64,000 nt of DNA, taken from NCBI RefSeq assembly GCF_030503675.1, contig NZ_CP129964.1:2728001-2792000 (forward strand), given 5' to 3'. The DNA comes from Lutimonas zeaxanthinifaciens. Lineage in GTDB: Bacteria; Bacteroidota; Bacteroidia; Flavobacteriales; Flavobacteriaceae. This document shows positions 1-64,000 of the stretch, piece after piece. Numbering within the stretch: the stretch's first letter is position 1; every line of letters begins with the position of its first letter. The notes under the pieces are model-generated. The model worked only from the letters and a program-made list of their open reading frames with translations, did no database searches and was not told the origin of the DNA. Both the position numbers and the translations under genes were made by a program.

Positions 1-119
1 CGGCTATTTAGATACATAAAAAAGCCCAAACCTAAAAGCAACATTATGCTAAGCAATATAATGACACCACGAAATAAGACTCTTAATATTCCCGAATTTT
101 TTACAGATTTTGCTACCAT
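1..119 (-). CDS. N-terminal fragment of an unknown membrane protein (cut by window edge)
   Basis: An open frame begins with ATG at 119 and runs off the left edge of the window, giving 39 residues. After a short basic N-terminus with several Lys and Arg residues comes a strongly hydrophobic stretch of about 20 residues (Val, Ile, Leu, Gly and Phe), so the N-terminus looks like a membrane anchor or signal-anchor. It lies 76 bp downstream of the NmrA-like gene in the same direction and could share its transcript. Too little is visible to name a family. That it is a real gene is inferred from the membrane-like N-terminus and the lack of stop codons. Confidence 0.45.
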   Translation of the reverse strand, partial: MVAKSVKNSGILRVLFRGVIILLSIMLLLGLGFFMYLNS

Positions 120-195
120 CAATGTTCTGGTCTATTTAGCTTAGATCGATAAACTATTTAAATCAAAGTTAACCAAATACCGATGATTACAATAA

Positions 196-1062
196 TTAAA
201 TGTGGAGCATAAGGGTCGATTCGATCCATTTATCAAAATCACCGAGATCCTTGTATTTCATTTTAAAGGCATCTATGTCTTTCATCACAACAAAATCGTT
301 TTTATTCATGTAAGAGAACATTTTGAACAAGTCCCTCCCCATGAACAAATAGGTAAATATTCCAGGTAGTTTTTGATAACTTACAGGTTTATTCAGACCC
401 TTTGATATGGCTTCAGCCTGTTCCTGTGCGGATTTCTGGTCCGTTGCCAAATTAATGGTCTTGCCGTTGTAATCTGAGATATTTGTTATGATATGGGCAG
501 CTGCCCTGCCAATATCTTCGGTGCTAATAAGTTGTTGAATCGTGTTCTTATTGAGTGGCAAAACCAACTTTCCTTTCTTTAAGCGTTTCAAAACTTCCGG
601 ATTTAAAAGATTTTCCATGAAGGAAGCCGGTCGGAGTGTCGTGTAATCGAGTTGACTTTTCCATATATAATTTTCAATAACATATTTGCTTTCAAAATGA
701 GGGATTCCTGAATTCAAATCAGCACCCAAAACAGAGGAATAAACCAAATGAGGAACATGGTGGTCCTTGATCAGGTCGATCAGTCTGCGAGCCTGATCAA
801 TTTCTTTCTTTGCGCCTTGTTCAAATCCCTGTACCAAAAAAAAGACATCAATATCGGCGAGCTGACCACTAAAAGAATCATGATTGTCAAGATCACCTTC
901 AACGATTTCTACCCCCTGAGCCACCAAATTCTTAGCCCTTACGGATTGGGCATTTCGTGTCAACCCAACAATCCTAATACCTGTTTTGGATAGGTGTTTT
1001 GCCAATGCCCCTCCTTGATTACCGGTGATACCGGTTATGAATACACTTCTAACATCTTTCAT
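196..1062 (-). CDS. NmrA-like NAD(P)-binding protein
   Basis: The 288-residue protein opens with a Rossmann-fold nucleotide motif (VFITGITGNQGGALAKHL, residues about 7-24), followed by the RNAQS segment expected to contact the NADP phosphate. The extended SDR layout without a YxxxK catalytic pair, the phrase LVYSSVLGAD near residue 107 and the LRPASFMENLL segment near residue 143 are typical of the NmrA/HSCARG group. Members act as redox sensors or as isoflavone-reductase-like enzymes, so the substrate cannot be predicted. No signal peptide is seen, so it should be cytoplasmic. Length is normal for the family. Confidence 0.8.
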   Translation of the reverse strand: MKDVRSVFITGITGNQGGALAKHLSKTGIRIVGLTRNAQSVRAKNLVAQGVEIVEGDLDNHDSFSGQLADIDVFFLVQGFEQGAKKEIDQARRLIDLIKDHHVPHLVYSSVLGADLNSGIPHFESKYVIENYIWKSQLDYTTLRPASFMENLLNPEVLKRLKKGKLVLPLNKNTIQQLISTEDIGRAAAHIITNISDYNGKTINLATDQKSAQEQAEAISKGLNKPVSYQKLPGIFTYLFMGRDLFKMFSYMNKNDFVVMKDIDAFKMKYKDLGDFDKWIESTLMLHI

Positions 1063-1201
1063 ATCCTAGATTCTTTTGAAATAAATGAAAACTGAAACTT
1101 ATAGCCTACATTAAATTTCAGCGTTTTTTATTTCATATAAAATACAGGTAGGACGAACTCATGTGTATTTTGTCCGAGAGGTATCAATTTGTTTTCAAAA
1201 G

Positions 1202-1232
1202 AAAAAAAGGGGTCAAAAACTGACCCCTTTTT
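1202..1232 (-). terminator. Intrinsic terminator after lysS
   Basis: A perfect 12-bp stem (1204-1215 with 1221-1232) and a five-base loop contain GGGGTCA/TGACCCC. Read on the minus strand the stem is followed by a run of T (the A run at 1202-1208). It sits 27 bp beyond the lysS stop codon. The stem is flanked by A and T runs on both sides, so it could also act on the other strand. Confidence 0.85.
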
Positions 1233-1258
1233 ATTTATTCCAAATTCGTAAAACGATA

Positions 1259-2962
1259 TTAATTCAGAAACTCAACAAATAAACCTTCCTCATTCTTACT
1301 CACTTTTGCCAGTTTATTTTTTGTAAGCCCTTTGATAGTCTTATCCCATTTTTTATTGGATAACCCCGATTGAGCTTTTAGGTCTGACAATTCAATTTTT
1401 TCCGCTTGTTGAAGCATCTTTAACACCGATTTTTCATCTTCATTTAACTCAACCGACGGAGCTTTTTGTTCCGGCTTCATTTGAGGGAAAAACAATACTT
1501 CCTGAATGGAGGCATTATTGGTCAGGAACATAACCAGCCTGTCAATACCAATTCCAATACCTGAAGTCGGAGGCATGCCATACTCGAGTGCTCTCACAAA
1601 GTCCGTATCAATGAACATGGCCTCATCATCTCCCTTTTCTGACAATTTCAACTGATCCTGAAATCTTTCCAGTTGATCAATAGGGTCATTCAATTCAGAA
1701 TAGGCATTGGCCAATTCCTTTCCATTCACCAATAGCTCAAATCGTTCTGTTAATTCGGGATTCTCTCTGTGCTCTTTACAAAGTGGGCTCATTTCCTTTG
1801 GATAATCAATAATGAAAGTTGGCTGAACATAGTGATGTTCACATTTTTCACCAAACAACTCATCGATCAATTTTCCTTTACCCATGGTCTCATCCACCTC
1901 AATACCCAGTTTTTTACAAACTTCTCTGAGCTCGACCTCATCCATTCCGGCTACCTCGTGACCCGTGTGTTCTTTAATCGCAGACAGAATCGGAACCCTT
2001 GCATATGGCGCTTTGAAATCTATTAACTGATCCCCCACCTGAACCTCCGAGCTGCCATTTGCATCGATGGCGACTTTTTCAAGCAACTCTTCGGTCATTT
2101 CCATCATCCAGTTATAATCCTTGTAGGCCACATAGAGCTCCATCACCGTAAATTCTGGATTATGGGTACGATCCATTCCTTCGTTCCTGAAATCTTTTGC
2201 AAATTCATAAACAGCATCAAAACCTCCCACGATCAATCTTTTCAAATAAAGTTCATTGGCGATTCTCATATACAAAGGAATATCCAGCGCATTGTGATGT
2301 GTCACAAACGGACGAGCCGCTGCACCCCCGGGAATGGGCTGCAGGATTGGGGTTTCCACCTCCAGATAACCTCGATCATTGAAAAACTGTCGCATCGAGT
2401 TTGTGATCTTCGTTCTTTTGATAAAAGTCTCTTTTACGTGGTCATTGACCATCAGGTCCACATAGCGTTGACGATATCTCATTTCTGCATCACTGAAAGC
2501 GTCATGCGTTTTACCGTCGGCATCAACTTTTACAATGGGCATTGGCTTTAAGGCTTTAGATAAAACCGTCAGCTCCTTTACCAAAACAGATTTTTCACCC
2601 ACCTGGGTCTTAAAAACTTCTCCTCGAATTCCAATGATGTCACCAATATCAAGTAACTTTTTAAAGACATCGTTGTACATTGACTTATCGTCTCCACTGC
2701 AAAGCTCATCCCTGTTGATGTAGATCTGCATCCTTCCTGAAGCATCCTTCAATTCTGCAAATGAAGCTTTCCCCATGATTCTTCTGCTCATGATTCTACC
2801 CGCAAGAACAACTTCTTTTCCTTCGAGAGTTTCAAAATTATCAACAACCTCCTGAACGGAAGCTGTAGTTTTAAACTGTGCCGCAGGATAAGGGTTGATA
2901 CCAAGGTCTCTCAACTTCTGCAGGGACTCCCTGCGAACTATTTCCTGTTCTGATAACTGCAT
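1259..2962 (-). CDS. lysS: Lysyl-tRNA synthetase, class II
   Basis: The enzyme charges tRNA-Lys with lysine in the cytoplasm. The protein has 567 residues with an N-terminal OB-fold (around VLAGRIMSRRIMG), class II motif 2 (FRNEGMDRTHNPEFT) and motif 3 (GIGIGIDRLVMFL). About 60 extra C-terminal residues look like a small winged-helix domain; such a tail is usual in Bacteroidota LysS. The frame is open up to 3319, but the start was placed at the ATG at 2962. The family's conserved N-terminus begins there (MQLSEQEIVRRESLQ), and a good -7 promoter element lies at 2992-2999, inside the longer frame. The stop is followed by a strong terminator. Confidence 0.95.
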   Translation of the reverse strand: MQLSEQEIVRRESLQKLRDLGINPYPAAQFKTTASVQEVVDNFETLEGKEVVLAGRIMSRRIMGKASFAELKDASGRMQIYINRDELCSGDDKSMYNDVFKKLLDIGDIIGIRGEVFKTQVGEKSVLVKELTVLSKALKPMPIVKVDADGKTHDAFSDAEMRYRQRYVDLMVNDHVKETFIKRTKITNSMRQFFNDRGYLEVETPILQPIPGGAAARPFVTHHNALDIPLYMRIANELYLKRLIVGGFDAVYEFAKDFRNEGMDRTHNPEFTVMELYVAYKDYNWMMEMTEELLEKVAIDANGSSEVQVGDQLIDFKAPYARVPILSAIKEHTGHEVAGMDEVELREVCKKLGIEVDETMGKGKLIDELFGEKCEHHYVQPTFIIDYPKEMSPLCKEHRENPELTERFELLVNGKELANAYSELNDPIDQLERFQDQLKLSEKGDDEAMFIDTDFVRALEYGMPPTSGIGIGIDRLVMFLTNNASIQEVLFFPQMKPEQKAPSVELNEDEKSVLKMLQQAEKIELSDLKAQSGLSNKKWDKTIKGLTKNKLAKVSKNEEGLFVEFLN

Positions 2963-2991
2963 TTTCTGATATATTTTTGAAAAATAGGTCG

Positions 2992-2999
2992 CAAAGATA
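2992..2999 (-). promoter_or_regulatory. Promoter -7 element for lysS
   Basis: On the minus strand this reads TATCTTTG, an exact match to the Bacteroidota -7 consensus TAnnTTTG. The -33 region, about 20 bases upstream, is weak (TTAC). Transcription would begin roughly 23 bases before the ATG at 2962, which supports that start. Confidence 0.6.
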
Positions 3000-3095
3000 C
3001 GTGGATTGAACGATATATTGTAACGAAAAGCTAATTTCAACGTCATGTAATCAAAATAAATTACCGAATTTTGCAATCTCAAATCATTATTTAAT

Positions 3096-3257
3096 ATGAG
3101 TATCTGGAGGGTCCTTTTATCGATTTTATTTCCGCCGCTGGCAGTTATTGACAAAGGCTGTGGCAGTGTAGTGATCGTTTTTATACTGACGCTGTGTGCA
3201 TGGATACCGGGAGTAATAGGCGCTCTGATCATCTTAAATAATCCTAAATACAGCTGA
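3096..3257 (+). CDS. Pmp3/YqaE-family small membrane protein
   Basis: A 53-residue protein made of two hydrophobic helices. The first carries LLSILFPPLAVI followed by a short KGCG turn; the second carries CAWIPGVIGALIIL. The pattern PPLAV, then GCG, then WIPGxIxAL is the signature of the Pmp3/YqaE proteolipid family, known in yeast, plants and bacteria as small inner-membrane proteins linked to membrane potential and salt or cold stress. The stop codon TGA shares its A with the ATG of lipB, so the two are translationally adjacent and probably co-transcribed, divergent from lysS. Length is typical of the family. Function in this organism is inferred only. Confidence 0.85.
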   Translation: MSIWRVLLSILFPPLAVIDKGCGSVVIVFILTLCAWIPGVIGALIILNNPKYS

Positions 3258-3964
3258 TGAATCAAGTTGTTTTTAAAGACCTCGGCATTAAAGATTATAA
3301 AGAGGCATGGGATTTTCAAAATGAACTGTTCCAGGGAATTATCGACATTAAACTTGCCAACAGAGGCCGGGATATCGAGCAGGAGACCCCTAATTATTTT
3401 TTATTTACCGAGCATCCGCCAGTCTATACTTTAGGAAAAAGCGGAGATCTTTCCAACCTGCTTTTAAACCAGCAACAACTTGAGCAAAAAGGCATCTCTT
3501 TTTTTAAATCGAACCGAGGTGGTGACATCACCTTTCATGGCCCCCAGCAAATCGTAGGGTATCCCATATTGAACCTGGAATCCTTTAAGCCCGATATCAG
3601 ATGGTATATGAGGAGTTTGGAAGAGGTAATCATACGTACAATTGCCCATTATGGCTTAAAGGGTGTTCGCAGCGAAGGGGAGACAGGAGTATGGCTCGAT
3701 GTCGGTACTCCTTTTGCCAGAAAGATCTGCGCATTGGGTGTCAGGACTTCAAGATGGGTAACTATGCACGGGTTTGCGTTGAATGTCAATACAAACCTGG
3801 GATATTTTGATCATATTATTCCTTGTGGAATACGAGGTAAAGCCGTTACCTCGATCGAAGCCGAGCTCAACAGAAAAATTCCGCTGGAAGAGGTTAAAAG
3901 CCTGATCTTAGAAAATTTTGAAGCTGTTTTTGAGGCAGAATTAACCCGTGAAGTAAAAAAGTAA
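3257..3964 (+). CDS. lipB: Octanoyl-[acyl-carrier-protein]:protein octanoyltransferase
   Basis: LipB moves the octanoyl group from acyl carrier protein to lipoyl domains, the first step of endogenous lipoate assembly. In the 235-residue protein the substrate motif RGGDITFHGPQQ is at residues 87-98, the catalytic lysine lies in RKICALGV (K156), and the acyl-accepting cysteine in IIPCGI (C190). All expected residues are present. Its ATG overlaps the stop of the upstream Pmp3-like gene by one base. It converges on the NA37 gene with only 20 bp between the stops. No lipA is seen in the window. Confidence 0.95.
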   Translation: MNQVVFKDLGIKDYKEAWDFQNELFQGIIDIKLANRGRDIEQETPNYFLFTEHPPVYTLGKSGDLSNLLLNQQQLEQKGISFFKSNRGGDITFHGPQQIVGYPILNLESFKPDIRWYMRSLEEVIIRTIAHYGLKGVRSEGETGVWLDVGTPFARKICALGVRTSRWVTMHGFALNVNTNLGYFDHIIPCGIRGKAVTSIEAELNRKIPLEEVKSLILENFEAVFEAELTREVKK

Positions 3965-3984
3965 TGGACCGGGTTTGATGGGTG

Positions 3985-5037
3985 TTAACTGGTCTCTTCG
4001 TTAAAATATACCTTATAATATTTCATTTTCTTTTCTTCATCATATCCCAGTTCTAAATATTCAGATGAAGCATCAGGCGCCTCTACATCCATTTTGATCT
4101 GGATGTTTGTATCAAGTTTTATCTCAGTCTTTAATTTTTGTTTCTGTTTTTTTACGACTGCCTCTGAAATATGAAACTGATTTCTTATCAATACCTCTTT
4201 ATCGGTTTCAAACAATTTCTTGTAATCATCAAACAAATCTTTTTGCTCCTCTACTTCAAAAACCTCGTCCTTGAAGTCATGTATGTTTAATGTGTCATTT
4301 TCTTTTAAATAATCCACGGTTTTTGCTAAAAAGTGACTTTTTTCCTGAGTACTGTAATCTGTTTTTAAGACTTCGTCCGAAAAATCTTTGCACATTTCCA
4401 TGTATGACTGGGTGTGGTTGTTCTTATCATCGGCATATTTCACATTCAGAAAGTTCTTTATCCAGTATTGTGCGTCATAATTATTATTATCCACGCTGAG
4501 TACCACCATTCCCTCATCATCCTGATAATTTACGATCAAACAGCCTTTGTCGATTTTTTTTGTGCTTATCCCTTTTTGAACGACCACATCAAAACTGTTT
4601 CCTTCCTGAAAGGTTTGAAAGAAATTTGTCTTGTTTTCAATTTTGAATATTCCAAGGGCTTTTGTCTGTACCTCGTTGAACTCGATATCGTCAAACAGGG
4701 CAACGATCACATCACCTGTTTTGATCTGAGCCGAATTAGACTGCTCAAACAAATGCAGCAAAATGTTCTTGGAGCCATCCACAAAAAACTCTTCCTCTTT
4801 AAAAAGCCGCTGTGCGTAAGAATTGATCTCATTCAAATTAATATCGGCATGATGATTAAAACGAAAACTTTCAGTCAGATTTCCGAATGGTTTTAGAAGA
4901 AATGGCAACATGAGATTATAGCTGTCTTCATCAAACACAACCGGTTCTTCCGAAAATACATTTCTTGTGTCATTGAACTTGTTCCCGATTTTATGAATGA
5001 TGAACTGCGGAATACTGGCCTTGTTTCTTTTGATCAT
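3985..5037 (-). CDS. NA37-family nucleoid-associated protein
   Basis: The 350-residue protein resembles the 37-kDa nucleoid-associated family (YejK/NdpA). It has an N-terminal segment IPQFIIHKIGNKFND, a central beta-rich part with IKTGDVIVALFDDIEF, and a Lys/Glu-rich C-terminus. E. coli YejK is found on the nucleoid, but its activity is not settled. The frame is open to 5061, where only a TTG is available; the ATG at 5037 (MIKRNKAS) is preferred. It is the last gene of a minus-strand group with the protease-inhibitor-like gene and rnhB upstream. Confidence 0.7.
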   Translation of the reverse strand: MIKRNKASIPQFIIHKIGNKFNDTRNVFSEEPVVFDEDSYNLMLPFLLKPFGNLTESFRFNHHADINLNEINSYAQRLFKEEEFFVDGSKNILLHLFEQSNSAQIKTGDVIVALFDDIEFNEVQTKALGIFKIENKTNFFQTFQEGNSFDVVVQKGISTKKIDKGCLIVNYQDDEGMVVLSVDNNNYDAQYWIKNFLNVKYADDKNNHTQSYMEMCKDFSDEVLKTDYSTQEKSHFLAKTVDYLKENDTLNIHDFKDEVFEVEEQKDLFDDYKKLFETDKEVLIRNQFHISEAVVKKQKQKLKTEIKLDTNIQIKMDVEAPDASSEYLELGYDEEKKMKYYKVYFNEETS

Positions 5038-5084
5038 TGCGCTGAATTTTTGAAGATGCAATGATACGATTTTACCACATAAAA

Positions 5085-5429
5085 TTATTCAACTTTTACA
5101 CCAATTTCCTTGCGAATCTGATCACCTTCTTTCTCCCAGGCACGCTTGTAAATAAAAATAAGCCTGGCTTCACCCTTACTCCGGGCTTTAAAACTCCAAA
5201 CTTCAGTTCCGCCGGCTCCGGTGGCTGCATTGTCAGGAATAACATATTGAACCGATACCGAATCCAATATTGAATTCTTTAATTCCCTTTCCAAAAACCA
5301 GGCATACCCGGTGGTTCTGTTTGATTTCAATTTGATCTCAAAAGTTTCTCCTTCCTTGACCTTCATGGACTCTTTCTGGCAGGAACATACCAAAGGAACG
5401 ATAATAAAAAGAAAATACAAATGTTTCAT
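5085..5429 (-). CDS. Chagasin/I42-type cysteine protease inhibitor, lipoprotein
   Basis: This is a 114-residue precursor with a signal sequence and a lipoprotein cysteine at about residue 17. The mature part carries the three inhibitor loops of MEROPS family I42: NRTTGYAW (residues 37-44), GAGGTEVW (71-78) and a KRAW segment (95-98), in the usual order. Family members block papain-like cysteine proteases by inserting these loops into the active-site cleft. A lipid anchor would place the protein in the periplasm or at the outer membrane. Its ATG overlaps the rnhB stop by four bases. The target protease is unknown; no papain-like protease is visible in the window. Confidence 0.8.
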   Translation of the reverse strand: MKHLYFLFIIVPLVCSCQKESMKVKEGETFEIKLKSNRTTGYAWFLERELKNSILDSVSVQYVIPDNAATGAGGTEVWSFKARSKGEARLIFIYKRAWEKEGDQIRKEIGVKVE

Positions 5430-6025
5430 AAGTCAAGTTTTAATTGTTCAGGCAATAGTTTAAAGCTTTTACGGTGCAATGGGGACGACCCGTATTCTCT
5501 GATTGCCTTTCGGTGCTCCGAGGTAGGATATCCTTTGTTTCTGATCCAGCCGTACTGAGGATAATTCTGATGAGCTTTGAACATAAATTCATCCCGATAG
5601 GTCTTGGCAAGTATAGAAGCAGCAGCTATATTCAAAAATTTTCCATCTCCTTTTACAATGGTCTCGTGTGGAATATTTCTGTAATTCTTGAACTTGTTTC
5701 CATCTACCACAACAAAATCAGGATCTACATCAAGGCCATCCAGAGAATTATGCATGGCCAGGATGGAGGCGTTGAGAATGTTGATTTCATCAATTTTTTC
5801 ATGGTCGATAAAGGCTACGGCATAAGAGATAGCTTCTTTTTCGATGACGGGCCTTAGGAATTCTCTTTTTTTTTCGCTGAGTTGTTTGGAATCATTCAGC
5901 AAAGGGTGCTTAAAATAGGGTGGTAGAATTACTGCTGCTGCAACTACCGGACCCGCAAGACATCCCCTTCCGGCCTCGTCCGTACCCGCCTCTAAATCAA
6001 AAGAAGAATATTTTAATTCTAACAT
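5426..6025 (-). CDS. rnhB: Ribonuclease HII
   Basis: Removes single ribonucleotides and RNA-DNA hybrid RNA from DNA. The 199-residue protein has the signature GTDEAGRGCLAGPVVAAAVI with the catalytic Asp-Glu pair near residue 16, the segment NDSKQLSEKKRE, the third acidic site in VVVDGNK, and a C-terminal YPTSEHRKAI motif. Length is normal. The gene starts divergently from the porin gene and overlaps the inhibitor gene by four bases (ATGA). A possible -7 element (TATTTTTG on the minus strand, 6041-6048) lies 16 bp upstream. Confidence 0.95.
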   Translation of the reverse strand: MLELKYSSFDLEAGTDEAGRGCLAGPVVAAAVILPPYFKHPLLNDSKQLSEKKREFLRPVIEKEAISYAVAFIDHEKIDEINILNASILAMHNSLDGLDVDPDFVVVDGNKFKNYRNIPHETIVKGDGKFLNIAAASILAKTYRDEFMFKAHQNYPQYGWIRNKGYPTSEHRKAIREYGSSPLHRKSFKLLPEQLKLDL

Positions 6026-6092
6026 AATTTAACTTCTTATCAAAAATAATAAAGGCCCTACAATTAGCATGAAATAATATGCTCAAATATTT

Positions 6093-6100
6093 TACCTTTG
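6093..6100 (+). promoter_or_regulatory. Promoter -7 element for the porin gene
   Basis: TACCTTTG matches the Bacteroidota -7 consensus TAnnTTTG and lies 19 bp before the ATG at 6120. No good -33 TTTG is seen at the usual distance, so strength is uncertain. Confidence 0.5.
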
Positions 6101-6119
6101 TCATCAATTAAATTTATCC

Positions 6120-8090
6120 ATGTTAAGGAAACTTTCCATTTTAATTTTATTGTTGATAACAACCGGCATCCGGGGCCAGATAAATGACGGAAATCTCAAT
6201 ACCCTTGACAACAGATATGTTGACGTTTACGGTGATACAGCTAAAATCTACGATAAAGAGGTCGAAGTAGAATTAAGCGACAAAACCTATTATCATGACT
6301 ATAAGGTCATTGATTATAAAATGGATACCACCTACATCGACACCACCCTTATCATGAAAAAGTATTACGAGTTCAATTTAGAGCGCAAGGATGCCTTTGA
6401 ACTGATGCCTTTTCATAACCCGGGACAAGCCTATAACAGTCTTGCCTACACTTTTAAAGGAAATGAAACCTATCCGAAAATTGGAGCGCGGGCCCAACAT
6501 TTCAATTATTATGAGGTAGAAGACATTAAATATTACAGCGTACCTACACCATCAACCGAACTCATGTGGTCTACGGTTCTGGAACAGGGCCATTTACTTG
6601 ACGCCATGTTCACCTTCAACCTTTCGAGGCAATTCAATGCCTCCCTGAGTTTTAAAAGCATTCGGTCTTTGGGTAAATACAGGCATTCTCTTACCGATCA
6701 TGGAGCGGCAAGGATAACCATGAGTTACCACACCAAAAATAAAAGGTACTTTATTCGCGGTCATCTCGTAGCACAGGATCTTAATAACGATCAGAACGGA
6801 GGGCTAACCGATGAATCCCTTTTTTATTTTGAATCAAATGACCCGAATTTTTCAGACAGGGCAAGGCTGGAGACCAATTTTACGGATGCGAAAAGTGTTA
6901 TAAGAGGTAACCGCTATTATTTTGATCATTTCTACGTACTGTGGGATAAGAAAGACAGTTTAAAATCGATCCCTTCCGACCTGAAGATCGGACATCAGTT
7001 CAACTTTGAAAGGAAACATTATGAATACGAGCAAGAAAGTGCCAACTCGATGTTTGGCCCTGCTTTTACCCGAGAGATTGATGATGATGCCAAGTATTCT
7101 AAATTTTACAATGAAGCCTATCTGTCTTTAAATTCACCTATAACACTAGGTGAAGTAAGGTTCAAAGTGAATAATTATGCCTATAACTACAGTTATAAAA
7201 GTATTGTGATAACTCCGGATGAGGTCATAGATTCAAAACTTGAGGGAAATAGTTTTGCCATTGGTGGCGAATGGCATACGCAATTCAAAAAATTTAATCT
7301 GGATGTTGATGCATCACAGATCATATCAGGTAACCTAACGGGCCATGCTTATTCGGCAATGGCTAGTTTTAAAACGGACAGCACATTTCAGGTAACCGCC
7401 AGAGCTTACAGCAACAATCGTTCACCGAATTTTAACTTTTTACTGAACCAAAGTGATTACAAATACTATAACTGGCAAAATGACTTTAAAAATGAAGAGA
7501 TCAATGGTATAGACTTTGTTTTTGACTCTGAAAAGTGGATCTATGCCTCGGCCTATCTCACAAATATTGGCAACTATTCCTATTTTGCCCAGAATGAAGA
7601 TACGGGTCAGGTGGAACCCCGACAATACGGCGAAAACATCAATTACTTTAAGATCAAATTGAGTAAAGAAATTCGCTTTGGAAAATTTGCCCTGGACAAT
7701 CAGTTTATCTATCAGCAGGTAACTAGTGGTGAAGAGGTGCTTAGGGTACCTGACTTTATAACCAGAAACACCTTATATTACGCCAATCATATTTTTAAAG
7801 GTAAGCCAATGTACCTCGAAACAGGAGTCAGTTTTAGTTATTTCAGCAAATACCTGATGAACAGCTTCAACCCTGTTCTGAATGAATTTTACCTTCAAAA
7901 TGAAAGGGAATATGGCGGTTTTCCGCTTCTTGACTTCTTTATCAATTTCAGGGTAAAGACCATGAGGGTGTTTTTTAAACTCGAACATTTTAACTCAGGA
8001 TTTACGGAGAATAATTATTACTCTGCACCTACCTATCCCTATCGAGATTTTGTCGTTAGATTAGGATTGGTATGGAATTTCTTTATCTGA
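6120..8090 (+). CDS. Putative outer-membrane porin (Porin_10 type)
   Basis: The 656-residue precursor has a signal peptide ending near GIRGQ (residues 1-20). The body is rich in aromatic residues and short alternating strands expected of a beta barrel, and it ends in an aromatic residue-rich strand (LGLVWNFFI), an outer-membrane insertion signal. The opening after the signal (DTLDNRYVDVYGDTAKIYD-like acidic stretch, then ERKDAFELMPFHNPGQAYN near residue 95) matches the large putative porin family found in Bacteroidota. The solute is unknown. It is transcribed alone or together with the FAD protein 44 bp downstream. Confidence 0.75.
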   Translation: MLRKLSILILLLITTGIRGQINDGNLNTLDNRYVDVYGDTAKIYDKEVEVELSDKTYYHDYKVIDYKMDTTYIDTTLIMKKYYEFNLERKDAFELMPFHNPGQAYNSLAYTFKGNETYPKIGARAQHFNYYEVEDIKYYSVPTPSTELMWSTVLEQGHLLDAMFTFNLSRQFNASLSFKSIRSLGKYRHSLTDHGAARITMSYHTKNKRYFIRGHLVAQDLNNDQNGGLTDESLFYFESNDPNFSDRARLETNFTDAKSVIRGNRYYFDHFYVLWDKKDSLKSIPSDLKIGHQFNFERKHYEYEQESANSMFGPAFTREIDDDAKYSKFYNEAYLSLNSPITLGEVRFKVNNYAYNYSYKSIVITPDEVIDSKLEGNSFAIGGEWHTQFKKFNLDVDASQIISGNLTGHAYSAMASFKTDSTFQVTARAYSNNRSPNFNFLLNQSDYKYYNWQNDFKNEEINGIDFVFDSEKWIYASAYLTNIGNYSYFAQNEDTGQVEPRQYGENINYFKIKLSKEIRFGKFALDNQFIYQQVTSGEEVLRVPDFITRNTLYYANHIFKGKPMYLETGVSFSYFSKYLMNSFNPVLNEFYLQNEREYGGFPLLDFFINFRVKTMRVFFKLEHFNSGFTENNYYSAPTYPYRDFVVRLGLVWNFFI

Positions 8091-8134
8091 TCATTCAAAT
8101 GATTTAATGGGTCGGAACGGGCCCCAATTTCATT

Positions 8135-9691
8135 ATGCAAAAAGAACTTCAAATTCAGGTTAGCGCTGAAACAGCTCATAAAAAGGACATGCTAAAAGCC
8201 TTGGTCTCAAAAAAAATTGCTGTTTCAGAGGATCAGATTTCCGGTCTGGAGATTTTGAAAAGATCCATTGATGCCAGGCAAAGATCCGTAAAAATAAATT
8301 TAAAGGTTCAGGTTTTTGTCAATGAACCACCTGTCAAAAAATCTCCTGAACTTCCTTTATACCCTGATGTAAGCAATGCTCAGGAAGTCCTTGTGATCGG
8401 TGCCGGTCCGGCCGGATTGTTCTCGGCCTTAAAACTGATCGAAAAAGGTTTAAAACCTGTTGTTCTGGAAAGAGGAAAAGATGTCAGAGAGCGAAGGCGT
8501 GATCTTGCCGCCATTACAAAGAACCATCTGGTCAATGAAGATTCGAATTACTGTTTTGGAGAAGGCGGTGCCGGAACCTACTCAGATGGAAAACTCTACA
8601 CCCGCTCTAAAAAACGGGGTGATGTCAATAAGATCCTCAACCTGCTTATCGCCCATGGGGCAAACGAAGATATTGCGGTAAATGCGCATCCACATATAGG
8701 CACTAATAAGCTGCCAAAAATAATTCAGGCCATTCGTGAAACCATTATTCAATATGGCGGAAAGATCCTTTTTAACACAAGAGTCAATGATCTTTTGATT
8801 AAAAACAATGAAATCCAAGGGGTTGCCACACAATCAGGTGAAGCAATAAAAGCCCAAAAAGTAATACTGGCTACGGGTCATTCAGCAAGGGATATTTTTG
8901 AACTGCTCCATCAAAAAGGAATTCTGATAGAGGCAAAACCCTTTGCCCTGGGCGTACGTGTGGAACACTCGCAACATTTAATAGATCAGATACAATATCA
9001 TTGTCAAACTCGTGGAGATTACCTTCCTCCTGCACCTTACAGCGTAGTTAAACAGATCAATAACCGAGGTGTTTATTCTTTTTGTATGTGTCCTGGAGGT
9101 GTTATCGCCCCATGTGCCACCGCCCCCGGAGAAGTAGTTACCAATGGATGGTCTCCTAGTAAAAGGGATCAACCAACCTCCAATTCAGGAATTGTGGTTT
9201 CACTTGATCTGAAAGACTTCGAACCCTACAAAAAATTTGGGCCTTTGAGCGGGGTTGCTTTTCAAAAAGATATTGAACAAAGAGCTTGGAGACTAGGAGG
9301 AAAAACCCAAAGGGTACCTGCTCAGAGACTGGTAGATTTCACCCAAGGCAAACTTTCAGCAGATATACCAAAAACTTCATATACTCCGGGAACTACAAGT
9401 GTTGAACTCGGCGAGGTGCTTCCTCCATTTATTTATAATGCGCTTCAGGATGGATTTAAACGATTTGATCATTCGATGAAAGGATACCTTACAAATGAGG
9501 CCGTGGTGCATGCTCCGGAATCAAGAACTTCCTCACCGGTCAGGATTCCACGAGACAAAAAAACACTGGAACATGTTCAAATTAAAGGCCTATACCCTTG
9601 CGGTGAAGGTGCTGGTTATGCCGGTGGCATTATTTCAGCAGCAATAGACGGAGAAAAATGTGCCGAGCAGGTAAAATTATCTATTTCCTGA
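8135..9691 (+). CDS. FAD-dependent dehydrogenase-like protein (COG2509 type)
   Basis: A 518-residue flavoprotein. About 80 N-terminal residues form a separate small domain (MQKELQIQVSAETAH, then SIDARQRSVKINL), followed by the dinucleotide-binding motif VLVIGAGPAGLFSALKL (from about residue 86). Near residue 145 is the segment CFGEGGAGTYSDGKL, later CMCPGGVIAPCA, and a C-terminal GEGAGYAGGI flavin motif. This architecture matches the widespread, uncharacterised COG2509 group. The reaction is unknown. The last 11 bp overlap the 3' end of the convergent nhaC gene. Confidence 0.8.
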   Translation: MQKELQIQVSAETAHKKDMLKALVSKKIAVSEDQISGLEILKRSIDARQRSVKINLKVQVFVNEPPVKKSPELPLYPDVSNAQEVLVIGAGPAGLFSALKLIEKGLKPVVLERGKDVRERRRDLAAITKNHLVNEDSNYCFGEGGAGTYSDGKLYTRSKKRGDVNKILNLLIAHGANEDIAVNAHPHIGTNKLPKIIQAIRETIIQYGGKILFNTRVNDLLIKNNEIQGVATQSGEAIKAQKVILATGHSARDIFELLHQKGILIEAKPFALGVRVEHSQHLIDQIQYHCQTRGDYLPPAPYSVVKQINNRGVYSFCMCPGGVIAPCATAPGEVVTNGWSPSKRDQPTSNSGIVVSLDLKDFEPYKKFGPLSGVAFQKDIEQRAWRLGGKTQRVPAQRLVDFTQGKLSADIPKTSYTPGTTSVELGEVLPPFIYNALQDGFKRFDHSMKGYLTNEAVVHAPESRTSSPVRIPRDKKTLEHVQIKGLYPCGEGAGYAGGIISAAIDGEKCAEQVKLSIS

Positions 9692-11129
9692 CCAGCTGCC
9701 TGATCTTAATTTGAAAGGCTGCAAAGAAAAGGGTCATAAACGGGCTCAACCAGTTAAAGATAGCATATACAAAATAGTCAGCTACACTTACCCCCAATAC
9801 GCCTGACTGGTAAGCACCACAGGTGTTCCATGGTACAAGTACAGATGTAACCGTTCCTGAATCCTCAAGGGTTCGACTCAAATTCTCGGGAGCCAGGTCT
9901 CGGTCCTGATAGGCTTGTTTGAACATTTTACCGGGAACAACCAAGGCCAAATACTGATCTGATGCAGTTACGTTAAGTGCCAAACAAGTTGCAACGGTAC
10001 TGGCAAACAATCCAAATACAGTATGTGCCATTTTTAAAAGGGCTGCACTAATGGTTGCAAGCGCACCAATAGCATCCATAACACCACCAAAAACCATGGC
10101 GCAAATAATGAGCCAGATCGTACCAAGCATGCCATACATTCCTCCTGAAGAGAACAGGTCATTTAACTCCGTGTTACTCGTTTCAACCGAGGTGTCAACG
10201 GTTATGGCATTCATAATGCCCTGATAGGCTGCACGAAAATCCAGTTGATCGGCCCCTGCAACATTCATAACGATATCAGGTTGAAAAAAGATGGCAAATA
10301 TTCCTCCCAATAAGGTTCCGGCCAATAATGCAATCAAGGGCTGTGTTCTTCTTATGATCAGCAAAATAACCGCAAGAGGAACGATAAACAGCCATCCGCT
10401 GATATGGAAAGATGCGTCAATTGAGGCCAGTATAGTAGCTGTGTCCGCTGTACCCGAAGTTTCAAGTGTAAAACCAATGAGGATAAAAACGACGAGGGTA
10501 ATCGTAATTGTAGGTACTGTGGTAAATGCCATATACCTAATATGTGTAAATAAATCGGTTCCGGCCATTGCAGGTGCGAGATTTGTAGTGTCCGATAAAG
10601 GAGACATTTTATCTCCAAAATAAGCTCCTGATAATACGGCTCCGGCAGCCATTCCCAAAGGAATTCCCAAGGCCCCTCCAATACCGATCAAGGCAATTCC
10701 CACTGTAGCCGAAGTAGTCCATGAACTGCCCGTTGCTATGGAAATCACCGCACAAATCACCACCGTTACCGGCAAAAATACCGTTGGATTTAACAATTTT
10801 AAACCATAATAAATCATGGTGGGAATGACCCCGCTTATTAACCAGGTTCCTGCCAGGGCCCCGACAAATAAAAGTATCAGAAGCGCTCCTGTTGTGGATT
10901 TAATATTATCGGCTACCTCCTCAATCATCCGGCGGTAGGTCACTTTATTAAAAAAACCAACAATGGCAGCAACCGCGGCCCCCATTAAAAGGATGAATTG
11001 ATTGGATCCACTCAAAGCATCATCTCCATAAACAAAAACATTGTAAGCGAGCATTCCAATCAGGGCAATCACAGGAATTAAAGCTTCATAAATATTTAGT
11101 TCTTTATTCCTTATTATCTGTTCATCCAT
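9681..11129 (-). CDS. nhaC: NhaC-family Na+/H+ antiporter
   Basis: An integral inner-membrane protein of 482 residues with about a dozen hydrophobic segments. Motifs ATGSSWTTSATVGIALIGIG, then GAYFGDKMSPLSDTTNLAP and GTVTSVLVPWNTCGAYQ, are characteristic of NhaC; the DKMSPLSDTTN segment holds conserved transport residues. It should exchange sodium for protons, fitting a marine habitat; a second sodium antiporter, NhaD, lies at 23.0 kb. The start was placed at ATG 11129 (MDEQIIRNKELN) because the extra 11 residues of the longer frame resemble no family member's N-terminus. Substrate choice (Na+, or malate/lactate exchange as in MleN) cannot be read from sequence. Confidence 0.9.
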   Translation of the reverse strand: MDEQIIRNKELNIYEALIPVIALIGMLAYNVFVYGDDALSGSNQFILLMGAAVAAIVGFFNKVTYRRMIEEVADNIKSTTGALLILLFVGALAGTWLISGVIPTMIYYGLKLLNPTVFLPVTVVICAVISIATGSSWTTSATVGIALIGIGGALGIPLGMAAGAVLSGAYFGDKMSPLSDTTNLAPAMAGTDLFTHIRYMAFTTVPTITITLVVFILIGFTLETSGTADTATILASIDASFHISGWLFIVPLAVILLIIRRTQPLIALLAGTLLGGIFAIFFQPDIVMNVAGADQLDFRAAYQGIMNAITVDTSVETSNTELNDLFSSGGMYGMLGTIWLIICAMVFGGVMDAIGALATISAALLKMAHTVFGLFASTVATCLALNVTASDQYLALVVPGKMFKQAYQDRDLAPENLSRTLEDSGTVTSVLVPWNTCGAYQSGVLGVSVADYFVYAIFNWLSPFMTLFFAAFQIKIRQLVRK

Positions 11130-11227
11130 ATAAAAATCAATTGATTTTGTAATGTTACACAAAAACTACGACTTTAGAAAATGAAGGAATTTTAATATTT
11201 TTATACATTAACCCTAAAACAACAAAA

Positions 11228-11797
11228 ATGAAAAAATCAACTAGCTATTTGTTTATAGCCTTCGTAACACTGGGACTTCTGGCTTTTACAAATCTAAAAC
11301 CGAATGCCAATTCAGAATTCAAAAGTTCTTTTACTGAGACGCTCAAAAATGCAAAAGCCTACACCCTGGAAGTTGCAGAAAAAATGCCTGCGGAAGATTA
11401 TACCTTCAGGCCTCATGATTCTGTACGGACCTTTGGAGAACAGCTGGCCCATCTTTCCATGTCATCCTCGTTACTGAACAAAATGTTTATCAAAGGAGAA
11501 CAGGTGGATTTTGATCCGGCAGAAGGTGAAAAAATGATGAAGATGGTAGGAGCCTCAAAAGAGGAAACCATAAAAGTGATCAATACTAGTTTTGACGAAG
11601 TTATTACAACCATTGAATCCATGAGTGACGAGGATCTTCAGGCCACTTTTGTATTTGGTTTTGCCCCTAATAAACCGGAGTTAACCAAAGAACAAGGTTT
11701 CCTGTTTATTAGAGATCATGTGACGCATCATAGGGCCCAGGCTGTGACCTATTTACGAATTAAAGGACATGACGCCCCACAATACAGGCCTTTCTAA
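11228..11797 (+). CDS. Exported DinB-like metal-binding protein
   Basis: This is a 189-residue protein with an N-terminal hydrophobic signal-like stretch (residues 5-22) and a four-helix DinB/YfiT-type fold. Histidines H75 (EQLAHLS), H164 and H168 (RDHVTHHRAQ) are spaced as the metal-binding triad of the DinB superfamily. Many relatives are thiol transferases or damage-induced proteins, but most are uncharacterised. Signal-bearing DinB proteins are common in Bacteroidota. A strong terminator follows 36 bp downstream, so it is probably a single-gene transcript. Confidence 0.75.
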   Translation: MKKSTSYLFIAFVTLGLLAFTNLKPNANSEFKSSFTETLKNAKAYTLEVAEKMPAEDYTFRPHDSVRTFGEQLAHLSMSSSLLNKMFIKGEQVDFDPAEGEKMMKMVGASKEETIKVINTSFDEVITTIESMSDEDLQATFVFGFAPNKPELTKEQGFLFIRDHVTHHRAQAVTYLRIKGHDAPQYRPF

Positions 11798-11832
11798 GTG
11801 AATAAAGACCACTCTGAAAAAATAATACTAAG

Positions 11833-11864
11833 AACCCATTTCTGAATTTGAAATGGGTTTTTTT
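11833..11864 (+). terminator. Intrinsic terminator after the DinB-like gene
   Basis: The stem AACCCATTT (11833-11841) pairs with AAATGGGTT (11851-11859) across a nine-base loop and is followed by a run of seven T. Confidence 0.85.
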
Positions 11865-11926
11865 GAGATTATATTGCTCTGAATACCAGATATTTTGAAT
11901 AAAATCTATTTTTTTATTTTTTTTAC

Positions 11927-11952
11927 GCAACCTCTTTCCTTTTATCGTATCT
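11927..11952 (+). promoter_or_regulatory. Possible alternative-sigma (ECF-like) promoter
   Basis: GCAACC at 11927-11932 and CGTATCT at 11946-11952 resemble the -35 AAC and -10 CGT cores used by extracytoplasmic-function sigma factors, although the 14-base gap between AAC and CGT is shorter than usual. No TAnnTTTG element is seen upstream of the gene at 11973. This is a pattern guess only. Confidence 0.25.
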
Positions 11953-11972
11953 AATGAAAAAATCCCCCAACT

Positions 11973-12293
11973 ATGAAACTTGAATATTCTATATTAGAAC
12001 ATTTAAGTAACAACGACAATGGAAGGTTTGTCGATGTTACTTTTATTGAAGATGATTATGTTTCGATCGGTAAGGCTCTGAACGAATTACGAGGTAGAAA
12101 CATGATCGTAATTGATGAAAACAGCAATAGAGATTTTGAAGCTTTTGGAATCGGAAACGACAGAAAAAAATCTCTGAAAGCGAAAATCAAAATGAATGGA
12201 AGAATTTATTACCATTCATTAAAAAGTAAAGTTGATAAGAAAGATGCTCATGACAAAAATGAGAATCGATGGAGTTTGAGTTACTTTTTTTAA
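11973..12293 (+). CDS. Small hypothetical protein
   Basis: The 106-residue protein has no signal peptide and no membrane segment. The first half (ILEHLSNNDNGRFVD, then IGKALNELRGRNMIVID) has the helix-turn-helix-strand rhythm of a small winged-helix fold. The second half is basic and ends in an aromatic SLSYFF. I do not recognise the family; DNA binding is possible but unproven. It stands alone between two terminators (11833-11864 and 12354-12380). Confidence 0.6.
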   Translation: MKLEYSILEHLSNNDNGRFVDVTFIEDDYVSIGKALNELRGRNMIVIDENSNRDFEAFGIGNDRKKSLKAKIKMNGRIYYHSLKSKVDKKDAHDKNENRWSLSYFF

Positions 12294-12353
12294 CAGTTAA
12301 AGTTTAAATATGACATAACATTTACTCAAGGTTAATCTTAGGATTATAGATCG

Positions 12354-12380
12354 GGGTTTGATTTATCAGACCCTTTTTTT
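12354..12380 (+). terminator. Intrinsic terminator after the small hypothetical gene
   Basis: GGGTTTGA (12354-12361) pairs with TCAGACCC (12366-12373), with one G-U pair and a TTTA loop. Seven T follow. Confidence 0.8.
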
Positions 12381-12418
12381 GTGCCTTAAATTTAGCTCCT
12401 GAAATGAAAGAAACGAGT

Positions 12419-12426
12419 TATATTTG
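12419..12426 (+). promoter_or_regulatory. Promoter -7 element for the hydrolase pair
   Basis: TATATTTG is an exact match to TAnnTTTG. The predicted transcription start near 12433 lies before all possible start codons of the gene (TTG 12457, ATG 12463, ATG 12487). Confidence 0.5.
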
Positions 12427-12486
12427 ATGCAGGCATTTTAAACGAACAAAAGTTAATTGCCAATGATATATGATGGGTTGGTATAT

Positions 12487-13470
12487 ATGATTTCAATAAT
12501 TACAAGAGGACTAAGGTCGGGATCACTGGCCCTTTTCATTACTGTTTTTACATGTGCTCATGCACAGCGTGTTGTAAACGTTGAATTTCCGTCAGAGGGT
12601 ACAATCGATCTGGCTCCGGGAATTCAAATTGACAAAATTAATTCCGGTTACACGCTGTGGCTCCCCAAGGAGCATCCTGTCAAAGGACTTATTCTGTTTA
12701 CACATGCCAGAAGAGACACGCTTCAATCCAATGAGCTGATCCAAGAATCGATTCAAAGAAATTTGGCGGTGATGTACGCAACTACAGATAATAGGCTTGA
12801 ATTCTTTTTTGATGATGCAAGAGCAAGGGAAATAAACGGCTATCTTCATTCGGTTATTACAAATTATAATATTCCTCGAAAAAATCTGATGTATTGCGGC
12901 ATGTCTTTAGAAGGAACTCGTGCATTGAAACTGGTAATCCACAATGCAAAGAATGATGTTCAGCCCAATTTGAAGCCTTTAGCCGTTGCAATTTGCGATT
13001 CGCCCTTGGATATGGTACGATTTCATCATGAGATGGAAAAGGCGGCTGATCTTAATTATAATCCGATTGCTTCAAACGAAGGAAAGTGGGTATCTTCCTA
13101 TCTTGAAAAAAACCTTGGAGGTAAACCAAAAGATAATTTTGAAGCCTATGCTTCATATTCTCCGTTTTGTTATTCGCTCCCGAATGCAGAAACTCTAAAT
13201 TCATTTAACGGAATAGCCGTTCGAGCCTATACGGAGCCGGACGTGAACTGGTGGATTGAGAATCGAAGAAAAGACTATTATGGAATGAATTCCATTGACC
13301 TTGCGGCATTTGTGAATGCACTTAAAATTCATGGAAATGATCAGGCTGAGCTCATTATTACAACACACAAAGGGTATAGTAACAATGGTGACCGGCATCC
13401 TCATAACTGGAGTATTGTTGATGAAAAAGAACTGATACATTGGTTCTCCAACCTCTTAAATGAAAAATAA
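12487..13470 (+). CDS. Secreted alpha/beta-hydrolase-like protein
   Basis: From the ATG at 12487 the protein has 327 residues with a clear signal peptide (SLALFITVFTCAHA, then Q). Earlier in-frame starts at 12457 (TTG) and 12463 (ATG) would only lengthen the N-terminus. An alpha/beta-hydrolase layout is suggested by LILFTHARRDT early on, a nucleophile-elbow-like CGMSLEGTRALKL around residue 145, and a late His in THKGYSNNGDRHPHNW. The elbow has Glu where Gly is common. The substrate is unknown. Its 3' end reaches the start region of a second secreted hydrolase, so the two are likely an operon. Confidence 0.6.
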   Translation: MISIITRGLRSGSLALFITVFTCAHAQRVVNVEFPSEGTIDLAPGIQIDKINSGYTLWLPKEHPVKGLILFTHARRDTLQSNELIQESIQRNLAVMYATTDNRLEFFFDDARAREINGYLHSVITNYNIPRKNLMYCGMSLEGTRALKLVIHNAKNDVQPNLKPLAVAICDSPLDMVRFHHEMEKAADLNYNPIASNEGKWVSSYLEKNLGGKPKDNFEAYASYSPFCYSLPNAETLNSFNGIAVRAYTEPDVNWWIENRRKDYYGMNSIDLAAFVNALKIHGNDQAELIITTHKGYSNNGDRHPHNWSIVDEKELIHWFSNLLNEK

Positions 13471-13495
13471 TATTTTGAATAATTCTAAAATTTCT

Positions 13496-14356
13496 ATGAA
13501 AAAAAGCATCTCAAATTCAATTTACTACCTGTTCTGTATCTTTTATATCGGTACCCTTTGGTCTCAAAATACTCCTGAAGGAAAGGATCCATCGGTTACT
13601 TATTACGTATTAGATAAATCCATCCCCTATTATCCGGAAATCATCCAGAGTCAGGATCCCTATATAAAAGAGCGATGTGTCCTGGATATTTATTTTCCAG
13701 AGAATGTCGATTCTTTTGCCACAATAGTCTGGTTTCATGGAGGTAGTTTAAAAGGTGGTGAAAAAGAAATTCCGGAAGCCCTTAAGAATCAAAATCTCGC
13801 GGTAGTAGGAGTTAATTACCGATTGCATCCAAAAGTTAAAGCTCCGGGATATATTGAAGATGCAGGAGCAGCGGTTGCATGGGTTTTTAAAAATATTGGA
13901 TCGTACGGAGGAGACCCTGGTTCTATATTTGTTTCCGGACACTCTGCAGGTGGTTATTTGGCCAGTATGGTCGGGTTCGATAAATCCTACCTGGCTAAAT
14001 ACGATGTCGATGCAAATCAGATTGCAGGGCTCATCCCTTTCAGCGGGCATACAATAACGCATTTTACGGTAAGAGAAGAAAGAGGTATTGAAGGTACTCA
14101 GCCTGTCATTGATGAATTGGCACCTCTCTTTCACGTTAGAGCGGATGCCCCTCCACTGCTAATGATAACAGGAGACAGAGAAAAAGAGCTCTTGGGCCGA
14201 TATGAAGAAAACGCCTATATGATGAGGATGATGAAAGTAGCTGGACACAAGGATACTCGAATTATGGAACTGGATGGCTATGATCACGGGATGACTTTTC
14301 CGGCCTTTCCATTATTAATAGATGAAGTTAGACGGATAATGGATGAAAAGAATTAA
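13496..14356 (+). CDS. Secreted alpha/beta hydrolase (esterase/BD-FAE type)
   Basis: A 286-residue precursor with a signal peptide ending near LWSQ. Hydrolase signatures are the oxyanion-hole segment VWFHGGSLKGGEKE, the nucleophile elbow VSGHSAGGYLASM and a C-terminal YDHGMTF histidine, the pattern of the kynurenine-formamidase/acetyl-esterase group. The Asp is probably in the LMITGDREKE stretch. The frame is open from ATG 13460, overlapping the previous gene by 11 bp; ATG 13496 gives a standard signal peptide and is preferred. It probably acts in the periplasm on an ester. The substrate is unknown. Confidence 0.8.
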   Translation: MKKSISNSIYYLFCIFYIGTLWSQNTPEGKDPSVTYYVLDKSIPYYPEIIQSQDPYIKERCVLDIYFPENVDSFATIVWFHGGSLKGGEKEIPEALKNQNLAVVGVNYRLHPKVKAPGYIEDAGAAVAWVFKNIGSYGGDPGSIFVSGHSAGGYLASMVGFDKSYLAKYDVDANQIAGLIPFSGHTITHFTVREERGIEGTQPVIDELAPLFHVRADAPPLLMITGDREKELLGRYEENAYMMRMMKVAGHKDTRIMELDGYDHGMTFPAFPLLIDEVRRIMDEKN

Positions 14357-14397
14357 ATTTAAACCTGAATTCTAATTCCAGTTAATTCTTTTATAGG

Positions 14398-15105
14398 ATG
14401 AAAAATAATTTGATAATTCCGGCACTTTTGATTGGATTCGGGCTCATTGTTTCCGGATACTTCATAGGCAACACGCATAAAAAGGCAATTGAACACAATC
14501 GATACGTACAGGTAAAAGGACTTTCTGAAAGAGAAGTTCAGGCTGATCTCGCCGTGTGGCCCATCAATACGATTTTGACCGGGAATGATCTGAAATCCTT
14601 AAAAACAGAAATAGAAAATCAGAACAAGAAGGTATATCAGTTTTTTCTTGATCAAGGATTTACCGATGGGGAACTTACCAAGGGAATGACAAATATTACG
14701 GATGCGAAGAGTAATATTTTTAATAATAACCCTTCGGTTGGTTTCAGGTATCTGGCTAAATCAGAATTTACCGTTCGCACAAAAGACATTAAAAAATTAC
14801 AAAAAGCATTAGCTGAATCTTTAAATCTTATGTCTGCGGGAATTGTCCTCGGGTCTAAAAATGAATGGCGACCCATTGAATATATCTTTACCGGCCTGAA
14901 TGATCTAAAACCTTCAATGATAGAAGAAGCAACGACCAATGCCCGGCAGGTTGCTGAGAAATTTGCCAGAGATTCAAATTCTCAGGTAGGGCCTATAAAA
15001 ATGGCCCGACAAGGTCAGTTCTCAATTAATGACAGGGATCAGAACACCCCTGAAATCAAGATCATCAGAGTGGTTTCCACCATCGACTTTCAACTTATCA
15101 ATTAG
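14398..15105 (+). CDS. SIMPL-domain (DUF541) protein
   Basis: A 235-residue protein with an N-terminal membrane anchor (residues 5-25, IPALLIGFGLIVSGYFIG) and a SIMPL domain beginning near VQVKGLSEREVQADLA. Inside are the usual repeats of the fold and a late GPIKMARQGQFSI segment. SIMPL proteins are periplasmic or membrane-associated, with scattered evidence for roles in oxidative stress and signalling; no enzymatic role is known. It lies 41 bp after the hydrolase gene and seven bases before the DUF1330 gene, so co-transcription is likely. Confidence 0.8.
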   Translation: MKNNLIIPALLIGFGLIVSGYFIGNTHKKAIEHNRYVQVKGLSEREVQADLAVWPINTILTGNDLKSLKTEIENQNKKVYQFFLDQGFTDGELTKGMTNITDAKSNIFNNNPSVGFRYLAKSEFTVRTKDIKKLQKALAESLNLMSAGIVLGSKNEWRPIEYIFTGLNDLKPSMIEEATTNARQVAEKFARDSNSQVGPIKMARQGQFSINDRDQNTPEIKIIRVVSTIDFQLIN

Positions 15106-15112
15106 GATTATT

Positions 15113-15403
15113 ATGTCAGCATTTGTACTCGTAGAAATTGACATCCATGATATGGAACTTTATAAATCATATACCTTATTAACCCCGGCTACAATTGCCG
15201 CCTACAACGGAAAATTTGTGGTTCGAGGAGGAGAAGCGACTGTACTTGAAGGAGACTGGAAACCTCAGCGAATTGTAATCCTCGAATTTCCAAGTGTGGA
15301 AAAAGCAAATGACTGGTGGCATTCTCAAGCTTATGAAAAAGCCAGAAAAATAAGGCAAAAAGCAGCAACCACAAAAATGATCATTTTGGAAGGGGTTTCC
15401 TGA
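15113..15403 (+). CDS. DUF1330-family protein
   Basis: The 96-residue protein has a dimeric alpha/beta-barrel (ferredoxin-like) fold, recognised from FVLVEIDIHDMELYKSYTLL at the start, GKFVVRGGEATVLEGDW in the middle and IVILEFPSVEKANDWWHS later. This matches DUF1330. No function has been established for the family. The start is ATG 15113, seven bases after the SIMPL gene stop; an earlier ATG at 15029 lies inside that gene and gives residues unlike the family. Confidence 0.85.
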   Translation: MSAFVLVEIDIHDMELYKSYTLLTPATIAAYNGKFVVRGGEATVLEGDWKPQRIVILEFPSVEKANDWWHSQAYEKARKIRQKAATTKMIILEGVS

Positions 15404-15442
15404 TCAATTCAGTTAAGATTCAATTCATTAAAATTTTGAAAG

Positions 15443-16231
15443 ATGTATATACAAAAAATGTATCAGGTAGATGCTTTCACAGATCGCTTATTCGGAGGTA
15501 ATCCTGCTGCCGTTTGTGTTTTAGATGACTGGTTCGAAGATAGCCTAATGCAGCAAATCGCTTCAGAAAATAACCTCTCAGAAACTTCATTCGTTGTAAA
15601 AAAAAATGATCACTATGAGATTCGTTGGTTCACGCCTGTTTCTGAAGTAGCACTTTGTGGCCACGCCACCCTTGCCTCTGCACATGTTTTGTTTGAATAC
15701 TATGAGCATCCAACAGATACAATAGAACTTGTTTCCAAATACAGTGGCAAACTTTCAGTAACCAAAGAAAATGATCTATTGACTCTTGATTTCCCAAAGG
15801 ATACTATTGATGAAATAGATCCGCCTGAAGCAATTGTCAAAGCCTTTGATAAAGCTCCCTTAAAAGTTTATAAAGGTAAAACCGATTATATGTTACTTTA
15901 TGAAGACCAGGAAGATGTGGAGCAAAGCAATCCTAATTTTCATCTGCTGAAAGAATCCGAAGCAAGAGGGATAATCATTACTTCAAAAGGTAAAGATGTT
16001 GATTTTGTTTCCCGGTTTTTTGCACCCGGATGCGGCGTGGATGAGGATCCCGTTACCGGTTCGGCCCATACAACTTTGACTCCGTTTTGGAGCCATAAAC
16101 TAGGGAAAATGAAGTTAAGTGCCGAACAAATTTCATCTCGTGGTGGGAAACTGATTTGCGAGCTCTTGGGAGATCGTGTTAGAATCTCCGGGAAAGCCGT
16201 AACCTTTTTAACAGGCGAGATTTTTCTTTAA
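15443..16231 (+). CDS. PhzF-family isomerase/epimerase
   Basis: A 262-residue protein with two pseudo-symmetric halves. N-terminal YQVDAFTDRLFGGNPAAVCV and the segment NLSETSFVV (with the family's catalytic Glu) are followed by WFTPVSEVALCGHATL, and the C-terminal half carries GVDEDPVTGSAHTTL. These are the hallmark motifs of PhzF proteins, which catalyse proton shifts. The substrate is unknown in most members; no phenazine genes are present, so a phenazine role is unlikely. It probably belongs to the transcript that begins at the hydrolase genes. Confidence 0.85.
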   Translation: MYIQKMYQVDAFTDRLFGGNPAAVCVLDDWFEDSLMQQIASENNLSETSFVVKKNDHYEIRWFTPVSEVALCGHATLASAHVLFEYYEHPTDTIELVSKYSGKLSVTKENDLLTLDFPKDTIDEIDPPEAIVKAFDKAPLKVYKGKTDYMLLYEDQEDVEQSNPNFHLLKESEARGIIITSKGKDVDFVSRFFAPGCGVDEDPVTGSAHTTLTPFWSHKLGKMKLSAEQISSRGGKLICELLGDRVRISGKAVTFLTGEIFL

Positions 16232-16452
16232 ATCTGCTCGTTTTATTAACCATTAAATTGCCTCCTTCATTAATCCCTGAAGAATAACGAATTTTATGAT
16301 TACAATACCCGTAATACAAATTGACGTGATCATAATATTTATTTTAAATTTCTACTGATTTATTTTCACTTTACAAATGTATTTGAATGATTCGTCGTTT
16401 ATTACGACACTCCCTGCCCGATTTTTTTAGTACTTTTAACACCTCAAAGCAA

Positions 16453-17496
16453 ATGCTTCAAATGCAAGAAGAAAAGGCCAAAAAAATAATTTCCGGCACT
16501 TCAAAACCCTATCGGGATTACGGGAGCTTTATCCGAAATAAATTTGGTGAACGCGTGCAGAAAATTTCAATAAATGTGGGTTTTAGCTGTCCTAACCGAG
16601 ATGGGTCAAAAGGAACAGGAGGATGCACTTATTGTAATAACCAGAGCTTTAAACCGGACTATTGTAAACCCCAAAACAACATAGAGGAACAACTCGAAAA
16701 AGGAATAGAGTTCTTTAACGGGAAAAGAAAGATCAAGAAGTTTTTGGCTTATTTCCAAGCCTATACCAATACCTACGCAGAACTTGACCTGATCAAAGAA
16801 CTCTATCTAAAGGCTTTGGATCATGAAGGGGTTATTGGCCTGGTTATAGGTACACGTCCTGACTGCATTAGTGAAGAACTCATTGAATTCCTGTCTGAAC
16901 TTTCAAAAGAATATTTTATTTGCCTTGAACTTGGCGTTGAATCCACCTTGGATCGAACCCTTGATGAGGTCAATCGTTGTCACACTTTTGCTGAAACCCG
17001 AAAGGCCTATGCAATGGCCAGCAATAAGGGTATCTTTTTAGGAGCTCACTTAATTCTTGGATTACCCGGTGAGAGTAAAAGTGAAATGCTCCAGCATGCT
17101 GTTGAACTTTCAAAACTTCCAATAGATTTTCTCAAAATACACCAGCTTCAGGTGGTCAAACATACCTTAATGGCCCATCAGTACAAAAACCACCCTGAAG
17201 AATTCAATTTGTTCAATATTCAGGACTATCTAAATCTTGTTACAGAATTCCTTTGCTTATTGAGGCCGGATATTGTCATTGAACGATTCATCAGTGAGTC
17301 TCCTCCTGATCTTCTTATTGCTCCTAAATGGGGACTAAAGAATTTTGAGATGGTGAATTTGATTGAAAAGAAAATTAAGTCTGAAAACCTATGGCAAGGA
17401 AAGTTTTATACAGACCCCGGAAAGATAGATAAAAATTTGAAATCAAGTTTTAAAATTGGTTCGGAAAGATGTATAGTCCGAAAATTAGGTATTTAA
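16453..17496 (+). CDS. Radical SAM protein of the TIGR01212/YhcC type
   Basis: From ATG 16453 the protein has 347 residues. The radical SAM cluster is formed by the cysteines of GFSCPNRDGSKGTGGCTYCN, with the long spacing characteristic of the YhcC group, and GLVIGTRPDCI and GAHLILGLPGES are further family motifs. It should use a 4Fe-4S cluster and S-adenosylmethionine; the reaction is unknown. The frame is open from ATG 16387, but the first 22 residues have no counterpart in the family; ATG 16453 or 16462 fits better. Gap 16232-16386 holds no recognised element. Confidence 0.85.
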   Translation: MLQMQEEKAKKIISGTSKPYRDYGSFIRNKFGERVQKISINVGFSCPNRDGSKGTGGCTYCNNQSFKPDYCKPQNNIEEQLEKGIEFFNGKRKIKKFLAYFQAYTNTYAELDLIKELYLKALDHEGVIGLVIGTRPDCISEELIEFLSELSKEYFICLELGVESTLDRTLDEVNRCHTFAETRKAYAMASNKGIFLGAHLILGLPGESKSEMLQHAVELSKLPIDFLKIHQLQVVKHTLMAHQYKNHPEEFNLFNIQDYLNLVTEFLCLLRPDIVIERFISESPPDLLIAPKWGLKNFEMVNLIEKKIKSENLWQGKFYTDPGKIDKNLKSSFKIGSERCIVRKLGI

Positions 17497-17519
17497 AATT
17501 TAATATGAGTCAAAAAATT

Positions 17520-18065
17520 CTATCTGTTATGACAAGTTAAACAGAGGGCACTACCACCATTACTTTTTACCAATATTTCGTATTTTTCTTTTTCCCCGTC
17601 TCTAAATATGATACTGTGACAAGTGACACATTCGATCCTTCCTTCTACAAGTAAATCATCTGCAACGGTTCCTCCAAATCCTGAGGGTGTATTATAAGGA
17701 TCATTCAAAAAATCCTTATTCAAATACAATCCACTGCCATAATCAAAGGCAACCGGGTGATCACCTCTAAAAATGTTTTCTTGTTTAATATTTTCAGGAT
17801 TTCCCACATTTGAATCAGTATGTCCTGATCTTACAAAAATACCATCATGGCAAGAAAGGCAGAAACTTGATTTTGTGTATTGGGCTTTTCCATTTAAGTC
17901 CAATACCAAAACCACTCCCGCATGGTAGATGGTGTCATTCATAATTTGGTTGAAAACCAATCCCGAATCCAGGTTATTTATTTCAGAGTTAGTCTGGGCT
18001 GACATTTCTCCCAAATAAACAAAGAAGAAAACCAAATAGAATATTATATTGAAATTAAAATTCAT
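17520..18065 (-). CDS. Exported multi-haem cytochrome c-like protein
   Basis: From ATG 18065 the protein has 181 residues with a signal peptide (IIFYLVFFFVYLGEMSAQ). Three CxxCH haem sites are seen: CLSCHDG, CVTCHS and, two residues from the end, CLTCHN. HPVAFDY in the middle could supply an axial histidine. This resembles doubled-CxxCH small periplasmic cytochromes. The partner is unknown; no oxidase or reductase genes flank it. An upstream ATG at 18116 would only extend the N-terminus and spoil the signal peptide. Codon use looks like its neighbours. Confidence 0.75.
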   Translation of the reverse strand: MNFNFNIIFYLVFFFVYLGEMSAQTNSEINNLDSGLVFNQIMNDTIYHAGVVLVLDLNGKAQYTKSSFCLSCHDGIFVRSGHTDSNVGNPENIKQENIFRGDHPVAFDYGSGLYLNKDFLNDPYNTPSGFGGTVADDLLVEGRIECVTCHSIIFRDGEKEKYEILVKSNGGSALCLTCHNR

Positions 18066-18306
18066 ATCCCCCAATAAATCCATCCAATATTTACTACTCT
18101 TAGCAAAAGTCATCAATTGCTACAAGTTTGCAAATTCCGTTATTCTCTAACAATTTTTAAGAAGTTAAGTTTGCTATGCGAACACAGCATGTAAAGGTAC
18201 AGAATTTATTTATGAGTTTGATGGAGTATGGAGCTAAACTTGCAATTAACACATATGATTTTTTTCCTTACTGCTATTGAATGAGCTCAACTCAAAGGGA
18301 AATCTA

Positions 18307-18523
18307 AAAATCCCAATGTGCTGACGCACCGGGATTACTTCGTGATCCCTGTCATGACCTCAACTGCAACTAAAATCCCAATGTGCTGACGCACCGGGAT
18401 TACTTCGTGATCCCTGTCATGACCTCGACTGCAACTAAAATCCCAATGTGCTGACGCACCGGGATTACTTCGTGATCCCTGTCATGACCTCGACTGCAAC
18501 TAAAATCCCAATGTGCTGACGCA
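18307..18523. repeat. Tandem repeat, 65-bp unit, about 3.3 copies
   Basis: Three complete units begin at 18307, 18372 and 18437, and a fourth is cut off after 22 bases (18502-18523). The units are nearly identical; the only differences I see are one A/G change in unit 1 and an extra A before it. Within each unit AATCCC (bases 3-8) can pair with GGGATT (25-30) around an inner GTGC/GCAC stem, or GGGATTAC (25-32) can pair with GTGATCCC (36-43) across a TTC loop, so the two hairpins exclude each other. There are no spacers, no open frame and no mobile-element gene nearby. Bases 18117-18306, between the cytochrome gene and the repeat, show nothing I recognise. Confidence 0.9.
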
Positions 18524-18530
18524 AATTGAA

Positions 18531-18592
18531 GATTTTTTGTTTTCCAAATCGGTTTTAAGCGCAAGCGCTAAACCTTTGGAAAACAAAAAATC
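18531..18592. repeat. Long inverted repeat (18-bp perfect arms)
   Basis: GATTTTTTGTTTTCCAAA (18531-18548) is the exact reverse complement of 18575-18592. The 26-base centre contains GGTTT and AAACC and a GCGC-rich core that can extend the hairpin. The right arm overlaps the tRNA terminator stem at 18587-18592. It looks like a stem-loop RNA element or a small non-autonomous repeat; I cannot name it. Confidence 0.75.
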
Positions 18593-18619
18593 CCGATGAA
18601 TTTCATTCATCGGGATTTT
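18587..18619 (-). terminator. Intrinsic terminator after tRNA-Val
   Basis: A perfect 14-bp stem (AAAATCCCGATGAA, 18587-18600, with 18606-18619) and a five-base loop lie 8 bp beyond the tRNA 3' end. On the minus strand the stem ends in a T run. Confidence 0.85.
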
Positions 18620-18627
18620 GATTGATG

Positions 18628-18702
18628 TGGGCAATGAGGGATTCGAACCCCCGACCCCCTCGGTGTAAACGAGGTGCTCTGAACCAACTGAGCTAATTGC
18701 CC
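18628..18702 (-). tRNA. tRNA-Val (anticodon TAC)
   Basis: The minus strand folds as a cloverleaf: acceptor stem GGGCAAT/ATTGCCC, D arm with AGCTCAGTTGGTTCAGAGC, anticodon stem CCTCG/CGAGG around loop TTTACAC, variable loop, and T arm with GGTTCGAATCC. Anticodon TAC reads valine GTA and related codons. Discriminator base A is encoded but CCA is not, so CCA must be added enzymatically. It has its own strong promoter and terminator. Confidence 0.97.
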
Positions 18703-18712
18703 TAAGCGGATG

Positions 18713-18743
18713 CAAATATAATTTAGTTTTTTGTTCTGACAAA
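18713..18743 (-). promoter_or_regulatory. Strong promoter of tRNA-Val
   Basis: On the minus strand TTTG, exactly 19 bases, then TATATTTG: a full match to the Bacteroidota primary sigma promoter. The -7 element ends 11 bases before the mature tRNA 5' end. Confidence 0.85.
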
Positions 18744-18786
18744 CATTTATCAAATAATTTTTAACCCAATTAAAAAGTGCAAAAAT

Positions 18787-19599
18787 CTATTTTGATAAGG
18801 AGGGAATATTCCTGTAGAAAAGGGTTTCCTGACTTTCGATGGCACTAAATAATGACGAAAGAAAATTTCTCCTGTCTTCTTCTTCCGGAACTATTTTAGA
18901 CAATAACGCATTGCTCTCATATTGAGAGTCTTCCACATCAGAAAAGGTGTCAAACACAAATATTTCAACAAACTCCCTACTGTCATCTCCCCAAAAATGA
19001 CTAAATGGATAATATCCCTGAACCTTGTTGTTTTTCAAGACAACCTCTTCAAAATACTTCTTGTAATTCTCATAAGAATCTTCATCCTCGGTATCCGACA
19101 GGATATTGTTTCTTATCATAAAAACATAAGGACGATTCTGACCTGCCTCTCTAATAAGGTCCTTACTAAACTCAGATGTCAGAAATATTTCATCCGAGTG
19201 CTTACTCTGATAAAAACTGTTTTGTTTCTCAAAAAAGGCTTTTCGCTCTTCTTCATCGGGCCATGCCTCCTGAACCAGGGCCTCTCGCATTTCGTTAATG
19301 GTCATGATATCTTCCCAGGAATCAATAACATTGATCACTTTGATTTCTCCAAACTGAGGAGCGAAAAAACTCATTAAAACCTCATGCGACCGGATCAGGT
19401 CTATTTTACTCGTTACCTTTTCAAAATATTCCTCTTCCACTTCTTTCCAGGCGTCAAAATCGAATCCATCAACCCCGTGTAGTGTCGTGACAGTTACATA
19501 GGAGGAGGACGGTTCATTTTCATCTTCCTGGGCCAAGGCATGATCGATTGATGAAAAAGTAATAAAAAAGGCGAGTACAAAAAGTAACTTGGAATTCAT
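18787..19599 (-). CDS. Exported protein with two repeated ferredoxin-like domains
   Basis: A 270-residue precursor with signal peptide LLFVLAFFITFSSIDHALAQ. The mature part looks like two copies of a domain of about 110 residues. GEIKVINVIDSWEDI and PDEEERKAFFEKQNSFY in the first half line up with EFVEIFVFDTFSDVE and PEEEDRRNFLSSLF in the second. The strand-helix rhythm and the WxD/FxD phrase suggest a dimeric alpha/beta barrel formed within one chain. The protein is very acidic. I do not recognise a named family and no catalytic residues are evident. A -7 element (TAAATTTG on the minus strand, 19624-19631) lies just upstream. Confidence 0.65.
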   Translation of the reverse strand: MNSKLLFVLAFFITFSSIDHALAQEDENEPSSSYVTVTTLHGVDGFDFDAWKEVEEEYFEKVTSKIDLIRSHEVLMSFFAPQFGEIKVINVIDSWEDIMTINEMREALVQEAWPDEEERKAFFEKQNSFYQSKHSDEIFLTSEFSKDLIREAGQNRPYVFMIRNNILSDTEDEDSYENYKKYFEEVVLKNNKVQGYYPFSHFWGDDSREFVEIFVFDTFSDVEDSQYESNALLSKIVPEEEDRRNFLSSLFSAIESQETLFYRNIPSLSK

Positions 19600-19600
19600 A

Positions 19601-19640
19601 AAAATATCTTAGGGGATAAAAAACAAATTTAAGATATTTT
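19601..19640 (-). promoter_or_regulatory. Inverted repeat over the promoter of the exported duplicated-domain gene
   Basis: AAAATATCTTA (19601-19611) and TAAGATATTTT (19630-19640) are perfect 11-bp inverted arms with an 18-base spacer. The spacer and right arm cover the -7 element CAAATTTA (19624-19631, TAAATTTG on the minus strand). It could be a repressor operator or an RNA hairpin in the 5' leader. It also lies just beyond the folC stop region of the adjoining operon. Confidence 0.4.
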
Positions 19641-19649
19641 AATCAAAAA

Positions 19650-20870
19650 TTACAGGTCTAGTTCGGCAACCACGAAAGTACTTCCACCCACATAAATAAA
19701 ATCTTTTGAAGAAGCTTTCAGAAGAGCCGAATTAAAGGCACTGGAAACCGAATCAAATACATCTCCCAATAAATTGAATTCCTTTGACTGATTTTTTAAA
19801 TCTTCAGCATTCAAACCTCTGGGAATATCGGGTTTACAAAAATAATAAGTGGCCTTTTTTGGGAAAAGTGACAAAATTGTTCCCAGGTCTTTATCATTTA
19901 CCACACCCAGAACGATGTGTAAATTCTTATACTTCTCCTTACTCAGTTGATCCATGACAACTGCCAGGCCTTCTCTGTTATGGGCCGTATCACAAACAAT
20001 TTTCGGGTTGGTTCCCAGAATTTGCCACCTCCCCTTTAATCCTGTATTGGATGCTACATTTAAAAGTCCTTGAATGATTTGGTCATCGCTGATATCAAAA
20101 TCGTGATCTTTAAGAAGACTCAAAGCTTGAACTGCAGTTTTGCAATTCTTTTGCTGATAGAAACCAAGTAAATCCGTTTGACAAGGATCGTTTACCAAAT
20201 GTTCTGCGATATAAATTGGAGCATCTAAAGTTCCTGCAATTTCTTTAAAGACAGGCATCACATTTCTTTGAAACTCCCCAATAATTACAGGTATATTCTC
20301 TTTGATGATACCTCCCTTTTCAAAGGCTATTTCTTCATGTGTTTCTCCAAGAAACTGGGTATGATCAAGACCAATATTCGTAATGACGGAAATCAATGGA
20401 TTCAAAATATTCGTTGAATCAAGCCTTCCCCCGAGCCCCACTTCAACAACTGCTATATCGACTTTCTGACTCGCAAAAAACTCAAACGCCATCCCTACGG
20501 TCAGTTCAAAAAAAGAAAGCCCTTGTTGCTCTAAAAACCTTTTGTGTTTATCTATAAAATGAACCACCCACTGCTGATCAACCGGAACGCCGTCAATTCT
20601 TATTCTCTCTCTAAAATCCTTTAAATGAGGTGAAGTATAAAGTCCTGTTTTGTATCCTGCAGTCTGTAATACAGATGAAATCATATGGCTCGTGGATCCC
20701 TTACCATTCGTACCGGCAACATGAATACTTTTAAAAGACAAATGTGGGTTTCCCAGATGCTCGCAGAAGGCCTTGATATTGGTAAGATCTTTCTTGAATG
20801 CTGTGCTTCCCTGCCTTTGATACATCGGTAGCCTCGAAAACATCCAGGCCAAAGTTTCTGCGTAGTTCAA
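19650..20870 (-). CDS. folC: Folylpolyglutamate/dihydrofolate synthase
   Basis: Adds glutamate to dihydropteroate and to folates in the cytoplasm. The 406-residue protein carries the Mur-ligase-like ATP motif HVAGTNGKGSTSHMI (about residues 50-64), then VEVGLGGRLDSTN and ITNIGLDHTQFLG, and a C-terminal CDTAHNREGL segment. All are standard for FolC. It is the last gene of an exbB-exbD-tonB-folC run, two bases after the tonB-like stop. It is a relative of the Mur ligases but clearly a folate enzyme, so it does not replace the damaged murD. Confidence 0.93.
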   Translation of the reverse strand: MNYAETLAWMFSRLPMYQRQGSTAFKKDLTNIKAFCEHLGNPHLSFKSIHVAGTNGKGSTSHMISSVLQTAGYKTGLYTSPHLKDFRERIRIDGVPVDQQWVVHFIDKHKRFLEQQGLSFFELTVGMAFEFFASQKVDIAVVEVGLGGRLDSTNILNPLISVITNIGLDHTQFLGETHEEIAFEKGGIIKENIPVIIGEFQRNVMPVFKEIAGTLDAPIYIAEHLVNDPCQTDLLGFYQQKNCKTAVQALSLLKDHDFDISDDQIIQGLLNVASNTGLKGRWQILGTNPKIVCDTAHNREGLAVVMDQLSKEKYKNLHIVLGVVNDKDLGTILSLFPKKATYYFCKPDIPRGLNAEDLKNQSKEFNLLGDVFDSVSSAFNSALLKASSKDFIYVGGSTFVVAELDL

Positions 20871-20872
20871 GT

Positions 20873-21820
20873 TTATTCAGATAATGAAAAATTATAGATA
20901 ATTGCTCCAATTTGCTTTGCGGGTGCCTTACTGTCTGCATTAAATTTTGTTTTGAGCGCAGCTTCTTTAGCTCTATTTAACAGACACTGTGCTGAATTTG
21001 TAGTCCCCTTTATTCCTGGTTCTGCTGAAACGACGCGGCCGGACTGATCAACAGAAATTGAAACTACTACCCTACCTTCTTCATTGCAATCATATTCAGG
21101 CTTTGGTTTATTCAAGGCCTTTCTGTTCCCTAAGCGGTAATTACCACCAGTTCCATCTCCTCCAACACCATAATAGCCAGGGGCATTTGGATCTCCAGTT
21201 ACTTTTCCTTTATCACCCGTTTTATCATCGTCACCTTCTCCCCCGTCTGCCTTTCCATCGGTATCGCTAAAACCGCCCATAAGCGCATCAAGATTTTTTC
21301 TTTTAGCCGCTTCCTCAGCTCTCTGCTTTTCGATTCTTTGTTGTTCCGCAATTCGTTGTCGCTCGATTTCCGCCTGCCGTTCCGCTTCAGCCTTTCTTTT
21401 TGCTTCCGCAATTCGATCCGCTTCTGCCTTGGCCTCTGCCTCTGCTTTCCGTTTTGCCTCTTCTCTTTTCTTTAAAGCGATTGCTTCCTCATTGACCTGG
21501 GTCATCACATCTTCTGAACTTTCTTCAGCCTGGGATTCACTGGCAGCTGCTTCTTCCAGAACTTCTTCCTGAATTTCTTCAACCGGGGTATTTTCCGGTT
21601 CCGGTTCCGGCTCAGATTGACTTGCCGGTTTAAGTGCCTCTGTAGGTTGTTGGTTTCCACTCCCGTAATCAGTGGTTCCAAAATTAACGGCAATGCCAAA
21701 TTCTTTGGGTGGGTCAAAATAAGTAAGGCCGACAACAAACAATAAAATCAAAAGCAGCACAGCAATAACAGATGTTAACACTGCAGATTTTCTTTTATAT
21801 GGAGTATCTAAAAATGCCAT
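20873..21820 (-). CDS. TonB/TolA-like energy transducer
   Basis: A 315-residue protein from ATG 21820 (a GTG at 21826 is also possible). A single N-terminal membrane helix (VLTSVIAVLLLILLFVVGL) is followed by a Pro/Glu-rich segment, a long Ala/Glu/Lys/Arg helix like that of TolA (residues about 105-175), a Gly/Asp-rich link and a C-terminal TonB-type domain (EGRVVVSISVDQSGRVVSAE). It should span the periplasm and pass energy from the ExbB-ExbD complex to outer-membrane receptors or serve Tol-like envelope functions. It directly follows exbD without a gap. The presence of a TolA-like helix leaves the TonB versus TolA role open. Confidence 0.85.
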   Translation of the reverse strand: MAFLDTPYKRKSAVLTSVIAVLLLILLFVVGLTYFDPPKEFGIAVNFGTTDYGSGNQQPTEALKPASQSEPEPEPENTPVEEIQEEVLEEAAASESQAEESSEDVMTQVNEEAIALKKREEAKRKAEAEAKAEADRIAEAKRKAEAERQAEIERQRIAEQQRIEKQRAEEAAKRKNLDALMGGFSDTDGKADGGEGDDDKTGDKGKVTGDPNAPGYYGVGGDGTGGNYRLGNRKALNKPKPEYDCNEEGRVVVSISVDQSGRVVSAEPGIKGTTNSAQCLLNRAKEAALKTKFNADSKAPAKQIGAIIYNFSLSE

Positions 21821-21826
21821 AATCAC

Positions 21827-22219
21827 TTATTTGGGCCTTACGGCCAATACCACCTTGATCTTGTTTCGATTGGCGATATCAAGAACTTTTACTGCTTTTT
21901 CAATAGGAACCCCTTCTTCAGCACGTAAAACAATGGTAGGTTGTTCATTATCCTTGACTTTATCGAGCAAATACTTTTCAACTTCGCTTTCCTTTACCCT
22001 CTTTTTGTCAATATAATAATTGAGTTTTTTGGTTATGCTGACCGCTGTTGACTTTTTATTCTCGGTTTTACCCTGAGCCTTTGGTAAAATGATATCAAGT
22101 GCATTTACGGTAACCAAAGTCGATGTCAGCATAAAAAAGATCAAAAGCAAAAAAACAATATCCGTCATTGACGACATATTGAAATTTGGATTTATTTTAT
22201 TTCTTCCTCTTATATCCAT
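21827..22219 (-). CDS. exbD: ExbD/TolR biopolymer transport protein
   Basis: A 130-residue inner-membrane protein with a basic cytoplasmic start, one membrane helix (SMTDIVFLLLIFFMLTSTLV) containing the conserved Asp of the proton channel, and a periplasmic domain. It is part of the proton-driven motor with the ExbB-like protein encoded 16 bp upstream. The tonB-like gene abuts its stop. Length is normal for the family. Confidence 0.93.
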   Translation of the reverse strand: MDIRGRNKINPNFNMSSMTDIVFLLLIFFMLTSTLVTVNALDIILPKAQGKTENKKSTAVSITKKLNYYIDKKRVKESEVEKYLLDKVKDNEQPTIVLRAEEGVPIEKAVKVLDIANRNKIKVVLAVRPK

Positions 22220-22235
22220 CTTGAAGTGAGCTCTG

Positions 22236-22937
22236 TTATACGGGTTCGTTCAAAAGATCCAGGAACTCCAGTGAGTTGGCTTCCATTTGATAGACCACTT
22301 TGTTGGTTCTTACAATGATATGGTTGTAAGCAATGTAGGCGATGATTCCCACAATAAGACCGGCAACCGTGGTTGTCATGGCGGTATACAACCCATCACT
22401 CAGCATCTTGATATCGATCTGGCCTCCGGAATTCGCAATTTCATGAATCGCTACGATCATTCCGATAACCGTACCTAAAAATCCGATCATTGGAGCCGCT
22501 CCTGCAATTGTGGCCAAAACGCTGACATTCCGTTCCAGTTTGTAAATTTCCAATTTTCCTGCATTTTCAATGGCAGTATTGATATCATCAAGAGGCTTAC
22601 CGATTCTCGAAATACCTTTTTCAATCAGCCTTGCCACAGGAGTCTTATTACTTTGACTTAAAATCTTGGCCGCCTCAATATTTCCGCCAAGAATATTATC
22701 CCGTATCTGGTTCATGTAATTCTTATCGATTCTGCTGGCTGCCTTTATGGCCAGAAAACGTTCAAAATAAATGTAAAGTGCCACCAAAAGAAGAACGAAT
22801 AACAGGGCAATAATGATCTGTCCGCCCAGTCCGCCTTCCATGATCAAATTAAAAATAGACAGAGTTTTTTCTTCTGAAACAACTTCTTCGAGGTTTTCAG
22901 GAGTAGCTTGGGAATCCTGAAGTAATGCTATAGCCAT
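22236..22937 (-). CDS. exbB: ExbB/TolQ/MotA-type proton channel protein
   Basis: This is a 233-residue inner-membrane protein. A first membrane segment (IIIALLFVLLLVALYIYFERFLAIKAA) is followed by a cytoplasmic loop and then the pair of helices with the family motif ATIAGAAPMIGFLGTVIGMI and the second GLYTAMTTTVAGLIVGIIAY. These line the proton channel with ExbD. It is the first gene of the exbB-exbD-tonB-folC run. The 83 bp upstream contain a short AAAATCG/CGATTTT inverted repeat that may separate it from nhaD. Confidence 0.93.
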   Translation of the reverse strand: MAIALLQDSQATPENLEEVVSEEKTLSIFNLIMEGGLGGQIIIALLFVLLLVALYIYFERFLAIKAASRIDKNYMNQIRDNILGGNIEAAKILSQSNKTPVARLIEKGISRIGKPLDDINTAIENAGKLEIYKLERNVSVLATIAGAAPMIGFLGTVIGMIVAIHEIANSGGQIDIKMLSDGLYTAMTTTVAGLIVGIIAYIAYNHIIVRTNKVVYQMEANSLEFLDLLNEPV

Positions 22938-23020
22938 ATGTACTAATTATAGAGTAATAAAATCGTAACGATTTTACAGGTCTTAAATTGTGCTTGAAAT
23001 GTGAAAATTTACTTAAAATT

Positions 23021-24382
23021 TTAAAGTATGCTTCTCATGAACATAAAAGTCACTGCTCCAACAACAAATCCGATCAGAGCAAGCCATGAAATCTTCTTTA
23101 AATACCAGAAAAAATTGATTTTTTCCATTCCCATGGCAACTACACCTGCAGCGGACCCAATGATCAGCATGCTCCCACCGGTTCCGGCAGAATAAGCAAT
23201 GAAATGCCATAACGGACTGTCCTGGGGATCAGAGAACATACCTATACTCGCAGCCACTAAAGGAACATTATCAATTACAGCAGAAGCCACACCCATCAAC
23301 ATAACGACGAGGTCGGACACGTTGTAATTTTCTATATTCGGCTCGGTTCCCAGCATGGGTACCGTATTATTCATCTGATTGGCAAAATTAAACAGGATAC
23401 CAAGTGATTCCAGCGCCGCCACAGCCATTAAAATCCCCAGGAAGAAAAGAATACTAGGCAATTCTATACCTGATAAGGCCTTATGTACCGGACTGTGATG
23501 ACCTGCCGCATCCGAATCCAAATCAACACTTGTCAGGGAAATTCGTGCACTGGAGTATATTTCGGCAAAAACAGCAACAACGGCAAGCGACAACATCATT
23601 CCCACATAAGGCGGTAAATGAGTAACCGTTTTAAAAACAGGAACAAAAACAATAGCGCTCAGACCCAGGTACAGCATAATCTTACTGTATTCATCCACGC
23701 CACCTTCATCAGTATCTTCTAACTGTTCAATATTTCCTTTAAAAGCGGGCAGCTTTGATGCAACCAAAGCCGGCACCACCATACAAAGTAAAGACGGAAT
23801 AAAGAGGAATTTGATCAGGTTCAACGTGGTAACTTTATCACCGATCCATAACATGGTGGTTGTTACATCACCAATAGGTGACCAGGCACCTCCGGCATTT
23901 GCGGCTATCACAATCAAACCTGCAAACCAAAGCCTGTCATCACGGGTCTTAATGATCTTCCTAAGAATGGTTATCAATACGATGGTTGCAGTGAGGTTAT
24001 CAATAATTGCAGAAAGAATAAAAGCCAGAATTGAGAAAATCCAAAGCAGTTTTACCTTGGAATTCGTTCTTACAAAATCCTTAATGGCTGAGAAACCGTT
24101 AAAATAATCAATGATCTCTACGATGGTCATGGCACCAATAAGAAAGATCAAAATCTCGGCAGTTTTACCTAAATGGTGCAGTAATATTTCATCAAGGTGA
24201 GATGGCTCAAGCCTTAACTCTTCTGTATTTACCTCAAAAACCTCCAGGTGGCCCAATGAAATCAATGCCCAACTCACAGCCATCATACCCAGGGCGGGAA
24301 TCAGTTTATCGATTTTTAAATTGTGTTCAAGAGTAATTGCAAGGTATCCTAATACGAAAACGATAATGACAAGTGATTCCAT
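23021..24382 (-). CDS. nhaD: NhaD-family Na+/H+ antiporter
   Basis: A 453-residue membrane protein with about 12 hydrophobic helices. NhaD features include AIIDNLTATIVLITILRKI, then VIAANAGGAWSPIGDVTTTMLW, a mid-protein cytoplasmic loop, and the late SAVIDNVPLVAASIGMF and GSMLIIGSAAGVVAMG. The repeated IDN...T/P pattern is the ion-transporter-superfamily hairpin signature. It should export Na+ or Li+ in exchange for protons. Together with NhaC at 9.7 kb it points to life in salt water. Confidence 0.92.
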   Translation of the reverse strand: MESLVIIVFVLGYLAITLEHNLKIDKLIPALGMMAVSWALISLGHLEVFEVNTEELRLEPSHLDEILLHHLGKTAEILIFLIGAMTIVEIIDYFNGFSAIKDFVRTNSKVKLLWIFSILAFILSAIIDNLTATIVLITILRKIIKTRDDRLWFAGLIVIAANAGGAWSPIGDVTTTMLWIGDKVTTLNLIKFLFIPSLLCMVVPALVASKLPAFKGNIEQLEDTDEGGVDEYSKIMLYLGLSAIVFVPVFKTVTHLPPYVGMMLSLAVVAVFAEIYSSARISLTSVDLDSDAAGHHSPVHKALSGIELPSILFFLGILMAVAALESLGILFNFANQMNNTVPMLGTEPNIENYNVSDLVVMLMGVASAVIDNVPLVAASIGMFSDPQDSPLWHFIAYSAGTGGSMLIIGSAAGVVAMGMEKINFFWYLKKISWLALIGFVVGAVTFMFMRSIL

Positions 24383-24458
24383 CTAAAAAATTTTAAGTGC
24401 TAAATATAACAATTTCTCCTTATCATAAGGTTTAAAATAGCTCAAAAATTAGAAAAAA

Positions 24459-25691
24459 TCACACAAGTTGCTGAAGTGCAATTTCAAAAGCAGTTCTGCA
24501 AATATTTGTTCGATAAGGATGCAATCTGTGTGTTTTTTCCAAAGCGGTTCTTATAGTATTTGAAGTATCTTCAAATATGGCATGATCGCTCATTGGAAGT
24601 TCGATCTGTGATTCCATCAGGTAGGCAAACAATCTGGCAATTCCGCAATTAGAAATAAAATCAGGCAGCAAACTTATCTTTTGATCCGTAAACTCCATGA
24701 TAGAACCGAAGAATATTTCAGGATCCGCAAAAGGTACATTGGCACCCGGAGAAATTACCTCCAGGCCTGCATCGATCATTTGCTCCACCTGTTTCTTGGT
24801 TACCAGCCTGGAAGCCGCGGCAGGTATAAATATTTCAGCAGGGATGGACCAGATCGTTTTATTGATCTCCTCAAATGGAATCATTTCCTCGGCAACCAGC
24901 ATGTTTCCTCTCTTGTTCAAAAACATGGATCTGACTTCCTCCATATCATATCCCTCCTCATTAATAACTCCTCCAACACGATCAATGATTCCAACAACTT
25001 TGGCCCCAAGCTGGGTCAGGTAATATGCCGCTGCCGAACCGACATTACCAAATCCTTGCACAATGGCTTTTTTACCTGCTATATCTCCTCCGTACAGATC
25101 ATAATAATGTTTAACAGCCTGGGCCACTCCAAATCCGGTTAGCATATCCGCAATAGTATATTTTTTGGTCAGATCCGGGGAATAATTTTTATCCTCAATA
25201 ACTTTGATCACACCATGACGTAATTGTCCGATCCTGTTGATCTTTTCTGCTTCAGTGGGTTTAAAATGTCCGTTAAAAACGCCTTCCTGGGGGTGCCATA
25301 CACCCGAATTCTCTGTCAATGGGATTACATCGTTGATCTCATCAACATTAAGGTCACCACCTGTTCCATAATAATGCTTTAGCAATGGGGTCACCGCCTT
25401 ATACCACCTTTCAAGCACCCCTCTTTTTCTGGGGTCATTGGGGTCAAAATTTATACCTGATTTTGCTCCACCAATACTTGGACCTGAGACGGTAAATTTG
25501 ACTTCCATCGTTTTGGCAAGCGAGAGTACCTCATTCATATCGAGTCCTTTTCGCATTCGGGTCCCACCTCCTGCAGCTCCTCCTCTTAAGGAATTGATTA
25601 CGGTCCAACCCTCGGCTTCTGTCTCCCTGTCTCTCCAGTGAAATACGATTTCAGGAGCTTTATTCTCATACTTTTTTAATAATTCTTTCAT
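24459..25691 (-). CDS. Glu/Leu/Phe/Val-type amino-acid dehydrogenase
   Basis: The 410-residue protein catalyses reversible oxidative deamination of an amino acid. It has the N-terminal substrate domain with GGAAGGGTRMRKG, KFTVSGPSIGGAKSGI (with the conserved substrate and catalytic lysines) and GTGGDLNVDEIND. The NAD(P) Rossmann motif is AIVQGFGNVGSAAAYYL (about residue 210). Whether glutamate or leucine is preferred cannot be decided by eye. It begins one base after the anmK stop and is probably co-transcribed with it. The nearby gltBD and ilv genes give a plausible metabolic context, but no direct link. Confidence 0.85.
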   Translation of the reverse strand: MKELLKKYENKAPEIVFHWRDRETEAEGWTVINSLRGGAAGGGTRMRKGLDMNEVLSLAKTMEVKFTVSGPSIGGAKSGINFDPNDPRKRGVLERWYKAVTPLLKHYYGTGGDLNVDEINDVIPLTENSGVWHPQEGVFNGHFKPTEAEKINRIGQLRHGVIKVIEDKNYSPDLTKKYTIADMLTGFGVAQAVKHYYDLYGGDIAGKKAIVQGFGNVGSAAAYYLTQLGAKVVGIIDRVGGVINEEGYDMEEVRSMFLNKRGNMLVAEEMIPFEEINKTIWSIPAEIFIPAAASRLVTKKQVEQMIDAGLEVISPGANVPFADPEIFFGSIMEFTDQKISLLPDFISNCGIARLFAYLMESQIELPMSDHAIFEDTSNTIRTALEKTHRLHPYRTNICRTAFEIALQQLV

Positions 25692-25692
25692 T

Positions 25693-26784
25693 TCATTTTA
25701 ATTTGGAACCATAAACAACCCCACTGCTGTGGTCCATGCAGGCACCGGTTACACTTTTCAAACAATTGATTTCCTCCTGCTCTTTTAAAACTCCCAATAA
25801 GGCAAAGATTAATGCCTCTTTGAATTCTATGAGTTGATTGGATGGCAATTTAATTTCCGCCTTTGACAGTTCTGATATTCTTCGTATCATAAAATCATTA
25901 TAGGCCCCTCCTCCAGTGATCAAGACTGTTGAATTATCTTTATTTAAAATTTTCGATTTCGAATCGATTTCATTGGCTATTTGTAAGGCTATATGTTCAT
26001 TATAAGTCCTTAGAATATCTTTAAAGGATAGCCCATAATTTTCAATTATTGGCAAAATCATTTCCTCCACAAACTCATAACCTAAAGACTTTGGACGCTG
26101 CTGAAGGTAAAACTCCAGATTATTCAATTCATCCAGTAAACCCTTGTTGATCTGTCCTTGAGAAGCAACCTGGCCCTTATCATCGTAATCCAAGCCCCTT
26201 GATCGGGTGTAATGATTGAGCACGATGTTTGCCGGACAAATATCATAAGCGATTCTTTCAGAGCCAAGATCGAAGGAGATGTTGGCAAAACCACCTATAT
26301 TCAGACAAAAATCGTAAGTGCCGAACAACAATTTATCACCTATGGGCACTAGAGGTGCACCTTGTCCTCCAAGGGCGACATCCTGGACTCTGAAATCACA
26401 AATTACCTTGTATCCGGATCGCGCGGCAAGATGAGCACCACTTCCGATTTGAAGTGTATAATTCTTCTGTGGATCATGAAAAATAGTATGTCCGTGAGAA
26501 GCCAAAAAATCAACTTTTTTTATGTTTCTTTTCGCTATAAATTTCCTCACCTGATCCGCTAAAAAAATTCCGTACTCAGCATCCAGCTCTGTTAGTTTTT
26601 CTCCTGAAATTGTAAAAGCGCCCTGTAATTTATTTTTCCATAATTCTGAATATTCCAGCGATTCTGTTTGCAATAATTCAAAATCATATCCTGAATTTCG
26701 ACTAATTTTAACATATGCTAAATCAACCCCATCTAATGAGGTTCCGCTCATAATTCCAATAACATACCAATTTTTTATCTCCAT
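25693..26784 (-). CDS. anmK: Anhydro-N-acetylmuramic acid kinase
   Basis: AnmK phosphorylates 1,6-anhydro-MurNAc released from turned-over peptidoglycan, giving MurNAc-6-phosphate for recycling. The 363-residue protein starts with the ATP-binding motif GIMSGTSLDGVDLAYV and has FLASHGHTIFHDP, VALGGQGAPLVPIGD and NIGGFANIS, all family signatures, plus VLITGGGAYNDFMI near the C-terminus. It is the first gene of a pair with the amino-acid dehydrogenase. Its presence shows that the cell makes and recycles MurNAc, which matters for the murC/murD question at 40-43 kb. Confidence 0.93.
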   Translation of the reverse strand: MEIKNWYVIGIMSGTSLDGVDLAYVKISRNSGYDFELLQTESLEYSELWKNKLQGAFTISGEKLTELDAEYGIFLADQVRKFIAKRNIKKVDFLASHGHTIFHDPQKNYTLQIGSGAHLAARSGYKVICDFRVQDVALGGQGAPLVPIGDKLLFGTYDFCLNIGGFANISFDLGSERIAYDICPANIVLNHYTRSRGLDYDDKGQVASQGQINKGLLDELNNLEFYLQQRPKSLGYEFVEEMILPIIENYGLSFKDILRTYNEHIALQIANEIDSKSKILNKDNSTVLITGGGAYNDFMIRRISELSKAEIKLPSNQLIEFKEALIFALLGVLKEQEEINCLKSVTGACMDHSSGVVYGSKLK

Positions 26785-26821
26785 ACCCGGTAAAATTACA
26801 AATACATTTTGAGAATTTGCC

Positions 26822-26829
26822 TATATTTG
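26822..26829 (+). promoter_or_regulatory. Promoter -7 element for the acyl-CoA dehydrogenase gene
   Basis: TATATTTG matches TAnnTTTG 39 bp before the ATG at 26869. No clear -33 element is seen. Confidence 0.5.
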
Positions 26830-26868
26830 AAAAATTCAAATTTTTTATAAAGCAACTCATATTTAAGC

Positions 26869-28008
26869 ATGGATTTTACCCTTACTGAAGAACAGATTAT
26901 GATTCGGGATGCAGCCCGTGATTTTGCCCGAAATGAATTACTTCCCGGAGTAATTGAACGAGATGAAAAACAGGAATTCCCACATGAGCAAATCAGGAAA
27001 ATGGGAGAGCTTGGATTTTTAGGTATGATGACCGATCCTAAATACGGGGGAGGCGGCATGGATACCGTTTCTTACGTTCTGGCCATGGAAGAAATTTCTA
27101 AAATAGACGCATCTGCTTCAGTCGTAATGTCTGTGAACAATTCTTTGGTATGCTGGGGATTGGAAACCTTCGGAACCGAAGAGCAAAAACAAAAATACCT
27201 TGTTCCATTGGCTATGGGCGAAATTATAGGTGCGTTTTGCCTTAGTGAACCGGAAGCCGGAAGTGATGCTACTTCACAAAAAACGACAGCGATTGATAAG
27301 GGAGATCATTACATCGTGAACGGAACAAAAAACTGGATCACTAATGGAGGAACGGCAAGTGTTTACCTGGTGATTTGTCAGACGGATGTTGAAAAAGGCC
27401 ATAAAGGGATAAATGCCCTGATCATTGAAAAAGACACGGAAGGGTTTGTCGTAGGACCAAAAGAAAATAAATTAGGCATCAGGGGTTCCGATACCCATTC
27501 ATTGATGTTCAACAATGTAAAGGTCCCTAAAGAGAATAGAATAGGTGAAGACGGATTTGGTTTCAAATTTGCGATGAAAACATTGGCTGGCGGAAGAATC
27601 GGTATTGCGGCGCAGGCCCTTGGTATTGCCTCAGGAGCCTACGAACTGGCCTTGCAATATTCAAAGGAACGAAAAGCCTTCGGTAAGGAAATAAGCAAGC
27701 ATCAGGCAATTGCCTTCAAACTTGCTGACATGGCAACGGAAATTGAGGTTGCACGGCTTCTTTGCCTGAAAGCTGCCTGTGATAAAGATGAACATAACAA
27801 CTACGATCAATCAGGTGCCATGGCAAAATTATATGCTGCTGAAATGGCCATGAGAAACACAGTTGAAGCCGTTCAGATCCATGGCGGTTATGGTTTTGTC
27901 AAGGAGTATCATGTTGAACGGCTGATGCGAGATGCTAAGATCACTCAGATCTACGAGGGAACTTCTGAAATTCAGAAGATCGTAATTTCCAGAGCGCTTC
28001 TGAAATAA
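26869..28008 (+). CDS. Acyl-CoA dehydrogenase
   Basis: The 379-residue FAD enzyme oxidises acyl-CoA to enoyl-CoA. Visible motifs are MDFTLTEEQIMIRDAARDFA at the start, GAFCLSEPEAGSDATS and TKNWITNGGTASVYLV for FAD and substrate binding, and the C-terminal AKITQIYEGTSEIQKIVISR with the catalytic base Glu region of short-chain enzymes. Length is normal. It is followed after seven bases by the TIGR01777 SDR gene, probably in the same transcript. Chain-length preference is not determined. Confidence 0.92.
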   Translation: MDFTLTEEQIMIRDAARDFARNELLPGVIERDEKQEFPHEQIRKMGELGFLGMMTDPKYGGGGMDTVSYVLAMEEISKIDASASVVMSVNNSLVCWGLETFGTEEQKQKYLVPLAMGEIIGAFCLSEPEAGSDATSQKTTAIDKGDHYIVNGTKNWITNGGTASVYLVICQTDVEKGHKGINALIIEKDTEGFVVGPKENKLGIRGSDTHSLMFNNVKVPKENRIGEDGFGFKFAMKTLAGGRIGIAAQALGIASGAYELALQYSKERKAFGKEISKHQAIAFKLADMATEIEVARLLCLKAACDKDEHNNYDQSGAMAKLYAAEMAMRNTVEAVQIHGGYGFVKEYHVERLMRDAKITQIYEGTSEIQKIVISRALLK

Positions 28009-28015
28009 GTTAGGT

Positions 28016-28924
28016 ATGTCTTTAAAGGTTTTGGTTACAGGTGGTACGGGTGCAGTTGGTAAGGAATTATGCGCCTATCTTACCGATCAGAATTTTGAGG
28101 TCAGCATCCTGAGCCGAAGCAAAAACGAAAATTCGAACTACAAAAGCTATCTATGGGATTACAAGCATTCCCTGATCGATAAAAAAGCGCTGAAAAACTG
28201 TGACTATATAGTCCATCTGGTTGGTGCAGGAATTGCAGATTCAAGATGGACTCCCGAAAGGAAGAGGGAAATTCTTGACAGTCGGATAAAAACAACCTCC
28301 CTTATACTCAAGGCACTTTCGGGCATGAATCATAAGGTTAAAGCGATCATCTCAGCCTCTGCCGTTGGCTATTACGGACAAATCAACTCCGATAAAACTT
28401 TTGTTGAAAATGATGCTCCCGGAACAGATTTTGTCGCAAAGGTATGTAAGAAATGGGAGGAGGAAAGTAGAAAATTTGAGGCTATTGGAATCAGGTCCGT
28501 GCAACTCAGAATTGGCATTGTTTTAATGAAAAAAGGTGGGGCACTTGAAAAAATGGCACAACCCTTTAAGTATAATGTTGGCGCCATATTGGCTTCAGGG
28601 AAACAAATTATCCCCTGGATACATATAGAAGATCTCATTAAAATGATCCATCAGGGAATTCAATCGACTGAAATGCGAGGGCCCTACAATGCCTGTTCAC
28701 CACAACCGGTTGATAACAGCACTTTTTCAAAACTCCTTGCAAAAACCTTAGGAAAACCTATTTGGCTCCCAAACATTCCCGGTTTTGTTTTAAAAATAAT
28801 TTTAGGTAAAAGGTCCGTTCTCGCAACCCGTGGCAGCAGGGTCTCTTCAGAGAAGATTTCTGACACCGGATTCAAATTTAGTTATCCCGAATTAGAACCC
28901 GCTTTAAGCGATCTATTGAATTAA
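28016..28924 (+). CDS. TIGR01777-family SDR protein
   Basis: A 302-residue protein of the extended SDR type with nucleotide motif VLVTGGTGAVGKELC (residues 5-19), the segment YIVHLVGAGIADSRWTPERKREILDSR and AIISASAVGYYGQ, typical of the YfcH/TIGR01777 family. The C-terminal part (LPNIPGFVLKIILGKRS) corresponds to DUF1731. Family members bind NAD(P), but no substrate is known. It is probably co-transcribed with the acyl-CoA dehydrogenase. Confidence 0.85.
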   Translation: MSLKVLVTGGTGAVGKELCAYLTDQNFEVSILSRSKNENSNYKSYLWDYKHSLIDKKALKNCDYIVHLVGAGIADSRWTPERKREILDSRIKTTSLILKALSGMNHKVKAIISASAVGYYGQINSDKTFVENDAPGTDFVAKVCKKWEEESRKFEAIGIRSVQLRIGIVLMKKGGALEKMAQPFKYNVGAILASGKQIIPWIHIEDLIKMIHQGIQSTEMRGPYNACSPQPVDNSTFSKLLAKTLGKPIWLPNIPGFVLKIILGKRSVLATRGSRVSSEKISDTGFKFSYPELEPALSDLLN

Positions 28925-28944
28925 ACAGGTCTTTTGATCGTTCA

Positions 28945-28972
28945 AAAATCATCAATATTTAAAGATGATTTT
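28945..28972 (+). terminator. Possible weak terminator after the SDR gene
   Basis: AAAATCATC (28945-28953) pairs with GATGATTTT (28964-28972) across a ten-base AT-rich loop. Only four T follow, inside the stem, so termination may be inefficient. Confidence 0.4.
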
Positions 28973-29040
28973 AACATATCCACACTTTTTATAAGGCTAA
29001 AATTGATATTTTACATTTCTTCTTCGGTTTAACAGTTTTC

Positions 29041-29073
29041 TTTGATTTTTACGCAGGGATTTCGCTATTTTTG
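29041..29073 (+). promoter_or_regulatory. Promoter of gltBD
   Basis: TTTG (29041-29044), 21 bases, then TATTTTTG (29066-29073) fits the Bacteroidota consensus. The predicted start of transcription is about ten bases before the gltB ATG at 29090, giving a very short leader. This argues against the ATG at 29042 as the start. Confidence 0.65.
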
Positions 29074-29089
29074 TGAAAATTTACTAATT

Positions 29090-32000
29090 ATGGCGTACGA
29101 AAAACAGGGGGTTTATTTACCTGAATTTGAACATGACAATTGTGGAGCAGGTTTTATCTGCAGTCTAAATGGTGAAAAAACCAATAGCATTATACATGAT
29201 GCACTTGAAATCTTAATAAAACTTGAACACAGAGGAGCGGTAAGTGCTGACGGAAAAACAGGTGACGGAGCTGGAATCCTGATCGAGATACCACATAAAT
29301 TCTTTCAAAAAGATTGTGATTTTGAGCTTCCTGAACAGGGAGAATACGCAGTTGGAATGATCTTTTTACCTAAAGGAGTGAATCAATATAAATACTGTAT
29401 TGATGTTTTGGAATCAGAAATCAAGAATCAAGGCCTGGAGGTACTGGGATGGAGAAAAGTTCCCGTAAATCCGGAACACCTTGGCCAGATCGCAGAGAAA
29501 ACCGAACCCTTTATTCAACAGATTTTTGTTGGAAAGAACGGAAAGGACCTATCAACGCTGGAATTCAACGCCAAGGTTTATGCCGCCAGGAAAATAGCCG
29601 AACACAACATCTATGATTCCCGATTAAAACACGCCAGGCAATTTTATATACCGAGTTTTTCCAATACAACACTCATATACAAGGGCCTTTTGATTCCGGA
29701 AGATATCAGAAATTACTATTCAGACCTTTCCGATCCTGACCTGGTAACCAGACTGGCACTTGTTCACCAAAGATTTTCTACCAATACGGCACCTTCATGG
29801 GACCTGGCACAGCCTTTCAGGTTTATGTGTCACAACGGGGAGATCAATACCTTAAGGGGTAATGTGAGCAGAATGAGAGCCAGACAGGAATTGATGGAAA
29901 GTGATCTGTTTGGGGAAGAAATCAAGAAACTTTACCCGATCATACTCGAGAAAAAATCAGATTCAGCTTCTATGGATATGGTGGTTGAAATGTTGCTTAT
30001 GACAGGACGTTCTCTTCCTGAGGTAATGATGATGATGGTACCGGAAGCCTGGGAAAAAGATGATACGATGCCTGATGACAAAAAGGCATTTTACGAATAC
30101 AACTCCTGTATTATGGAACCCTGGGACGGTCCCGCATCTGTACCTTTTACTGATGGTAATTACATTGGAGCCTTACTGGATCGAAATGGATTGAGACCTT
30201 CGCGGTTTACCGTTACCAAAAGTGGATATGTAATCATGTCTTCAGAAATCGGAGTTCTGGATATTAAACCAGAAGATGTTGTAAGACACGGAAGACTTGA
30301 GCCTGGTAAAATGTTCCTTGTTGACATGAATGAGGGACGCATCATTGAAGATGAGGAAGTCAAAAATGAAGTTACCAAAAGGCATCCTTACAGAAAATGG
30401 CTCAATGAAAATTTGTTACCTCTTGCCAATATTCCGTATACGGGTAATAAATGCCCTGTAGAACTTACTCCTTATAAAACGCGACAAAGGATGTTTGGAT
30501 ATACCATGGAGGATATCGATACGCTTATCACCCCGATGTGTAAAACCGGTAAGGAAGCCATTGGATCCATGGGAACGGATACGCCTTTAGCCATTCTTTC
30601 GGAAAGACATCAGTTACTGTACAACTACTTCAAACAACTGTTCGCACAGGTAACGAACCCTCCACTGGATGGAATCAGAGAGGAAATCATCACTGATATT
30701 AGTTTAGCTGTTGGAGAAGATCGGAATATTTTCAATGTATCTTCGGACCATTGTAAAAAACTAAAAATTCAAAATCCGGTCATCTCAAATGACGATCTGG
30801 ATAAGATCAAGAATATTGACCACCCGGATTACAAAGCTTTGGAAATTCCAATGCTTTATGATATCAAAAGAGGGTTAAATGCCCTGGAAAAGGCATTGGA
30901 CCTTATTGTTGAAACGGCTTCCAAAGGTGTGGAAGATGGATACAATATCATCATTCTCACGGACAGGGGTGCCGATAAGGCAAATGGCCCGATTCCGGCA
31001 TTACTGGCATGTTCTTATTTGCATCATTCTCTGAACCATTCAAAGAAAAGGTCAAAGTTTGGAATCATCATTGAATCTGCTGAACCAAGAGAACCACATC
31101 ATTTTGCTACATTATTCGGATACGGGGCAAGTGCCATCAATCCGTATATGGTGAATGAGATCATTCGTGAAAAAGTAAATTCAGGAAGCATTTCCGGCAT
31201 TGATGCAGAGGAAGCGGTTCAGAATTTTAATAAAGCAATAGGTAAAGGGATCCTTAAGATCATGAATAAGATAGGTATATCTACACTTCATTCCTACAGG
31301 GCCTCTCAGATATTTGAAATCCTTGGACTAAACAGTAAGTTTACCAATAAATATTTCCCATATACAGCTTCGAGAATCGAAGGAATTGGATTATATGAAA
31401 TTGAAAGAGAGATTTCAAAGAGACATAAAAATGCCTTTTTCAATGACAAAATTGACAAAAACCTAAAACTTGATATAGGAGGAGACTACAGGTGGAGAAG
31501 GAATGGTGAGAAACATATGTTTAATCCAACCACGGTTTCAAAACTTCAGCAGGCAGTTCGTTCGAACAATACGGATAGTTATAAACAATATTCGGATATG
31601 ATCAATGAGCAAAGTGAAAATTTAATGACGCTACGCGGATTGTTCGAATTCCAAAACCTTGATCCGATACCTATTGAAGAGGTAGAACCCTGGACTGAAA
31701 TCGTTAAACGATTCAAAACCGGAGCCATGTCTTATGGATCAATAAGTAAGGAAGCTCATGAAAATCTTGCCATCGCCATGAACCGTATAGGTGGAAAAAG
31801 CAATTCTGGTGAAGGTGGTGAAGACCTGAACAGGTTTCGAAAGGACCTGAATGGTGACAGCAGAAACAGTGCGATCAAACAGGTTGCATCAGGCCGATTT
31901 GGAGTTTCAAGTAATTACCTGACCAACGCTGAGGAAATACAGATCAAAATGGCTCAGGGTGCTAAACCCGGTGAAGGTGGCCAGCTACCAGGAGAAAAAG

Positions 32001-33601
32001 TCTTTCCTTGGATTGCCGAAGTGAGAAACTCAACACCTTATGTAGGACTGATCTCCCCTCCGCCTCATCACGATATTTATTCGATCGAGGATCTTTCTCA
32101 ACTGATATTTGACCTTAAAAATGCAAATCGGGAAGCTCGAATCAATGTAAAGCTGGTTTCTGAAGTTGGTGTTGGAACTATTGCGGCAGGGGTTGCAAAA
32201 GCTAAAGCTGATGTGATTCTAATATCTGGTTATGATGGTGGTACGGGAGCTTCACCATTGACTTCCTTAAAACATGCAGGACTTCCCTGGGAACTCGGTA
32301 TAGCCGAGGCTCAGCAAACCCTTGTACTGAATGACCTAAGAAGTAGAGTTGTTGTTGAATGTGACGGACAGCTGAAAACGGGACGCGACGTTGCAGTAGC
32401 ATGTTTGCTTGGAGCTGAAGAATTTGGATTTGCAACGGCACCTTTAGTTGCCTCTGGTTGTATCATGATGAGAAAATGTCATCTCAATACCTGTCCTGTC
32501 GGAATAGCGACTCAAGACCCGGAGTTGAGAAAAAATTTCAAAGGCACTCCGGAACATGTAATTAATTTTATGTATTTCGTTGCCGAAGAACTTAGAGAGA
32601 TCATGGCTTCATTAGGTTTCAGGACCGTGAATGAAATGATCGGACAGTCGCAAAAAATTAATGCAAAAGAAGCCATAGAGCAATACAAGGCTCAGGGTAT
32701 TGATCTTTCAAATATTTTATACCAGCCTTCAAACTATCATGAAAAAGTCATCAGAAATACTGAAAAACAACATCATGATATTGATGAAGCATTGGATTTC
32801 AGAATCATACAGGATGCTCACCCGGCCATCTATCGAAAGGAAAAAATGCAATTGAATTATCCTATCGGTAATACGGACCGTTCGGTAGGTGCGATCATTT
32901 CAAATGAAATTTCAAAGATCTACGGGGTTAACGGATTGCCACAAAACACCCTTCAGATCAATTTTGAAGGATCCGCGGGTCAAAGTTTTGGAGCATTTGC
33001 CACTAAAGGGCTTACCTTAAATCTGGAAGGAAATACAAACGATTACCTTGGTAAAGGTTTATCAGGAGCCAAAATAATCATCAAAAAACCGGAAAAGGCA
33101 ACTTTTGTTGCTGATGAAAACATCATTATTGGAAATGTTTGCTTCTATGGGGCAACCAAAGGTGAAGCTTATATCAACGGAGTAGCCGGGGAAAGGTTCT
33201 GTGTAAGAAATTCTGGAATCACAGCAGTGGTAGAAGGAGTTGGAGATCATGGATGTGAATATATGACCGGTGGAAAAGTCGTGGTCATCGGGAAAACCGG
33301 GCGAAACTTTGCAGCCGGAATGAGTGGAGGAATCGCATATGTCTTTGATCCTGAGAAAAAATTTGTAAACGGATTGTGCAATATGGAAATGGTTGAGCTT
33401 GAAAAACCGTCAGACTCAGATAGTCAGGAGTTATTTGAACTCATTCAAAACCATTATCATGCTACGGAAAGCACAAAGGCATTAAATATACTCGAGGACT
33501 GGGAAAAGCAATTGAACCATTTCATCAAGGTAATACCAACAGATTATAAGAAGGCATTAGCCAGATTAGCAGAGGAAAAAGCGGTAAAACAAACAGTTTA
33601 A
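29090..33601 (+). CDS. gltB: Glutamate synthase large subunit
   Basis: GltB makes two glutamates from glutamine and 2-oxoglutarate. The 1503-residue chain begins at ATG 29090 ([17 protein letters not shown]); the next residue is the cysteine (C18) that becomes the N-terminal catalytic nucleophile of the glutaminase domain after cleavage. Then come the central domain, the FMN-binding synthase domain with [12 protein letters not shown] and [14 protein letters not shown], the 3Fe-4S cysteines in [16 protein letters not shown], and a C-terminal beta-helix domain with [16 protein letters not shown]. It is followed two bases later by gltD. No features are missing. Confidence 0.97.
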
Positions 33602-33603
33602 TT

Positions 33604-35061
33604 ATGGGTAAAATAACAGGATTTATTGAGTTTGACAGAGTTGATGAGAAGAATAAAGCTGTAAAACAAAGGGTAAAGGATTACAAGGAATTTACGATTA
33701 AACTTCCTTCTGAGGAGCTTAAAAAGCAAGGTGGAAGGTGTATGGATTGTGGTATTCCTTTTTGTCATAGTGGATGTCCGCTTGGAAATTTAATCCCTGA
33801 TTTCAACGACCTCGTATACAAAGGTGAATGGGAAAGAGCACTGGAAATTTTACATTCTACAAATAATTTTCCGGAATTTACCGGTAGGTTATGTCCGGCA
33901 CCATGTGAAAAAGCTTGTGTTTTAGGGCTTATTGAGGATCCGGTATCCATCGAAAATATTGAAAAAAATATTGTTGAAAAAGGGTTTGAAGAAGGCTGGA
34001 TCGTAGCCGAACCTCCTTTGGAAAGAACAGGTAAAACAGTTGCTGTTGTGGGTTCAGGGCCTGCTGGATTAGCAGCAGCTCAGCAATTGAACAGAGCCGG
34101 GCATTTAGTAACTGTCTTTGAAAGAGATGATGAAGTTGGTGGTTTGCTTCGGTACGGGATTCCCAATTTCAAAATGGAAAAAAGTGTGATAGACCGTCGA
34201 ATAAAAATATTAGAAGAAGAAGGTATCTCGTTCGTTACCAATGCTCATATTGGAAAAAACTATGAAGTGGATAAACTCAATGAATTTGATGCCGTAGTGT
34301 TATGCGGTGGTGCCACTAAGGCCCGTTCACTTCCAACAAAAGGCATTGATGCCAAGGGGGTAGAACAAGCTATGGATTTTCTGACTCAACAAACCAAGAC
34401 GCTGTTCAAAAGCAAAATAGAAGGCGAGCAGATTTCTGCGAAAGATAAAGACGTCATCGTCATTGGAGGTGGAGATACTGGTTCTGATTGTATTGGAACA
34501 TCTAACCGCCAAGGAGCTAAATCGGTAACTAATTTTGAGATCATGCCGAAACCTCCTCTTTCGAGAAGTGACTCAACTCCCTGGCCTTTCTGGCCTTTAC
34601 AATTAAAAACATCTTCTTCTCATGAAGAAGGTTGTGAAAGAAACTGGCTGATCAATACCAAGGAGTTCATAACGAATGTTAAAAATGAACTGATCGCTCT
34701 AAAGACGGTTGAAGTTGAATGGAAAATTGTGCCAGGACAAAGGCCTGAACTTATTGAGAAAAAAGGAACGGAAAAGACCTGGCCATGTGACCTTGTATTG
34801 CTGGCACTTGGATTTACCGGTCCTGAAAACACTTTAAGTGATCAACTGGGAATTGAATTAGATGAAAGAACGAATTACAAAGCCAGTAATTACCAGACCA
34901 ATGTTCCTCATATTTTTACCGCAGGAGATATGAGAAGGGGGCAATCCCTTATCGTCTGGGCCATAAATGAGGGACGCGAAGCTGCTAGAGAGGTTGATTT
35001 GTATTTGATGGGAAACAGTAATTTGCCCATCAAGGGAAGTGGTGATCTTCCGGGTGTTTAA
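33604..35061 (+). CDS. gltD: Glutamate synthase small subunit
   Basis: GltD passes electrons from NADPH to GltB. The 485-residue protein has an N-terminal iron-sulfur domain (CMDCGIPFCHSGCPLGN and CPAPCEKACVLG), an FAD motif AVVGSGPAGLAAAQQLN near residue 148 and an NADPH motif VIVIGGGDTGSDC near residue 282, then a C-terminal GDMRRGQSLIVWAINEGR. It is complete and co-transcribed with gltB. A strong terminator lies 20 bp beyond the stop. Confidence 0.97.
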   Translation: MGKITGFIEFDRVDEKNKAVKQRVKDYKEFTIKLPSEELKKQGGRCMDCGIPFCHSGCPLGNLIPDFNDLVYKGEWERALEILHSTNNFPEFTGRLCPAPCEKACVLGLIEDPVSIENIEKNIVEKGFEEGWIVAEPPLERTGKTVAVVGSGPAGLAAAQQLNRAGHLVTVFERDDEVGGLLRYGIPNFKMEKSVIDRRIKILEEEGISFVTNAHIGKNYEVDKLNEFDAVVLCGGATKARSLPTKGIDAKGVEQAMDFLTQQTKTLFKSKIEGEQISAKDKDVIVIGGGDTGSDCIGTSNRQGAKSVTNFEIMPKPPLSRSDSTPWPFWPLQLKTSSSHEEGCERNWLINTKEFITNVKNELIALKTVEVEWKIVPGQRPELIEKKGTEKTWPCDLVLLALGFTGPENTLSDQLGIELDERTNYKASNYQTNVPHIFTAGDMRRGQSLIVWAINEGREAAREVDLYLMGNSNLPIKGSGDLPGV

Positions 35062-35080
35062 ATTAAATTTTAAGTTTTAC

Positions 35081-35113
35081 AAAAGAGGTATGATAATCAT
35101 ACCTCTTTTTTTT
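35081..35113 (+). terminator. Intrinsic terminator of gltBD
   Basis: A perfect 13-bp stem (AAAAGAGGTATGA with its complement, loop TAA) is followed by a run of eight T. Confidence 0.9.
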
Positions 35114-35155
35114 GCTCATTTTCAAAATGTTAAGATTCTCTTCAGAATTGAAATA

Positions 35156-35163
35156 TACATTTG
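35156..35163 (+). promoter_or_regulatory. Promoter -7 element for the OmpA-like gene
   Basis: TACATTTG matches TAnnTTTG. The resulting leader would be about 80 bases long, ending in the A-rich stretch before the ATG at 35249. Confidence 0.5.
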
Positions 35164-35248
35164 CCTCAGTTAAATCAGAATAGTGATTTTTAAAAACTGT
35201 TCAATTATTCAACACTAATAATCTAAAAACAACCTAAAACTAATTACA

Positions 35249-36124
35249 ATGAAAAAAATTTTTGCGCTACTTGTCGTAACCTCTTTAATGGTTTCATGTG
35301 TTTCCAAAAAGAAATATGTACAATTGGAAGAAGATTTGATGAATACTAAGGGAGAATTGCAAAAGACAACTGTCGAGAAAGAGGAACTAGAGGCTAAATT
35401 TGCCAAAATTGAAAAGAGAGTCGAGATCTACAACAATCAGATCAACTCGTTGCAATCAGATAATGCCAGCCTGACTGAAAGTAATAATCAGAAATTGGAT
35501 ATGCTTTCAGATAATTCTGTGGTCATGTCTGAAAACATGAAAACTCAACTTAATGAGGTACTTGCAAAATTACCACCTGAAGCATTGAAAGATGCCAAAA
35601 CATTGAAGGACTCCATGAACGTTGCCATCTCTTATAATCTTAATAAATCCATCAGTGAGAACAATATTGGTAACGATGGTGATATTGATGTGAATATTGA
35701 TCAAACAGTAGTAATGATTTCTGTAGCAGACAGCTTACTATTCAGATCCGGAAGCTACACTGTAAGCTCCAAAGCGAAGCCATTACTTGAAAAACTTGCT
35801 GACGTTATCAATGCAGAGCCAAGTATAGACGTAATGATCGAAGGACATACTGATTCAAAGGGCATACATACAGCCGATATCGTTGACAACTGGGACCTAA
35901 GTGTAAAAAGATCAACTGCAATTGTAAGAATTCTTCAAAACAAATACAAAGTTGACCCTGCAAGATTGATTCCTTCAGGAAGAAGTTCTTATGTGCCTCT
36001 TACCGACAACTCTACCTACAAGAACAGAGCGCGAAACAGAAGAACCAACATTATTATCATGCCTAACTTAAACAAGTTCTTTGCGCTTATGGCTGAAGAA
36101 GAAGTTGTTAGTTTGGAAGACTAA
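35249..36124 (+). CDS. OmpA-family peptidoglycan-associated lipoprotein
   Basis: A 291-residue precursor with a lipoprotein signal (MKKIFALLVVTSLMVSC, lipid Cys17). A predicted coiled coil with many Glu, Lys and Leu residues follows (about 25-85). A linker leads to a C-terminal OmpA domain with VMISVADSLLFRSGSY, VMIEGHTDSKG and NRARNRRTNIIIMPNL, the residues that grip diaminopimelate in peptidoglycan. It probably tethers the outer membrane to the cell wall. Its retention is consistent with a DAP-type cell wall here. It is flanked by its own promoter and terminator. Confidence 0.92.
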   Translation: MKKIFALLVVTSLMVSCVSKKKYVQLEEDLMNTKGELQKTTVEKEELEAKFAKIEKRVEIYNNQINSLQSDNASLTESNNQKLDMLSDNSVVMSENMKTQLNEVLAKLPPEALKDAKTLKDSMNVAISYNLNKSISENNIGNDGDIDVNIDQTVVMISVADSLLFRSGSYTVSSKAKPLLEKLADVINAEPSIDVMIEGHTDSKGIHTADIVDNWDLSVKRSTAIVRILQNKYKVDPARLIPSGRSSYVPLTDNSTYKNRARNRRTNIIIMPNLNKFFALMAEEEVVSLED

Positions 36125-36144
36125 TATCCTTGTACTTATAGTTT

Positions 36145-36173
36145 AAAAAAGGCAGCCGATGGCTGCCTTTTTT
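36145..36173 (+). terminator. Intrinsic terminator after the OmpA-like gene
   Basis: AAAAAAGGCAGCC pairs with GGCTGCCTTTTTT across a GAT loop. Confidence 0.9.
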
Positions 36174-36211
36174 ATTTCGTTCTAGTTTGATAAGTGCTGT
36201 TTAGTTCATAT

Positions 36212-36245
36212 AAAAAATCCGGAGTAAAATCTTATTTACTCCGGA
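36212..36245 (-). terminator. Intrinsic terminator of the division cluster
   Basis: On the minus strand TCCGGAGTAAA and TTTACTCCGGA (36218-36228 and 36235-36245) form an 11-bp stem with a six-base loop, followed by six T. It lies 26 bp beyond the ftsZ stop and closes the long mraZ-to-ftsZ run. Confidence 0.9.
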
Positions 36246-36270
36246 CTTTCCCACTAACTAAAACTAAAAA

Positions 36271-38328
36271 CTAATCAACATTATCGTGCAAAAAAGAATT
36301 GTTCGACCTGAGCTGGATCTCATCATTGTCATCCGTTCCTAAGGTCATTCTTGATTTATTCTTATCCGATTCAGATGAGGCAGGTACATCGTCAAGATCC
36401 ACACCCATCCTTTTATAAGCAGGCTCACTTTCAATCTCATCAATATGATGATTCAATTTATTGATGAATTTGTAATTAAAATCCTTCATCTTCTTTCTTC
36501 TGATCTCTGCTCTGTTTCTTAACTCTGCAATGGTAAGGTTCATCGGAGAAATATCCTTGTCCTCAATTACCTCTTCCACGTTATTCTCTGTAACATTCTC
36601 ATTCTTTACCTTTAACTCGAAATGCATGTCCTCATCTTCAATATTTTCACTCTCGGATATACTTTTTAGGGTATTGATCTCGGCAGCAAATTCATCTTCA
36701 AGGGTATGGCGGATCGTGTCCTCTCCGGGAACTGGTTCAACAGGCTGTGCCTTGGGCTCAGGTTTGATTTCCTCCAGGCCTACTATTTCGATATCGTTTA
36801 TATTGATATCCTCCAAAGACGTAAACACTTTCTTCTCCTCCTTTTTTACGTTTTGAATCGGTAAATCAAAGGTAAATGAAAACTGATTTTCGCTGTCTTC
36901 CTGAATTACTTCCTTCTCTTCCTTTTTTGGAGTTACATTGGTGATTTCAAAATCGGCTTGATCCATTTCTGGTTTTATCTGCTCGAACTGAACCGGGATA
37001 TTATCGATCTCTTTTTTATCCTGAATTTCCGGATTGATCTCCTTGTTCAAAGTTGTAGCAGGCTGAACAGGCTCAAAGGTTACGGGCTGCTGATGCACCG
37101 TATTGGAAGGTTCAGGAGTGTTCCGTTTGTTCTCCGTTTTCTTAATTTTTATTTCTTCTATAAAACCCTCTTCATGAAGAATATGCCTCGTCACCTGTGG
37201 TTCAGCACTTTTTTGAGGAGCTTTTAAAGTTGAGCCCGGGTTTTGAATAGTTGTTGATGGTGGTGTCTTGGTCGAGACCTTCATCTCTCTTTCTTCAACC
37301 AGCTTATGTACTATTTTCTTAGATTCTATTTTAGAAATTTCACTTTGTTGCTCCGGATTAAAACCGGTAGCAATGATTGTTACTGAAATGGCATCCCCCA
37401 GAGATTCGTCTTCACCGACCCCCATAATAATGTCAACATTTGTCTTGGCCTCTGACTGAATATAATCGTTTATTTCTCCTATCTCGTCTATGGTAACTTC
37501 TGAGGTCCCTGAAACGATCAATAAAAGAACGTTTTTTGACCCTTCAATTTTATTATCATTTAAGAGTGGAGAATGCAGGGCCTTGGTGATTGCATTTTGT
37601 GCTCGGTTCGAACCTGATGCCTGGGCTGATCCCATTATGGCTGTACCACTATTTGACAAAACTGTTTTGGCATCGCGTAAATCAATGTTCTGCGTGTAGT
37701 GATGTGTGATCACCTCTGCGATTCCTGTAGCAGCAGTTGACAACACTTCATCTGCCTTTGAAAACCCTGCCTTAAACCCAAGGTTTCCGTAAACCTCTCT
37801 CAATTTATTATTATTGATCACAACCAGCGAATCAACATGAGCCCTTAGTTTTTCAATTCCTCTCTGAGCCTGCTCATTTCTCATCTTTCCTTCAAAAGAA
37901 AATGGAATAGTCACAATTCCAACAGTGAGTATATCGAGTTCCTGAGCAATCTTTGCAATAACCGGTGCTGCTCCTGTACCTGTTCCGCCACCCATTCCAA
38001 CAGTTATGAACAACATCTTTGATTTTGTATTGAGCATGTTTTTGATGTCCTCCATACTCTCCATGGCTGACTGCTCTCCAATCTCCGGATTAGCCCCGGC
38101 ACCTAATCCTTCTGTTAAGGTAGCACCCAATTGTATCTTGTGCGGAACAGGGCTGCTCTGCAAGGCTTGCGCATCCGTGTTACATACTACAAAATCCACA
38201 CCCTTGATGCCCTTGTTGTACATGTGATTGATAGCATTACTTCCGCCACCTCCTACTCCAATTACCTTGATAACATTGGATTGATTTTTCGGTAAATCAA
38301 AAGATAAATTACTAAATTCTAAACTCAT
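36271..38328 (-). CDS. ftsZ: Cell division protein FtsZ with a long acidic tail
   Basis: The tubulin-like GTPase that forms the division ring. In the 685-residue protein the nucleotide-binding parts are GVGGGGSNAINHM (about 24-36) and the tubulin signature GGGTGTG (113-119). The catalytic T7-type segment is near GFNPEQQ, where the globular GTPase domain ends (about residue 330). The following roughly 350 residues are low-complexity, rich in Glu, Lys, Pro and Asn, as expected of a disordered linker, and end in a short conserved-looking C-terminal peptide. Bacteroidota FtsZ proteins are long, and this is near the upper end. It is the last gene of the cluster. Confidence 0.96.
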   Translation of the reverse strand: MSLEFSNLSFDLPKNQSNVIKVIGVGGGGSNAINHMYNKGIKGVDFVVCNTDAQALQSSPVPHKIQLGATLTEGLGAGANPEIGEQSAMESMEDIKNMLNTKSKMLFITVGMGGGTGTGAAPVIAKIAQELDILTVGIVTIPFSFEGKMRNEQAQRGIEKLRAHVDSLVVINNNKLREVYGNLGFKAGFSKADEVLSTAATGIAEVITHHYTQNIDLRDAKTVLSNSGTAIMGSAQASGSNRAQNAITKALHSPLLNDNKIEGSKNVLLLIVSGTSEVTIDEIGEINDYIQSEAKTNVDIIMGVGEDESLGDAISVTIIATGFNPEQQSEISKIESKKIVHKLVEEREMKVSTKTPPSTTIQNPGSTLKAPQKSAEPQVTRHILHEEGFIEEIKIKKTENKRNTPEPSNTVHQQPVTFEPVQPATTLNKEINPEIQDKKEIDNIPVQFEQIKPEMDQADFEITNVTPKKEEKEVIQEDSENQFSFTFDLPIQNVKKEEKKVFTSLEDININDIEIVGLEEIKPEPKAQPVEPVPGEDTIRHTLEDEFAAEINTLKSISESENIEDEDMHFELKVKNENVTENNVEEVIEDKDISPMNLTIAELRNRAEIRRKKMKDFNYKFINKLNHHIDEIESEPAYKRMGVDLDDVPASSESDKNKSRMTLGTDDNDEIQLRSNNSFLHDNVD

Positions 38329-38358
38329 AACTTAATTTTTATTATTCGGGTTGTATTG

Positions 38359-39660
38359 TTATTCTGCGTTGTCTAAAAAATCTCTGAACTTTTCTCCCCA
38401 CTTTTCAAAAATGGTCTTTTTGGGTTCGTCCTTACTGCTGTCTGCTAAATTTTTATAAGACTCCTCCTCTATTTCAGGGGTCGTTTTATTTTTCTTTTCG
38501 TTCTCTTTTAATCCTTTCATCAGCAATCCTACAACAGTGGCGTATAAAGGACTTGAAAGCTCACTGTCTGAATTACTTGCCAGATGCTCGTTAGGATATC
38601 CAATCCGGGTATCCATTCCGGTTATGTATTCAACAAGTTGCTTGATATGCTTTAACTGAGCCCCACCTCCAGTTAAAACAATTCCGGCGATCAGCTTCTT
38701 TTTGCTTTCCTCATGGCCGTAATTCTTAATTTCAAGAAATACCTGTTCAACGATTTCAACCACTCTGGCATGAATGATCTTTGATAAATTCTTTAATGTA
38801 ATTTCTTTGGGTTCCCTTCCTCTTAGACCTGGTATTGATACGATTTCGTTGTCTTTGTTCTCTCCGGGCCAGGCTGAACCAAATTTGGTCTTTAACAACT
38901 CTGCCTGTTTTTCTATGATCGAACAACCTTCTTTTATATCTTCGGTAATCACATTTCCACCAAAGGAAATGACCGCTGTGTGCCGGATTATACCATCCTT
39001 GAATATAGCGAGATCAGTGGTTCCACCACCTATATCTATCAAAGCAACTCCAGCCTCTTTTTCTTCCTGGCTCAATACCGCATCTGCAGACGCCAGAGGC
39101 TCCAAAGTGATATTACCAAGCTTAAGACCTGCACTCTTAATACATCTTCCAATATTTCGTATTGAGGATACCTGCCCCACCACCACATGGAAGTTTGCTT
39201 CAAGCCGTCCTCCATACATTCCGATGGGTGTTTTGATCTCTGCCTGTCCGTCAACTTTAAAGTCCTGGGGAAGAACATGAATGATCTCCTCGCCGGGAAG
39301 CATAACCAGTTTATAAACCTGATTGATCAGTCGTTCAATATCATCCTCATCGATAACTTTATCCGAATTGGGCCGCGTTATATAATCACTGTGATGAAGG
39401 CTTCTGATATGCTGTCCTGCGATTCCTACTACTACTGTTCCAATTTTTTCACCTGATGCACTTTCAGCCTCGTCAACCGACTGCTGTATGGATTGAATGG
39501 TCTGCGTGATATTATTGACAACACCTCTGTGCACACCAAGGCTTTTGGCCTTTCCTGTTCCCAGTACCTCAATCTTGCCATAAGCATCCTGTCTACCAAC
39601 CATCGCAACAATCTTTGTTGTTCCGATGTCTAATCCCACTGCTATATTGTTATTGTCCAT
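38359..39660 (-). CDS. ftsA: Cell division protein FtsA
   Basis: The 433-residue actin-like ATPase anchors FtsZ to the membrane. Phosphate-binding motifs GLDIGTTKIVAMVG (about 8-21) and LIDIGGGTTDLAIF (about 206-219) are present, as is the late adenosine motif IVLTGGGAQLKHI. The C-terminus has a basic/aromatic stretch (IFEKWGEKFRDFL) that fits an amphipathic membrane helix. It lies 30 bp upstream of ftsZ and five bases downstream of ftsQ. Confidence 0.96.
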   Translation of the reverse strand: MDNNNIAVGLDIGTTKIVAMVGRQDAYGKIEVLGTGKAKSLGVHRGVVNNITQTIQSIQQSVDEAESASGEKIGTVVVGIAGQHIRSLHHSDYITRPNSDKVIDEDDIERLINQVYKLVMLPGEEIIHVLPQDFKVDGQAEIKTPIGMYGGRLEANFHVVVGQVSSIRNIGRCIKSAGLKLGNITLEPLASADAVLSQEEKEAGVALIDIGGGTTDLAIFKDGIIRHTAVISFGGNVITEDIKEGCSIIEKQAELLKTKFGSAWPGENKDNEIVSIPGLRGREPKEITLKNLSKIIHARVVEIVEQVFLEIKNYGHEESKKKLIAGIVLTGGGAQLKHIKQLVEYITGMDTRIGYPNEHLASNSDSELSSPLYATVVGLLMKGLKENEKKNKTTPEIEEESYKNLADSSKDEPKKTIFEKWGEKFRDFLDNAE

Positions 39661-39665
39661 ACTAT

Positions 39666-40394
39666 TTATTTTTCACAAACAATTTGATTGTAAAATTTTA
39701 AGTTTATCGTTTTATAGTCTGAAATTGTACTATCCAACATTATTTTTTGATAAAAAACTTTCAGTTTAGCAATTTTCTCTTCCGTTCTTGACAGATCTCC
39801 AAAAATGATCTTTTGGTCGCCTATCCTGGTCTTTAATTCGAACTGATTCGATTTTCCCCCATTGATCTGATCAATTCCAATGATCTGTTTTCTTAAAAAC
39901 TCATCATTTCGGATGGTATTCGATAAAACGATCATATCATTTTCTCCATCTACGGTAATTGTATCAGTGGTTATAGGAACCCTTGCAGAATAATTATCCG
40001 ATAAAGGCATTTTTGTGCCTAACTTATCGTAATAATAGGTTTCCGTTTCATTTGCTACTCTTAAAACAGGTGTTCTTTGTGTAATAATTGCCCCTAATTC
40101 CCCACTTAATGTTAGAAAAATCTCAGCGTTTTCAATCATTTCGTTACGCTTCAAAAATCCTTCTAAATTATTCAAATTTATATTTTCTTTCGATTGATTA
40201 TGATAAGCCTCCAATTTTTGTATTAACAACTTATTAACGGTTTCATAACTTATAAAAAGATTTTCACCGTTCTCGAAAATCACTTCCACAGAGTCGTTGA
40301 ATTTCTTTGCATTTCTATGTGCTGCAAAACCATACAAAAAAACTATAACCAGGCATAGTACGCTGAATTTTAATAAGTTAATGTATTTTTTCAT
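39666..40394 (-). CDS. ftsQ: Cell division protein FtsQ
   Basis: The 242-residue protein has a short cytoplasmic N-terminus, one membrane helix (LKFSVLCLVIVFLYGFAAH), a POTRA-like segment and a beta domain containing GELGAIITQRTPVLRV, the arrangement of FtsQ/DivIB. It belongs to the divisome bridge with FtsL and FtsB-like proteins. In related flavobacteria the gene before ftsQ is murC; here the preceding gene is murG, with only 97 bp in between. Confidence 0.88.
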   Translation of the reverse strand: MKKYINLLKFSVLCLVIVFLYGFAAHRNAKKFNDSVEVIFENGENLFISYETVNKLLIQKLEAYHNQSKENINLNNLEGFLKRNEMIENAEIFLTLSGELGAIITQRTPVLRVANETETYYYDKLGTKMPLSDNYSARVPITTDTITVDGENDMIVLSNTIRNDEFLRKQIIGIDQINGGKSNQFELKTRIGDQKIIFGDLSRTEEKIAKLKVFYQKIMLDSTISDYKTINLKFYNQIVCEK

Positions 40395-40421
40395 TTTGTT
40401 TTACTGTTTTAAAAACTATAA

Positions 40422-40460
40422 CAACCCCTTAATTAATCCCCTCACTAATTAAGAGGGTTG
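40422..40460. other. Hairpin in the space where murC is expected
   Basis: CAACCCCTTAATTA (40422-40435) can pair with TAATTAAGAGGGTTG (40446-40460) over 14 bp with a single bulged base and a ten-base loop. The 97-bp space between murG and ftsQ contains nothing else I can recognise. No convincing T run follows on the minus strand, so it is not a clear terminator. Confidence 0.6.
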
Positions 40461-40491
40461 CCATAGTTACCAAAGTATTTAGCACATAATT

Positions 40492-41583
40492 CTATTTTAA
40501 TATTTTATCAACCTCATCAGCAATTCGCTTTGTAGCGTTTGGCAAGGCCAGTTCTTTTATGTTTTTACTTAAAACACCTCTCTGATCAGTATCCTCGACA
40601 AGCAAACTTATCACCTCAGGTAAAGTGTCAATATTCTTTTCTTCAAGCAGTATCCCGGCATTCTTATCCGTGATGGCTTTCGCATTTTGGGTTTGATGAT
40701 CTTCCGCAACATTGGGTGAAGGAATCAAGATGACCGGTTTTCCTACAATGCATAGTTCAGAGATGGATCCGGCGCCGGCACGGCTGATCAACAAATCGGC
40801 TGCAGCATACAACAGATCCATCTTTTGAACATACTCCCAAACCTGTACCCCGTCCATTTGGCTAAACTGCTTGTATTCATCATAATACAGTTTGCCTGAC
40901 TGCCAGATAACCTGAACATCATTTTTCAGAATTGCTTGTATGTGCTTTTCCAGGGCCTTGTTTATGGCCCTTGCACCCAGGCTACCTCCCAAAACGGCGA
41001 TGGTCATTTTTCCGGGGTCTAGATTAAAATGAGCTATTGCTTCCTTTTTCTTCTTATCTATTTCCAGAAGATCCTGACGTACAGGATTTCCTGTTTTTAT
41101 TAATTTTTCTTTAGGGAAATATTGATCCAAGCCGTCATAGGCAACACAGATTTTTTGAACTTTCTTTGCCAATAGCCTGTTTGTAATTCCAGGGTATGAG
41201 TTCTGTTCCTGAATCAAACTTGGAATATTTTTTCGATTTGCCATGAACAAGGTTGGTCCTGAAGCAAAGCCCCCTGTCCCGATTACCACATTAGGTTTGA
41301 AATTTTTGATGATCTTTTTCGCATTGATCAGACTTGAAAGGAGCTTAAATGGGAAAGTGAGATTCTTTAAACTCAGACTCCTCTGGATTCCTGTAATATT
41401 AAGTCCTTTTATTTCATAACCCGACTGAGGTACTTTTTCCATTTCCATCCTGCCTTTGGCCCCCACAAATAAAAAATTTGATTCCGGATATCTTTCCTTC
41501 AGTTCATTGGCAATGGCAATGGCCGGGTAGATATGCCCTCCTGTACCTCCTCCGCTAAGCATTATATTAACCGATTGCTTCAT
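40492..41583 (-). CDS. murG: UDP-GlcNAc:lipid I transferase MurG
   Basis: The 363-residue membrane-associated glycosyltransferase makes lipid II from lipid I. It has the N-terminal glycine loop [19 protein letters not shown] (about 10-28), [11 protein letters not shown], the second-domain [15 protein letters not shown] and the donor-site phrase [13 protein letters not shown], with [14 protein letters not shown] after it. All are family hallmarks, and the protein appears complete. Its start overlaps the ftsW stop by 17 bp. An intact MurG implies that lipid I is still made. Confidence 0.96.
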
Positions 41584-42769
41584 GTAATATATCTAAAGGG
41601 TTATCTAATTTATCTTTTTGTTTAGCGGCAATCACCTTGTGATCAGATGCACTTACACTTAAGACGATTCCAATGGCAAAACAGGTCATCCAGATTGAAG
41701 TTCCTCCGGTACTGATTAGCGGTAATGGCTGGCCGGTAACCGGAAATAATCCAACTGCAACAGCCATGTTGATCATTGCCTGAAAAATAATGGGTAATCC
41801 TACTCCAAGACAGAGTAAAGTGCCAAATATAGTTGTTGATTTCGTGGCTATAATTACGATCCTGAACAATAAGCCAAGGAAGAAAATAATTATTGAAATG
41901 GCACCCAACAATCCGAATTCCTCTCCAATGATGGCATAAATAAAATCGGATGATGACTGTGGAAGAAAATTCTTTTGAACACTTTTTCCGGGCCCCTTGC
42001 CATAAATTTCTCCGGAGGCTATTGCTATTTTCGCTTTTTCGGCCTGGTAATTATCTTCAGATTCACCGGAAACAAAATTTTCTATCCTGCTTGACCAGGT
42101 TGAAATCCTACTGTTCTTCATCGCATCCGGAAATGCTCTCGCGCTCAGGATAAACAAGGTAAAACATAAAAGACCTACCCCCAGAATAGAAAAGATATAC
42201 TTTAAAGGATACCCCCCCAGAAATACCAGTATGATTACCATGGCAAAAGTTATCGCTGTAGTAGAAAAATTGGCTGGTAGGATAAGAGCGAGCACGGCTC
42301 CAACAGGCAGCCACATATAGAGTACACTCTCTTTAAACGTGATCTCTTTTTCTTTATTTCTTGCCAGATATCTGGCCACATAGATCATGACAACCACTGA
42401 GGCCAGCGTTGAGGTCTGAAATCCGATACCAATCAAAGGAATACTGATCCATCGGCTGGCATTCGCACCTTCAATAACCGTTCCCTGTGCCAGGGTGTAT
42501 ACCAGGAGCAAAATCACAACCGGAAGCATCAGTACCGATAATCCACTGAAATACCTGTATGGAACCTTATGGGTTGTATAGACTATCACAAATCCGAGTA
42601 GCAACAAAATAGCATGCTTAAGCAAATATCCAAGGGTGGTTCCTTTGCCTGCAACATAAACAAGATTTGTACTTGCACTGTAAACAGGCAGGAATGAAAA
42701 TATAGCCAAAACGGCGATGATCGCCCAGATGGTCTTGTCTCCTTTGATATTTTCTAAAAACCTCGTCAT
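41567..42769 (-). CDS. ftsW: SEDS glycosyltransferase FtsW
   Basis: The 400-residue membrane protein polymerises lipid II at the septum with its partner FtsI. About ten hydrophobic segments are seen, and the periplasmic loop and helix motifs include [28 protein letters not shown]-like text ([18 protein letters not shown]) and [19 protein letters not shown], all SEDS signatures. The protein is complete. It follows the murD remnant by 15 bp and precedes murG with a 17-bp overlap. Confidence 0.95.
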
Positions 42770-42784
42770 TTAATTCTAATTTTC

Positions 42785-43333
42785 CTACAAATGCCTTACT
42801 GCTTCCTTGAAGCGATTTCCTCTATCTTCAAAACTCTCACCTTTCTTCTCACATTTTCCTGCCGGTGAAAAAAGAATACTTTCTCCTTCTTTACCCAGCT
42901 TATACGCAATTTTAACCGCATCGCGAATACAGGTAGTTTCAATCATAAAATCCACAACGCTCCCAAAAGTTTCGATAAGCTTATCATTATTCTCTCCAAG
43001 GCAAATAATGGCGCTCACTTTTTCATTGACAAGTGGAAGGAGTATCTCATAATCATTGGCTTCATCATTTCCGCCAGCAATCCAGATTGTGGTATTCTCC
43101 ATGGATTCAAGCGCGTAATAGGATGCGTTTACATTTAGCGCTTTTGAATCATTGATATATTGTGAACCGTTTATGGTCAACACCTTTTCAAGCCTGTGTT
43201 CTTCATTCTCGAAGTCCGAAAGACAATTTCTGATCGTTTCCTTTCTTACCTTCATCAAATCAGATAATGTACTTGAAGCCATCGCATTTTTAACATTAAA
43301 ATTGGTTTGCAAGGCAAAAGATGAAATACTCAT
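42785..43333 (-). pseudogene. murD: C-terminal remnant of MurD ligase
   Basis: The frame encodes only 182 residues, against about 445 for MurD (UDP-MurNAc-L-Ala:D-glutamate ligase). It lines up with the end of the ATP domain and the C-terminal domain: NVKNAMASS (13-21), HRLEKVL, YINDSKALNVNASYYAL (59-75) and EDRGNRFK (169-176). The UDP-binding domain and the P-loop are gone; only 29 bp separate its ATG from the mraY stop, so nothing is left upstream. The GKHN phrase before NVKNAMAS reads TNFN. NDSKAT reads NDSKAL. GGxDKGNDY reads GGNDEANDY. SPACASFDxFKNYEDRG reads SPAGKCEKKGESFEDRG with length kept. Activity as a ligase is excluded. It may be a decaying gene or a retained fragment with another role, since no stop or frameshift interrupts it. 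Confidence 0.85.
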
Positions 43334-43362
43334 GTATATTTTATTTTATTGTTATTGTTTTT

Positions 43363-44595
43363 TTATCTTACTTTAAGGGTCAGAATCGAGATTACAGCCA
43401 GTAATATCCCTACGATCCAAAACCTTGTAACTATTTTACTTTCGTGATAACCGCGTTTTTGATAATGATGGTGCAAAGGAGCCATCAAAAAAATTCTCTT
43501 TCCTACACCAGTTTTCTTTCTCGTATACTTGAAATATGAAACCTGAAAAACCACTGAAAGGTTCTCAGCCAAAAATATTCCGGCAAGAATGGGAATCAGA
43601 AATTCCTTTCTGACTGATAATGCAATAACGGCTATCACGGCACCAATTGTCAAACTACCGGTATCCCCCATAAATACCTGGGCGGGATAGGTATTGTACC
43701 AAAGAAAACCTACAAGTCCTCCTACAAAAGCACTTACGAAAATTGTAATCTCCCCGGAATTTGGTATGTACATTACATTGAGATAATCGGCAAAAATGAT
43801 ATTACCTGAAACCCATGCAAAGATGGCCAGGGCTAAAACTATAATCGCAGAACTACCTGCTGCCAGCCCATCGATACCATCGGTTAAGTTGGCTCCGTTT
43901 GAAACAGCTGTGATGATAAATATTACGATGACCACAAAAAACAGCCAAACGTAGTCCTTGGACCAGTCCCCCATCCAGGTAAGAAGATTTGCGTAGTCAA
44001 ATTCATTGTTCTTAACAAAAGGAATTGTAGTCTTCGTAGATTTTTCAGCTTCTCCAAATCGGTTCGAGGAAATGGTAAGTTCCTGGCTAATGACCACTTC
44101 ACCATGTCTTAGCTTTTCTTTGACAACCACATCCGGATTAAAGTAAAGCATGAGCCCAACAAATGCCCCTAAGGTAATTTGTCCAACTATCTTGAACCTT
44201 CCTTTAAGTCCTTCTTTGTTCTTTTTGAAGACCTTGATATAATCATCAATGAATCCGATAATTCCCATCCACACCGTGGTAACTATCAAAATGATGATAT
44301 AGATATTATCTAGTTTTGCAAAAAGAAATACAGGAATTAAAGTAGCCAAAATGATGATGACACCACCCATGGTAGGCGTACCCTGTTTTTGAACCTGCCC
44401 TTCCAGTCCAAGGTCTCTGATAGATTCTCCAACCTGCAGCCTTCTTAGCTTGTCTATAATTTTTCTTCCGTAAATAGTTGAAATCAGAAGTGAAAAGGCA
44501 AAGGCAAGGGCTGATCTAAAGGAAATATACTGAAAGAGTCCAGTTCCCGGAAGGCTTGTGTTCTCATCTAAAAATTCAAATAAATAATATAGCAT
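43363..44595 (-). CDS. mraY: Phospho-MurNAc-pentapeptide transferase MraY
   Basis: This 410-residue polytopic membrane enzyme forms lipid I from UDP-MurNAc-pentapeptide and undecaprenyl phosphate. Motifs include [31 protein letters not shown] (the Asp-Asp pair), [14 protein letters not shown] and [12 protein letters not shown], plus [11 protein letters not shown] for the HHH cluster. All active-site residues are present. Between the second and third groups lies the extra periplasmic-loop segment seen in Bacteroidota. Its substrate needs the products of MurC to MurF, so the damaged murD and missing murC are puzzling. Confidence 0.96.
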
Positions 44596-44604
44596 TCTGG
44601 GATT

Positions 44605-46068
44605 CTATTTATTCAGTTCAGTTAATATTTGTTTTGTAATTACAAAGTCGTCAAACCCGGTTTTTTCGTTACCTATGATCTGATATGTTTCATGCCCTTT
44701 CCCTGCAACCAAAATGATATCTCCTTCATTTGCGAGCTTACAGGCCGTTTTTATTGCTTGTTTTCTATCAACTATGGTTATGGTTTTTTTGTAATTCTCG
44801 GGCCTCACTCCGGCTTCCACTTCCTTCAATATCTCCTCAGGATCTTCACTTCTGGGGTTGTCAGAAGTAAACACTACCTGATTGCTTAAACTTGAAGCGA
44901 TATTTCCCATTTTTGGTCTTTTGGCTTTGTCTCTGTCTCCACCACAACCAACAACAGTGATCACCTGTTCGTTAAAAGTTCGGATGGAATTTATTGTTTC
45001 AAGCACGTTCTTAAGGGCATCAGGCGTATGGGCATAATCAATAATTGCATTTATTCCGCCTTTTGAGATGGCATGCTGAAAACGACCTGAAACATTCTCA
45101 AGCTCACTCAGGACCCTCAGGTTTTCATATCTGTCCATACCGATGATATCAGAACAGGCGTAGATAGCCAAAAGGTTGTAAGCATTGAATGTGCCAATTA
45201 ATTTGGTCCATACCTCCTGCCCGTCAATATTTAAAAGAAGCCCGTTAAACTGATTTTCTATGATCCTTGCCTTATAATCAGCTTCTGTCTTCAAGGCATA
45301 TGAGAATTTCTTCGCCCGCGTGTTTTGAAGCATCACCTGGCCGTTTTTATCATCAATATTCACAAGTGCAAATGACTGAGGAGAAAGATGATCGAAGAAT
45401 GATTTTTTTACATCACGATACTCCGCAAAAGTTTTGTGATAATCTAAATGATCATGGGTTAAATTCGTAAAAATCCCCCCCTTGAAGTTTAAACCTGCCG
45501 TCCTTTTCTGATGGATACCATGTGAACTCACCTCCATAAAACAATGGCTGACACCCAGATCGGCCATTTCTCGCAAAACCCTATTAATGGTGAGGGAATC
45601 GGGAGTAGTATGAGTTGCATCGATTTCCTTTTCCCCGATCACAACTTTTATAGTCGAAATCAAACCGCTTTTAAAACCTGCTTTTTTAAACTGTTCAGCA
45701 AGAAGGGTGGCAATTGTAGTTTTTCCGTTCGTTCCGGTAACGCCCACCAGCGTAAGCTCCTCCGAAGGATTATCGTAAAAATTTGCAGCTAAAATTGCCA
45801 GGGCTTCATCGCTGTCCTTCACTCTGACAAAGGTCACTTCTTCATTTATTTTGACAGGAAACTCCTGACATATGACAACTTTGGCTCCATCCTGAATTGC
45901 CTTTTCAATAAATTGATGACCATCAAACCGTAGTCCTTTTTGAGCGACAAAAACTGAATCGGCGCTGATCTTTCTCGAATCGAATTCAAGGGCACGCACC
46001 GGAACATCAGTAGAACCACTTACCGACTCTACGGATACCCCATATAATATGTCTCTTAAATTCTTCAA
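44605..46068 (-). CDS. murE: UDP-MurNAc-L-Ala-D-Glu:meso-diaminopimelate ligase MurE
   Basis: The 487-residue cytoplasmic ligase adds meso-diaminopimelate to the stem peptide. It has the P-loop VGVTGTNGKTTIATLLA (about 108-124), the HTTPDS and SSHGIHQKR segments, IIDYAHTPDALKN, the diaminopimelate-selecting FTSDNPRSEDPEEI and a C-terminal AGKGHETYQ. All Mur-ligase motifs are intact, which contrasts with its paralogue murD. It follows ftsI by one base and precedes mraY by nine. Confidence 0.96.
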   Translation of the reverse strand: MKNLRDILYGVSVESVSGSTDVPVRALEFDSRKISADSVFVAQKGLRFDGHQFIEKAIQDGAKVVICQEFPVKINEEVTFVRVKDSDEALAILAANFYDNPSEELTLVGVTGTNGKTTIATLLAEQFKKAGFKSGLISTIKVVIGEKEIDATHTTPDSLTINRVLREMADLGVSHCFMEVSSHGIHQKRTAGLNFKGGIFTNLTHDHLDYHKTFAEYRDVKKSFFDHLSPQSFALVNIDDKNGQVMLQNTRAKKFSYALKTEADYKARIIENQFNGLLLNIDGQEVWTKLIGTFNAYNLLAIYACSDIIGMDRYENLRVLSELENVSGRFQHAISKGGINAIIDYAHTPDALKNVLETINSIRTFNEQVITVVGCGGDRDKAKRPKMGNIASSLSNQVVFTSDNPRSEDPEEILKEVEAGVRPENYKKTITIVDRKQAIKTACKLANEGDIILVAGKGHETYQIIGNEKTGFDDFVITKQILTELNK

Positions 46069-46069
46069 C

Positions 46070-48046
46070 CTATGATAATTCTAATTGTATGGTTTCTCCT
46101 TTTTTTAATTCCGAACCTGCTTTGACCGATTGTGATTTAACCTTACCAATACCCGAAATCCGGACCTTTAAGCCCATATTCTCTAATAGTGAAACCGCAT
46201 CCATTCCTGGCATGTCCCTCACATCCGGCATTTTTGTAAAAGTTTCATTAGCCTTTGCATAATAACGGCTATAAGCCTTGTCAACAGAAGCATACTCATC
46301 ATCAAATGAAACTTCCTCTTCTATAGGGGTGTCTGTATAGATTTTTCTGGCGATTCTTTCAAAAACAGGAGCGGCAACTACGTTTCCGTAATAACCCTTC
46401 TTCTTATTGGGTTTATGAATCACCACAATGCATGAATATTTAGGTTCATCTGCGGGGAAATAACCCACGAAAGAAGAAATATACTTGGTGTCATCCGTCC
46501 AGTATTCAGTCTGGCAGGTTCCTGTTTTTCCGGCCATTGAAAAGTTAGGGTCATAAATATTATCAGCAGTTCCCCTTTTAACAACATTCAGCATCATTTC
46601 CTTTACCTTATCTATTGTCTCCTGAGAGCATACCTGAGGATGAATGATTTCCTTTTCAAATTTAGTAACCACATTACTCTGATCTCGGATCTCCTTTACA
46701 AAACGAGGTTTAACCATTTCACCATTATTGGCAATTGCATTGTAAAAAGTCAAGGTTTGCAGTGGCGTAAAAGACACACCATAACCATAAGCCATCCAAG
46801 GCAGTGACAAACCATTCCAGTTCTCTTTATCATTTGGTTGTGGTATCTTAGGCTCTCCTTCACCTTTTATTGGAAGCCCGATCTTCTGGCCTACTTTCAT
46901 TCTTTCCAGACCCTTAATAAATTTTTCAGGATTTTCTCCATAGTGTTTATTGATAATCTTGACGATCCCTACATTTGAGGAAACCTCAAAGACCCTGGAG
47001 GCAGATATTTCTCCATAACCCCCATGATGGGAATCTCTTACCGGCTTTCCGTGAAAACGTATAACACCTTTTTCCGTGTCAATGACTTCTGAAGTATCAA
47101 TGACCTTATCCTCCAACGCCACAACCATGCCCATCAATTTGAAAGTAGAGCCTGGTTCATGAGATTCATAAATTGCGTAGTTTCGTTGCTCAAAATAAGT
47201 TCCTTTAGACGTTCTTCCCAGATTGGATATGGCTTTGATCTCACCGGTTTTGGTCTCCATAACAACTACAGATCCATGATCGGCCTCAAACTTCTCAAGC
47301 TGACCTAAAAGTGCATGATGTGCAACATCCTGAATTTTAAGATCCAGGGTCGTAATGATATCTTTGCCGTCTATAGGCTCAATTTCATTGTTGTCATTTA
47401 AAGGCTTCCATTGACCTTTGGCGATCTTTTGTTTTAGCCGCTTTCCTTTCTTTCCTCGTAAAAATTCATAAAAACTGCCTTCAATACCTACCCTTCCGCG
47501 ATAATCATCATAACCAACAGCCCGTTCTGCAATCTTACCAATCGGATGTTCTCTTACCGTTCGCTGTTCAATGATCAATCCTCCACGATAGGTCCCCAGC
47601 TCAAAAATTGGAAACTTCTTTAATCGTTGATATTCATTATAACTCAGGTTTCTGGTTATAAAAAGGTACCTGTTCTTGTTAATACGTGCCTTTCTGATCT
47701 TGTTTTCATAATATCCGGCTGATTTACCGAGCATTTCCGACAAGGCAACCGACAAATCCTTTATCCCTTCCTCAAAATCAGTGTCGGAAATGGTGACCGC
47801 ATCCATTCTGACATCAAATCTTGAAACCGAAGTTGCGAGAAGACTCCCGTCTGAAGTGTAAACACTTCCTCGATTAGCCGCAATCTCAAAAGTTTTTACT
47901 GTACCCTGTTCAGCTTCGACCCTGTACAAGTCACCCTCAAAATGTTCGATCTCGATAAGCTTATAGATGATCGCCATAGCAAACAAGAACAAAAACCCGG
48001 TCAACAGGTATAACTTATTTAATATTTGCTTCTTTTCAACAGCCAT
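46070..48046 (-). CDS. ftsI: Septal penicillin-binding protein with PASTA domain (FtsI/PBP3-like)
   Basis: The 658-residue protein has a short cytoplasmic start and one membrane helix (LYLLTGFLFLFAMAIIYKLIE), a dimerisation domain, and the transpeptidase domain with GSTFKLMG (SxxK serine), SSNVGIV (SxN) and MAGKTGTCQ (KTG). The last 55 residues (MPDVRDMPGMDAVSLLENMGLKV...) form one PASTA domain. It cross-links septal peptidoglycan with FtsW. It follows the ftsL-like gene by one base. Confidence 0.93.
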   Translation of the reverse strand: MAVEKKQILNKLYLLTGFLFLFAMAIIYKLIEIEHFEGDLYRVEAEQGTVKTFEIAANRGSVYTSDGSLLATSVSRFDVRMDAVTISDTDFEEGIKDLSVALSEMLGKSAGYYENKIRKARINKNRYLFITRNLSYNEYQRLKKFPIFELGTYRGGLIIEQRTVREHPIGKIAERAVGYDDYRGRVGIEGSFYEFLRGKKGKRLKQKIAKGQWKPLNDNNEIEPIDGKDIITTLDLKIQDVAHHALLGQLEKFEADHGSVVVMETKTGEIKAISNLGRTSKGTYFEQRNYAIYESHEPGSTFKLMGMVVALEDKVIDTSEVIDTEKGVIRFHGKPVRDSHHGGYGEISASRVFEVSSNVGIVKIINKHYGENPEKFIKGLERMKVGQKIGLPIKGEGEPKIPQPNDKENWNGLSLPWMAYGYGVSFTPLQTLTFYNAIANNGEMVKPRFVKEIRDQSNVVTKFEKEIIHPQVCSQETIDKVKEMMLNVVKRGTADNIYDPNFSMAGKTGTCQTEYWTDDTKYISSFVGYFPADEPKYSCIVVIHKPNKKKGYYGNVVAAPVFERIARKIYTDTPIEEEVSFDDEYASVDKAYSRYYAKANETFTKMPDVRDMPGMDAVSLLENMGLKVRISGIGKVKSQSVKAGSELKKGETIQLELS

Positions 48047-48047
48047 T

Positions 48048-48374
48048 TTACTTGTTTACAATCACTTTGATTTTCTGAGGAGGAATCTGCGACACATAAA
48101 GCCCTTCTTCTTCCAGTCTTTTTGAAATACTGGATTCCATTTTCAGCTTCATCAGATCCGATCGGGTGGCAACAAATTCAGAATAAAGCTTTCGCTTCTC
48201 TTTATTAAGGGAGGAAATCTTTTGAACCTTCTTGTCAATTTGATGAGAACTTGTGATCATCAGCAAAGCCAGAAAGGTGAGGAATATGATAAATCCCCAA
48301 TTCTTTTTCGCGTCCTCATCTACCAAAAACTTCCCTTTGAGGATATTGTATAAGGTTTGCTTGACTTTCGACAT
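48048..48374 (-). CDS. FtsL-like divisome protein
   Basis: A 108-residue single-pass membrane protein: cytoplasmic N-terminus of about 27 residues, helix FIIFLTFLALLMITSSH, then a periplasmic coiled coil (QIDKKVQKISSLNKEKRKL, continuing to about residue 95). Its position between rsmH and ftsI matches ftsL of other bacteria, although FtsL sequences are poorly conserved. It probably forms a complex with FtsQ and a FtsB-like protein. Confidence 0.8.
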   Translation of the reverse strand: MSKVKQTLYNILKGKFLVDEDAKKNWGFIIFLTFLALLMITSSHQIDKKVQKISSLNKEKRKLYSEFVATRSDLMKLKMESSISKRLEEEGLYVSQIPPQKIKVIVNK

Positions 48375-48397
48375 GTTACGTTGTGAAACTGATTTGA

Positions 48398-49306
48398 TTA
48401 ATTTTTCTCTGCTATTCTTAATTTGGCACTTCGGGCCCTGTTGTTTTTCTTTATTTCTTCCTTTGTAGGAACGATTAACTTCCCTACTTTTTTAAACGGA
48501 ACACTTACATTTCCGTAAAAATCCTTTTCCGGCTCTCCTTCAAACAATCCGGTTTGAATAAATCGCTTTACCAACCTGTCTTCGAGTGAGTGATACGAAA
48601 TCACACTTAATCTTCCTCCGGAAACCAGCAATTCGGGTGTTTGGACTAAAAACTCTTTCAACACCTCCATCTCTTGATTGACTTCTATTCTGACAGCCTG
48701 AAAAATCTGAGCCAGTATTTTATGCTCTTTTGCTTTTGGCAAATACCTCTTCAATACCTCCTTTAGCTCAAAACTCGTTTTTATTTCCTCCTCAGATCTC
48801 GCCTGAACAATCTCTCTGGCTAAAACTCTTGAATTCCTGAGCTCACCATACTGAAACAAGACATTTGACAATTCCTGCTCCCCATACTCATTAATTACTT
48901 CAAAAGCAGAGAGTGAATCATTTATATTCATCCTCATATCCAGTTCGGCATCAAATCGAGTCGAAAAGCCTCTTTCAGCACTATCAAACTGATGTGATGA
49001 GACTCCTAAGTCTGCCAGAATGCCATCTACCTTTTTCACACCGTGAAACCTGAGAAACCGACTAATAAATCTGAAATTCTCATTGATCAACACAAAACGA
49101 TCATCCTCCAATTCATTCTTCACCGCATCTTCGTCCTGATCAAAAGCAAACAGCCTACCTTCTTCCCCAAGTCTTTTTAAAATTTCTGTGGAATGACCTC
49201 CCCCTCCGAAGGTCACATCCACATAAACCCCATTAGGCTTTATTTTTAGACCATCAACACTTTCAAAGAGCAAGACCGGGTCATGATAACTCATCGTCGC
49301 CATCAT
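48398..49306 (-). CDS. rsmH: 16S rRNA (cytosine-1402-N4) methyltransferase RsmH
   Basis: The 302-residue SAM-dependent enzyme methylates C1402 of 16S rRNA. It has the N-terminal YHDPVLLFESVDGL, the SAM-binding VDVTFGGGGHSTEIL (about 28-42), GILADLGVSSHQFDSAERGFS and a C-terminal SYHSLEDRLVKRFI. It overlaps mraZ by 26 bp if started at 49306. An in-frame ATG at 49294 is also possible. Confidence 0.95.
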   Translation of the reverse strand: MMATMSYHDPVLLFESVDGLKIKPNGVYVDVTFGGGGHSTEILKRLGEEGRLFAFDQDEDAVKNELEDDRFVLINENFRFISRFLRFHGVKKVDGILADLGVSSHQFDSAERGFSTRFDAELDMRMNINDSLSAFEVINEYGEQELSNVLFQYGELRNSRVLAREIVQARSEEEIKTSFELKEVLKRYLPKAKEHKILAQIFQAVRIEVNQEMEVLKEFLVQTPELLVSGGRLSVISYHSLEDRLVKRFIQTGLFEGEPEKDFYGNVSVPFKKVGKLIVPTKEEIKKNNRARSAKLRIAEKN

Positions 49307-49754
49307 TTACATTACCCATCACATCCTCGGCAAGATCCGCGAAATCGATCGCAGCATCATCAATAGCTTTTTCATATCTGTCCTTATCCCATATTTCTAT
49401 AATGTTCACTGATGAAGAAAGAACCACCTCCTTGGTGATTCCAGAGAACATATGAAGATCCTTAGGGATAAGCATTCTACCGGAAGCATCAAGTTCTATA
49501 ACCTTTACTCCCGCTGTAAACCTTCTTATAAAATCATTATTCTTTTTGACAAAGCGATTTAACTTATTCACTTTGGCCATCATGGCATTCCATTCGCTCA
49601 TCGGGTACAACTCGAGACAAGGTTGAAAAACTGAGCGTTTTAAAACAAATCCTTCCTGTAGTATGCTGGATAATTGCTTTTTAAGCGGAGACGGCAGCAT
49701 CAGACGTCCTTTGACATCAGATTTACATTCGTATGTTCCAATTAAATTTACCAC
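49281..49754 (-). CDS. mraZ: MraZ transcriptional regulator
   Basis: The 157-residue DNA-binding protein represses the division cluster in other bacteria by binding repeats near its own promoter. It has two SpoVT/AbrB-like halves: IGTYECKSDVKGRLMLPSPLK and, in the second half, VIELDASGRMLIPKDLHMF. The frame is open to an ATG at 49805, but that codon lies upstream of the -7 promoter element (49784-49791) and cannot be in the transcript. A GTG at 49754 gives the family's N-terminus (VVNLIGTYECK, first V being the start Met). It is the first gene of a 13-kb run to ftsZ. Confidence 0.9.
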   Translation of the reverse strand: MVNLIGTYECKSDVKGRLMLPSPLKKQLSSILQEGFVLKRSVFQPCLELYPMSEWNAMMAKVNKLNRFVKKNNDFIRRFTAGVKVIELDASGRMLIPKDLHMFSGITKEVVLSSSVNIIEIWDKDRYEKAIDDAAIDFADLAEDVMGNVNDGDDELS

Positions 49755-49783
49755 TTTTACCCCACTAATTTGAAATACATTCA

Positions 49784-49791
49784 CAAATATA
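49784..49791 (-). promoter_or_regulatory. Promoter -7 element of the division cluster
   Basis: The minus strand reads TATATTTG, an exact TAnnTTTG match. The -33 region falls inside the repeats at 49801-49825, with TGG where TTTG would be, about 20 bases away. Confidence 0.65.
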
Positions 49792-49800
49792 TGGATTTTT

Positions 49801-49825
49801 ACCACTTTTTACCATTTTTTACCAC
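49801..49825 (-). promoter_or_regulatory. Three 10-bp direct repeats, probable MraZ operator
   Basis: On the minus strand the pentamers GTGGT, ATGGT and GTGGT (at 49821-49825, 49811-49815 and 49801-49805) are each separated by AAAAA. MraZ of E. coli and others binds three TGGG-type repeats with five-base spacers just upstream of mraZ, and the spacing here is identical. The repeats lie at the -33 position, so bound MraZ would block polymerase. A partial further copy (GTGGGG and GTGGT) lies near the GTG start with 11-base spacing. Confidence 0.75.
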
Positions 49826-49984
49826 TTTGTTGATAACTTTCTTTATATTCGCGTAAATGACTGATTAATGGACACTTAAATGCAGAGTGGTTTTTTTCTA
49901 GAAAATAATTGGAACAAATGAAGAGAAAATTAGTACTTTGAAACAAATTATATAAATTTGCAAATTGTAAAGAAATTATCTTTA

Positions 49985-50752
49985 ATGAAATACACCCTCA
50001 AACAAGAAAATGGTTATTCTTATCTGGAATCCGGAGAAGGAACGCCTTTGATCATATTGCACGGACTCATGGGAAATTTGAGTAATTTCGATGGAGTTTT
50101 TGATCACTTTTCTGATTTGGGCTATCAGGTCATCATGCCTGAATTACCAATCTACACCTTGCCGCTTTTAAAGACCAACGTTAAAAATCTATCTAAGTTT
50201 ATCAAAGACTTTGTAAAATTTAAAGGTCTTGACAAGTATATCCTGATGGGTAATTCACTTGGAGGGCATATTGCTCTTTTTCATACCAAACTGAACCCAA
50301 AAAATGTAAGTGGCCTTGTCCTTACAGGAAGTTCCGGACTCTATGAAAACTCCATGGGAGAAAGTTATCCTAAGAGAGGGGACTATGATTATATAAAGAA
50401 AAAGGCTCAGGACGTATTTTACGATCCTGCAATTGCAACAAAGGAAGTGGTTGATGATGTTTTTGAAACGCTGAATAACCGAAATAAACTTATCAGAACC
50501 ATTGCAATAGCCAAGAGTGCAATTCGCCATAATATGGCCAAGGATCTGCCTGAAATGAACTTGCCGACCTGTTTGATCTGGGGGAAAAACGATACAGTGA
50601 CACCTCCTGATGTCGCTGAAGAGTTTCATAAACTATTACCTAATTCTGAACTCCACTGGATAGATAAATGCGGACACGCGCCCATGATGGAAACTCCGGA
50701 AGAGTTTAACAGATTACTGGAGCCCTGGTTGACAAAAAACTTTAAACCCTGA
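49985..50752 (+). CDS. Alpha/beta-hydrolase fold protein
   Basis: A 255-residue cytoplasmic protein. Canonical motifs are LIILHGLMGNLSNFDGVF (oxyanion region), ILMGNSLGGHIALFH (nucleophile Ser) and a C-terminal DKCGHAPMMETPEEF (catalytic His), with an Asp in CLIWGKNDTVTP. It belongs to the C-C-bond hydrolase/lactonase-like clan, and the substrate is unknown. The open frame reaches a TTG at 49958, but ATG 49985 gives the family-like start. It lies nine bases before ysxC and is transcribed with it, divergently from the mraZ operon. Confidence 0.85.
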   Translation: MKYTLKQENGYSYLESGEGTPLIILHGLMGNLSNFDGVFDHFSDLGYQVIMPELPIYTLPLLKTNVKNLSKFIKDFVKFKGLDKYILMGNSLGGHIALFHTKLNPKNVSGLVLTGSSGLYENSMGESYPKRGDYDYIKKKAQDVFYDPAIATKEVVDDVFETLNNRNKLIRTIAIAKSAIRHNMAKDLPEMNLPTCLIWGKNDTVTPPDVAEEFHKLLPNSELHWIDKCGHAPMMETPEEFNRLLEPWLTKNFKP

Positions 50753-50761
50753 CACTTTCCT

Positions 50762-51370
50762 GTGAAGATTAAATCAGCGGAATTCGTTATCAGTAATACG
50801 GATGTTTTTAAATGTCCGAAGGAAAATCTGCCTGAATATGCATTTATTGGAAGATCGAATGTAGGTAAATCTTCCCTCATCAATATGCTTACTGATCATA
50901 AAAACCTTGCCAAAACCTCAGGAAAACCAGGTAAAACGCAGCTGATAAATCATTTTATTATCAATAAAAGCTGGTTTTTAGTGGATTTGCCGGGATACGG
51001 TTACGCTTCTGTTTCCAAAGACAAAAGAAAAGGATTTCAAAAATTCATCAAAGATTATTTTAATAAACGGATGCAGCTGGCTTGTACCTTTGTTCTGATC
51101 GACAGTCGTCATAAACCCCAAAAAATTGATCTGGAATTTATGGAGTATTTAGGTGTGAACGGAATTCCATTTTGTATTGTATTTACCAAAGCGGATAAAC
51201 TTAATGCCTCCAGTCTGCCTAAAAATATCGAAGCCTACAAAAAGGAATTACTGAATACCTGGGAAGAATTGCCTACTTATTTCATCTCCTCTTCAAGTGA
51301 TAAAAGAGGGAGGGATGATATCCTCAGTTTTATCGAAGATGTCAATTTCCAGGTTACTCAGAAGAATTAA
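50762..51370 (+). CDS. ysxC: Ribosome biogenesis GTPase YsxC/EngB
   Basis: The 202-residue GTPase is essential in many bacteria and helps assemble the large ribosomal subunit. The GTPase motifs are G1 [16 protein letters not shown]3 [12 protein letters not shown] and G4 FTKADKL, with the G5-like ISSSSD near the end. The start codon is GTG at 50762, the only one that gives the full family N-terminus ([12 protein letters not shown]). The gene starts nine bases after the hydrolase stop. Confidence 0.95.
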
Positions 51371-51390
51371 TCTCAAACATATGGAAACCC

Positions 51391-51855
51391 TTATTGTTGT
51401 CCGTGCATTTCCTGAGCATGCGCTGCGAACCATTCCGGCTCTTCCAGCTCATTTTCATAGATATACCTCGCTATCTTAAATAAATCCTCGCTTTTAAAAT
51501 CCTGTTTTGGCATCGGACCAAAGCGATCAATTGCACCTCTCATGATACCCTCTTCTTTCTTGGGATCAACCGACCACTTCACCATCCCTTCTATGAAATC
51601 TTCTTTGTTTTTATACCTTCTTTGGTAACGCATTTTTACGGCCGCCATGGGTGGCGCCAAAATACTGTCATGAGAATCTGAAATCGGGCTGTGACAAATG
51701 TAGCAGTGCTTTTTAAGCAGGAAAAGCCCCTCTTTATTTATTTCACTTATTGATGCATTAAGTGGCTTGGAAACTTCTTTTGAGCTCTTACCTGTATCGC
51801 CACATGAAGTCAAATAGAATAAACAAAAAATGAATATTATCAGATTCCGTAACAT
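51391..51855 (-). CDS. Mono-haem cytochrome c lipoprotein
   Basis: From ATG 51855 the precursor has 154 residues with a lipoprotein signal (IIFIFCLFYLTSC, Cys18). A single haem site is CYICHS (residues about 51-56), and a later GPMP phrase offers the axial methionine, the layout of a class I cytochrome c domain. It would carry electrons at the periplasmic face. The frame is open to 52092, but the extra residues include the region opposite the neighbouring divergent gene and are not used. The stop is 20 bp from that of ysxC. Confidence 0.8.
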   Translation of the reverse strand: MLRNLIIFIFCLFYLTSCGDTGKSSKEVSKPLNASISEINKEGLFLLKKHCYICHSPISDSHDSILAPPMAAVKMRYQRRYKNKEDFIEGMVKWSVDPKKEEGIMRGAIDRFGPMPKQDFKSEDLFKIARYIYENELEEPEWFAAHAQEMHGQQ

Positions 51856-52002
51856 AAATTTTAAATTAAAATGAGTGGTAAAATTAAAAAGAACTTCCGT
51901 CTTATTGAGGCCTGAATGTGTTACCTGGGTCACTAATGAAATTTGCTGTTTACGAAAAATTAGAGACGTATAAATTCGTATTTTTACCGCGAAATAAAAT
52001 GC

Positions 52003-52710
52003 ATGAAACGCAGTACAAAAGATAATCTCCAGGTTCTTTATGAAGACAATCATTTGCTGGTGGTCAACAAGCGAGTTGGGGATATTGTTCAAGGTGATAA
52101 GACCGGAGACAAACCACTGAGCGAAGTGGTCAAGGAATATCTAGCCGAAAAATATCAGAAACCGGGAAAGGTATTTCTTGGCGTCGTTCATCGGCTCGAC
52201 CGGCCTACAACAGGTATTGTGATCTTTGCCAGGACCAGTAAAGCCCTGGAGAGAATGAACAAAATGCTGCGGGATAAAAAAATCAATAAAACCTATTGGG
52301 CCCTAGTCGAGGGAGTTCCTGACATAAAGAAAGATACGCTGGAGCACTACTTGAAAAAGAATCCCAAAAACAACAAATCGACAGCCTTTCCGAAAGCTTC
52401 GACCGGTACTAAAAAAGCCATTTTACATTATACGGTTCTATTAGAACTTGATCGCTACAGTTTACTGGAAATCAATTTAGAAACGGGGAGGCATCACCAG
52501 ATCAGGACTCAATTATCTGTAATCGGAAATCCCATAAAAGGGGATTTAAAATATGGCAGCAAAAGGTCAAACAAAGATGGAGGCATTAACCTTCACGCCG
52601 TAAAAATTGATTTTCTTCATCCGGTAAAAAAGGAGAAAATATCTTTGGAAGCCCCGAGGCCGTCCGAAGTTTTATGGGAAATCTGCGATTCAAAAATGCT
52701 GAATTCCTGA
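52003..52710 (+). CDS. RluA-family RNA pseudouridine synthase
   Basis: A 235-residue enzyme that isomerises uridine in RNA. It has the catalytic Asp in VVHRLDRPTTGIVIF (about residues 64-78), the EGVPDIKKDTLEHYL middle segment and LLEINLETGRHHQIRTQL near the end. No S4 RNA-binding domain is present, so it is a short member, and the target base is unknown. It begins at ATG 52003, divergent from the cytochrome lipoprotein and convergent with the LamB-type porin, 25 bp apart. Confidence 0.9.
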   Translation: MKRSTKDNLQVLYEDNHLLVVNKRVGDIVQGDKTGDKPLSEVVKEYLAEKYQKPGKVFLGVVHRLDRPTTGIVIFARTSKALERMNKMLRDKKINKTYWALVEGVPDIKKDTLEHYLKKNPKNNKSTAFPKASTGTKKAILHYTVLLELDRYSLLEINLETGRHHQIRTQLSVIGNPIKGDLKYGSKRSNKDGGINLHAVKIDFLHPVKKEKISLEAPRPSEVLWEICDSKMLNS

Positions 52711-52735
52711 GTATAAAATTGACAATATCAGGCTT

Positions 52736-54199
52736 TTAATTCCAGATCCACCATTCAACCTTTACTCCAAAATAGTAACCCCATCTTTTAGGGCCCGTTG
52801 CCTCCAGATACGGAGAATAAAGTGATTCCATGGCGAAATCATTATACCTCGCGGCAGAAGCTACAAATCGAATGTGGGGCCTGGCCCAGACATCCCGCTG
52901 ACCAGTGGGAACATAAACCGGCGCTACGCTAAATTTAAGCATACTTGCCCAAGGGTTCTCACCATCCTTACGCTGGGAATAATTGACCTCTGTAAGTAAA
53001 TGGAAATAATCTGAAAGGTAATGCTGATTCCTTACTCCAACGGTAAAATCGATTTTACGATTGTATACCTCCCTCCCAAAATACGTTTTTGAAAGCCCGT
53101 TCGTGTCTGCGGCTCCTTTGCTGTTTGTAAAAATCACATAGCCATTGAGGGAGTATCGATCTGAAAAATTTAAAACCGTATGATTCACCAAGGCAAGGGA
53201 ATAAGCTCCCTGAAAGTTTCTTGCAATTGTATCAGGAGCTCCGTAAGTAAGCCAGGTTTTGGACAATCCTCCATCACCACCATTGGCAATCCCTGTTCCA
53301 TATCTTAAGGAAAAATCATTAAAGGAACCTGATTTCAGTTTCTTTATTTTATGCTGATGTTTTGCTCCAATGACAAATCCGTAATCGGAAGGAAAGTTAT
53401 AGAGTTCCGCTATACTGTCATTTTCGACGTCACCGTCAGCGTCTGCCATTCTGTGAAATTCACCCAATAAGGTGATCGCATTATTTTCATTAATATCAAT
53501 ATCCTGCTCCCCAACCAAAACAACTCTTTGTCTGAGCTCGGCACTTGGTGTACCCGTTTTAATATTCAGATAAAAATAGGGTGGTAGTGTAGAGGTTGTG
53601 TCTGTAGAAGCGACAAATACCGTGGACAATCGTGTCTTTTTAAATTCAACTCCAAACCCGGCTCCGGAATGATCATTGAAATAAAAGTGATCAGCAATAT
53701 GAACATCGGGACCTCGGTAAAGCCTCGAACCTGCCCAGATACTAACATCTGAACCCTTGATATTTCTGGCTTCTACAAAAATTTCAGGCATTGAAAATCC
53801 CAAGCCGCCAATACTCGAAGAGGTACTGTTGGCAAAACTGGCCACCCCTGTGGTATATACAGATAATCTAATCTGAGCGTAAATGATGGTATCATCTCCC
53901 TCTTTTGGCGTAAAATTGAAATTAGGCGCCACCTCCAGATAATCCTGTTCCTCCAACCTGCCTCCAATACTTCCCATATTATTGAGATTTAACCTACGGC
54001 CAATCGAACCTCCATTCTCAAAAGACCAGTCTACCCCAGCTCTTCCGTATGATCCTATTGAAACTTGTTTGTTGGTTGATATCTGATACTGTATCTGAGC
54101 GCTGGAAGTGAAGCTGAAGGCAATGGAGAACACACAGAATATTACAAGTGCTGTAAGACAGGGTTTTTCCTTAGATAAAGGGTCTGGTTTGGAGAACAT
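52736..54199 (-). CDS. LamB-type carbohydrate-selective porin
   Basis: A 487-residue outer-membrane precursor with a signal peptide (VIFCVFSIAFSFTSSAQ). The mature protein is rich in aromatic beta-strand patterns. The phrase VSIWAGSRLYRGPDVHIADHFYFNDHSGAGFGVEF near residue 160 (written in parts: WAGSRLYRGPDVHIADHF and GAGFGVEF) matches the signature of the maltoporin family, and the C-terminus ends with tryptophan-rich WWIWN. It would pass sugars across the outer membrane. No sugar-use genes flank it, so the sugar is unknown. It has its own promoter. Confidence 0.8.
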   Translation of the reverse strand: MFSKPDPLSKEKPCLTALVIFCVFSIAFSFTSSAQIQYQISTNKQVSIGSYGRAGVDWSFENGGSIGRRLNLNNMGSIGGRLEEQDYLEVAPNFNFTPKEGDDTIIYAQIRLSVYTTGVASFANSTSSSIGGLGFSMPEIFVEARNIKGSDVSIWAGSRLYRGPDVHIADHFYFNDHSGAGFGVEFKKTRLSTVFVASTDTTSTLPPYFYLNIKTGTPSAELRQRVVLVGEQDIDINENNAITLLGEFHRMADADGDVENDSIAELYNFPSDYGFVIGAKHQHKIKKLKSGSFNDFSLRYGTGIANGGDGGLSKTWLTYGAPDTIARNFQGAYSLALVNHTVLNFSDRYSLNGYVIFTNSKGAADTNGLSKTYFGREVYNRKIDFTVGVRNQHYLSDYFHLLTEVNYSQRKDGENPWASMLKFSVAPVYVPTGQRDVWARPHIRFVASAARYNDFAMESLYSPYLEATGPKRWGYYFGVKVEWWIWN

Positions 54200-54220
54200 A
54201 ACTGAGGGATTAGTGATAGT

Positions 54221-54252
54221 CGAAGATAGTAATATTGTAATTCTATTGCAAA
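54221..54252 (-). promoter_or_regulatory. Promoter of the LamB-type porin gene
   Basis: On the minus strand TTTG, 20 bases, then TATCTTCG, one base away from TAnnTTTG. The -7 element lies about 20 bases before the ATG. Confidence 0.55.
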
Positions 54253-54273
54253 TCCCTGCTTTAAATCACCTCA

Positions 54274-54302
54274 TAAAAAAAGGGAGGCCTTTTGGACCTC
54301 CC
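54274..54302 (-). terminator. Intrinsic terminator after the GapN-type dehydrogenase
   Basis: On the minus strand GGGAGGTCC, AAAA, GGCCTCCC forms a strong stem followed by seven T. It lies 24 bp beyond the stop at 54326. Confidence 0.85.
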
Positions 54303-54325
54303 AACGTTCTTAAGGGAAAAGTTTT

Positions 54326-55939
54326 TTAAAGTATGTAATTTGTACTGACAAAATTTGATTTGTTGTTGTCCAGTATATCATTTAAAATATCCTTGTTAAG
54401 ATCATTATTCTTACATGCAACTAATGTCCTGATGGAAAAAGACCTTAAGGCTGCACGAACACTCAGAGTACTTACTGCCGAATCTTTCCTTCCCACAAAA
54501 GGATATACATCAGGCCCTCGCTGACATTGGCTGTTTATATTCACACGACATACCTGATTTACAAGGCTGTCGATCAATGGAGCGAGTGTGTCAGAGTTTT
54601 TACTAAACAAACTAACCTGTTGTCCATAATTTGAATTCACAATTGAATCTATCGGTTCCTGCACATCCTTAAACGAAAGTATCGGTATTACCGGGCCAAA
54701 CTGTTCTTCGTGGTAAACATCCATCTTCTCATTTACAGGATAAAGTACTGCCGGATATACAAAACTGTGATGTGTATCTCCTCCTCCATCATTAATAATT
54801 TCGGCTCCTTTAGAAACTGCATCTTCTATCAGATCTTTAATATATTCAGGTTTTCCAGGCTCAGGAAGAGGCGTGAGTTTTACCCCGTCTTCCCATGGTA
54901 GTCCACATCTTAATTGTTCGATCCTTTGAACGAATTTTTTGTTAAAGGTTTCTATGATGTTCTCATGAACAAAGATCATCTTTAGGGCGGTACAGCGCTG
55001 TCCGTTAAATGACAACGAACCCAACACGCATTCTTCAACAGCAAGATCCATATCGGTATCAGGCAAGACAATCGCAGGATTTTTTGCTTCCAGACCCAGA
55101 ACCAGTCTTAATCTGTTCTGTTTTGGGTGCTGGCTCTGAAGCGCATTGGCAGATTTACTGTTCCCAATAAGGGCCAGCACCTCTACCCTTCCGGATTTCA
55201 CAATGGGAGTTGCGACTTCTCTTCCTCGACCGAACAAAATATTTACTACCCCTTTAGGGAATGCCTCCGCAAACGCCTCTAATAAGGGAGTGATCAGAAT
55301 AACACCAAATTTTGCCGGCTTAAAAACAGTAGTATTACCCATAATCAAGGCAGGGATCAAAAGGCAAAAAGTCTCGTTCAAAGGATAATTATAGGGACCA
55401 AGACACAGTACCACCCCCAGAGGGCCTCTTCGAATCTGGGCATAGACTTCGCTATGAAGTTTTACGCGGGCACAGTTACGATCTAACTCCTTCAATTCGT
55501 CAATTGTATCATAGATATAATCAACGGTCCTGTCGAACTCTTTCTGGGCATCAGGCAGGGTCTTTCCAATTTCCCACATGATAAAATTGACTACTTCATC
55601 TCTTTTGGTCGCCATCAGTTCCGCAAATTTTTCCACACATTTGATACGTTCCTCCACTTTCATGGTCGGCCAGGAACCGGTTCCGTTGTTAAAGGCTTCA
55701 TTCGCAGCATCCAGTGCTTCCAAGGCATCTTTTTCTCCCATTACCGGTAGCGTACCCAGCAAGGTTGGTTCATAATTACCTTCTCCGTTTGCCGTGTAGA
55801 TCGGTGAATAAACCTCTGAGGTTTTCCCTTTCCATGTTTTGATCGTACCGTTCAGCAGGTATTTATCATAATTTTTTTTCAATGGCACGTCGAATTCTTC
55901 GGGCACCTTTTTGTCTTTAAAAATCGTCTGTATAGACAT
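54326..55939 (-). CDS. Aldehyde dehydrogenase, GapN-like NADP-dependent
   Basis: A 537-residue aldehyde dehydrogenase. Motifs are the active-site Glu in [12 protein letters not shown] and the catalytic Cys in [13 protein letters not shown] (about residue 325). The late phrase [19 protein letters not shown] is the signature of non-phosphorylating NADP-dependent glyceraldehyde-3-phosphate dehydrogenase (GapN), which makes NADPH and 3-phosphoglycerate directly. It is longer than the usual 475-500 residues because of an N-terminal extension and a C-terminal tail of about 40. It sits alone and ends with its own terminator. Between it and ilvA lie about 100 AT-rich bases with no element I recognise. 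Confidence 0.8.
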
Positions 55940-56041
55940 GTTGAGTATTTTTAAGTTTATAAGGATTAATTTCTATTGATAATTCTTTATCTATTTGATT
56001 CTAAATCTATTTTTCTACTTTGTCTATTTTTTTTAATTCGA

Positions 56042-57295
56042 TCAGATGATATACTGGAACAATTGAGGGCTGTCATTTAAATATTCTCCAAAAAACCCTC
56101 TTTCCTTCATTCGGATTAGCAAGGGGTCAAAATCTGTCCGGTTTTTAAGCTCGATCCCTACAACTGCCGAGCTTCTTGCCCTGCTGTTCTTTTTTGTGTA
56201 CTCAAAATAGGTGATGTCATCAGTCTCTCCTAAAACGTTTACAACAAACTCTTTTAAGGCTCCTGCACGCTGAGGGAAGATTACGATGAAATAATGTTTG
56301 ACACCTTCAAATAAGAGCGACCTTTCTTTAATCTCTTCCATTCTTGAGATATCGTTGTTTCCACCACTGATTATGCAGGCTGCTCTTTTTCCCTTTATCT
56401 TGTCCTTGATAAGGTCAAGAGCTGCCACTGACAAAGCTCCCGCCGGTTCAACAACAATGGCCTTTTCATTGTACAACTGTAACAAGGTGGTACAAATTTT
56501 TCCCTCCGGAACGATCAATACCTCATCCACTCCTTCTTTGCAGATTGAAAAAGGCAGATCCCCCATTCTCTTCACTGCCGCTCCATCGACAAATTTTTCA
56601 ATATGATTTAAAGTCATATTGACGCCCTCATTGAGAGAGGTCTTTAATGACGGTGCTCCTTCCGGTTCAACTGCAATAATCCTGGTTTGGGGGCTTTCCT
56701 GTTTTAAAACGCTAATGAGTCCGGAGATAAGCCCTCCTCCACCGACCGGGACTAATATATAATCCAGTGGCTCCCTGATATCCTTTAAAATTTCAAGGGC
56801 AACCGTTCCCTGGCCCTCGATAATTTTTTCATCATCAAAAGGATGCACAAACTCATATCCATTGGCTTCGCTAAATTCACGAGCTACCTGATAGGAAGCA
56901 TCATAGGTATCTCCAACCAGTTTTATTTCAATATGATCCCTTCCGAACATCTCCACCTGCTGCACTTTTTGCTGGGGCGTGGTTGTAGGCATGAAGATTA
57001 TTCCTTTAATCGAAAGGAAATTACATACCTGAGCAACCCCTTGAGCATGATTTCCGGCACTCGAGCACACGACTGTATCAACGTAGCCATTTTCAACAAG
57101 AGACCTTATTTTATTGAATGCGCCACGAATTTTGTAAGATCTTACACGTTGTAAATCTTCTCTTTTAAAAAATATTTCTGCTTCATACTTTTCTGAAAAA
57201 TTCGGCATCCGAATTAAAGGGGTGTGCTTGACCAGGTCACGGATCCTGCGATCCGCTTCTTTGATCTTATCAATATGTATAAAGGATTTTACCAT
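56042..57295 (-). CDS. ilvA: Threonine ammonia-lyase
   Basis: IlvA converts threonine to 2-oxobutanoate, the first committed step to isoleucine. The 417-residue PLP enzyme has the cofactor lysine in VRSYKIRGAF (K55), the glycine loop VPVGGGGLISG, SAGNHAQGVA and the C-terminal ACT-like regulatory region beginning near HYFIVIFPQRAGALKEF. The single ACT-like domain resembles the short biosynthetic form. It is the last gene of the ilv run, 77 bp beyond ilvC. Confidence 0.93.
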   Translation of the reverse strand: MVKSFIHIDKIKEADRRIRDLVKHTPLIRMPNFSEKYEAEIFFKREDLQRVRSYKIRGAFNKIRSLVENGYVDTVVCSSAGNHAQGVAQVCNFLSIKGIIFMPTTTPQQKVQQVEMFGRDHIEIKLVGDTYDASYQVAREFSEANGYEFVHPFDDEKIIEGQGTVALEILKDIREPLDYILVPVGGGGLISGLISVLKQESPQTRIIAVEPEGAPSLKTSLNEGVNMTLNHIEKFVDGAAVKRMGDLPFSICKEGVDEVLIVPEGKICTTLLQLYNEKAIVVEPAGALSVAALDLIKDKIKGKRAACIISGGNNDISRMEEIKERSLLFEGVKHYFIVIFPQRAGALKEFVVNVLGETDDITYFEYTKKNSRARSSAVVGIELKNRTDFDPLLIRMKERGFFGEYLNDSPQLFQYII

Positions 57296-57306
57296 ATTTA
57301 AAACAA

Positions 57307-57339
57307 AACCATCGATCTCAAAATTTGAAACCGATGGTT
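57307..57339. other. Intercistronic hairpin between ilvC and ilvA
   Basis: AACCATCG (57307-57314) and CGATGGTT (57332-57339) are perfect eight-base inverted arms; the loop contains TCAAA and TTTGA, which could extend it. There is no T run, so it is more likely an RNA stability or processing element than a terminator. Confidence 0.45.
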
Positions 57340-57372
57340 AACTTAATACTAGTTTAATTCTCGATTTCCCGA

Positions 57373-58848
57373 TTAAACAATCTTGATCATTGCCGTCATT
57401 GATTCTCTTAATTCAGATCCAATAATTTCAACCGGGTGGTATCTAAGCGCTTCATTTATTGCGATCAACTCCTGATTATCAACCCCATTACCCTTTCCTT
57501 CACCAAAGGTTTTTCCAATAACATCTGTATCAATATCTTTCATAAATTCTGTCAAGAGCGGCTTACAGGCATGGTCAAAAAGATAACATCCGTATTCGGC
57601 CGTATCAGAAATTGTTGCATTCATCTCATACAATTTCTTACGAGCAATCGTATTGGCTATTAAGGGTGTTTCATGCAAGGATTCGTAATAAGCTGATTCA
57701 TCAATGATACCGGCATCGGTCATCGTTTCAAAAGCCAATTCAACACCTGCTCTTACAAAAGCAACCATTAGGACACCATTATCAAAATACTCCTGTTCTG
57801 AAATTTCAACATCACCAGCTGGTGTTTTTTCAAAAGCAGTCTCGCCGGTTGCGGCTCTCCAGGATAAAAGATTCTTATCATCATTAGCCCAGTCTTCCAT
57901 CATCGTTTTTGAGAAATGACCCGACATGATATCATCCATATGCTTATTAAACAAAGGCCTCATGATATCTTTTAACTCTTCAGACAAAGCGTAGGCCTTG
58001 ACCTTGGCAGGGTTTGACAAACGGTCCATCATATTGGTTATTCCCCCATGCTTCAACGCTTCGGTAATAGTTTCCCATCCGTATTGAATTAACTTAGAGG
58101 CATATCCTGCGTCAATACCCTTTTCAATCATTTTGTCAAAACACAAAATGGAACCTGTTTGAAGTACTCCACAAAGAATAGTCTGTTCCCCCATCAGATC
58201 AGACTTAACTTCTGCAATGAAAGATGATTCAAGCACTCCGGCTCTGTCTCCCCCTGTGGCAACTGCATAGGCTTTGGCCTCGGCAAGTCCTCTTCCCTGA
58301 GGATCGTTTTCATTGTGAACCGCAATAAGGGTAGGGACCCCAAAACCTCTTTTATACTCTTCTCTCACTTCCGAGCCAGGACTTTTGGGAGCCACCATAA
58401 TTACGGTAAGGTCATCCCTGACCTGCATTCCTTCTTCTACAATATTAAAACCATGTGAATAGGCTAGTGTGGCACCTTGTTTCATCAGCGGCATTACCGC
58501 TTTAACAACAGAGGTATGCTGTTTATCTGGGGTCAGATTACAAACCAAATCAGCAGATGGCACCATTTCTTCATAAGTCCCAACTGCAAAACCGTTTTCA
58601 GATGCATTCTTGAAAGACTTACGCTTTTCTTTGATCGCCCCATCTCTTAAGGCATAAGAAATATCCAATCCTGAATCTCTCATGTTCAATCCCTGATTCA
58701 ATCCTTGTGCTCCACATCCTACGATGACCACTTTTTTTCCTTTCAAAGCGGATACTCCTTCAGTGAATTCAGCAGAATCCATAAATCTGCACTTTCCAAG
58801 TTGAGCAAGCTGTTCTCTAAGCGAAAGTGTATTAAAATAATTTGCCAT
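57373..58848 (-). CDS. ilvC: Ketol-acid reductoisomerase, long (class II) form
   Basis: The enzyme converts acetolactate and acetohydroxybutyrate to dihydroxy acids using NADPH. The 491-residue protein is the long form known from E. coli and plants: Rossmann part [21 protein letters not shown] (about 34-54), [13 protein letters not shown] and a doubled knotted domain ([21 protein letters not shown] and a later partner half). Short bacterial IlvC proteins have about 330 residues, so the length here is notable but consistent with related species. It lies 16 bp after ilvN. Confidence 0.94.
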
Positions 58849-58864
58849 TAGCTTTTCGTTATTT

Positions 58865-59389
58865 TTAGTTTAATTGTTTTTTTAATAGTTCTGATATTTT
58901 CATTTCGTCCTTAGTCACAGAAATTCTTCCTGAGCGGACAAACTGCATGATTCCATATTCCGCCAGTTCATTGTAAAGGCCGTCAATTTCCTCGCGTCTG
59001 CCTGATTTCTCAATAACAAAAAATTCAGGCGAAACCGTAACAATTTGTGCGTTGCTGTTTTTGATGATATTTTGGATCTGTCTTTCTTCAAAAAGAAGAC
59101 TCGATTTGATCTTAAACAAAGCGGACTGCAGAAAGATGCACTCCTCATTGGTGTGATAATAGGCTTTGATCACCTCCACCTGCTTCTCAATCTGGCCTAT
59201 GATTTTTTTGACCTGTTCCTCGGTCACTTCAACCACAATAATAAATCTTGAAACATGTTCAATTTCTGAACTGGATACCGTAAGGCTTTCTATGTTAATA
59301 TGTCGCTTTAAGAAAATCGTAGCGATCTTGTTTAACAATCCGAGATTATTTTCGGAATAAACTGATATGGTATATTTTTTAACTTTCAT
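58865..59389 (-). CDS. ilvN: Acetolactate synthase regulatory subunit
   Basis: A 174-residue protein with an ACT domain at its start ([33 protein letters not shown]) and a second half typical of IlvN/IlvH. It confers valine feedback on the catalytic subunit IlvB, encoded five bases upstream. Length is standard. Confidence 0.9.
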
Positions 59390-59394
59390 TTCTT

Positions 59395-61128
59395 TTATTT
59401 TAATCGGATATCAGATACACTTGAACCAGTTGGTATCATCGGAAATACATTTTCTTCCATTTCAACAACAACTTCCAGGAAATAGGATTCTTTGGAGGCC
59501 ATCATCTCAGAGATGGCCTCAGCCAATTCTTTTCGTTCCGTGACCCTTCTTGCCTTAATTCCATATCCTTCGGAAATTTTTACAAAATCAGGGTTGACCA
59601 TTTCTGTTGAAGCATATCTGCCATCAAAGAACAATTCCTGCCATTGACGAACCATTCCGAGGAACTGGTTGTTTAAAACAATTATTTTAACCGGAACTCT
59701 TGTTTGTAAAATGGTCCCTAATTCCTGAATATTCATTTGGAAACCTCCATCACCAATGATGGCAACCACTTCTCGTTCCGGAGCCCCCATTTTTGCACCA
59801 ATTGCAGCAGGAAGAGCAAATCCCATGGTTCCCAGACCTCCTGAGGTCACTTTACTTCTGCCATGGTTAAATTTGCTATACCGGCTTGCCACCATCTGAT
59901 GTTGTCCCACGTCAGATACAATGACTGCGTCCCCTTTTGTTTCCTTATTCAAAGCGATCATGGTTTCGGCCATGGTCAGACCATCACCTGACACATTGAT
60001 CTGTCCGTCTATGACCTGATTGTATTCAATATCATACAGGTCACTGAACTTCTGCATCCATTCTTTGTGTTGCTTTTTTTCAATTAAAGGTAAAATAGCT
60101 GAAAGTGTCTCCTTCACATTTCCTAATACAGCCACATCCGTTTTTACATTTTTGTCAACCTCTGCAGGATCGATTTCAAAATGAACAATCTTGGCTTGTT
60201 TTGCGTAGGTGGCAAGGTTCCCTGTTACCCTGTCATCGAATCTCATTCCAACCGCGATCAGCACATCGCATTCATTGGTCAGTTTATTGGGTGCATAATT
60301 TCCATGCATACCCACCATACCAACGTGTAATTCATGATCTGAAGGTAAAGCTGACAAACCAAGTAAGGTAGAAGCAGAAGGTATTCCCGCTTTTTCAATA
60401 AAGTCCTGAAATTCTTTCTCTGCTTTTCCTAAAGTAAGTCCCTGGCCCCAGACAATAAAAGGTCTTTCAGCCTTGTTGATCAAAACTGCGGCCTCTTCTA
60501 TTTTACCAGGCTCCATCTCCGGAACCGGCTTGTAACTTCTAACTTTTTCGCATTTTTTATATTCAAACTCCAGTTCGCCAAACTGGGCATCCTTGGTTAT
60601 ATCGATCAATACTGGCCCCGGACGTCCTGATTTTGCAATATAAAAAGCCTTGGCCATCACTTCAGGAATCTCTTCTGCTTTGGTGATCTGGTAATTCCAT
60701 TTTGTAACAGGGGTTGAAATACTGATAATATCCGTTTCCTGAAAAGCATCACTCCCTAATAGATGTGACCCTACCTGACCCGTGATGCAAACCAAAGGTG
60801 TTGAATCTATCTGCGCATCGGCAATTCCGGTGACAAGGTTTGTTGCTCCCGGTCCTGAAGTAGCAATAGCCACCCCTACTTTATCAGAGACTCTTGCATA
60901 TCCCTGAGCTGCGTGCACGGCTCCCTGTTCATGCCTGGTAAGCACATGATGAAGCTGTTTTTCATACTTGAAGAACTCGTCATAAACCGGCATGATAGCT
61001 CCCCCGGGGTATCCGTAAATCAAGCTTACTCCTTCTTCAAGAAGAGACTTAACAACAGCTTCGGCACCTGTAATTTTTACATTTTTTTTGTTTGTCACTT
61101 TTTCCGATGATTTTGTTATTGTGTCCAT
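59395..61128 (-). CDS. ilvB: Acetolactate synthase catalytic subunit
   Basis: The 577-residue thiamine-diphosphate enzyme condenses pyruvate with pyruvate or 2-oxobutanoate. It has the catalytic Glu context VSLIYGYPGGAIMPVYDEF and HEQGAVHAAQGYAR, TSGPGATNLVTGIADAQIDS, and the cofactor motif GDGGFQMNIQELGTILQ followed by LNNQFLGMVRQWQELF. It pairs with IlvN and lies 25 bp beyond ilvD. All expected residues are present. Confidence 0.96.
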   Translation of the reverse strand: MDTITKSSEKVTNKKNVKITGAEAVVKSLLEEGVSLIYGYPGGAIMPVYDEFFKYEKQLHHVLTRHEQGAVHAAQGYARVSDKVGVAIATSGPGATNLVTGIADAQIDSTPLVCITGQVGSHLLGSDAFQETDIISISTPVTKWNYQITKAEEIPEVMAKAFYIAKSGRPGPVLIDITKDAQFGELEFEYKKCEKVRSYKPVPEMEPGKIEEAAVLINKAERPFIVWGQGLTLGKAEKEFQDFIEKAGIPSASTLLGLSALPSDHELHVGMVGMHGNYAPNKLTNECDVLIAVGMRFDDRVTGNLATYAKQAKIVHFEIDPAEVDKNVKTDVAVLGNVKETLSAILPLIEKKQHKEWMQKFSDLYDIEYNQVIDGQINVSGDGLTMAETMIALNKETKGDAVIVSDVGQHQMVASRYSKFNHGRSKVTSGGLGTMGFALPAAIGAKMGAPEREVVAIIGDGGFQMNIQELGTILQTRVPVKIIVLNNQFLGMVRQWQELFFDGRYASTEMVNPDFVKISEGYGIKARRVTERKELAEAISEMMASKESYFLEVVVEMEENVFPMIPTGSSVSDIRLK

Positions 61129-61153
61129 AATAACAATTTAGTTTAGGTATCTA

Positions 61154-62839
61154 TTAGAACTTATCTGTAACGCATCCTTCTGAAGCAGAGGAAACCATTT
61201 TTGCATATTTATAAAGTATTCCCTTTTTATGTTTTGGCTCTGGTGCTTTCCACAAGGCTTTTCTTTTCTCAATTTCTGACTCACTCAAATCCACGTTAAT
61301 CGCATTCTTTTCGGCATCTATGGTGATCATATCTCCATCCTTGATCAATCCAATGAGCCCTCCGGACTGTGCTTCAGGAGTAATGTGTCCAACAACAAAT
61401 CCATGAGTTCCGCCCGAAAACCTTCCATCGGTGATCAGTGCTACCGTTTTTCCCAAACCGGCACCCATGATCATGGAGGTTGGCTTCAACATTTCCGGCA
61501 TCCCCGGACCTCCTCTGGGCCCCACATATCTTATGACGACAACATCTCCTTTTGAAACCTTACCGGCCCCTATTCCGTCATTTGCTTCCTGTTCACCATC
61601 AAATACCACTGCCTTTCCTCTAAAAAGATTTCCTTCCTTACCACTGATCTTTGCCACCGCTCCTTCAGAAGCAAGGTTCCCAAAAAGTATCTGTAAGTTT
61701 CCTGAAGATTTAAGGGCTTTATCCGTTGGATAAATAACCTGCTGATCCTCTTCAAATTTTAAAGGTGAAACTTCCGCAAGATTCTCCGCAAGGGTCTTTC
61801 CGGTAACCGTCATACAGTCTCCATACAAAAACCCTTTATCCAGTAGATATTTCATCACAGCGGGTGTTCCCCCTACTCCGTGAACATCCTCCATAAGGTA
61901 CTCCCCACTTGGTTTAAGATCAGCTATTAACGGGGTTCTGTCACTTACTCTTTGAAAATCCTCCAGTGTAAAATCGATTCCAGCTGCATGTGCGATAGCC
62001 AGATAATGCAAAACAGCGTTGGTTGACCCACCAAGGGCATTGACCAATGCCACTGCATTTTCCAATGATTTCTTGGTAATGATATCCAGCGGTTTTAAAT
62101 CAAGCTCAAGCAAATTCTTTACTGCAGCTGCGATTCTTGTACTTTCTTCATTTTTGTGAGGATTCTCTGCCGGTATCGAAGAATTATATGGCAGGGCGAA
62201 TCCAAGCGCTTCTATTGATGATGCCATGGTGTTTGCCGTGTACATGCCTCCGCAGGCACCTGCTCCCGGAATGGCTCTTTTAATTATTTCTTTATACTCC
62301 TCATCTGAAATCTCCCCGGAGATCTTCTGGCCTAAGGCTTCAAATGCCGAAACGATGTTCAACTTTCTTCCTTTGTAATTACCTGAAGCGATTGTCCCTC
62401 CGTAAACCATAAGGGCCGGACGGTTCAGGCGCAGCATGGCCATGATGGCACCTGGCATGTTTTTATCACAACCTACAACAGAAACCAGGGCGTCATAACT
62501 TTGAGCATTCATCACAACTTCTATAGAATCTGCAATAATATCTCTTGATGGAAGCGAATAATTCATTCCGCTTGTTCCCATTGAAATACCGTCACTCACG
62601 CCGATCGTATTGAAAACCAGACCTACCTGATCCTTTTTATTAACCTCTTCTTTAATCCCGGCGGCTAGCTGGTTCAGATGCATATTGCACGGATTTCCGT
62701 CATAGCCCGTACTTGCAATTCCCACCTGCGGTTTCTTCATATCTTCCTCGTTCAGACCCACGGCATAGAGCATGGCCTGGGCCGCTGGCTGCGTAGCATC
62801 CTGGGTAAGTCGCTGACTGTATTTATTTAATTGCTTCAT
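61154..62839 (-). CDS. ilvD: Dihydroxy-acid dehydratase
   Basis: The 561-residue Fe-S enzyme dehydrates dihydroxy acids to 2-oxo acids of valine and isoleucine. Cluster cysteines are in [29 protein letters not shown] and [14 protein letters not shown], and the C-terminal half has [20 protein letters not shown]. It is the first structural gene of the ilv run, behind a 200-base leader that starts at the attenuator. The start ATG at 62839 agrees with the family. Confidence 0.96.
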
Positions 62840-63037
62840 TAAAGAGAATGGTAAATTTTATGTTTTTGATATTCTTTTATTAAATTCTTCTTTTCCTTAA
62901 ATAATCCTCAAAAATACTGAGGCTTTAACCGATTGTCAGATTCCTATTTATCATATTACAATATTCAATGCTACCCGATATTAGTTTAATTATTGATTAT
63001 CAGTATTTTATCTACACTAATTTACAAGGTTTAACAC

Positions 63038-63064
63038 AAAAAAAACCTTCCCGCAGGAAGGTTT
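63038..63064 (-). terminator. Attenuator terminator of the ilv operon
   Basis: On the minus strand AAACCTTCC, TGCG, GGAAGGTTT forms a nine-base-pair stem followed by further T. It lies 29 bp beyond the stop of the leader peptide. The left part of its stem (CTTCCT on the minus strand) can instead pair with AGGAAG at 63086-63091, just past the leader stop, giving a candidate antiterminator. Confidence 0.8.
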
Positions 63065-63092
63065 ACAGATTTATACATAACATCACTTCCTA

Positions 63093-63152
63093 TCAAATCA
63101 CTTCAGATCTGATAATAATGACTGCTACGATATGTAAATTAAATTGCTTCAT
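63093..63152 (-). CDS. ilv operon leader peptide
   Basis: A 19-residue frame, MKQFNLHIVAVIIIRSEVI, with nine of its 19 residues being Leu, Val or Ile, including VIII-type runs (V11 I12 I13 I14). It lies just downstream of a -7 promoter element and just upstream of an intrinsic terminator, all ahead of ilvD. Such peptides are classical sensors: ribosomes stall at Ile and Val codons when charged tRNA is scarce. A hairpin ATCAGATC/GATTTGAT (63106-63113 with 63092-63099) overlaps the end of the peptide frame. The gene is too short to be found by length alone. Confidence 0.8.
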   Translation of the reverse strand: MKQFNLHIVAVIIIRSEVI

Positions 63153-63166
63153 TGAAAATCTTGAGA

Positions 63167-63174
63167 CAAATCTA
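63167..63174 (-). promoter_or_regulatory. Promoter -7 element of the ilv leader
   Basis: On the minus strand TAGATTTG matches TAnnTTTG, 14 bases before the leader ATG. The -33 region about 20 bases upstream is not convincing. Confidence 0.5.
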
Positions 63175-63209
63175 TAAATTTTTATTTCGATTTCCGGATT
63201 TAAGTGAAC

Positions 63210-64000
63210 TTATTTATACTTATGTTTTGATTTCTGCTTTATGATGGTTTCAACAGGGACATTCTGGATCTTACTTTCAAGCCAGGAAATAATATCCAAG
63301 TACATAAAAGATCTTTTCTCATAAGGATGATTCTCAAATACTTTAAGTTCTTTGTGAAGTTCCACAAAGGCATTCTTCAGTTCATGAGGATAAATATTGC
63401 TCAAATTCCGAAGAAAACTGATAATTCTTTGCTGAACCAAATGCAATTCGTTCATTTTTATCAGGAACTTGTAAGTTGATTTAATTAGAGCTTCCAGATT
63501 TTGATCCATGCCGGCTTCATAATGGGCCACAAGGTTCAATATTCTGGTAAAGCATAAAAGATCCTCTCTCATACCCAACTGCCTGTTCTTTATGATCTTC
63601 TCTAGATAAAAAATACATTGTTCATATTTTGAGGCTCCAAAATATAAACTTGCGAATTTGTAATAAAAGACCATAACGTGATGATCATCAATTTTCAATC
63701 GATGGCTCTCTATTTCTTCCAGAACTTCAGGAATAAGGTCCAATCCGAGATTAAAATTACCTTCTAAAAAATAGAGATTGATCTTGTTGAGATAGAGGTA
63801 TAAAAAAGCAAGTGATTCGGTATTTTCATTAATCAGAAAATTCTGATGATTGAGCTCTTCCTCAAAAAAATTCAGTGTGGATCTGAATTTTGTAAGGTGT
63901 TGAATTAAGAACAGTGATTCGAGCAGGTAATTTATTCCTTTCAGATAAAAAACCGGATTGGTTTTTTTCATTTCCGGATTATAGTAAAAAAGATCTACCC
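63210..64000 (-). CDS. C-terminal part of a TPR-like helical repeat protein (cut by window edge)
   Basis: The frame stays open to the right edge, with VDLFYYNPEM preceding the ATG at 63971, so the start is outside the window. The visible 263 residues are nearly all helical, with repeated phrases such as ESLAFLYLYLNKINLYFLEGNFNLGLDL and HHVMVFYYKFASLYFGASKYEQC, the size and aromatic pattern of tetratricopeptide-like hairpins. The protein ends with a Lys-rich tail. Large helical-repeat proteins of this sort are common in Flavobacteriaceae, and no function is known. It is transcribed in the same direction as the ilv operon, upstream of its promoter. Confidence 0.65.
   Translation of the reverse strand, partial: VDLFYYNPEMKKTNPVFYLKGINYLLESLFLIQHLTKFRSTLNFFEEELNHQNFLINENTESLAFLYLYLNKINLYFLEGNFNLGLDLIPEVLEEIESHRLKIDDHHVMVFYYKFASLYFGASKYEQCIFYLEKIIKNRQLGMREDLLCFTRILNLVAHYEAGMDQNLEALIKSTYKFLIKMNELHLVQQRIISFLRNLSNIYPHELKNAFVELHKELKVFENHPYEKRSFMYLDIISWLESKIQNVPVETIIKQKSKHKYK

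Follow-up and report, generated by a model that had tools for sequence, protein, structure and literature searches.

The window analysed here is a stretch of 64,000 nucleotides of Lutimonas zeaxanthinifaciens, whose genome (G000; rated 100% complete) consists of a single contig of 3,534,456 bases. On its reverse strand (-) lies a cell-wall gene cluster. A full-length murE (44605..46068, -; NF001126, 629.7 bits against a cut-off of 373) is followed by mraY (43363..44595, -), an open frame of 182 codons that we call MurDc (42785..43333, -), ftsW (41567..42769, -), murG (40492..41583, -) and ftsQ (39666..40394, -). The names mraY, ftsW, murG and ftsQ are presumptive, and the first two had also been given in an earlier sequence-only reading of this DNA; in the compared loci mraY adjoins MurDc, and the order of ftsW, murG and ftsQ is conserved. 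According to the window frames and the locus comparison, ftsQ directly follows murG because murC is missing, and only a 97-bp gap (40395..40491) remains at the murC site of relatives. The sequence-only reading missed this loss. It held that the intact murE argues against decay of the cluster; murE is indeed intact, but murC is gone from the same cluster, which leaves the argument incomplete. As a separate observation, the fourfold-site divergence of ftsQ (39666-40394) is far below that of its neighbours in close pairs: between G000 and G013 it is 0.13 of 62 sites, compared with 0.36-0.54 for seven other cluster genes.

The MurDc frame starts with ATG and lies 29 bp from mraY. The murD model TIGR01087 matches it with an E-value of 1.1e-36 over positions 264-440 of 441, and Mur_ligase_C is the sole domain matched in a Pfam search. 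The earlier claims that the frame is the C-terminal part of MurD and that the P-loop and UDP-binding domain are absent were thus both borne out, and the motifs quoted with them (TNFN, DSKAL, GGNDE and SPAGKCEKKGES) are all present in the translation. The AlphaFold model (mean pLDDT 77.7) has good confidence from about residue 51 onwards, whereas the stretch ahead of it is poorly predicted. In a structure search of the PDB, the 33 best matches of this model were all MurD chains, and the match to 7u35_C (E-value 9.0e-12, TM-score 0.70 by query, 1.9 A) shows the C-domain fold. MurDc therefore resembles MurD in C-terminal domain, fold and gene position, whereas the N-terminal UDP-binding and central ATP-binding domains are missing and the substrate residues are lost.

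A second, full-length murD, for which the earlier reading had proposed a search, was not found: the best murD match in the whole of G000 is MurDc itself, whose 127.5 bits fall short of the cut-off of 211.95. Four further matches of the model are pieces of MurE (two), the MurC/Mpl-like ligase and MurF, and the murD profile search of this single-contig genome returned no other MurD. A split MurD with its front half encoded elsewhere was considered and rejected, for the Mur-ligase middle domain (Mur_ligase_M) occurs at four places only, in MurE, MurF, the MurC/Mpl-like ligase and FolC, with no orphan among them.

The same condition holds across the genus. None of the 22 Lutimonas genomes has murD or murC over the cut-off, while the MurDc fragment is found in 20; the two genomes lacking it are G005 (83% complete) and G007 (61% complete). 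Since the same frame recurs in 20 of 22 genomes at 67-96% identity, chance and assembly error are excluded as its source. MurC and MurD are both gone from Lutimonas, and the front of murD is lost. Lutimonas G004, G007, G010 and G011, and also G034, have longer frames of about 860-898 aa that include a MurC-like stretch; judged by length, they may be cyanophycin-synthetase-like.

Elsewhere in the family, full murD was present in all 15 genomes sampled from genera other than Lutimonas and, in a wider family sample, in 289 of 299 genomes. The ten exceptions comprise three Lutimonas genomes (G000, G004 and G013); G172 and G325 of genus g148, with a 182-aa fragment; G157 and G315 (g133) and G245 (g221), with shorter MurD fragments; G222 (g198); and G096. 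In G222 the space separating mraY from ftsW holds a frame of 172 aa that matches murD positions 306-418 at 5.8e-8, although the fragment profile finds no match in this genome. For G096 (8% contamination), the family sample gave no murD over the cut-off and no fragment. G044 and G057, from another family of the order, have neither murC nor murD and no fragment; their family has genomes of about 1.7 Mb and retains MurE, a Mur frame of MurF size and the MurC/Mpl-like ligase. The gene murC scored over its cut-off in 5/5 tested genomes with full murD and in 0/9 tested genomes without it. Within a class sample, 389 of 396 genomes have full murD. The seven without it, judged by E-value, are G000 and G409, G607, G613, G684, G690 and G698; the last six may be further losses, or in some cases contig breaks. 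A plasmid search matched 43 records, all at less than 60% identity; among the five matches listed, three were annotated as murD, one record was unannotated and one was unannotated under the match.

The spacing of the cluster genes reflects these differences. Gene ends were projected from tblastn matches, so the gaps are approximate, and loci cut by contig ends were excluded. The mraY-ftsW and murG-ftsQ gaps measure 1329-1803 bp and 1345-2584 bp in 23 full-murD loci; 588-620 bp (21 loci) and 91-173 bp (18 loci) in Lutimonas and g148; 548-583 bp (3 loci) and 7-15 bp (2 loci) in g133 and g221; and 36-38 bp and 14-19 bp in G044 and G057. The murG-ftsQ gap of G222 is -9 bp. We built FastTree trees from seven concatenated cluster proteins in two runs, a broad one and a second that included 9 Lutimonas loci out of 20 and for which G044 and G057 were chosen as the root. 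In the broad tree the 20 loci of Lutimonas and the two of g148 form one clade (1.0), with genus g148 nested within Lutimonas, and the sister of this clade is G023, a genome with full murD (0.987 in the broad tree, 0.998 in the second). The genera g133, g221 and g198, in which murC and the front part of murD are likewise lost while the C-domain persists, form another clade (0.998, second tree), and full-murD genomes lie in between; the broad tree gives weak support for the exact position of this clade (0.534). A tree of the C-domain also separates the groups and places G222 by itself at the end of a very long branch, and the truncation points differ slightly between the fragment groups. As the trees separate the clades and a single loss would require full murD and murC to have been regained, the simplest reading of these phylogenies is two origins of murC loss with a retained MurD C-domain.

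The sequence-only reading had left two options for the frame, very recent decay or another use, and had proposed dN/dS across relatives as a check. For MurDc, dN/dS ranges from 0.026 to 0.103 in 12 species pairs, three of which have dS values of at least 1.95, near saturation. Where dS was estimable, the corresponding ranges are 0.019-0.111 for MurE, 0.009-0.056 for MraY and 0.082-0.165 for FtsQ; MurG gives 0.031-0.078 except for one pair at 0.303, which has 81% amino-acid identity. At the fourfold sites of MurDc the divergence in seven pairs is 0.38-0.61, similar in size to that of MurG and FtsA, and the combination of low dN/dS with diverged fourfold sites places the constraint on the protein. 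The genus copies are 180-183 aa long, the frame is intact in 20/20, and ATG stands at the same aligned place in 20/20 (19 directly; in G001 within an upstream extension). MurDc thus shows neither the relaxed selection nor the frame damage of a pseudogene; it is under purifying selection and is not decaying. Very recent decay is not supported either by these ratios or by a truncation shared by the whole genus and its nested genus, while another use fits. The result warns against annotating the gene as a decayed murD.

Selection has not preserved the substrate site. We aligned 22 fragments (20 from Lutimonas, 2 from g148) with 24 full MurDs, matching columns to flavobacterial MurD, as had also been proposed. 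Thr321 and Ser415 are presumably D-Glu-site residues of MurD. Lys348 is named as such a residue in a passage of PMC8788868. All three columns are kept in 24/24 full MurDs, compared with 2/22 fragments for Thr321, 9/22 for Lys348 and 11/22 for Ser415; the window copy lacks all three, and the four copies of the second clade keep them in 1, 0 and 0 cases, respectively. The histidine of the KHN motif is Phe in 22/22 fragments. Mean column entropy, compared between the 22 fragments, which come from a narrower group, and 23 MurDs (G066 dropped), was 0.63 vs 0.06, 1.12 vs 0.46 and 1.28 vs 0.28 in the three substrate loops, 0.75 vs 0.98 in the rest of the domain and 0.58 vs 1.17 in the first 45 residues. 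The fold is kept, while the three substrate loops that are near-invariant in real MurD have drifted; relaxation is confined to these loops and does not extend to the remainder of the domain. Judged from its missing domains and lost D-Glu contacts, MurDc cannot be a stand-alone MurD ligase, in agreement with what the sequence-only reading had concluded.

What remains of the pathway? G000 keeps MurE, MurF, MraY, MurG, FtsW, Ddl and MurI, and because of this set a stem peptide containing D-Glu is likely. MurI is found in 7/8 Lutimonas tested, 2/2 g148, G157 and G245; the MurI search gave no match in G222, G044, G057 or the fragment-bearing G315. An anhydro-MurNAc kinase gene (AnmK; 25693..26784, -; NF007144, 516.1 bits against a cut-off of 436) indicates that wall recycling is present. 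Among the ligases that remain, the candidate for acting on UDP-MurNAc is the MurC/Mpl-like one. In G000 it has 450 aa and scores under both curated cut-offs, with 238.7 of 335.1 bits for murC and 165 of 388.7 for mpl. It is near full length in 19/22 Lutimonas genomes, the others (G006, G018 and G020) being 67-84% complete. Relatives with a true murC carry it as well, and its tree follows species relations. It was not found in G245, and G172 yielded just a 210-aa frame. We also looked for retooling of this enzyme by comparing 16 rows from Lutimonas and g148 with 18 rows from murC-bearing relatives, leaving out the incomplete frames L039, L041, L042 and L044 and the second G021 copy L048. There was no sign of it: only two changes are specific to Lutimonas at sites conserved in the murC-bearing relatives.

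A dipeptide ligase was not seen among the frames inspected by eye beside the MurC/Mpl-like gene, MurI, the epimerase-like gene, MurF and Ddl of G000. ATP-grasp_4 was rejected as a universal replacement, being strong in 3/12 MurC/MurD-less genomes (G172, G325 and G245) and in 0/8 with full murD. Epimerase-like enolases were rejected as a marker, for they match 19/20 genomes with or without murD and hence do not discriminate. In G245 an ATP-grasp ligase (L244:2-1144, -) directly adjoins a dipeptide-epimerase-like gene (1169-2179, -) that scores below the curated cut-offs; this pair could be what Ala-Glu dipeptide synthesis looks like. The ATP-grasp_4 genes of g148 (L245:7042-8133, -, in G325; L246:2150-3319, +, in G172) are not beside an epimerase, and no similar gene was found in the four Lutimonas tested.

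The explanation that we favour, and to which we give about an even chance, is that the MurC and MurD steps are bypassed by block transfer and that MurDc is a non-catalytic partner of the wall machinery. The MurC/Mpl-like ligase would attach a preformed block, either L-Ala-D-Glu or a longer stem peptide, to UDP-MurNAc, after which MurE and then MurF would complete the pentapeptide; the preformed peptide might be recycled, taken from other bacteria or made by a further ligase. MurDc would act as a folded, selected, non-catalytic scaffold or regulator binding the wall enzymes encoded around it. That it is selected, folded, non-catalytic, located in the middle of the cluster and retained in two clades after the loss of catalysis points to such a binding role. 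The proposed transfer resembles that of Mpl, the murein peptide ligase. Nevertheless, the known Mpl is a recycling enzyme beside MurC and MurD, whereas in Lutimonas its counterpart would be the sole entry and scores under the mpl cut-off. The dipeptide is also a poor substrate of the Mpl studied in PMC3060825, where the rates reported are 1.4 per min for L-Ala-D-Glu and 0.7 for L-Ala vs 260 for its tripeptide; L-Ala-D-Glu is accepted, slowly, at a rate about 200-fold below that of the tripeptide. Further points against block transfer are the scores under both cut-offs without a sign of retooling, the absence or partial state of the ligase in G245 and G172, and the lack of a dipeptide ligase among the Lutimonas searches. 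Moreover, G044 and G057 live without any fragment, and MurDc is thus not required by every MurC/MurD-less genome. The MurC/Mpl-like ligase might instead act as a slow MurC, a reading over which we prefer block transfer.

Scavenging differs from block transfer as proposed above by committing to an outside source: the cells would rely on L-Ala-D-Glu(-DAP) released by other bacteria, which the MurC/Mpl-like ligase would attach to UDP-MurNAc. We consider this rather unlikely. The failure to find a de novo dipeptide ligase in Lutimonas speaks for it, as does a precedent in Bacteroidota, the MurNAc auxotroph Tannerella forsythia, described in PMC5790795 as taking up a wall block from outside; that block is a sugar, however, not a peptide. 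MurI in most Lutimonas tested and MurE in the cluster point rather to D-Glu synthesis and DAP addition, and two Lutimonas species are named isolates. Stepwise addition of D-Glu, with MurDc giving a D-Glu-binding domain in trans to the MurC/Mpl-like ligase or MurE, would agree with the retention of MurI where MurDc is least changed (Lutimonas, g148, G157 and G245) and its absence from G222, G044 and G057, and with the Lys348 and Ser415 that persist in some copies. It is improbable given that Thr321 survives in just two copies, that none of the three residues is left in the window copy and that G315 has a fragment and no MurI match. The fixed position between mraY and ftsW would suit a frame retained merely as DNA or RNA, for example for ftsW expression, and a decaying pseudogene might also be imagined, yet selection on the protein alongside diverged fourfold sites makes both very hard to credit. 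An assembly or sampling artefact hiding a normal murD is a negligible prospect, with the frame common to 20 genomes, two of them named isolates, and G000 a single contig.

Among known systems, the MurD2/MurL pathway of Xanthomonas uses a full MurD homologue, whereas no such middle domain was found in G000. The literature matches listed, mainly open-access, held no report of a MurC/MurD-less Lutimonas with a MurD C-domain. All 13 full-length relatives aligned have a Met at the position where MurDc starts. No new start codon was thus required for the short form, and some of the ordinary MurD in a cell may already be produced as a C-terminal isoform. We tentatively suggest, while holding it doubtful, that walled bacteria of the Flavobacteriales switched at least three times to block transfer by a MurC/Mpl-like ligase, and that the MurD C-domain persisted in two of the clades concerned owing to a second, non-catalytic job in the wall or division machinery, one that ordinary MurD would have too.

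Walled bacteria are generally held to need both MurC and MurD, and the two enzymes are regarded as drug targets. A cultured marine genus without either would be a natural knock-out, in which a block-transfer route to the stem peptide would be directly testable, and Lutimonas would offer a clean system for asking if the MurD C-domain functions apart from catalysis. The loss of the two starter enzymes, together with a dead piece of MurD under strong selection, suggests an unusual wall route and a hidden second job for the tail of MurD.
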